This document shows, one piece after another, positions 1 through 33,833 of a stretch of 33,833 nucleotides of DNA. The position numbers and the translations under genes are program-made. How positions within the stretch are numbered: position 1 is the first letter of the stretch; each line of letters starts with the position of its first letter. The notes below the pieces were generated by a model. The model was given only the letters and a program-made list of their open reading frames with translations, was not told the DNA's origin and ran no database searches. This stretch comes from Candidatus Muiribacteriota bacterium (GTDB taxonomy: Bacteria > Muiribacteriota > DAOVTB01), in contig DAOVTB010000022.1 of NCBI GenBank assembly GCA_030633305.1, positions 1 to 33,833 of the forward strand, in the 5' to 3' direction.

Positions 1-43
1 TAGGTCACCCCTACAATATTTAAATTTTTGATATTAATCTAAC

Positions 44-104
44 AGGGTCAGGGCACATTTCATTCAGCTCGATCTTCGAGCTAAACAAAAGTCCTTCTGA
101 CCCT
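44..104. repeat. GGGTCAG...CTGACCC hairpin with inner AGCTCGA/TCGAGCT palindrome
   Basis: Outer arms GGGTCAG 45-51 / CTGACCC 97-103; inner perfect stem AGCTCGA 66-72 / TCGAGCT 76-82. Confidence 0.75.
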
Positions 105-120
105 AGCTGGTATTAACTTT

Positions 121-190
121 TTCTTTGTGCCTTAGTGCCTTTGTGTGATTATTTCTTCTCTTTTCCTTCGTGTCTTCGTGGTAAAATCTT
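121..190. repeat. CACGAAG-type interspersed repeat, copy 1
   Basis: CTTTGTGCCTTAGTGCCTTTGTGTGATTATTTCTTCTCTTTTCCTTCGTGTCTTCGTGGT nearly identical to 12341-12400. Confidence 0.8.
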
Positions 191-198
191 CTTCTTTT

Positions 199-1482
199 TT
201 ATTTATACCAAAGAGGGAATTTTGCACATAACTGTTTTACTTTAGCTTTGATCTTAACTCTTAGTTCTTCATCATCCGGAGCTGAAATAATCTGATTGAT
301 ATAACCAGCTATTATTTTCATCTCGGCTGGTCCCATACCACGGCTTGAAAGAGCAGGTGTTCCAATTCTAACACCACTTGTTACAAAAGGACTTCTGGTT
401 TCTTTCGGAACTGTATTTTTATTAAGAGTAATACCTGCCTGATTCAATATCGTTTCTGCTTTTTTACCTGAAATATCCTTGTTATTAAGATCTACAAGGA
501 ACAGATGGTTATCCGTTCCGCCAGATACGATATTAAATCCAAGATCTGTCAATTCTTTGGCCAGAGTTTTAGCATTTATCATCACTAAATCAATATAATC
601 TGAATATTCTTTACTCATTGCCTCTTTAAAGCAGATTGCCTTGGCAGCAATCACATGCATTAATGGTCCACCCTGTATACCTGGAAAAATAGTCTTGTCT
701 ATTCCTTTTGCAAATTCTTTTTTACACATAATCAATCCAGCTCTTGGTCCACGAAGAGTTTTATGTGTTGTAGTAGTAACAAAATCCATATGTGGAAATG
801 GAAGTGGATGTTTTTTAGCAGCAACAAGTCCAGCGATATGAGCAATATCCGCCATACATAATGCACCGGCTTCACGTGCAATAGATCCAATCCTCTCGAA
901 ATCTATTGTCCTTGAATATGCACTTGCACCACAGACAATAAGCTTAGGTTTATGTTCAAGTGCGAGTTCTCTTAAAGCATCATAATCAATATGACCTGTT
1001 TCTTCATCTACACCATATGGAATTACATTATACAACATTCCAGAAAAATTAACTGGCGCTCCATGTGTCAAATGACCTCCATGAGAAAGGCTCATACCTA
1101 GAATCGTATCACCTGGTTTTAGAACCGAAAAATAAACACCCATATTCGCCTGAGATCCAGAGTGTGCCTGAGTATTTGCATGTTCAGCTCCAAATAATTC
1201 ACAAGCCCTTTCCATTGCAAGTCTTTCAACTTTATCTACCCATTCGCAACCACCATAATAACGACCATATTTCTTATACATTATATCGCCAGTCTTCTTA
1301 CTTCGACCATAAGGCAATCCTTCAGCATATTTATTCGTAAGAACACTTCCCTGGGCTTCAAGAACTGCATTTGATACATAGTTCTCTGAAGCAATCATTT
1401 CAAGTTTATCTTCCTGTCTGGTGTATTCACCATACATAGATTCATATAATTCCGGATCCTGCTTTTTTATTATCTCTAACAT
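199..1482 (-). CDS. glyA: Serine hydroxymethyltransferase
   Basis: 427 aa ORF; SHMT motifs: [11 protein letters not shown]-terminus, Gx[22 protein letters not shown] (PLP lysine), [13 protein letters not shown]. Confidence 0.98.
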
Positions 1483-1530
1483 TTTAAATTTTTCTCCTTA
1501 TTTATGTATTACTACTTCTATATCAATTTT

Positions 1531-1630
1531 GGTGGATATAACTAAGTTGGCGCAGGGGTCAAAGCAACTTTCATGAACTTGGATTTCAAGTTCACAAAAG
1601 TTCCATGTGACCCCATCTATATTGCTATTT
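1531..1630. repeat. GGTGGA...GGCGCAGGGGTCA...TGACCCCATCTATATTG element, copy 1
   Basis: Outer GGGGTCA 1555-1561 / TGACCCC 1608-1614; inner TGAACTTG 1574-1581 / CAAGTTCA 1587-1594. Confidence 0.8.
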
Positions 1631-1696
1631 AGCATTAATTATTTTCCATCTTAATTAATTTTCCCTTCGTCCTTTTCGTAGTTACAATTCTTATTA

Positions 1697-1759
1697 GATC
1701 GTGCGTTGAGGTCTGAACAGATGCTTAATATTTCAAGATTCGCTCATTCTGAATTCAGG
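1697..1759. repeat. Half copy of the CTGAATTAG palindrome family
   Basis: GATCGTGCGTTGAGGTCTGAACAGATGCTTAATATTTCAAGATTCGCTCATTCTGAATTCAGG resembles CGTGCGTTGAAGTTTGCACGAATGCTTAATAATTCAAGATTCGCTAATTCAGG at 7709-7760. Confidence 0.65.
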
Positions 1760-3082
1760 TTACCAGCGTTTCCATAATTTACTTGCTACTTCAGATGATT
1801 TTTCTGCAATTTCTTTTTCGCATACCTTGCAATTTTTACCATCTTTCACAACAACTTCACCATTAATAACTACAACTTCAGGTTTTCTCTGAGAAAATCC
1901 AAAAATTAAATGACCAGTCATATTTGCTTCAGTTAAAGGTGTTGGAGGATAATAATCTAGAATGAGTACATCACCAACACTTCCTGTTTCCAAAGTATTC
2001 TTTCCAAAAAACTGATTAAAAAGAATAGATGGATTATTGAAAAAATAATTATCAATATCACCATAAGTGAATGCACCAGGATCCATTTTAGTAATCTTTT
2101 GTAAAAGAAATGCATACTTGAAATTCTCAAGGAGTGAACTTGTAAATCCATCAGTACCCTGAACTACTTTTACACCAGCACTGATCATATCAAGAATTGG
2201 AGGAACACCAACTGCGTTGTTCATATTTGACATCGGGTTATAAGCAAGATAGCAATTCTTTTCATTTAAGATTTCAATCTCTCGGTTATCAATATGGACA
2301 CCATGAACACAAAGTGTATTTTTTTCAAGAATTCCTCGTTCCAAAAGTCTAGGAACAACTCGCTTTCCATGATTTTTCATACTTAGATTCACATCCATCA
2401 GGTCTTCACTTAAATGAATATGAAATCCAGTACTAAAATCCGTATTTGCAACTACACATCTTTCCAAAGTTTTATCTGAACATGTAAAAGCAGCATGTAA
2501 TCCAAACAATGCACCAATACTATCCTTATAAGCATAATCTTTATCATTAACTTTCTTTAGAAAACGCTTATTTTCATTGATACTTTCCAGAGTGGCAGCC
2601 TCACCATGACGATCAGAGACTTCGTAACACAAAACTCCTCTTACACCATTTTCAACCATTGCGTCTTCGATTATATCCAGGCTTCCTTCAATGAGTCCAA
2701 ATGATGCATGATGATCAACTATAGTAGTTACACCATTTTTTACTGAATCAAGTATTCCGGCCATGGCACTATAATAAATATCTTCCTTATTAAGTGCAAC
2801 ATCAAGCTTCCACCAGAGATTTTTTAGAATATTATCAAAATTGTTTAATTGCGTTCCAGGTCCAATCGGGATTCCACGTGCTAAAGCACTATACAAATGA
2901 TGATGACAATTTACAAATCCTGGAAGAACAACTTTGCCTTCAGCATCAATGCACTTTACACCTTCTTTTTCTTCAAATTTACCTATCCCGGAAATCTTAC
3001 CATTTTCTATTAAAATATCAGTTTTCATATATGGTGCATTTGGTCCTGCCAGAAAACCATTCTTTATCAACAAATCTCCCAT
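1760..3082 (-). CDS. ssnA: SsnA-like putative aminohydrolase (amidohydrolase superfamily)
   Basis: 440 aa; metal-binding HHH (VNCHHHLYSALARG), LWWKLD, TTIVDHHAS, LCYEVSDRHGEAA and VQGTDGF resemble the SsnA family. Confidence 0.85.
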   Translation of the reverse strand: MGDLLIKNGFLAGPNAPYMKTDILIENGKISGIGKFEEKEGVKCIDAEGKVVLPGFVNCHHHLYSALARGIPIGPGTQLNNFDNILKNLWWKLDVALNKEDIYYSAMAGILDSVKNGVTTIVDHHASFGLIEGSLDIIEDAMVENGVRGVLCYEVSDRHGEAATLESINENKRFLKKVNDKDYAYKDSIGALFGLHAAFTCSDKTLERCVVANTDFSTGFHIHLSEDLMDVNLSMKNHGKRVVPRLLERGILEKNTLCVHGVHIDNREIEILNEKNCYLAYNPMSNMNNAVGVPPILDMISAGVKVVQGTDGFTSSLLENFKYAFLLQKITKMDPGAFTYGDIDNYFFNNPSILFNQFFGKNTLETGSVGDVLILDYYPPTPLTEANMTGHLIFGFSQRKPEVVVINGEVVVKDGKNCKVCEKEIAEKSSEVASKLWKRW

Positions 3083-3161
3083 AACAATCCCCCTGTTTAC
3101 TATTTATACAGTGATAGTAACAAATCAATTTTAATACTGTCAAGAAATGAAAATTCTTTCA

Positions 3162-3223
3162 GGGGTCAGGTCTTTAGATTTGACCTTTATGAATCAAAAA
3201 GTCAAATCTAAAGACCTGACCCC
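3162..3223. repeat. Perfect 23-bp hairpin GGGGTCAGGTCTTTAGATTTGAC...GTCAAATCTAAAGACCTGACCCC
   Basis: Arms 3162-3184 and 3201-3223 are exact reverse complements with a 16-nt loop. Confidence 0.9.
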
Positions 3224-3263
3224 CATTAAACATAATTAACAATTATTACTTTAGGATTATAAA

Positions 3264-5849
3264 TTAATCATGAAAGTATTTATTCAATACTCTGGAAGTC
3301 TTTTGTTTATTATGTTTCTTAAAGAAAGCGCTGCCAAACTCTACTATAAAATCTTCAAAACCCTTTTTTGAAAACCATTCTGTATATTCAGTAAAAAGCA
3401 GATCATCTCCAACACAAAGCACTCTCCCATTTCCAAAATCTTTCCATGATGAAATACAGATTCCATCTTTAACAAGTATAGGTTCTCCCCCATCAATATG
3501 TCCTGTATTCTTTAAAAATGGATGTTTTGAATTAAATTTTTCTTTTGAAAAATTCATTCCAAATTCTTTAGATAATCTATTCATATTTCTAGTTCCCTTA
3601 CCAGGACCACATATCAGAATCAGAGATTTTCCTGATTCCGCCACAAGGGATCTAATACAGGTAATTTCTTTTTTAGTATAGGGCTTTTTTGGCGAGATCA
3701 AAACTATTCCCAGAACGCCATTATAATCAACTTTATCAAGATGCTCGCCATGATTTAAATATCTTGGCAATCCTAGTCGACCCAATTCATAATAGAAATT
3801 GTCATAGGATTTTTTCCCCATTACATTAACGTGTTTATCAGAAAAAACTACTGGAACAGGTTTATGGAAAGAATCGAAAACAATACGTTCAGATGGAAGT
3901 CGAATCGGAATATCTCTTACCCTGTTGAATTTATTAACTGATGAAAAAACAGCGAGACCTGATAAAAATATTAGTATTGGAATTAAATAAACCGGCACTC
4001 TGCAACATAACAAACTGCATAAAAAAGCCAATGTTAAACAGATAATGACCATCCATAATATATGTTCACCAGAAGCTTCATATTTACCACTGAACCATCT
4101 GACAATACCCCTGATTAGTTCTCTTTTTCCAGGAGTATATAACATGTAATTATTAAAATCTGTTGAATCGCCAAACCCCAGAATCTTTCCTTTTCCAAAT
4201 TTTCTTGTTACCATTACTGGTTTTTCACCAAAAATATCTTTTCCATCTCTTATAAGGCTTGAAAAAAAGGAAGGATTCCAGTATTCCCATGTCTCAGAAA
4301 AAGAAGCAGGACTTGATTTGATTATTGTTTTTACAGAATTGTGAATGATGTTTATTGAACAGTTTGTCGCCCACATGAAATGTGTAACATCATAATTTAC
4401 TGGATGATATATCATTTCTTCAGGTTCAGAATAGAGCCATGCACCTTCAAGAGTAACTGTTGAATCATTTTCAAAAGTAAATCCAAATTTTTTAGAAAGT
4501 TTATTTATCATGGTATTCATAAAAAATATATTTGTATGTTCACCGATCAATACAAGGTTTCCTCCGCGTTTAACAAACATAATGGTCTCTTGGATTTCTT
4601 CAGAACTAAATGGTTTTGTAACACATTTTAAAATCAGAACATCTTTTAAACCCAGTTTTTTGATATACTTTGAGTATTCATTAGTCTCAACTGCATTAAT
4701 CTTTTTTTCCTGTGCAGCAAAAGCTCTTGCTTTTTCAAATTTTTCTCCAGGTACAATAAGTTTTACATCGCCATACTCTGAAAGCAATCTAACAAAATTT
4801 GAATAGTTATTTTCAGCTAGAGGTTCTTTAAGTCCAGGAAGAAAATCTATGTATGAGTTTTCCCAGTCAGAATGAAGTTCATTAATGTGAAATTCAATCT
4901 GGTTATACTCTTTCACTCCATAATAATTTTTATATGCCACTGTGATTAAAACAGTAAATATCAGTGCTAATATGAAAATCCTATGCCAGCGACTGCATTC
5001 AATCGGTTTAATGCTACAAGATGTATCAGCCTTTTTGAAATCATAACAGATAAGAAACACAGGTATAAATATCGCAAGATAGATAAAAGGTCTAAAAAGA
5101 TATAACGATTTCATTGGAAAGGAATAATCTCCCAAGGAAAGAAAAAAAGTATTTCCTGCTATTGTAATAAGATACACGGGTATACTGACAGTTATAAAAA
5201 GAAAAAGCCTTTTAATTTGGGCGTTAAAAATAAAATAAATCGAAAAACAGAACATGACATAGAAAAAAGGAAGTACCAGAAGTTTGATATAATCGACATA
5301 AAGACTGGTTTCATAAATATTTTTCCCATTTTGAAAAAAAAAGAATGGCTTTATATAATACAAGTTAAAAATCGGCTTAAATATTATTACAAGAAGCTTT
5401 GCAGTATAATCAACAAATAAACTGAATGAATATAACTCAGAAAAATAGCAGGTCCTTATTATAAGACCACATCCCCATATAAATAGAATATAAGCTATTA
5501 TCTTTTCAGAGCTAAAAAGATGAAAGATGAATATCAGACAGATAAAAATAAACATGGAACTGTTGATATGGGTTCCACTATAAAGATACATTGCTAGAAT
5601 CAGATAAAAACATTTGAGAAAAGAATATTTATTAACACTGAGCCTTGATCTATTAAATATAAAATACAGAAATACTGAGGAAAAAAAAATCCCCGAAAGC
5701 AGGTATAAAAAACCATACTTTCCAATAGTTCCAGTAAGAATTGAAGTATGATCCTTGTATTTATCGAAAAGGAGATCAACATATAGAAAGAAAGCAGAGA
5801 TATAGAGAATTATTCCAGTAAGAAAATACCGGATTTTCCCCAGAATCAT
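3264..5849 (-). CDS. Large membrane protein: about 8-9 N-terminal TM segments plus two DUF4350/GATase-like soluble domains
   Basis: 861 aa; hydrophobic N-terminal ~290 aa, then two segments of the type DVLILKC..PFSSEEIQETIMFVKRGGNLVLIGEH and LGIVLISPKKPYTKKEITCIRSLVAESGKSLILICG, separated by two further hydrophobic stretches. Overlaps the upstream GT2 gene by 4 nt. Confidence 0.6.
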   Translation of the reverse strand: MILGKIRYFLTGIILYISAFFLYVDLLFDKYKDHTSILTGTIGKYGFLYLLSGIFFSSVFLYFIFNRSRLSVNKYSFLKCFYLILAMYLYSGTHINSSMFIFICLIFIFHLFSSEKIIAYILFIWGCGLIIRTCYFSELYSFSLFVDYTAKLLVIIFKPIFNLYYIKPFFFFQNGKNIYETSLYVDYIKLLVLPFFYVMFCFSIYFIFNAQIKRLFLFITVSIPVYLITIAGNTFFLSLGDYSFPMKSLYLFRPFIYLAIFIPVFLICYDFKKADTSCSIKPIECSRWHRIFILALIFTVLITVAYKNYYGVKEYNQIEFHINELHSDWENSYIDFLPGLKEPLAENNYSNFVRLLSEYGDVKLIVPGEKFEKARAFAAQEKKINAVETNEYSKYIKKLGLKDVLILKCVTKPFSSEEIQETIMFVKRGGNLVLIGEHTNIFFMNTMINKLSKKFGFTFENDSTVTLEGAWLYSEPEEMIYHPVNYDVTHFMWATNCSINIIHNSVKTIIKSSPASFSETWEYWNPSFFSSLIRDGKDIFGEKPVMVTRKFGKGKILGFGDSTDFNNYMLYTPGKRELIRGIVRWFSGKYEASGEHILWMVIICLTLAFLCSLLCCRVPVYLIPILIFLSGLAVFSSVNKFNRVRDIPIRLPSERIVFDSFHKPVPVVFSDKHVNVMGKKSYDNFYYELGRLGLPRYLNHGEHLDKVDYNGVLGIVLISPKKPYTKKEITCIRSLVAESGKSLILICGPGKGTRNMNRLSKEFGMNFSKEKFNSKHPFLKNTGHIDGGEPILVKDGICISSWKDFGNGRVLCVGDDLLFTEYTEWFSKKGFEDFIVEFGSAFFKKHNKQKTSRVLNKYFHD

Positions 5850-6586
5850 TTTATTTTTTCATCTTTGATCTTATAATGAATATTTCGGTTTCGCATCCAG
5901 ATCGCAGCAAGCAGATCACAGAACGGACCAATTAATCTATTAAAAAGAAAATACTTGGGTTCTCCATATTTTCTCTCCCTATGATTTACATCAAGAGTTT
6001 TAAATGTATAACCTTTTAGTTTCAGCAAAAAAGGTAAAAATCTGTGCATTCCCTTAAAAAAAGGAAGAGATTTTACTGCCTTGCCTGTAAAGGCTTTCAA
6101 TGTACACCCTGTGTCCTTGACACCATCCTTAATCAGAAAATTTCTGATCGCATTAGCGCTCTTTGATGTCATTCGTTTTACGAATGTATCTTTTCTATTC
6201 GCCCTTATACCTATAACTGCATCAACGCCAGTATTAACAATAATATCAACCATTTCTGGAATATCAGCCGGATCATTCTGCAAATCAGAATCAATTGTAA
6301 TTACAATATCCCCTTGTGAATTCTGAATTCCAGCCCATAACGCTGATGACAGGCCACAATTGTACTCCAAATTTATAATCCTGAATTGAATATTTTCTAC
6401 AGATTTTATAGACTCAAGTAATAATTTTTCACTATCATCATTTGAACCATCGTTTACATATATGAATTCGGCATTACAATTATTAATTCTCTTTACTGCA
6501 TTACAGAGTTCTTCAGTTAAAATCGGAAGATTTTCTTCTTCATCATAAAATGGGATTATTACAGACAACATTATCTTATCTTTCAT
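5846..6586 (-). CDS. Family 2 glycosyltransferase (polyprenol-phosphate mannosyl/glucosyl transferase-like)
   Basis: 246 aa; LSVIIPFYDEEENLP, YVNDGSNDDSEK, IVITIDSDLQNDPADIPEM (DXD), KDTGCTLKAF. Confidence 0.9.
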   Translation of the reverse strand: MKDKIMLSVIIPFYDEEENLPILTEELCNAVKRINNCNAEFIYVNDGSNDDSEKLLLESIKSVENIQFRIINLEYNCGLSSALWAGIQNSQGDIVITIDSDLQNDPADIPEMVDIIVNTGVDAVIGIRANRKDTFVKRMTSKSANAIRNFLIKDGVKDTGCTLKAFTGKAVKSLPFFKGMHRFLPFLLKLKGYTFKTLDVNHRERKYGEPKYFLFNRLIGPFCDLLAAIWMRNRNIHYKIKDEKIK

Positions 6587-6616
6587 ATTTCACCTATATC
6601 CTGTGGAATCAGACAC

Positions 6617-7111
6617 TTAAAGCGAGGATTGTAATTTATGATACCACTCTAACTGGCCATCTACTTTTCTGGGATTTTCCTCATCATCCATTTCATACTT
6701 TTGTTCTTTTGACCAGTAATATATAATTTCAACGGTCTTTACCTTATTACCTTTGTCCTTTTGTGCCTGCTTGGAATTAAGCAATTCAACAGTAATATTT
6801 GTTTTCACCAAACCTCTGTTTTCTGCATCATTCATTTCTACAAAACTGACTTCATAATCAACAAAATTTAGAAATTCAGGTTTAACAGCAAACTTTTTTT
6901 CAATAAGCTTGGGTATATTTTTTCTATTTTTATCTTTTGGTGAATGATATGTTGCAGCTTTATCAAAATCTTTGAACTTTAGAGATTCAATAAACTGTAA
7001 CGTCCTATCTCTGATAACTTTTTTTTCAGGTGAAAGCATCCCTTCATCTAGAAAATAAAATACTCCAAACCCAATTAATACGACTAGCGTTAAATAAAAT
7101 ACTGTCTTCAT
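6617..7111 (-). CDS. Hypothetical protein with N-terminal signal anchor
   Basis: 164 aa; hydrophobic N-terminus MKTVFYLTLVVLIGFGVFYFL; no family recognised with certainty. Confidence 0.6.
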   Translation of the reverse strand: MKTVFYLTLVVLIGFGVFYFLDEGMLSPEKKVIRDRTLQFIESLKFKDFDKAATYHSPKDKNRKNIPKLIEKKFAVKPEFLNFVDYEVSFVEMNDAENRGLVKTNITVELLNSKQAQKDKGNKVKTVEIIYYWSKEQKYEMDDEENPRKVDGQLEWYHKLQSSL

Positions 7112-7141
7112 ATAATGACCTAATTAAGGTTATAATAACAC

Positions 7142-7179
7142 ACGGTCAGCATCCAGATAATCACTGAAATACTGACCGT
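7142..7179. repeat. Hairpin ACGGTCAG...CTGACCGT between a DUF350 gene and the downstream hypothetical gene
   Basis: Perfect 8-bp inverted repeat 7142-7149 / 7172-7179; no clear T-tract, so terminator function is uncertain. Confidence 0.4.
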
Positions 7180-7215
7180 TATATTATTTAACTTTAAAAA
7201 AATAAAATCTCTCGA

Positions 7216-7527
7216 TTATAGCTTTGGTACCTGTCCTGCCATAGCTTTTAAAAACTCAGCTGGAGCATTAACATTGATGCTGACTGTAATGCTTGATGGG
7301 AAAAGTGTCATTGCAACAACAAATCCAAAAGCAAGAATAACTGCAGCAAGGATAAGACCCATTGCAATATTTCCATTTCTGATTTGATTCCATTCATTAA
7401 CTGGAGTCATCCAATCAAAAAATTTAATCAAAAGACCTAATGAAAGACCCATTGCAACTGATGCAACGAGTGCCCATGCAACTGTAAAACCAAATTCGCG
7501 TAACTGACCGATTGTTTCAGGACTCAT
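7216..7527 (-). CDS. DUF350 family small membrane protein
   Basis: 103 aa; three TM segments with EWNQIRNGNIAMGLILAAVILAFGFVVA, characteristic of DUF350. Confidence 0.75.
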   Translation of the reverse strand: MSPETIGQLREFGFTVAWALVASVAMGLSLGLLIKFFDWMTPVNEWNQIRNGNIAMGLILAAVILAFGFVVAMTLFPSSITVSINVNAPAEFLKAMAGQVPKL

Positions 7528-7644
7528 AAAAAGCCCTCCTGTTTTTTGAATTTTTTGTATTATATCACATTAAATTTTATATAACAATAATTTAACAACA
7601 ATAACTTTTAATATTTCTTTAAATTTTTATATTAACTTATTATT

Positions 7645-7766
7645 CTGCGGCCTGAATTAGATGAAGGTTGGATTATTCATAATTTGGGTAAACCGAGGCG
7701 CACTATTCGTGCGTTGAAGTTTGCACGAATGCTTAATAATTCAAGATTCGCTAATTCAGGGTGCAG
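7645..7766. repeat. Imperfect palindromic intergenic element (CCTGAATTAG...CTAATTCAGG family)
   Basis: Outer arms CTGCggCCTGAATTAG (7645-7660) and CTAATTCAGGgtGCAG (7751-7766); inner ATTCGTGC/GCACGAAT stem. Shares AATTCAAGATTCGCTAATTCAGG with the copy at 18823-18953. Confidence 0.8.
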
Positions 7767-7767
7767 G

Positions 7768-10700
7768 CTAATTTCTATCTTCTATTCGTCTTATAGCAAA
7801 CTCAGCATTTTCATAAACATTTGAATTTGAGAAATTATGGATTACTTTTTCATAGGCTTCTTTTGCCTTTTGGTCATCATGGAGAATATTTTCATAAATC
7901 TCCCCGATTTTGTATTGTGCATCATCTGCAAGTTCACTATCGAATTTGTCATTAATGATCCTTTCAAAATATTCTATGGCAGTATCATACTCCTTATATT
8001 CATCCATATAAAGCATTCCTTCAAACAGCAATGACTTATCAAAATATTCTGATTCAGGATAACTATCAATTATCACATCATAATTCTCTTTTGATTTAAG
8101 AATATTTTCCAGTTTCAAATGATATAACTGAGCAATATGAAAGTGGAGACGTACAAATTTGGTACTTTGCGAAGACTCTTTCAAGTAAAGTTCATAAAGC
8201 TCTACAGATTTCTCATAATCATGTATATGTTCTTCATTGATTTCAGCATTGAGTAAAACAAGTTCTGGAGCATTCTTTTTCTCTGATGTATGACTTAAAA
8301 ATTCATAAGCACTATTAAGAAATTCGCTGGCTCGTTTAAACAATTTTTTACCTTTCAATACATTCAGTATCTTAGTTATCTTATCAAAGTCCTTATCTTT
8401 TGTTTCTCCAATTTTCTCAACTCTAGCAATAAGTTCTTCACGCTCTTCATCGTACAATTCCTCGTCTTCAAATTCATCTTCCAGAAGTTCTTTACATTTC
8501 TCAATGAGCACTTCAAAACTGGACATCACAGTTGTTTTAGTCATGCCCTTTTTCCCTTTTTTATCAGGAGCGTCTTTCTTTCCCTCGAATTCCAGGGCCA
8601 TTTTATCCAACTTCTTTTTCAAATAATACTCTGGATATTTCTTTTTTATCTCAGCAAAATATTGTGTAGTAATTTTAAACGCTTCACGCCTGGCATATTC
8701 TTTTGCCAGAAAAAGCAGCAATTGAGGAGTTTTGGAATAATCAGGAAACGCTTTCATGAATTCTCTATAAACCTTCACAGAATCATAAAATTCTCCATTT
8801 TTCTCGTATTCATCAGCTAATTTAAGAAAAAACTTCCCTTTCAGCTTTTTGGTATGTGCTCCATCAATCACACGTCTATATGTGTTATACATCTCTGGAA
8901 ATAATCCAAGTGATCTGTATATATCTGCTATCTTTTCAAAATAGTGCAAACCTTTTTCAACAGTATAATTAAAAGAATGTTCTTCCATCGTACGAACCAT
9001 ATTCAATCTTTTAAGCCAATTAATTTTTTTAACAATAGCCTTTTCATCACTGTTTAAGTTTTCCAATTTCTTTTCTAATTTACCTGTCTTATCTCGATAC
9101 ATTTTAAATAAAGTATCCAGATGACTTTTTAAATTTTCAGATTTTCCACTCTTTAAAACTATCCAAATATATTTTTCTTCATTTTCAAGATCTTTTTTCT
9201 GGTTGTACAGAAGTATCAATTCCTCGTAAATCTTATTGATACCTGGAAATTTAGGGTATTTAACTGCAAATTCATTAAGATATCTGATCAGAAACTCCGG
9301 TTCACCATTTTCCTTGCGCACAACACGGGCAGAATTCAAAAGCAGATATATATCTTCAAGAGCAGTAATATTCATTTTTTTCGCCTGTTTACCAAAGACT
9401 TTCTCAATTTTTTTTCTTTCCATCAACTGAGCATAATAAGCCCTGTTTGAAGAATTCATTTTCAGCGTTTTAATCAATTCTTCATACTTTTGACTCGTGT
9501 ACATATCTAAAAGATAAAAATGAGCAAGCTCAATTAAGCGAAGATAAGCTTCAGCCTTTTCATCATCGGTCAGATCCGGGTTAATAAGATAATTCTCAAG
9601 TCTTTCCTTTTGCTTATAATAAGGAAGTTTTTCAAGCAGATTTTTAGCTTCAACTCCTTCCTTAAAATCAGGATAGGAAGATATAAGTTGATTTAAAAAA
9701 GAGCTTCCCTTATCAAAATCCTTCAACTTGTTTACATAAAGTTTTGCAATATTCAGCTTCACAAAGGGTATTTTACTTGAAAAAGGGTAATTATTTAAAA
9801 ATTCCGTATATTTGATAAGCAAATCATTATATATTTTCTTATTCTTTTCATCTAATAAAAGATCTTCGATCTTATCTGCCACCTGACTGTATTTGGAAAG
9901 ATTTTTCAAAAACTCCTTATACTTTTTCTTTTCACCTATTTTTTCACATAACTTCATCCTGTAATACACACTATGAAACGATTCAGGATATTTACCAAGC
10001 AGTTTAATCAGCTTTCTCACTTCGATGTCTGTTCCTTCCTTCATAATTATCTGGTAATATTCTGTAAGATAATTAAAATATCCTTCCTCTTCAGACAGTT
10101 TATACATTCGAACTATTTCCCATAGTGTGTCTTTCGCTTCTTCCCCTTGTTCGTTTTTCCATTTCTTTTTTTGATTTAAGAAACGGAATCGACTTTTATC
10201 ATCCGCTGATTTTCCTATTCCTTCCTCTAACATCGCTATTCCCATATCAATATCTTCAGACAGAAAATAGGATTGAGCCATCTTATAAATAACATCATAA
10301 TACCGTTCGTTATAATTCATAGATTCATCAGATATTGCTTTGTACATAGAAAAGAATTTTATAGCATCTCCATAACCCTTAATCGTTTCAAAGAAATACT
10401 CCCCTGCTTCATAAAGTAGTGAAAGCTTGGCCGATTCATCCTCTGTTTCTTTAAGTTTAGAAAAAATTCCCTTTAAAACACTGATCTCTTCCGAATTAAA
10501 TATCTTTTTCTTTGCCGGAGACTTCTTAGTTCCTTTTTTCTTTTTTCCAGAAACAGGAGCTTTATTTCTTTTAAACAGGTCATTCATTATCTCTTTAGCC
10601 TGATCTCTAAATGGACTATCAGGGTTCAGGACTATTGCTGAAAGTAGACTTCGGGCTTTTACAGGTTTCTTATAATTATCCTTATATAACTTGGCAAGCC

Positions 10701-12258
10701 TTATTCGAGCTATATCTCCAAGATCATTTCCAGCTGAAAGTTCGATAAATTTTTCATATTTCTGGGAAGCCTTATCATAATCCTCCCATTCTTCATAAAT
10801 ATAGGCCAGTTTAAGCAATGCCTGCTTCTTAAGTTCATTTTCTCCAGCATTCTTCCCCATATCATCAAAAATTTCAATTGCACGACTGTAATTCCCTAGT
10901 TTTAGATGAGAATCTGCTAATAAATGATAGTATTCTGCAGAAAACACGGAATCTTTAAACAGTTTTTCCCATTTTTCAAGATATATCCTGCAATTGTCAT
11001 AGTTCTGTAAATCCTCTGAAAGTACTTTGGCCTTTTTCAAAACAGCCCGGAGTTTTAATTCATCTTTAGTTTTCGGATCATTCACGACAATATCCAGCAC
11101 CGAAAGCGCTTTATCATATTTACCAAGCCTGACAAAAGAATCACTTATAAAGAATTGATAACCAGCTTTTTCCTGTTCTTCCAAATAATCTTTAATTCTT
11201 GATATAGCCTTTTTTGCATATACTTCCAAGGAAGAATATCGAAATTCCTTATCTTTAGAAACCATCTTTTTAACATCTGATGCACGTTTCTGTAGGATTG
11301 TATAAAAATCAAGTGCTCTTTTCAAATCCTTTCTTTTCATTTCATTGAAGCGCGATAATATAAAATACATTATCAACTCTTCGTCATGGACTTTTCCATA
11401 TTTCTTCTGAACATCAGCTATTGAAAGTTGAAAAAACTCAGGAATATTACTATCGTCAATTGCAAAAGCATACAATGTCTGAATAAAATCAGAAAATCTA
11501 GTTTTTATTTTCAAATCTACAAGTTTTTTTGAAAAGTTCTCAGCCGAAATCCCCTCTCTAATACTTGTGATAAATATAATAATTCCCCGCAAAATCGTAT
11601 TGAATCTTTTATCTTCTTTATTATCATCAATATAGATCAAACTTTTTTCAATATCTTCAAAATAAATATAGTAGGCTATTGCTAATCTTTTTCTGGCCAT
11701 ATTATACAGCTTCTGTTCTTCAGGAAACTGCTTCATTATCCTCGTGTTATAATCAAAAGATTTATCAAAATCAAAAAAATTTGATTTTTGTCCAAAGAAA
11801 AAAAGTTCTGGAAAAAAACGAATATTTTTTTTCAAAACCGCATAGCGAAAAACAGTATCATAAAATCTATCCATAACCTGATCTATGTCAGGCAGTTCTG
11901 GATTATGTAGAATAGCAAGATAATTCCAACACTTTGGAATATATTTTGATTTGGGATATTTTTTACAAAATTTTAGAAAATATTTTCTGGATTTTATGTA
12001 ATCTTTTTTCCTGAACAACATGCATGCAATCTTATATCTCGCAACTTCACTGTATTCATCATCATCAAGAGCTTGTTTATAATGTAATCCAGCTTCAGTA
12101 TACTTTCCTTTTTTCATAAGAAGATCTGCTTTTTTAAGATGGAGTTCTGCTACAGAATCTTTTGAAAACGCTGGTATTATATATACAAAAAATAACATGA
12201 TTGCAGTTATGAATAATTTGCAAACCCATATTTTACGATCTGAATTTATTTTTTTCAT
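7768..12258 (-). CDS. Giant secreted/periplasmic TPR protein
   Basis: ORF track starts at 12279, but ATG 12258 (MKKINSDRKIWVCKLFITAIMLFFVYIIPAFS) gives a signal peptide and an AAGGA Shine-Dalgarno 7 nt upstream. Many TPR-type units (e.g. GKYTEAGLHYKQAL, EWEDYDKASQKYEKFIELS, EYDTAIEYFERII). Confidence 0.85.
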   Translation of the reverse strand: MKKINSDRKIWVCKLFITAIMLFFVYIIPAFSKDSVAELHLKKADLLMKKGKYTEAGLHYKQALDDDEYSEVARYKIACMLFRKKDYIKSRKYFLKFCKKYPKSKYIPKCWNYLAILHNPELPDIDQVMDRFYDTVFRYAVLKKNIRFFPELFFFGQKSNFFDFDKSFDYNTRIMKQFPEEQKLYNMARKRLAIAYYIYFEDIEKSLIYIDDNKEDKRFNTILRGIIIFITSIREGISAENFSKKLVDLKIKTRFSDFIQTLYAFAIDDSNIPEFFQLSIADVQKKYGKVHDEELIMYFILSRFNEMKRKDLKRALDFYTILQKRASDVKKMVSKDKEFRYSSLEVYAKKAISRIKDYLEEQEKAGYQFFISDSFVRLGKYDKALSVLDIVVNDPKTKDELKLRAVLKKAKVLSEDLQNYDNCRIYLEKWEKLFKDSVFSAEYYHLLADSHLKLGNYSRAIEIFDDMGKNAGENELKKQALLKLAYIYEEWEDYDKASQKYEKFIELSAGNDLGDIARIRLAKLYKDNYKKPVKARSLLSAIVLNPDSPFRDQAKEIMNDLFKRNKAPVSGKKKKGTKKSPAKKKIFNSEEISVLKGIFSKLKETEDESAKLSLLYEAGEYFFETIKGYGDAIKFFSMYKAISDESMNYNERYYDVIYKMAQSYFLSEDIDMGIAMLEEGIGKSADDKSRFRFLNQKKKWKNEQGEEAKDTLWEIVRMYKLSEEEGYFNYLTEYYQIIMKEGTDIEVRKLIKLLGKYPESFHSVYYRMKLCEKIGEKKKYKEFLKNLSKYSQVADKIEDLLLDEKNKKIYNDLLIKYTEFLNNYPFSSKIPFVKLNIAKLYVNKLKDFDKGSSFLNQLISSYPDFKEGVEAKNLLEKLPYYKQKERLENYLINPDLTDDEKAEAYLRLIELAHFYLLDMYTSQKYEELIKTLKMNSSNRAYYAQLMERKKIEKVFGKQAKKMNITALEDIYLLLNSARVVRKENGEPEFLIRYLNEFAVKYPKFPGINKIYEELILLYNQKKDLENEEKYIWIVLKSGKSENLKSHLDTLFKMYRDKTGKLEKKLENLNSDEKAIVKKINWLKRLNMVRTMEEHSFNYTVEKGLHYFEKIADIYRSLGLFPEMYNTYRRVIDGAHTKKLKGKFFLKLADEYEKNGEFYDSVKVYREFMKAFPDYSKTPQLLLFLAKEYARREAFKITTQYFAEIKKKYPEYYLKKKLDKMALEFEGKKDAPDKKGKKGMTKTTVMSSFEVLIEKCKELLEDEFEDEELYDEEREELIARVEKIGETKDKDFDKITKILNVLKGKKLFKRASEFLNSAYEFLSHTSEKKNAPELVLLNAEINEEHIHDYEKSVELYELYLKESSQSTKFVRLHFHIAQLYHLKLENILKSKENYDVIIDSYPESEYFDKSLLFEGMLYMDEYKEYDTAIEYFERIINDKFDSELADDAQYKIGEIYENILHDDQKAKEAYEKVIHNFSNSNVYENAEFAIRRIEDRN

Positions 12259-12265
12259 TTTCCAG

Positions 12266-12448
12266 TCCTTCGTGGTCATCTTTATATTGGACAGGCACAG
12301 GGGCCTGTCCCTACAATATTAACAATTTTTGTTCTTTTTTCTTTGTGCCTTTGTGCCTTAGTGTGATTATTTCTTCTCTTTTTCTTCGTATCTTCGTGGT
12401 TATCTTTAACTTGGACAGGCACGGGGACCTGTCCCTACAGTATTAATT
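12266..12448. repeat. Composite direct repeat: two ~57-nt units (CTTCGTGGTNATCTTTA..TTGGACAGGCACNGGGNCCTGTCCCTACANTATTAA) with a 124-nt period
   Basis: GGACAGGC begins at 12289 and 12413; hairpins 12289-12310 and 12413-12434. Between them lies CTTTGTGCCTTTGTGCCTTAGTGTGATTATTTCTTCTC, also present at 123-160. Confidence 0.85.
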
Positions 12449-12881
12449 ATTTAATATCAATGTTCAATTCGATATATCTAAGGTAATTCTCCAGAATAAG
12501 TGCCGCAGCCATCTTATCAATGATCTTCTTTTTCTTCCTCCAATTAATTCCAGAATTATCCAGAACTTTATCAGATTGAGCAGTCGTCATTCTTTCATCC
12601 CAGAAAATAACTGGAATATCCACATTTTTTTCTAATAACTCTTTTGCTTCTCTGGCTCGACTTGTTGAAAGAGTATCCACATTTTTCAAATTTTTTGGCA
12701 ATCCAACAATTATTTTTTCAATATTTTCACTTTCAATAATGCTTTTTATTTTACTGACAAAAACATCACTTGCAGGATCTCCTTCAAATAATTCCTTAGG
12801 CGAAGCAATAATTTTCATAGGATCAGACATTGCAATTCCTGTTCTCTTTTCTCCAATATCAAGTGCTAGAAGCCTTCCCAT
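12447..12881 (-). CDS. ruvX: Putative pre-16S rRNA nuclease / Holliday junction resolvase-like RuvX (YqgF)
   Basis: 144 aa; MGRLLALDIGEKRTGIAMSDP, KIIVGLPKNL, VIFWDERMTTAQSDKVL; directly abuts alaS. Confidence 0.95.
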   Translation of the reverse strand: MGRLLALDIGEKRTGIAMSDPMKIIASPKELFEGDPASDVFVSKIKSIIESENIEKIIVGLPKNLKNVDTLSTSRAREAKELLEKNVDIPVIFWDERMTTAQSDKVLDNSGINWRKKKKIIDKMAAALILENYLRYIELNIDIK

Positions 12882-15512
12882 TTATACAATCTCTTCCAGT
12901 TTTTTAAATGCATCCTGTATGTTTTCAGGCATTGTTCCGCCAGCCTGTGCCATATCGGCTTTTCCGCCACCTCCACCTCCAACAGTTTTCCCAATTTCCT
13001 TTATCATTTTTCCAGCATGATACCTGTCAGTCAGCTTCTCACCTACTTTTAAAAACAATTGTACTTTTTTTCCATCATTAGCCCGATTCGCAAAAAGAAT
13101 AAGCATATCATTTCTTTGAGAAGTCAATTTATCAATAAGACCTAAAAGAGATTTTGGATTCTGCCCATCAAACTCCTGAGTTACAAGATAAACACCATTC
13201 ACTTCCTTGGCATTATCCAGAATGGAACTTACATCTGAACCTAATCGCTTTTCCTTGGTTAATTTTATTTCCTTTTTTAAACTCTTGCTTTCAGCTTCAA
13301 TTTTTATGATCCTGTCCAGAATATCATCATGTTTACAAACTAGATGACCTGATATAGAATCCATGATCTGAGAAATTTTCTGAAAATAATCCAATGCAGC
13401 AAAACCAGCAGTTGCTTCGATACGTCTTATACCTGACGCTATTGCACTATCAGACCTGATTTTCAATACTCCTATTTCACCGGTTGATAAAACATGTGAA
13501 CCACCACACAATTCAATACTCTTTCCACCAATATTTATTACTCGTACAGTATCATCATATTTTTCATCAAACAGAGCCATTGCTCCAAGTTTCTTCGCCT
13601 CAAGAATCGGCATCATCCTGACCTGAAGACTTGTATTTTCAAGAATAAGTTCATTTGTCATTCTCTCAATTTCCATTAATTCATTTGGTTCAGTATGAGT
13701 ATGATGAGTATAATCAAATCTCAGAAAATTCGGTCCTACCTTACTTCCAGCCTGAGTTACATGGTTACCAAGAACCTTTCTTAAAGCAGCCTGTAAAAGA
13801 TGTGTAGCTGTATGATTTTTTCTAATTGCACAACGTCTTTCAACATCTATTTTCAAACTATAATTTTTTCCTACATTAAGTGACATACCAGATCTTACGA
13901 TAATCTGATGAAGAATAAGTTTCCCTTCAAAACGCTGTGTGTCAACAACATCAGCAACAACAGTACCTTTTTCCAGAACAATTCCTGTATCGCCTACCTG
14001 ACCTCCACTTTCACCATAAAATGGAGATACTGGAAACAGAATAATTCCCTTATCGCGAAGTGAATCGACTTCTTTCCCATCTTTTAATATAACAATAATA
14101 TTAGTTTCTAATTCAGTTTTTTCTTCACCTTCATAAATTGTTGGACCAAAATTTTTCAAAATTTCAACAAATACATCCTGTGAAGTCTCTGACATTTTAC
14201 TGGACTGGGCTGACCTTGCCCTGTTTTTCTGCAATTCCATATGATGATAGAACCCCTCTTCATCAACATTCAAATCCATTTCCAGGCATACATCCTTAGT
14301 CACCTCAAGTGGAAATCCATAGGTGTCATATAATTTAAATGCAAGTGAACCATTCAGGACTTCTTTTGAATTCCCCTTTATCTCGGCAATATATATATTC
14401 AACATTTCAAGTCCAGAGCGTAAAGTCTTAATAAAACGTTCTTCTTCTCCAATAATTAATTCTTCAACATAAGACTGTTTATCTGGAAGTTCTGGAAATG
14501 CTTCCTTCATAATCTCAACAACCGTCATCACGATTTTATTCAAAAAAGGTTCTTCAAAGCCAAGTTTCTTTCCAAAACGCTGGGCTCGACGCAATATTTT
14601 CCTTATAACATACCCCTGCCCATCATTGCTGAAAAGTACACCATCAGTAATTGTGAATGTTAGCGCCCTGATATGATCAGCAATAACCCTGAAAGCTATC
14701 CCGATGTCAGAATGCTCATCGTATTTGACCCCTGACATTTCTTCAAGCTTTCTAAAAATTGGTTGAAATAAATCTGTATTGTAATTTGACTGTTCTCCAT
14801 TAACAATTGCCAGAGTTCTTTCAAATCCAAGTCCAGTATCAACATGTTTTTTAGGAAGAGGGTTCAGAGTTCCGGTTTCATCTCTGAAATATTGAATAAA
14901 TACATTATTCCAGATCTCTACAAAACGTCCACATTCACAATTTACTGTGCATTTATCAGAGCAACTGTATTTTTCCCCTCTATCAAAATGAATTTCAGTA
15001 CAAGGCCCACAAGGTCCTGTTGCACCCATTTCCCAGAAATTTTCCTTGTCACCAAACTTTACAATCCTATCGCCAGAAAGTCCTGTGACTTTCTTCCATA
15101 TATCTCCACTTTCATCATCATCTTTGTAAATCGTGATCCACAGTGATTCCACTGGTATTTTCAGAGTATTAATAAGGAATTCCCATGCCCACGCAATTGC
15201 TTCTTCCTTGTAATAATCGCCAAAAGACCAGTTCCCCATCATTTCGAAAAATGTATGATGCGTATGATCGCGACCAACTTCTTCTAAATCATTATGTTTC
15301 CCTGAAACTCTCATACACTTTTGATAATCCACTGCTCGACAATAGTCCCTGCTACCTTTTTCAAGAAAAACATCCTTAAACTGGTTCATTCCAGCATTAG
15401 TGAATAAAATAGTATTATCATTTTTGGGAATAAGGTTATCCGATGGAACAAAAGTATGCCCTCTCTCTTTAAAAAAATTCACAAATTTATTACGCAATTC
15501 AGTTGCTTTCAT
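12882..15512 (-). CDS. alaS: Alanyl-tRNA synthetase
   Basis: 876 aa; FVPSDNLIPKNDNTILFTNAGMNQFKDVFLE, MGATGPCGPCTEIHFDRG, RKNHTATHLLQAALRKVLG, ELCGGSHV, GGGGGGKADMAQAGG. Confidence 0.99.
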   Translation of the reverse strand: MKATELRNKFVNFFKERGHTFVPSDNLIPKNDNTILFTNAGMNQFKDVFLEKGSRDYCRAVDYQKCMRVSGKHNDLEEVGRDHTHHTFFEMMGNWSFGDYYKEEAIAWAWEFLINTLKIPVESLWITIYKDDDESGDIWKKVTGLSGDRIVKFGDKENFWEMGATGPCGPCTEIHFDRGEKYSCSDKCTVNCECGRFVEIWNNVFIQYFRDETGTLNPLPKKHVDTGLGFERTLAIVNGEQSNYNTDLFQPIFRKLEEMSGVKYDEHSDIGIAFRVIADHIRALTFTITDGVLFSNDGQGYVIRKILRRAQRFGKKLGFEEPFLNKIVMTVVEIMKEAFPELPDKQSYVEELIIGEEERFIKTLRSGLEMLNIYIAEIKGNSKEVLNGSLAFKLYDTYGFPLEVTKDVCLEMDLNVDEEGFYHHMELQKNRARSAQSSKMSETSQDVFVEILKNFGPTIYEGEEKTELETNIIVILKDGKEVDSLRDKGIILFPVSPFYGESGGQVGDTGIVLEKGTVVADVVDTQRFEGKLILHQIIVRSGMSLNVGKNYSLKIDVERRCAIRKNHTATHLLQAALRKVLGNHVTQAGSKVGPNFLRFDYTHHTHTEPNELMEIERMTNELILENTSLQVRMMPILEAKKLGAMALFDEKYDDTVRVINIGGKSIELCGGSHVLSTGEIGVLKIRSDSAIASGIRRIEATAGFAALDYFQKISQIMDSISGHLVCKHDDILDRIIKIEAESKSLKKEIKLTKEKRLGSDVSSILDNAKEVNGVYLVTQEFDGQNPKSLLGLIDKLTSQRNDMLILFANRANDGKKVQLFLKVGEKLTDRYHAGKMIKEIGKTVGGGGGGKADMAQAGGTMPENIQDAFKKLEEIV

Positions 15513-15686
15513 TATCCAAACCTCTTCTTAAATTTTTAAATTCTTATCGCTATATGTTAACAGAATTATTGGCTTTTTTACACTTTTTTGTATAAAATAT
15601 TCAACTTTGTTATAAAAACTATAATTCAAAATTACAACAAATAATCCCTTTCTATTTTTATTAAAACAAAATATAATCAATATAGA

Positions 15687-15848
15687 CCTGAGTTGAGCGA
15701 TTGTTTGAAAACATCTGCACTAATCTCTTTGGCACTAAGACGTTTTGAAAAGCCTCGACGTACCTGTTGGGTATGCCTACGTTTTTCAAGAAGCTTATTG
15801 CCTAAAGATATCAGCACATCTGAATTCCAAACAATCACTCAACTCAGG
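15687..15848. repeat. Full-length MITE-like imperfect palindrome, 162 nt
   Basis: Terminal arms CCTGAGTTGAGCGATTGTTTG (15687-15707) and CAAACAATCACTCAACTCAGG (15828-15848), 20/21 complementary. Inner arms also pair imperfectly; flanked by direct repeat ATAGA (15682-15686, 15849-15853). Confidence 0.85.
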
Positions 15849-15884
15849 ATAGACTAAACTTCAAATTACAAAAGGAAATTAAAA

Positions 15885-17132
15885 ATGAAATTTAAAATTC
15901 TCTCCGAATACATTGACCAGATCTGGCCTGAAATCGTTAAAGTCAGAAGAGATCTTCATCGGATTCCCGAAGAAGGTTTTAAAGAACATAAAACTTCTGC
16001 CTATGTGAAAAAATTTCTGAAGAAATTGAAATGTTTCAAAATAACCAGCACTGCCAAAACAGGTATTATTGCTAGTTTTATTTATGACTCAAAAAAGGAC
16101 CATTCCGTGGCATTTCGCGCTGATATGGATGGTTTAAGCATCGAAGAAGAAAATGATGTTCCATACAAATCTACACACCCCGGCATGATGCACGCATGCG
16201 GTCATGACGTCCATACTGCAAATCTTTTAGGTCTTGCAAAAATCATTTCTAAATTTAAAGATCATATTGATCTTAATATCAAACTTTTTTTCCAACCTGC
16301 TGAAGAAGGTCCCGGAGGAGCAGTTCCAATGATTGAAGAAGGGGCTATGTTAAATCCAACAGTAAAAAGAGTATATGGACTTCATGTTACTCCCTCATTA
16401 AAAACAGGAGAAATCGGAATCAAAAAGGGACAGATTTTCAGCGCAACTGCCAATTTCAAATTTACTTTTAAAGGAAAAAGTGCACATGCGTCAAGACCAA
16501 ATCTTGGAAATGATTCTATCTGCGCGGCTTCACATTTTATAATTTCTTCACAAACATACCTGTCCAGACTATCAGATCCATTTCAGCCTTCAACAGTCAA
16601 CTTTGGTACAATCCAAGGCGGAACAAGGACTAATATTATTCCCCAATCAACCACTATTGAAGGCACAATCAGGCATCCCAAAAAAAACGGACGAAATAAA
16701 ATATACAAGGCTCTTGTAAAATTAGCAAATGCTTCTGGAACAATCACTGGTTCAAAGGCATATGCCGAGTGGGAGGAAGGATATGATCCGGTTATAAACG
16801 ATGACGCTATGTCTGAAAAACTGATTCATCATCTTATTCCTCTTCTAGGAAAAAAGAAGGTTAAAATCCTTGAAAAGTTTTCACTTGGCGGAGAAGACTT
16901 CGGTTATTTTCTAAATCATTCAAAAGGTTGTTTTTTCTATCTTGGAACTTCCAGTAATCACATCAAAGACAGAAAAATTCACAATTCCTTTTTTGATGTT
17001 GACGAAAACTGTCTCAAGATTGGAATGATCTCATTTTCTTCAATTATTTTTTCCAAGGCAATAACTCCATCTTTATATATACTTGAAGAAAGTGTCGAAA
17101 TGGGAGATTTCGATTTAAAAATACCAGATTGA
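15885..17132 (+). CDS. M20 family amidohydrolase/peptidase (hippurate or IAA-amino-acid hydrolase-like)
   Basis: 415 aa; RRDLHRIPEEGFKEHKTS, AFRADMDGLSIEEEN, MHACGHDVHTANLLG, FFQPAEEGPGGA, GGEDFGYFL. Confidence 0.93.
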   Translation: MKFKILSEYIDQIWPEIVKVRRDLHRIPEEGFKEHKTSAYVKKFLKKLKCFKITSTAKTGIIASFIYDSKKDHSVAFRADMDGLSIEEENDVPYKSTHPGMMHACGHDVHTANLLGLAKIISKFKDHIDLNIKLFFQPAEEGPGGAVPMIEEGAMLNPTVKRVYGLHVTPSLKTGEIGIKKGQIFSATANFKFTFKGKSAHASRPNLGNDSICAASHFIISSQTYLSRLSDPFQPSTVNFGTIQGGTRTNIIPQSTTIEGTIRHPKKNGRNKIYKALVKLANASGTITGSKAYAEWEEGYDPVINDDAMSEKLIHHLIPLLGKKKVKILEKFSLGGEDFGYFLNHSKGCFFYLGTSSNHIKDRKIHNSFFDVDENCLKIGMISFSSIIFSKAITPSLYILEESVEMGDFDLKIPD

Positions 17133-17215
17133 AAATAGCACAAAAGAATATTTACCTCAAAGAACAAACAATACACTAATTGTATTTAAATTATTGGATT
17201 TTCAACGATTCAAGG

Positions 17216-17244
17216 TTGACATATACAGTTATAATGACTAGAAT
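17216..17244 (+). promoter_or_regulatory. Sigma70-type promoter for the AlbA_2-TPR gene pair
   Basis: TTGACA (17216-17221), 17-nt spacer, TAGAAT (17239-17244); then GGAGG just before ATG 17298. Confidence 0.6.
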
Positions 17245-17297
17245 ATTATGACGGTGTGATGTAGTAAATAGTTACACTGAATAATCTGGAGGATTTT

Positions 17298-17684
17298 ATG
17301 CCGCAAAAAATCGATATTATGAAGCTTCTTGATCAAAACGAGAGTGAAACTCTCGAATTTAAAGGAGCCGCTCCTGGTTTTAAAAGAATTGCAAAATCAC
17401 TAACTGCTTTTGCAAATACCAATGGAGGTCTACTTGTTCTTGGAGTTGACAGCGAACTTAGAAAAGTCATTGGATTAAACTCAGAATTTTCAATCAATTT
17501 GATTGAAGAAATCTGCGAGAAACTTATTCGCCCTGTATTAAAGCCTAAATTTACTGAATTATCATACCAGGATATGAATGTTATCTGTATTAAAGTAAAC
17601 AAAGCTAATGAAACTCATTCAGTTAAAGGTGATAACAATATCTATTACAGAAAAAATGATAAAACTGAAATCAAAATTTCTTAA
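17298..17684 (+). CDS. Stand-alone AlbA_2 (Schlafen-type) putative DNA-binding domain protein
   Basis: 128 aa; ESETLEFKGAAPG, AFANTNGGLLVLGVD, VIKVNKANETHSVKGDNNIYYRKNDKT. Confidence 0.85.
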   Translation: MPQKIDIMKLLDQNESETLEFKGAAPGFKRIAKSLTAFANTNGGLLVLGVDSELRKVIGLNSEFSINLIEEICEKLIRPVLKPKFTELSYQDMNVICIKVNKANETHSVKGDNNIYYRKNDKTEIKIS

Positions 17685-18450
17685 ACACTTCGTTATTACA
17701 CTTATTTTCCTATCTTTAAATGTTACATCAGTTTTATGCTTTAAAGATAATCTGTTAAATGTACCTGAAGAAGAAAGACTTTTCAAAGCCGGTCAGATTT
17801 ATTTTGACAAGGGACTTATAAGCAATGGTCTTAAAGTTTTTGATGAATTAATGCAAAAATATCCCAGAACCAGATTCAAAGAACAGATTCTACTTTTGAA
17901 ATATTTAAAAAGTTATAACCCCGAATACCTTATTTTCAAATACAAATTTGTAATTTATCTTATTGAAAAAACAATTCTTGGCACTAAAAATGTGCCAAAA
18001 GAAATCACAATAATCAACAAGGTCTTACGCGAATTACCTGATGCTATGGAAGTAGGTCTTGGAAACTTTTCACGACTTTATCCAAATTCAAAACTTATCC
18101 CAAAATTTTGTTATAATCTTGCACGATATTACCTGATGGCAGAAAATGAATTTGCATTTGATTTATCTGATTATTTTAACGTCAGGCAGATTTCAGGCAT
18201 AGCTTTAAAAGCAAAATGGGATCCTTTTAAAAGAAAATGGAGTAAAAACAAAAACAAAAAAGCCTTCAAGTGCAAGGATTACAGAAAGGTCTATCTTGAT
18301 TTCTTTTTCAAGGATAAACATAAATCCAATCTGATCAAGGCAAAAAAGTACTATAAAAAAGTTGTCGTCAACTATCCAGATTCTTCTTTCTGGGAAGATG
18401 CAGTAAAAGAACTTGCCGCTGTACTGGAAATCATTGAAGAATCTGAATAA
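17656..18450 (+). CDS. Secreted TPR/outer-membrane-lipoprotein-like protein
   Basis: ORF track starts at 17608; ATG 17656 gives a signal peptide (MIKLKSKFLKHFVITLIFLSLNVTSVLCF). TPR-type GQIYFDKGLISNGLKVFDELMQKYPRT. Overlaps the upstream gene by 29 nt. Confidence 0.7.
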   Translation: MIKLKSKFLKHFVITLIFLSLNVTSVLCFKDNLLNVPEEERLFKAGQIYFDKGLISNGLKVFDELMQKYPRTRFKEQILLLKYLKSYNPEYLIFKYKFVIYLIEKTILGTKNVPKEITIINKVLRELPDAMEVGLGNFSRLYPNSKLIPKFCYNLARYYLMAENEFAFDLSDYFNVRQISGIALKAKWDPFKRKWSKNKNKKAFKCKDYRKVYLDFFFKDKHKSNLIKAKKYYKKVVVNYPDSSFWEDAVKELAAVLEIIEESE

Positions 18451-18473
18451 AACCAAAAAATAAAGACCAATAT

Positions 18474-18508
18474 AGCTGGCTCAAAAAGGACTTCCTATTG
18501 AGCCAGCT
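18474..18508. terminator. Hairpin between convergent genes, terminator-like
   Basis: Perfect 11-bp stem AGCTGGCTCAA (18474-18484) / TTGAGCCAGCT (18498-18508), 24 nt after the TPR gene stop, followed by a weak T-rich run. Confidence 0.65.
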
Positions 18509-18558
18509 TAGTTTGTTTCCATCCAAAATTGATTGTAGAAATATTTGATATTAATATC

Positions 18559-18686
18559 GGACAGGCAAACTGTGTCACAATCCATTTGTCTGTATTAACA
18601 ATTGAAATAGATTCTGCGTTCAAGACGCAGAATGACAGATTTGTACTATTCTATTGGACAGGCACAAGGACCTGTTTCACAATATA
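18559..18686. repeat. Degenerate GGACAGGC repeats and an ATTCTGCGT hairpin
   Basis: GGACAGGCAAACTGTGTCACAAT (18559-) and GGACAGGCACAAGGACCTGTTTCACAATA (18656-) resemble GGACAGGCACNGGGNCCTGTCCCTACAATA at 12289. Between them ATTCTGCGT-TCAAG-ACGCAGAAT (18611-18633). Confidence 0.65.
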
Positions 18687-18702
18687 CTTCTATACAATAT
18701 TT

Positions 18703-18799
18703 GGTGGAAACAACTTATCTGGCGCAGGGGTCAGGGTACTGTGAATTTTTTTGAACTTCAAAGAAAATTCAAGTACTTCTTACCCCATCTATATTGGTA
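18703..18799. repeat. GGTGGA...GGCGCAGGGGTCA...ACCCCATCTATATTG element, copy 2
   Basis: GGTGGAAACAACTTATCTGGCGCAGGGGTCA and TACCCCATCTATATTGGTATTT match the copy at 1531-1630. Confidence 0.75.
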
Positions 18800-18822
18800 T
18801 TTTACATGTACTGTTTTCATTA

Positions 18823-18953
18823 ATTAAAACGTTCTGAATTAGATGAAGGTTGGATTTTCTTTGCCGATTTTTGCTGAGGTGTGCTCTTTTGCACACCGCA
18901 AGTTAAAATTGGTAAAGAAAATTCAAGATTCGCTAAATTCAGGACGTTTTAAT
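18823..18953. repeat. Imperfect palindromic intergenic element (CTGAATTAG family), 131 nt
   Basis: Arms ATTAAAACGTTCTGAATTAG (18823-18842) / CTAAATTCAGGACGTTTTAAT (18933-18953). Inner arms TCTTTGCCGATTTTTGCTGAGGTGTGC / GCACACCGCAAGTTAAAATTGGTAAAGA. Confidence 0.85.
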
Positions 18954-20604
18954 AATGAAAGCTCGAACCGCCTAAAAACTCTCGCATAATCGAAGTTGGC
19001 GGAATCTCATCTGTTTCAACAGCCAGAAAATTCGACAGGAAATGATTTAGGCGTTGCGCTTCATTAAAAACTCTGGAATCAGGTTTAATAGCTTTTAATA
19101 ATTGCCGCGCAGCAGGCTTTAACACAGACGTTTCATAGACCAACGCAGAATTGAACATAATATCAGCACTCTCCTGGAAAGGAAAAATATTTTTTTCTTC
19201 ACCAGCACGTACAGATGGCCAACGTTTCAGTGTATTTTCAGCACTATATCCACGAAATTTAAAATCTCTTATCATACGTCTAAGCAACCTGGTATCAGTT
19301 GTTGGTATCCTGTTATGATCATCAATACAGATTTGTGTAAGAGCACTTATGTATATTTTAAATTTATTTTTATGCGGTATTGAATAAGTCAGTTTTTCAT
19401 TCATCCCGTGTATCCCCTCAATAATCAACATTTGTCCATCAATAATCCTCAGAGGCGAAACATTATCATTTCGAAGTCCTAATTCAAAATCAAATTTAGG
19501 AATCATAACTTCTTCCCCATTAAGCAAACGGGTCAAGTGATCATTAAAAAGATCCAGTTGAAGAGCATAAAGTGATTCAAAATCATAATCTCCCTTTTCA
19601 TCTAAAGGACAATCAGTACGATTTACAAAATAATTATCAAGTGAAAGAGTCAAAGGATTTAGTCCATTTACTTTCAAGTGAATCGCAAGTCTTTTTGAAA
19701 ATGTTGTTTTTCCACTTGAAGATGGACCTGCAATTAGAACAATCTTGATATCCTTACGTTGATTTGAAATAACATCTGCTATTTCAGAAATTCTTTTTTC
19801 ATGAAGCGCTTCAGCTATTTTAATCAACTCTGAAGTCCCACCTTTTGTAAGAACTTCATTTAAACGGCCGGTATTATTCACTTCAAGTATCTTTCCCCAA
19901 TGTTTACTTTCCTTATAAACCTTAAATAATTTTGGTTGGTTCATAAACGGAGGAATCTCTAGAGGTGCTTTTTGTTTAGGAAATTCAAGTATAAATCCAG
20001 GTGGATTTCTTCTCAACTTGAAACTTTTGATAACACCAGTTGAAGCTGCTATACAATCATGTGCTACATCCATAAATGGTCCAAGCTTATAAATCATGAC
20101 TTTTTTCTTATCTACATATTTCAACAATCTTGCTTTATCTGAAAATCCTTTCTTTTTAAACAGATCTTTTGCCTTATTTTTTGGAAGTTCAATCATTTCA
20201 ATAGTTTCATTATTTTCGATTATTGTTCTCATTATGCTGGAAATCTTTCCAAGAACTTCAGAAGAATTTGGAAGATCACAGTAAAAGTCATAATAATATC
20301 CATTGCTTAAGGAATGTCCGATTACAAGTCTAGAATTCCGATGATAATCCATACATGCTCTGGCAAGAATAAAACTCAAAGTCCTTCTATATATCTTTCT
20401 TCCTTCTTTTTCCTTGAAGGTAATAAAGTCAATTTTATCACCACTTTTAACTTTCTTGAAAAGATCAACAATAATACCATTTAGCATTGCTCCAAGAATA
20501 GGATAATTCTTCTCACATTTGATTCCTCTGGCAAGTTCCTGCAAGGTTGAATCTGATGCAACCAGCTTTTTTTTATCTTTAATATAAACAGTAATTTTTT
20601 TCAT
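18949..20604 (-). CDS. Nucleoside (uridine) kinase-like protein with N-terminal TGS/ThrRS SAD-like region
   Basis: 551 aa; N-terminal TGS-like segment, GHSLSNGYYYDFY and AHDCIAASTGVIKSFKL resemble the ThrRS editing-side domain; P-loop IAGPSSSGKTTFSKRL and LDNYFVNR resemble uridine kinase/PRK. Confidence 0.88.
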   Translation of the reverse strand: MKKITVYIKDKKKLVASDSTLQELARGIKCEKNYPILGAMLNGIIVDLFKKVKSGDKIDFITFKEKEGRKIYRRTLSFILARACMDYHRNSRLVIGHSLSNGYYYDFYCDLPNSSEVLGKISSIMRTIIENNETIEMIELPKNKAKDLFKKKGFSDKARLLKYVDKKKVMIYKLGPFMDVAHDCIAASTGVIKSFKLRRNPPGFILEFPKQKAPLEIPPFMNQPKLFKVYKESKHWGKILEVNNTGRLNEVLTKGGTSELIKIAEALHEKRISEIADVISNQRKDIKIVLIAGPSSSGKTTFSKRLAIHLKVNGLNPLTLSLDNYFVNRTDCPLDEKGDYDFESLYALQLDLFNDHLTRLLNGEEVMIPKFDFELGLRNDNVSPLRIIDGQMLIIEGIHGMNEKLTYSIPHKNKFKIYISALTQICIDDHNRIPTTDTRLLRRMIRDFKFRGYSAENTLKRWPSVRAGEEKNIFPFQESADIMFNSALVYETSVLKPAARQLLKAIKPDSRVFNEAQRLNHFLSNFLAVETDEIPPTSIMREFLGGSSFHY

Positions 20605-20631
20605 ATTATCCTCCAGTTCTAATTATCTTCT

Positions 20632-20697
20632 TAAGTTAAAATTCCACGCACAAATCGGTGAAGGAAAATTTTAAAGTTCGCTAATTCATGGCGTAGG
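20632..20697. repeat. Short/degenerate copy of the CTGAATTAG palindrome family
   Basis: AAGTTAAAATT...GGTGAAGGAAAATTTTAAAGTTCGCTAATTCATGG resembles AAGTTAAAATTGGTAAAGAAAATTCAAGATTCGCTAAATTCAGG at 18900-18942. Confidence 0.6.
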
Positions 20698-20698
20698 T

Positions 20699-22291
20699 TC
20701 AGATTTCTTTATATAACTCTATTTTTATTCCAAAACAACCTTTATCATTTAATAACTCTAGTTTCCCACCATGAGCATCAATTGTATGTTTCGCAAATAT
20801 AAGGTTTAGTTCCTGATCGTTTTCGGATATTGCGTCTCCAGCTTCACCTTTCAAATTAGTGATTGCAGTTAAAAAATCCTTCTTCATTATCTTATCAATA
20901 AAATCAGCTTCAAATGGTTTTCCTTTACCAGTAAAGTAAACTGAAATTTTTTCATCACCACAATCTTCTATAGTAATAAAAATCTTTCCGTCCTTTTCCG
21001 ACCTCAGAAAACAATTCTTTATAATTGCATAAAATGAATGTTGAACCCTTTCTTCATCTGCAACGATCTCACAATCTGTAAATTTTGAAACCAATTTATA
21101 ATTAACATTATTTTCACAATACCTTTTACTTAATTCATCCAATAACATTTCAGTCATCGCAATCACATCAAATCCGAGTCTATCAAGTCTAAGAGGCCCT
21201 GCTTCAAGTTCACTGAAAAACATTAATTGATGAATACGGTCTTTTAAATATTCAAACTGAGCAACATTATTCTCCTCAGAATTATTTAAATTCACAATCC
21301 TTTCAACTTCCTGAAGCGGTTCGATTAACTGATGGGAAACAAAAGCAAGAAACTCAGCACGAATACGTTCATTTTTTTTGCTCTCAGTAATATTTCTAAA
21401 TGCAATGATAACACCAGTACGTTCCTCGTTATCATTGTATAAATTAGTTATTTTTCCACTTAAAATTATATTTTCCGGTTTCAAAAGACATACATCAAAA
21501 ACTGTATTTTCTTCAAAATCTTTCAATTCTTCAATGATAATCTCAAATTTCTCTGGAATTGAACCTTGCCTTTCGTATTCTTTCAGTTGAAATACCTCAT
21601 CAGCACTTCTATTATAAAGAATAATATTAAAATCCTTGTCAAACACAACAATACCATCACTCATGGATGTGATGATTGTCTCAATTTTCTGCTTTTCCTG
21701 AGATATATTTTCATAAAGTTCAGATTTTTCAAGAGCATTTCCAGCCTGGTCAGTCAAAGCTACAAGCAATTTAAGATCTTCATGATCGAAAAAGTTTCCA
21801 CTCTTTTTATTTAGAACTTCAACAACACCAATTGGTTTTCCCTGAGAAAGAAGAGGTACAGCAATCATAGTTTTAGTTACAAATGCTGTCTGTTTATCAG
21901 CACCTTTAAACCAACGTTTATCATGTTGCGCATCGGCAATTAAAAGTGGTTTATTATTTGAAGCAACCCAACCGGCAATACTCTTTCCACCAAGAGGAAC
22001 ACGTACATCTTTCAATTGCGAAGCCTTATCTCCATGCATTACATGGAAATACATGTGCTGTTCTTCATCATTAATCAATAAAAGTGAGCTCGCTTCAGCT
22101 TTCATCACTTCTTGCGATAAATAAAGAATTAAATCAAGAAGGGATTTTGTTTCCAAAGTAGAATTCATTATTCTACAAGCTTCCATCAGAGCATATTTTT
22201 CTTCAGAGACTACATATAGTTCTTCTTCAAGAAACTGTATTCTTGACTGGAAGGTATTAACTTTTTCTAAGAGATCAGCTACCTGATTCAA
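20699..22291 (-). CDS. GAF-PAS sensor histidine kinase-like protein with divergent ATPase domain
   Basis: 530 aa; GAF (LLLINDEEQHMYFHVMHG...AGWVASNNKPLLIADAQHDKRWF...AVPLLSQGKPIGVVEVLNKKSG), PAS (MSDGIVVFDKDFNIILYNRSADEVF), H-box-like FLAFVSHQLIEPL, HATPase-like C-terminus. Confidence 0.85.
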   Translation of the reverse strand: MNQVADLLEKVNTFQSRIQFLEEELYVVSEEKYALMEACRIMNSTLETKSLLDLILYLSQEVMKAEASSLLLINDEEQHMYFHVMHGDKASQLKDVRVPLGGKSIAGWVASNNKPLLIADAQHDKRWFKGADKQTAFVTKTMIAVPLLSQGKPIGVVEVLNKKSGNFFDHEDLKLLVALTDQAGNALEKSELYENISQEKQKIETIITSMSDGIVVFDKDFNIILYNRSADEVFQLKEYERQGSIPEKFEIIIEELKDFEENTVFDVCLLKPENIILSGKITNLYNDNEERTGVIIAFRNITESKKNERIRAEFLAFVSHQLIEPLQEVERIVNLNNSEENNVAQFEYLKDRIHQLMFFSELEAGPLRLDRLGFDVIAMTEMLLDELSKRYCENNVNYKLVSKFTDCEIVADEERVQHSFYAIIKNCFLRSEKDGKIFITIEDCGDEKISVYFTGKGKPFEADFIDKIMKKDFLTAITNLKGEAGDAISENDQELNLIFAKHTIDAHGGKLELLNDKGCFGIKIELYKEI

Positions 22292-22379
22292 ATTAACTCC
22301 TCAAAATCTAATCAACTAATTCTAAAAAAACAACCACATTCAAAAAAAATGATCGATTTGAAATAGGCATCAAACTTGA

Positions 22380-22408
22380 TTTTAACATATGAAAATTGCT
22401 AGTGTCAA
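22380..22408 (-). promoter_or_regulatory. Sigma70-like promoter upstream of the sensor gene
   Basis: On the minus strand: TTGACA (22408-22403), 17-nt spacer, TTAAAA (22385-22380). Strong -35, weak -10. Confidence 0.4.
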
Positions 22409-22422
22409 CATATGACATCTAC

Positions 22423-23070
22423 TTATTCATATAAATAACATTGATAATATATATCTCTGTCCATATTTTTCCATTTTCTTTCATATTTTGTAGAAAAATA
22501 TTCAGGATATTCATTTTTATACCACTCCGGGTAAAAAATACTCTTCAATTCTTTTTTTTCGGCAAATACTTCTCGAGCTTCTTCAGCATAATCTTTCCAG
22601 TCAGTAACAAAAAAAAGTTGGCCCCCTTTTTTTAATTTCCGCAATAAAACATCAAGAGTTTGTTCAGAAATAAGCCGATTTTTTTTATGCTTCTTTTTGG
22701 GCCAAGGGTCTGGAAAATTAATATAAAATGTTTCTATAAAGTCATCAGGAACAAAATACTTCATAACCAGCCTGGCGTCCAGTTTAAATAACCTTACATT
22801 TTTAAGATTATGACGTTCTATCAGCCGATTAGCCTTTCGTATGGAAATTGGAGATAATTCAATCCCTAGAATATTGTATTCTGGATTCCTGATTGCAAGA
22901 TCGGCAAGAAATTCAGCATTTCCAAAACCGATTTCAACAGTTAAAGGTAAGGAATTTCCGTATACCTTTTCCCAATCAACAAGTTTTCTCAGGTCTTCTG
23001 GTACATCAAGTCCTTTCGATAATGAAAATTCTGGTGCAATTAAATCATTTAAATATATCATATTATTCAT
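22423..23070 (-). CDS. trmB: tRNA (guanine-N7-)-methyltransferase
   Basis: 215 aa; LTVEIGFGNAEFLADLA, ILGIELSPISIRKA, FYINFPDPWPKKKHKKNRL. Confidence 0.96.
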   Translation of the reverse strand: MNNMIYLNDLIAPEFSLSKGLDVPEDLRKLVDWEKVYGNSLPLTVEIGFGNAEFLADLAIRNPEYNILGIELSPISIRKANRLIERHNLKNVRLFKLDARLVMKYFVPDDFIETFYINFPDPWPKKKHKKNRLISEQTLDVLLRKLKKGGQLFFVTDWKDYAEEAREVFAEKKELKSIFYPEWYKNEYPEYFSTKYERKWKNMDRDIYYQCYLYE

Positions 23071-23180
23071 AAAATTCCTTTCACCTTATAATAATAAAAT
23101 AGCATTTATTTTTCAAGTTATTCATTAGCTAAACCGATAAATTATCTGAATAAATATTATATTTTTTGAAAGGATTTAAA

Positions 23181-24437
23181 ATGAATGAAATCGTAAAAGA
23201 AAACAAAAACACTAATACAAAACACTTTCTTATCTTCATGTTGATTATTATGACACTTGCACAAAACGGAATTGCTGTTGAACAAGGTAGTGCTGGTTGG
23301 GCTGGGGCATTTCTTCGAACCGGGGTAGGAAGTCGAGCGCTTGGAATGGGTGGAGCTTTTTCCGCAATGCCAGGAGATTCAACAAGTATTTATTGGAACC
23401 CGGCAGCAATGACTTACATAGATCGACCTGAAGTAAGTTTTATGCACGGAAACCTTTCTCTGGATAGAACATATCATTATATTTCACTGGCAAGTCCTGT
23501 TAATGATGGTAAATATTTCCTAGGTTTCGGATATCTGCGTGAAGCGATTGATGATATTGAAAACCGTGATAATACAGGCGCACTTATTTCATACTTTAAT
23601 AACACAGACAGCGCATATTATTTTTCCGGTTCGTGGAAAGTATACAGTAAACTCAGCCTGGGTTTTAACGCAAAATATATAAATAAAGAGTTATTCACAG
23701 CAAATGCTGACGGAGTTGGTATTGATGCTGGAATGTTATATCATGCAACCCCAAAATTAAATCTTGGTGTAACTTTTTCCAATCTTTTTACCAATCTGCA
23801 ATGGGAGAACACAAATACCAATCCTGAAGAAAAAATTCCTGAAGCAGCTACTTTAAGTGTTTCTTATAGATTTCTTCATGCGACTACAGTTGCTGTTGAC
23901 ATCAAAAAAACAAAGAATTTTGATGCTAAATTTTTTGCAGGTATTGAATCTGTTTTTATGGATAAAATAGTGATAAGAGCTGGATCAAAAGATGGAGATC
24001 TAACTCTTGGAGTTGGCCTAAAACACAAAAGCATTGATTTCAACTATGCATATATTGACGAAGAATTTGCAGGCGCATCTCATCGTTTATCAACAAGTTT
24101 CAGATTCGGAGAAGGCAAAAAGCAAAAAATCGAAAATTCCAGAAAGCTAAGAAAAAAATCGATTGAAGAAAATTCTCCAGAATTACTACGAGATAATCAT
24201 GACATTGTAAATCAAGGAATTTCATTATTCAGAGAAGAGAAATTTGAAAAAGCTCTTGTTACATTTAAAAAAGTTCTGAAGACTGATAAGACAAATAGTG
24301 ATGCACTGTATTATACTGGCAATTGCCTTGTTTCATTAAATAAAAAAGCTCTTGCTCAGAAATATTATAGACGCGCACTTGAAATAGATCCAGATCATAA
24401 ATTTTCAATGTATGCAAAATTATATTTGAATAAATAA
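23181..24437 (+). CDS. PorV/PorQ (UPF0164)-like outer membrane beta-barrel protein with C-terminal TPR
   Basis: GWAGAFLRTGVGSRALGMGGAFSAMPGDSTSIYWNPAAM is typical; C-terminal TPR GISLFREEKFEKALVTFKKVLKTDKTNSDALYYTGNCLV. ATG 23181 with upstream GAAAGGA preferred over the TTG at 23166 in the track. Confidence 0.88.
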   Translation: MNEIVKENKNTNTKHFLIFMLIIMTLAQNGIAVEQGSAGWAGAFLRTGVGSRALGMGGAFSAMPGDSTSIYWNPAAMTYIDRPEVSFMHGNLSLDRTYHYISLASPVNDGKYFLGFGYLREAIDDIENRDNTGALISYFNNTDSAYYFSGSWKVYSKLSLGFNAKYINKELFTANADGVGIDAGMLYHATPKLNLGVTFSNLFTNLQWENTNTNPEEKIPEAATLSVSYRFLHATTVAVDIKKTKNFDAKFFAGIESVFMDKIVIRAGSKDGDLTLGVGLKHKSIDFNYAYIDEEFAGASHRLSTSFRFGEGKKQKIENSRKLRKKSIEENSPELLRDNHDIVNQGISLFREEKFEKALVTFKKVLKTDKTNSDALYYTGNCLVSLNKKALAQKYYRRALEIDPDHKFSMYAKLYLNK

Positions 24438-24443
24438 GTTATA

Positions 24444-24459
24444 CCTGTGTTGAGCGATT
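24444..24459. repeat. Solo terminal arm CCTGTGTTGAGCGATT of the palindrome family
   Basis: 15/16 identical to CCTGAGTTGAGCGATT, the left end of the element at 15687. Confidence 0.55.
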
Positions 24460-24469
24460 AAGAATTCTA

Positions 24470-26170
24470 CTAATCAGATCTTTCTTTTTGTTTTTCCAGA
24501 TAATCTCTCAATACTTCGCGGACAAATTTGGGAAGATTCAGGATTCTGCCAATGCGATTTGGTTCTTGCCACAGTCTATAAAGCCATTCAAAACCAAGAT
24601 TCTGCATAAATTCGGGAGCTCGATTCAAGGTTCCGCTTATCACATCATAGCTCCCACCAACTCCCATCGCACAATTGATTTTTAATTTGTCAAAATTATC
24701 ATCAAGCCATTTTTCCTGTCTCGGAACACCAAGAGCCACAAAAAGTATTCTTGCTCCTGAATTATTGATATCATCAATAATAGCGGATGAATCACTATCG
24801 GAAAAATACCCGTTATGAAAACCTGAAATATTCAATTCAGGGTATGTTTTGACTAATTTAGAACAAGTTTTCTCTAAAACTTCCTGCGTTGACCCTAGAA
24901 GATATATACCATTTCCCTTTTCTTCAGCTTTTTTGCATAGACTAAGCATGAAATCAATTCCAGGTACTCTTTCGTTCAATGGAGTATGAGAAAAATCCGC
25001 AGCCCAGATTAATCCAATCCCATCAGGAACATTTAATTTTGAACCATTAATAATCCTCATCAGATCAGGATCATTTCTGCATTCATAAACGATTATACTA
25101 TTTGGAGTCGTTATATAGAATTTCTCATCATTTTCAATTCCTTTACAAACTGAACTAACCGCCATATCCATCTTCACATTATCAATTCTTACACCCAGAA
25201 TCTGAATTGAATCACAAAAAACAGCTTTTTCTTTCTTTAAAAATATTGCTTTTCCAGTTGAAAAAAGCGTGATAATAGCCGTCAGGAAAAAAATAGTCAG
25301 TAAAAAAAAGGATTCTTCTTTATAAACAAAGTATACCATCAGATTCAGATACAATGTTGTAATAGTAATGTATATCACAAATGACTTTTCAGTAATATTC
25401 CATCTATAAGGATTCTTTAAGGCTAATTCCGAATTATAAAATTTCTTGTTATAACTGAATACAATAAGGAAAATTATAAATAAAACAGGCAGTATAAGCA
25501 TTAGGATCGGAATAATCAAACCAGTATAAATAATTGAGTAGTTCACTGAATAACATAAAAATATACCAAAAATATATCCCAGAAAAGTTGCATCTGACTT
25601 ACTAAGAGAAATTTTAGCCGGCGGAAAATTAAAATAAATAACTGAAAATAACGATCCAATAAAAAGATTCATAAGAACCAATATACTTTTTGAAAGAAAA
25701 CCTGTCTGAATATAAATAGAAAAAGAAAAGACAGAAACAATAAAGCAGATAACAGGAATAAGCCCATTATAGAAATTAACCATTCTGAATAGAAATATTG
25801 ATAGCATGATCCACATTGTTGTCAGAACTGTTTTAAAAATATCTACTTTCATGGTCATTATTCTGTTTTTGTCAAAAATAATCTCATTTAAACCAATTAA
25901 AACTGTGGAAAAAGTTAGCAAAGTAAGCAGAATAAAAAAAACCCGAGAAGTAATTAACCTCTCTTCTTCAAGAATTGCTAACAGAATATAAAACAATGAC
26001 ATTATAGAAATAGATTTGTAATTATCAGCATATCCAAGGGACCAGAAGGGAATAATAGTCGAAAATATAACTGCAAATTTTATAAAACTACGCTTCAAAA
26101 AATAGCAATAATTAAGTTGTAAAACAATTCCAGACACAACAATACTAAGAATAAGTAAATAATAATTCAT
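24470..26170 (-). CDS. WecG/TagA/CpsF (GT26) glycosyltransferase fused to an N-terminal WecA/MraY-like membrane domain
   Basis: 566 aa; C-terminus ILGVRIDNVKMDMAV, FYITTPNSIIVYECRNDPDLMRIINGSKLNVPDGIGLIWAA, ERVPGIDFM, FVALGVPRQEKW, GVGGSYDVISG; N-terminus contains NFPPAKISLSKSDATFLGYIFG. Confidence 0.85.
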   Translation of the reverse strand: MNYYLLILSIVVSGIVLQLNYCYFLKRSFIKFAVIFSTIIPFWSLGYADNYKSISIMSLFYILLAILEEERLITSRVFFILLTLLTFSTVLIGLNEIIFDKNRIMTMKVDIFKTVLTTMWIMLSIFLFRMVNFYNGLIPVICFIVSVFSFSIYIQTGFLSKSILVLMNLFIGSLFSVIYFNFPPAKISLSKSDATFLGYIFGIFLCYSVNYSIIYTGLIIPILMLILPVLFIIFLIVFSYNKKFYNSELALKNPYRWNITEKSFVIYITITTLYLNLMVYFVYKEESFFLLTIFFLTAIITLFSTGKAIFLKKEKAVFCDSIQILGVRIDNVKMDMAVSSVCKGIENDEKFYITTPNSIIVYECRNDPDLMRIINGSKLNVPDGIGLIWAADFSHTPLNERVPGIDFMLSLCKKAEEKGNGIYLLGSTQEVLEKTCSKLVKTYPELNISGFHNGYFSDSDSSAIIDDINNSGARILFVALGVPRQEKWLDDNFDKLKINCAMGVGGSYDVISGTLNRAPEFMQNLGFEWLYRLWQEPNRIGRILNLPKFVREVLRDYLEKQKERSD

Positions 26171-26171
26171 A

Positions 26172-27704
26172 TCATTTCATCTGTTTAAGGATTCTATCCA
26201 GTGAATCTTTTGAAACAAGTTTAACATTATTTTCTTCTGCAAGTTTTTTTGTACTATCTGAATATTCTCCACAAACAACCATAATTCCTTTTCTATAATC
26301 CATTTTATTCATATCTGCAATCATCTGTTTAACAGGGATCTCGCCAATTATACCTGTCCAGTTCCTTCCCATAAAAAGCGTCTGTACAGATTTCATATCC
26401 TTAACTATTATTGCATCAAATCCATCCTTGCTTTCTAGTAAGCTTTCTACTGAATATCCAATTTTATTAACGAAAGAGTCCATCGTATCCTTAAATTCTG
26501 CAATAGGAATCTGCGATAATTCAATATGATTATTTATTACTGTCTTACTTTTTTTTAATTTTCCTCCGTCAAGTCCAGAACCCTCTTCACCACGTAATGC
26601 TAACCAGTTTCTAAACTCATTATCCAGACGAGTCATATTTGATAAATGATTGGTCGCAAGTGAATCAGTTACTTTTCTATAAGTTTTAGTTCCGAAATGA
26701 TCATGCCAAAAGTCCATAATCAAAATATCGCCTTCTTTTGAATGTTTTCTTAACTGGAAAATTTCATAAATATCCATAAACTTAAAATTTATTTTAACCA
26801 ATTCTCGCCAATATTCTTCAGCCTTTACATCATTATTCATAAAATAAGATCCAACACCTAGGACAAAATATATATCACTAGACAACTCTACATTAAAACT
26901 CTTTATAAATGCCAGGTGTGATTCTACTTCCATTACCACTTTTTTCCAATTTTTATTGATAGAATACAAGTATGACAGCATAACACTTGAATTTGCACGT
27001 ACATACAATTCTTTACTCAATCCTTTTACAATCCTGAAATATTTAATTGCCTTGTTTGAATCTTTTTTCATGTAAATATATCCAAGCACTTCATAAGCGC
27101 TGGTATACTGAGAATCCACCTTGATTAATGCTTCAAGAATCTCAAGTCCCTCATCAAACCTATCACTTTCAATCAGAACCATTCCTTTATTGTATAAAGC
27201 TTCGGAATGAGCAGATTTGGTTTCAAGAACATTTGAAAGATAGATAAGCGATCGATCGAATAATTCATTTCCTATACAATAATCAGCAAGCTTAAGATTA
27301 ACTACTTCTATACTGCTATCCAGCGAATATATCTTAAGAAGTGTCATGTATTCACTGTCTTTCTTGAAAGCTCCTTCATAGATTTTAGCAAGCTCCATAT
27401 ATACCGTCAATTCATTTTCGAAAGGTTTATTATTAGTAATCTTTAGAATTAATTCCAGCTCTTTTTGAGCGGCATCAAGATATTTTTTTTTAAGCATGAT
27501 ATTAGCCAGCGATAATCTCGCTCCAATATTTTCGGGGTTTTGACTTAATTCTTCATTATAGAATTCTACAGCCTTATCTAAAAGACCTTCTCTTTCCATT
27601 TCTATGGCCTGAGCAAGAGCGCTGGGTCTGAAATAGTAAATTCCAGCCCAAACAAGGAACACAACAAATATTATCATGAATAATAGGGTCAGAATAATGT
27701 ACAT
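26172..27704 (-). CDS. Membrane-anchored TPR protein with C-terminal restriction-endonuclease-like (Mrr-type) domain
   Basis: 510 aa; N-terminal TM, TPR units (GLLDKAVEFYNEELSQNPENIGARLSLANIML); C-terminus KDGFDAIIV...GIMVVCGEYSDSTKKLAEENNVKLVSKDSLDRILKQ resembles the Mrr_cat fold. Confidence 0.75.
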   Translation of the reverse strand: MYIILTLLFMIIFVVFLVWAGIYYFRPSALAQAIEMEREGLLDKAVEFYNEELSQNPENIGARLSLANIMLKKKYLDAAQKELELILKITNNKPFENELTVYMELAKIYEGAFKKDSEYMTLLKIYSLDSSIEVVNLKLADYCIGNELFDRSLIYLSNVLETKSAHSEALYNKGMVLIESDRFDEGLEILEALIKVDSQYTSAYEVLGYIYMKKDSNKAIKYFRIVKGLSKELYVRANSSVMLSYLYSINKNWKKVVMEVESHLAFIKSFNVELSSDIYFVLGVGSYFMNNDVKAEEYWRELVKINFKFMDIYEIFQLRKHSKEGDILIMDFWHDHFGTKTYRKVTDSLATNHLSNMTRLDNEFRNWLALRGEEGSGLDGGKLKKSKTVINNHIELSQIPIAEFKDTMDSFVNKIGYSVESLLESKDGFDAIIVKDMKSVQTLFMGRNWTGIIGEIPVKQMIADMNKMDYRKGIMVVCGEYSDSTKKLAEENNVKLVSKDSLDRILKQMK

Positions 27705-27719
27705 TAAAACTACACAACC

Positions 27720-29021
27720 TTAGTTATCGGTTAGATATGAGCTGTATACCAGTAAGGCATTTACTACTTCCACGCCTTTTTTTAATTGAAGATCATATTC
27801 AGAAAACATGTACTCATTCTGATTTTTTTTAGAATCATCTTCTTTTTTTTCAAAATTTTTCTTAACCAGATAATCGTTTCTTCTTTTTATTATATCATCA
27901 ATTTTTTCCTTAGTCAGATCCACCATCTTAACTTCAATATCAGGTTTTATCCCAATTCCCTGAATACATATACCACTTGGAGTATAATATTTAGCTGTTG
28001 TTATAGCAAGAGCTGATTTATCTCTTAAAGGTATTACTGTTTGAACCACACCTTTTCCAAATGTCTTTGTACCAATCAAAATACCCCGCCTTGTATCCTT
28101 GATAGCTCCAGCTACAATTTCACTCGCACTCGCGCTACCGTTATTCACCAAAACCACCATATGATACTTTGGATGAGACTGATAGTAAGATACATATGGA
28201 AGTTCTTCGCCGTCTCTATCTTTGATTGTTACGATCCGAGAATTGGCTATAAATTTTTTCGCAACTTCCACTGCTGCAGTCAAAAGCCCACCAGGATTAT
28301 TTCTCAAATCAAGAATCAACCCTCCAATTTTCTTCTTATCATACTTTTTCAATGCAGTTTCCAAATCATCAGCTGTTGTTTCTATAAATTGACTAATACT
28401 TATATAACCGATATCTTTACTGATAAGAGCCGACCTTACACTTTGAAGCTTAATTACAGCTCTTTTAATGGTAAACTCATGAAGCTTTTTTGATCCTTTT
28501 CTATATATTTTCAGTTTAATCTCGCTGTCGACTGGACCACGAAGTACATTTACTGCTTCATTAACATCAACATCCTTAATCTCATTTCCGTCAACACTCA
28601 CAATAATATCACCAGGTTGAATACCTGCATTATAGGCTGGTGTTCCCTCAATCGGAGAAATTATCTTCAATCTGGATTTTTCACTGGTAATCATTATTCC
28701 AAGACCGCCAAATTTACCATCAGTTTCAGTTTTCATCTCATCATAAGCTTTAGGTGGCATATAACGAGTAAACGGGTCCTTCAATACTTTAAGCATCCCT
28801 TTAATTGCACCATCAAGAAGTTCACCTTCTTCGATGTTTTTTTCAACATATTTGGACTCAATTATATTCATTATTTTTTTTAAAGTTTCAAGTTTTTTAA
28901 GATACTTAACATTAAATGATGCCGCTTGTAATTTGTTTTCTGAAAAGAAAAGATTGAGAACTGTCAATATCATAAAAAATGATGACATTCCCAACAGGAA
29001 CCACTTTTGTGATTTCTTCAT
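27720..29021 (-). CDS. ctpA: Carboxy-terminal processing protease (S41), PDZ domain
   Basis: ORF track starts at 29057; ATG 29021 has GGAGG upstream. YMPPKAYDEMKTETDGKFGGLGIMI, PAYNAGIQPGDIIVSVDGNEI, GLILDLRNNPGGLLTAAVEVA, VLVNNGSASASEIVAGAIKDTRRGILIGTKTFGKG. Confidence 0.95.
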   Translation of the reverse strand: MKKSQKWFLLGMSSFFMILTVLNLFFSENKLQAASFNVKYLKKLETLKKIMNIIESKYVEKNIEEGELLDGAIKGMLKVLKDPFTRYMPPKAYDEMKTETDGKFGGLGIMITSEKSRLKIISPIEGTPAYNAGIQPGDIIVSVDGNEIKDVDVNEAVNVLRGPVDSEIKLKIYRKGSKKLHEFTIKRAVIKLQSVRSALISKDIGYISISQFIETTADDLETALKKYDKKKIGGLILDLRNNPGGLLTAAVEVAKKFIANSRIVTIKDRDGEELPYVSYYQSHPKYHMVVLVNNGSASASEIVAGAIKDTRRGILIGTKTFGKGVVQTVIPLRDKSALAITTAKYYTPSGICIQGIGIKPDIEVKMVDLTKEKIDDIIKRRNDYLVKKNFEKKEDDSKKNQNEYMFSEYDLQLKKGVEVVNALLVYSSYLTDN

Positions 29022-29064
29022 TATATAAACCTCCAACATTTCAAACAATGAATGCAACCTGGTG

Positions 29065-30246
29065 TTATAATAGCCATTTTAACGGATCCTTTGATTCAGA
29101 ATTCTGCCTAATTTCAAAATGAAATTTTTCATTTTTCACAGTTTTTCCAAGAATATCACTCTGTTTCACATACTCATTCATCCCTACTTCCTGCGATGCT
29201 AGATTTGCATAAACAGTTACAAGGGAATTACCGTGATCAACAATTACAATATTACCGTAGCCATTCATAAAGCCTTTGTAGATAACAATTCCATCAAGAG
29301 AACATTTTACATCAACACTTCCCTGAACGATAATATCAATCCCATTATTGTAATGTTGAATATCAAGAGCGCGGATACCACCAATCCCATACTTTGAAAC
29401 AACTTTATCTATACTTCCAACCGGCCATATCAAACGATGTTTAACTTTTTTATTAACTTTTCCGGTCTTGATTTTTTTAATCTTTGATTCTTTAATCTTT
29501 CGTTTTTCTTCTAAAATCTTTTTCCTTTTCTCTTCATCTCTGGAGAGATCTTCTTTAATTTTTTTCTTTAAACTTTTTTCTTCGCTACGCATCGCAAGTA
29601 TCTGTTCATTCAATTTTGTTTTCTTTCGAGTTGCTCTTTCAAAAAGTTTCTTCAGAGATTTTTCCTTTTCCAGCATTTTATTCTTTAAATCATTATTAAT
29701 CTGGATTAAAGACTCCAATTCCTTTTTTTTGCTGTAAATCTCATTTAATGTCTGCTTATAATAATTCCTGGCTTTTTTCAATGATAAAATAATTTTGTTA
29801 TCTTCCTTGATTATTTCAGAAAAATATTTATATCTTTTCAATAATTCATTCAAATCATCTGAAGCAAGTACTGAATCTACAAGTTTTCTAGTTTTTACCT
29901 TATAGATTGAAACCAATCTTAACGCTAAAATACTCTTACGTTTTTTAAGATCTTTTTCAGCCTTAACCAGTACTTCCTCGATTTTAACAAGTGCTTTTTG
30001 AGTATTATTTATTTTGAGTTCTTTCTGAGCAATTTTTCTTTCATAATTCTTGATTTCAAGCTGATTTTTCCCAATTTTAAAAAGCAGATTTCTGGCATCT
30101 TTTTCAGCAATTTTAAGTTTTACTTCAGCTTCTTTTCCTTTAACGGTAAGTTTTTGAAGGTCTTTTGTTGCAATATCATCTGACAATAAAGGATATTGCA
30201 AAATTAAAATTGAAAATATGGCGATAAAAAAACGGATTAGATTCAT
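29065..30246 (-). CDS. envC: EnvC-like murein hydrolase activator: coiled coil plus degenerate LytM/M23 domain
   Basis: 393 aa; signal peptide, long coiled coil, C-terminal LIWPVGSIDKVVSKYG...NNGIDIIV...GYGNIVIVDHGNSLVTVYANL...FHFEIR; adjacent to ftsX. Confidence 0.85.
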   Translation of the reverse strand: MNLIRFFIAIFSILILQYPLLSDDIATKDLQKLTVKGKEAEVKLKIAEKDARNLLFKIGKNQLEIKNYERKIAQKELKINNTQKALVKIEEVLVKAEKDLKKRKSILALRLVSIYKVKTRKLVDSVLASDDLNELLKRYKYFSEIIKEDNKIILSLKKARNYYKQTLNEIYSKKKELESLIQINNDLKNKMLEKEKSLKKLFERATRKKTKLNEQILAMRSEEKSLKKKIKEDLSRDEEKRKKILEEKRKIKESKIKKIKTGKVNKKVKHRLIWPVGSIDKVVSKYGIGGIRALDIQHYNNGIDIIVQGSVDVKCSLDGIVIYKGFMNGYGNIVIVDHGNSLVTVYANLASQEVGMNEYVKQSDILGKTVKNEKFHFEIRQNSESKDPLKWLL

Positions 30247-31151
30247 ATTTTTAAAAACTTTCTAATAGCCAGATATGAACTTATTGTACCAATAATCATA
30301 CCTAACGAAAATAATCTCACACTTAAAATCAGAAACGACTTGAGGGTAAAACTCATTTGTAAAAAAGGCAATACATAATTGAACTCTTTAATTCCATATT
30401 TGTAAACAAAATAAAGTACAACACACGAAAAGAAAGCACCAAAAAGACCCTGAAGAAACCCTTCAATTATAAAAGGCCACCTTATAAACCAGTTCGTTGC
30501 CCCAACAAGTTTCATAATCTCGATTTCTTCACTTCTAGCTACTACTGTTATCTTAATAGCATTAAATACAATTAGAAAAGCTGCTGCTACGAGTAACATA
30601 ATCATCATCAATGCAATTTCCCTAAGCATTTCAGACACTTTTTCAACCCTGTTTAATATTCCTGTAGCATAATCTATGTCCTGAATAAATTCATTACTCT
30701 TATAATACTCAATAAGACTTTTAATATTTTTCTCCAATTCACCGCTACCAGAAGTTTCTTTAAGTTTTACTTCAAGAGTCGGCGGAAGTGGATTTTCATC
30801 GATAAAGTCAAAGATTTGTTTATCCATGCCAAGATCATTTTGCAATTCTTTAAATGCCGTCTCTGGCGAAATATACAGGACAGAATCAACAGTATCCCTG
30901 TTTTTAAGACTTTCCACAATGTCTTCACGTAATTGATCAGTAATCTCGGGTTTCAGATAAAAATTAACTTTGATGTTACTTTTTAATTTTACTGAAAAAA
31001 TATGCAAATGTTTTTCAAAAATCAAAAAAAGTCCAACAAGAAATATTGTTATTGCAATAATCGTAATTGCAGCAACAGTCATAACACTGCCTTTTCTTAA
31101 ATTGGAAAAGGATTCCTTTATAAAATATCCAAAATTTCTAATGTTCTCCAT
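30243..31151 (-). CDS. ftsX: Cell division protein FtsX
   Basis: ORF track starts at 31193; M15 at 31151 (MENIRNFGYFIKESFSNLRKGSVMTVAAITI) is the typical FtsX N-terminus. EIEIMKLVGATNWFIRWPFIIEGFLQGLFGA. Confidence 0.93.
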   Translation of the reverse strand: MENIRNFGYFIKESFSNLRKGSVMTVAAITIIAITIFLVGLFLIFEKHLHIFSVKLKSNIKVNFYLKPEITDQLREDIVESLKNRDTVDSVLYISPETAFKELQNDLGMDKQIFDFIDENPLPPTLEVKLKETSGSGELEKNIKSLIEYYKSNEFIQDIDYATGILNRVEKVSEMLREIALMMIMLLVAAAFLIVFNAIKITVVARSEEIEIMKLVGATNWFIRWPFIIEGFLQGLFGAFFSCVVLYFVYKYGIKEFNYVLPFLQMSFTLKSFLILSVRLFSLGMIIGTISSYLAIRKFLKI

Positions 31152-31827
31152 AATCGTATGTTCCCCGGTTTTCATCTTTAGTAATTCTACCATCTACCAG
31201 TGCAATTACGCGTTTTCTCAAACGATTAACTATATTCTTATCATGTGTTGCCACTAAAACCGTGGTTCCATGATTATTTATTTCCATCAAAACCTTCATT
31301 ATCTCCCAGCTTATGTCCGGATCCAGATTTCCAGTTGGTTCATCAGTCAATAAAATCGCAGGATTATTCACCAGGGATCTTGCAATACAAACCCTTTGCT
31401 GCTCTCCGCCTGATAATTCCAGCGGAAACATATTTTTCTTATGTGCAAGCCCTACAAGATCGAGGGCACGAAGAACCTGTTTTTTAATAATACTACCAGA
31501 AAAACCCATTACTCTAAGGGCAAAAGCAACATTATCGAAAACCGAGCTGGTTTTCAACAACTTGAAATCCTGGAAAACAACACCGATATTTCTTCTGAGA
31601 TACGGAATCTTTGATGCATGAAGTTTTTCAATATTACGCCCGTCAATAATAACCTGACCCTCATTTGGTGAATCTTCCCTTAATATCATCCTGAGAAATG
31701 TTGTTTTTCCTGCTCCGGTCGGGCCTACTAAAAAAACAAATTCACTTTTTTTTATCTCAATATTTATGTTATCCAGTGCTTTTACTCCATTGGAATAAAT
31801 CTTGGTAACATGATGCATCTCTATCAT
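31138..31827 (-). CDS. ftsE: Cell division ATP-binding protein FtsE
   Basis: Walker A GPTGAGKTTFLR, LSGGEQQRVCIARSLVNNP, LLTDEPTGNLDPDISWEIM. ATG 31827 (MIEMHHVTKIY) has GGAGA upstream; the track start is 31851. Confidence 0.96.
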   Translation of the reverse strand: MIEMHHVTKIYSNGVKALDNINIEIKKSEFVFLVGPTGAGKTTFLRMILREDSPNEGQVIIDGRNIEKLHASKIPYLRRNIGVVFQDFKLLKTSSVFDNVAFALRVMGFSGSIIKKQVLRALDLVGLAHKKNMFPLELSGGEQQRVCIARSLVNNPAILLTDEPTGNLDPDISWEIMKVLMEINNHGTTVLVATHDKNIVNRLRKRVIALVDGRITKDENRGTYDYGEH

Positions 31828-31910
31828 AGTATTCTCCAGACAAAATTTCATAAAATTATATCATATTTTTCGCAAGATTAACAAGTATAATAAAATTATA
31901 TATTAACCCG

Positions 31911-31960
31911 GACAATAATCTGTAGGGACACCCCCCTGCGCCTACTTAGTGGTTTCCTAC
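31911..31960 (-). repeat. GGTGGA...GGCGCAGGGG element, minus-strand copy with a different tail
   Basis: Reverse complement GTAGGAAACCACTAAGTAGGCGCAGGGGGGTGTCCCTACAGATTATTGTC aligns to GGTGGATATAACTAAGTTGGCGCAGGGG at 1531 and GGTGGAAACAACTTATCTGGCGCAGGGG at 18703. Confidence 0.6.
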
Positions 31961-32006
31961 AAAATTTATATAAAAGTATATTACGACACGGTCTGCAATC
32001 CTATTC

Positions 32007-33833
32007 CTACTTGAATTTTTCAATGATTTTCATTTTAAGAGAAGTGAATCGACTACTGATGAATTCTGTAGAAATAGCCTTTTTGAACGCATAATCGGAA
32101 CCTATTATTTTAATTGATTTCTTAGCTCGTGTCACGGCAGTATATATCAAATTACGTTGGAGCATCACATGATGGTGATTATTCAGAAGAAGATAAACTT
32201 TTTTAAATTCACTCCCCTGGCTTTTATGAACTGTAATGGCATAAGCAGGAAGGATCTGATCAATTTCTGAAAATGAATATGTTACTTCCATATCTCCAAA
32301 AAGTAGAATAAACTCTTTTTTTTGTTCATCAACCTCAATTAAACTCCCCATATCTCCGTTAAAAACACCTTTATCATAATTGTTTACAATCTGCATGACC
32401 TTATCACCAGAAGAATAAACATAATCACCTTTTTTAAGCGAAGAATTTTTCCTGTTTCGATTGTACACCATTTTCAATAGGCAGTTCAAAACAAGAGTTC
32501 CAGAGGGTCCACGATTCATCGGACTTATAACCTGATAATCAAAATGATTGAAATCCTCATTTTCCTTGATGTCCTTCAGGACACTAAACCTGAGTTCATC
32601 AATTGCCTGTTTCGGATCATCTTTTCTGATAAACTGAAATTCCTTGTTTCCAAGGTTTTTTAGAACCTCTTTCCAGTCTCCACAATTGATCCTATGAGCA
32701 TTTTCAACTATCAATGAGCCTTCTTCCTGTCGATGGATAGTAGTTAATTTCGATACAGGAACTTTCCCACTGTCAATAAGATCTCTGAGAACATTGCCAG
32801 GACCAACACTTGGGAGCTGATCTACATCACCAATAAGAACCAGTCTCGTATCATCAGAAATTGCATCAAGAAGAGAAAACATAAGACTATAATCTATCAT
32901 TGATGCTTCATCAATAATAACTATATCAGCATTTAATGGCGACTTGCTGTTTTTCTTAAATTTTCTCTCAAATGGAGCAAATTCAAGCATCCTGTGAATC
33001 GTTTTTGCTGAAAAACCCGTTGACTCAGTAATCCGCTTCGCGGCACGGCCAGTAGGTGCCGCTATCAGGACTTCGTATCCACAATTTAAATAATATGAGC
33101 AAATTGCACTGATTAGTGTTGTTTTACCAGTACCCGGGCCACCGGTAATAATCAGAAAACCACTGGATAGAGTCTGATAAAACGCATCCATTTGATCATG
33201 CGAAGGGTTGGTCTTAAAAAAATCAACAGCATTTTCAATAATTTTAAGTTTATCCTGTTTTTTTAAAATCCTTAAGATGTTATGTACTATTTCTTCTTCT
33301 GTAAACCACAGGTTATAAAAATAAACCCTGTATTTGTGCTGCGTGTCTTCTTCCATGACAATCCTGTTTTGCTCCTTTAGTTCTGCAATACATTCATCAA
33401 TCATTTTCATGCTTATTTTATGAGAATCAAGTAGATTCACACAATTTGAAACCAAAGATTCAATAGGAAGAAAGATATGACCACGCTTAGAAGCGTTTTG
33501 AAGAATATAAACAATAGATTCAAGTACTCGTTTCGGCGAATCTTCAGCAAAACCAATCCTTCTAGCGATTTCATCCGCACGTTTAAACCCTATACCGTCT
33601 ACTTCGTGGCATAATATGTAAGGATTTTCTTCAATCACATCCACAACAAGGGATCCATAGAGTGACATAAGTTTCGAAGCAAGTCTAAGAGATAAACCTT
33701 TTTCAGTAAAATAAAGCAAGGTCCTCTTTTCATCTTCAAGGGATTGCCATCGTGTTTTTATCTCTTCAAGTTTTTTCTTTCCTATCCCCTCAATTTCGAG
33801 ATATTTCTCAGGACTATCATTTAGAATTTTCAA
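32007..33833 (-). CDS. recD2: RecD-like/RecD2 ATP-dependent DNA helicase, N-terminus beyond the window
   Basis: 608 aa fragment; helix-hairpin-helix EIEGIGKKKLEEIK, Walker A ITGGPGTGKTTLI, AAPTGRAAKRITEST, IIDEASMIDYSL, IGDVDQLPSVGPGNVLRDL, AITVHKSQGSEFKKV. Confidence 0.93.
   Translation of the reverse strand: MKILNDSPEKYLEIEGIGKKKLEEIKTRWQSLEDEKRTLLYFTEKGLSLRLASKLMSLYGSLVVDVIEENPYILCHEVDGIGFKRADEIARRIGFAEDSPKRVLESIVYILQNASKRGHIFLPIESLVSNCVNLLDSHKISMKMIDECIAELKEQNRIVMEEDTQHKYRVYFYNLWFTEEEIVHNILRILKKQDKLKIIENAVDFFKTNPSHDQMDAFYQTLSSGFLIITGGPGTGKTTLISAICSYYLNCGYEVLIAAPTGRAAKRITESTGFSAKTIHRMLEFAPFERKFKKNSKSPLNADIVIIDEASMIDYSLMFSLLDAISDDTRLVLIGDVDQLPSVGPGNVLRDLIDSGKVPVSKLTTIHRQEEGSLIVENAHRINCGDWKEVLKNLGNKEFQFIRKDDPKQAIDELRFSVLKDIKENEDFNHFDYQVISPMNRGPSGTLVLNCLLKMVYNRNRKNSSLKKGDYVYSSGDKVMQIVNNYDKGVFNGDMGSLIEVDEQKKEFILLFGDMEVTYSFSEIDQILPAYAITVHKSQGSEFKKVYLLLNNHHHVMLQRNLIYTAVTRAKKSIKIIGSDYAFKKAISTEFISSRFTSLKMKIIEKFK

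Follow-up and report, generated by a model that had tools for sequence, protein, structure and literature searches.

What can a membrane domain built like WecA or MraY contribute to a glycosyltransferase when the acidic motifs of its family appear to have been replaced? The question is raised by a gene in the window, by which we mean the whole 33,833-nt stretch of DNA analysed here, from a genome of 4.64 Mb in 350 contigs that is 90% complete and groups with Candidatus Riflebacteria. We find that the gene probably encodes a second-step TagA/WecG (GT26) lipid-linked glycosyltransferase of the cell envelope that uses, as a membrane or lipid platform, a catalytically dead polytopic phosphoglycosyltransferase (PNPT, the family of WecA, MraY and DPAGT1), a relative of the enzyme that carries out the step before its own.

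Architecture and fold of the fusion protein

The peptides quoted in a preliminary description of this locus are all present in one ORF on the minus strand (Table 1). The span given there, 25361-26170, does correspond to residues 1-270, but the membrane domain actually reaches to about residue 316.

Table 1. Features of the fusion gene and its neighbours in the window
Feature	Position	Strand	Remarks
Pseudo-PNPT-GT26 fusion gene	24470..26170	-	Single uninterrupted ORF, 566 aa; three phyla have orthologues with this fusion
Degenerate PNPT (PF00953-like) membrane domain, residues 1-316	25223..26170	-	11 predicted helices
LEEER, residues 67-71	25958..25972	-	Site of the DD motif, with E aligned to each of the two lost Asp
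VNFYNGLIPV, residues 131-140	25751..25780	-	Site of NLIDGLDGL; Asn in place of both Asp
NFPPAKISLSKSDATFLG, residues 181-198	25577..25630	-	Site of NFxPAKIFxGDSGSxFLG; Lys for Asp
Loop of residues 241-262 (NKKFYNSELALKNPYRWNITEK)	25385..25450	-	Site of the HxHH loop; His gone, family-invariant Trp257 gained
GT26 (WecG/TagA/CpsF) domain and C-terminal appendage, residues 321-555	24506..25210	-	
Neighbour: N-terminal membrane segment, TPR repeats, Mrr_cat-like domain	26172..27704	-	1 bp separates its end from the start of the fusion
Neighbour: S41 C-terminal processing peptidase with PDZ	27720..29057	-	
Neighbours: M23/PcsB-like EnvC-type protein, FtsX, FtsE	29065..31851	-	

The PNPT family profile PF00953 (Glycos_transf_4) matched the fusion protein at 22.4 bits in the genome profile search (E 2.7e-4), under its 27-bit cut-off, and the N-terminal domain alone also fell below the cut-off of 27 (E 0.002); some Synergistota members of the fusion family score above it, at 40-41 bits. 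When 28 orthologous domains were combined into a profile, they matched a profile of the intact PNPTs encoded by the window's genome with a probability of 97.2 (E 3.9e-11) over 260 collinear columns, and larger profile sets comparing the domains of Riflebacteria, Atribacterota and Synergistota with intact WecA-type PNPTs reached 98.8 to 99.8% (hhalign). The unrelated multi-pass proteins RodA and MreD, included as negative controls, gave less than 1%. The N-terminal domain profiles did not match a single MraY sequence, which means either that the domain is related to the WecA/TagO branch or that the distance is too great for one sequence to bridge.

Structure prediction gave a similar picture. 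An AlphaFold2 model (pLDDT 74, pTM 0.73) searched against the PDB with Foldseek returned DPAGT1 and MraY as its top ten hits, each with a probability of 1.00, followed by an eleventh at 0.13; the E-values of the PNPT hits are modest (0.017-0.12, with TM 0.43-0.55), and the result was reproduced with the full-length model. The likeness of this domain to WecA/MraY exceeds chance. The WecA/MraY framework reported in the preliminary description is borne out by the family profile, by profile-profile comparison and by the modelled structure, and the claim survived comparison with PDB structures.

The model places 11 helices in the membrane domain. Lys and Arg make up a fraction of 0.19 in the predicted cytosolic loops, compared with 0.04 in the outside loops, and the positive charges fall in loops that are cytosolic in PNPTs. 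Together, the helix number and charge bias predict an N-out/C-in topology, with the GT26 domain facing the cytosol and its UDP-sugars.

PNPT catalytic residues are replaced throughout the fusion family

We scored ten conserved positions in a residue alignment that set 14 intact PNPTs against 74 fusions (28 from Riflebacteria, 19 from Atribacterota and 27 from Synergistota): the DD pair, K, the N and two D of NLIDGLDG, the Asp of GDSG, and HxHH, numbered after the intact PNPT L001. These residues have catalytic roles in the family. The window protein retains none of the ten, with the changes D93→E, D94→E, K103→F, N158→R, D161→N, D164→N, D226→K, H288→L, H290→L and H291→K. Each intact PNPT keeps 9-10 of the residues, compared with 0-3 in the fusions (Riflebacteria 0-3, median 1; Atribacterota 1-3, median 3; Synergistota 1-3, median 1), a pattern in which local misalignment might shift single counts but not the whole.

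The replacements differ by phylum. Riflebacteria carry GFLRDR, SLVYEMPF, SSG or SNSG, and W-x-x-x-RE at the motif sites; Atribacterota carry GRxDRK and NSIGQxDELGD, a deleted loop, and RQQL; and Synergistota carry xxLDExxG, GExL and YRRL. Single residues do persist in places: GDSG survives in one Riflebacteria fusion (L015), and the first Asp of NLIDG (D161) in 27/27 Synergistota and 17/19 Atribacterota. This Asp, together with other acidic residues near the motifs, such as the EE at the DD site of the window protein, would be what a true bifunctional enzyme with non-canonical catalytic residues in its PNPT part had to work with. We consider such an enzyme very unlikely, as nearly every member carries other residues in place of DD, N158, D164, the GDSG Asp and the His loop, with substitutions that vary from phylum to phylum, and most of the genomes already have an intact non-MraY PNPT.

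We also rejected the idea that some orthologues keep active motifs, since no fusion has more than three of the ten residues and none has the intact set. Replacement of the acidic motifs, noted at the outset for the window protein, is confirmed. Given the PNPT fold and the lack of any orthologue with an intact motif set, the term pseudo-PNPT is therefore well supported, though individual residues linger. Judged by these residues, phosphoglycosyltransferase activity appears to have been lost in the fusion.

The degenerate domain is under purifying selection

Between related genomes, the dN/dS of the degenerate domain is approximately 0.03-0.25, the same range as that of the GT26 domain, and two of its residues, P228 and W257, are invariant in Riflebacteria fusions. 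These low ratios and invariant positions indicate that the domain is functional rather than decaying. A decaying gene or assembly artefact, for which the fragmentation of the assembly into its many contigs might speak, has practically no probability: the frame is single and open, dN/dS is far below 1, and the same architecture recurs in well over 100 independent genomes from three phyla. We regard this reading as refuted by conservation.

The same measurements bear on whether the N-terminal domain is a generic membrane anchor only, its PNPT-specific function gone. The domain has diverged considerably (13-19% identity to the window's copy), with variable loops, as such an anchor might. Against this, one helix would be enough to anchor the protein, yet Riflebacteria keep the eleven-helix architecture, with P228 and W257 unchanged, under purifying selection equal to that on the catalytic domain. 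On balance, we think a mere anchor rather unlikely. The recurrence in three phyla and the selection suggest reuse of a worn-out enzyme as a membrane platform.

The GT26 domain retains the TagA active site

The C-terminal domain is readily assigned to GT26: PF03808 matches residues 378-543 at 207.8 bits (cut-off 27.4; E 1.2e-61), and TIGR00696 scores 176.3 bits, over its cut-off of 69. The TagA/TarA equivalog model NF041710 gives 184.1 bits, short of its curated 350-bit cut-off. Residues 321-555 align to TagA (7mpk) without gaps over 235 residues at an offset of 318 (phmmer, 1.4e-63), and the GT26 domain of the AlphaFold model superposes on TagA with TM 0.96 and an rmsd of 1.1-1.4.

Residues reported as conserved or catalytic in TagA are T37, N39, D65, R83, Q167, E168, R214, R221 and R224 (PMC6493773). 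All nine are identical in the window protein (T355, N357, D383, R401, Q485, E486, R532, R539 and R542, in the same order), and among 28 Riflebacteria fusions T355, D383, Q485, E486, R532 and R539 do not vary and R401 and R542 hardly do. The intact GT26 motifs described earlier are borne out by PF03808 and by the TagA alignment. With its active-site residues identical and mostly invariant, the GT26 part, including the appendage that completes the active site, is expected to be active.

Distribution and origin

Within Riflebacteria, the fusion occurs in 29/37 genomes of the phylum; a thirtieth (G007) has the gene cut by a contig end with the same two domains visible, and one genus has GT26 as separate genes only. 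Approximately 20/50 Atribacterota genomes carry the fusion, most others having separate GT26 and intact PNPT genes. In Synergistota, 178/188 genomes have a match, and the matches listed include well over 100 full-length fusions of approximately 550-620 aa; judged among these, most of the 188 genomes carry it. We found the fusion in 0/61 Thermotogota genomes, and the Bacillota matches are separate genes, sometimes beside an intact WecA.

A related-locus search with the single fusion protein as query returned nothing. In a GT26 tree, limited by long branches, a weakly supported branch (89/82) has the three phyla on one side, accompanied by one standalone GT26 from Kosmotogaceae that lies next to the window protein; constraining the fusions to one clade was marginally rejected (p-AU 0.042). 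In one Synergistaceae MAG (L097, 4315-6056), an ambiguous base and a frame change split the fusion at the domain junction. Because other Synergistota fusions are in one frame, this is probably an assembly error.

Genomic context and possible roles of the pseudo-PNPT

The synteny of the window (FtsE-FtsX-EnvC-CtpA-TPR/Mrr) is not common to other Riflebacteria, and so we read no function from the neighbours. The adjoining gene combines a membrane helix and TPR repeats with an Mrr-type restriction endonuclease-like domain (PF04471, 3.6e-11), which is odd for a cell-wall locus.

Elsewhere, the fusion lies in clusters whose members we presume, from sequence inspection, to belong to the following families. 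Atribacterota show the order intact PNPT, NDP-sugar epimerase (in most clusters examined), fusion, MreD, PBP2 and RodA, and one Riflebacteria genome (G001, L178) has an intact PNPT, a CapD/PglF-like enzyme and the fusion. In the Atribacterota cluster L156, the fusion spans 3556-5244 and the intact PNPT 6528-7448. That the fusion adjoins the cell-shape genes mreD, PBP2 and rodA in Atribacterota (L156-L163) suggests that synthesis of its glycan accompanies growth of the lateral wall.

Separate intact PNPTs are present in nearly every carrier genome sampled: 58/61 sampled Synergistota genomes give two or more PF00953 matches above the cut-off, and most Riflebacteria give two to four. The Synergistota PNPTs inspected comprise MraY and a second WecA-like enzyme of approximately 300 aa, with motifs largely intact. 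Two Riflebacteria genomes (G016 and G024, 91-93% complete) have the fusion but only one canonical PNPT, and both have monotopic PF02397 enzymes; in these, a different initiator, such as PF02397, may supply the acceptor lipid. These two genomes weaken the proposition that every carrier depends on an intact WecA.

In the platform model, the undecaprenyl-PP-sugar would come from an intact WecA-type PNPT that is a separate protein, or from some other initiating enzyme. The pseudo-PNPT, which probably retains the polyprenyl-binding groove and/or the dimer surface of the fold, would serve as a permanent tether of the cytosolic GT26 domain to the inner leaflet, where this domain would add the next sugar to the Und-PP-sugar presented there. 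We infer the platform role, the pairing with an active PNPT, and the identities of acceptor and donor. A membrane-platform or lipid-carrier-binding role, suggested when the gene was first described, is made more plausible by the purifying selection, by the topology and by co-occurrence with intact PNPTs in genomes and operons. Several points count against it. TagA, as a standalone protein, associates with the membrane by means of its C-terminal appendage (PMC6493773), and because the fusion keeps a TagA-type appendage, a separate anchor is not strictly needed; the G016 and G024 genomes, the lack of a sugar-biosynthesis gene beside the fusion in the window, and the surviving NLIDG Asp also argue against a platform.

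A more specific form of the platform explanation is dedicated docking, in which the pseudo-PNPT pairs with an intact WecA-type PNPT and channels fresh Und-PP-sugar to the fused GT26 domain. PNPTs pair with themselves, as seen in the dimers of MraY and DPAGT1 structures. Docking would account for the intact PNPT close upstream in the same cluster in Atribacterota and G001, for the near-universal co-occurrence in Synergistota, and for purifying selection on the entire PNPT fold rather than on merely one or two helices. Pairings of first- and second-step enzymes are also reported for MurG-MraY and Alg13/14-Alg7 (PMC8993221), which resemble the fusion in bringing a second-step glycosyltransferase together with a PNPT at the membrane, although their PNPT is active and separate whereas that of the fusion is dead. 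However, helices 1 and 2 of the fold are missing from the Atribacterota fusions, and no intact PNPT was seen beside the fusion in the window or in Synergistota. We hold docking to be a tentative reading, and are similarly doubtful that the dead PNPT is an obligate docking subunit of a live one, with initiation and first extension in one complex across three phyla.

Relation to known systems

The fusion shares its GT26 fold, the T37/D65/R221 set and the appendage with TagA/TarA and WecG (GT26, PF03808), including TagA of Thermoanaerobacter italicus (5wb4, 7mpk), but TagA itself is a 240-aa peripheral membrane protein, whereas here GT26 is covalently joined to an 11-helix domain. With WecA/TagO/MraY/DPAGT1 (PF00953) it shares the fold, helix number, order of motif loops and some framework peptides (NFPPAK, LGY), and differs in the tested residues, all 10 replaced in the window protein and 0-3 kept elsewhere. 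Paenibacillaceae and a Bacilli MAG (L062, L065, L086, L102, L057) place tagA beside a WecA/TagO gene; these are the same two families but, unlike the fusion, two proteins, with PNPT motifs intact.

In open-licence papers, a body of literature that is no proof of absence, we found no description of a pseudo-PNPT or of a WecA-TagA fusion, nor an account of widespread PNPT-superfamily pseudoenzymes; among the matches listed, this one occurs in most of the phylum Synergistota. The fusion is a sign that three phyla have a conserved, uncharacterised pathway for a lipid-linked glycan, and it offers a direct test case for physical coupling between the first two membrane steps of envelope glycan synthesis. 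For annotation it serves as a warning, as genes easily labelled plain WecG/TagA hide a second, repurposed domain.

GT26 is joined to other partners as well. Two Riflebacteria ORFs of 461-464 aa (G027:C52:21285-22286 and G025:C152:47098-48318) encode a monotopic phosphoglycosyltransferase (PF02397) followed by GT26 and, in contrast to the pseudo-PNPT fusion, are likely bifunctional initiator-extenders. In Candidatus Aquicultor, a 588-aa ORF (L091, 6933-8696) combines a polysaccharide pyruvyl transferase, CsaB-like by eye, with GT26.
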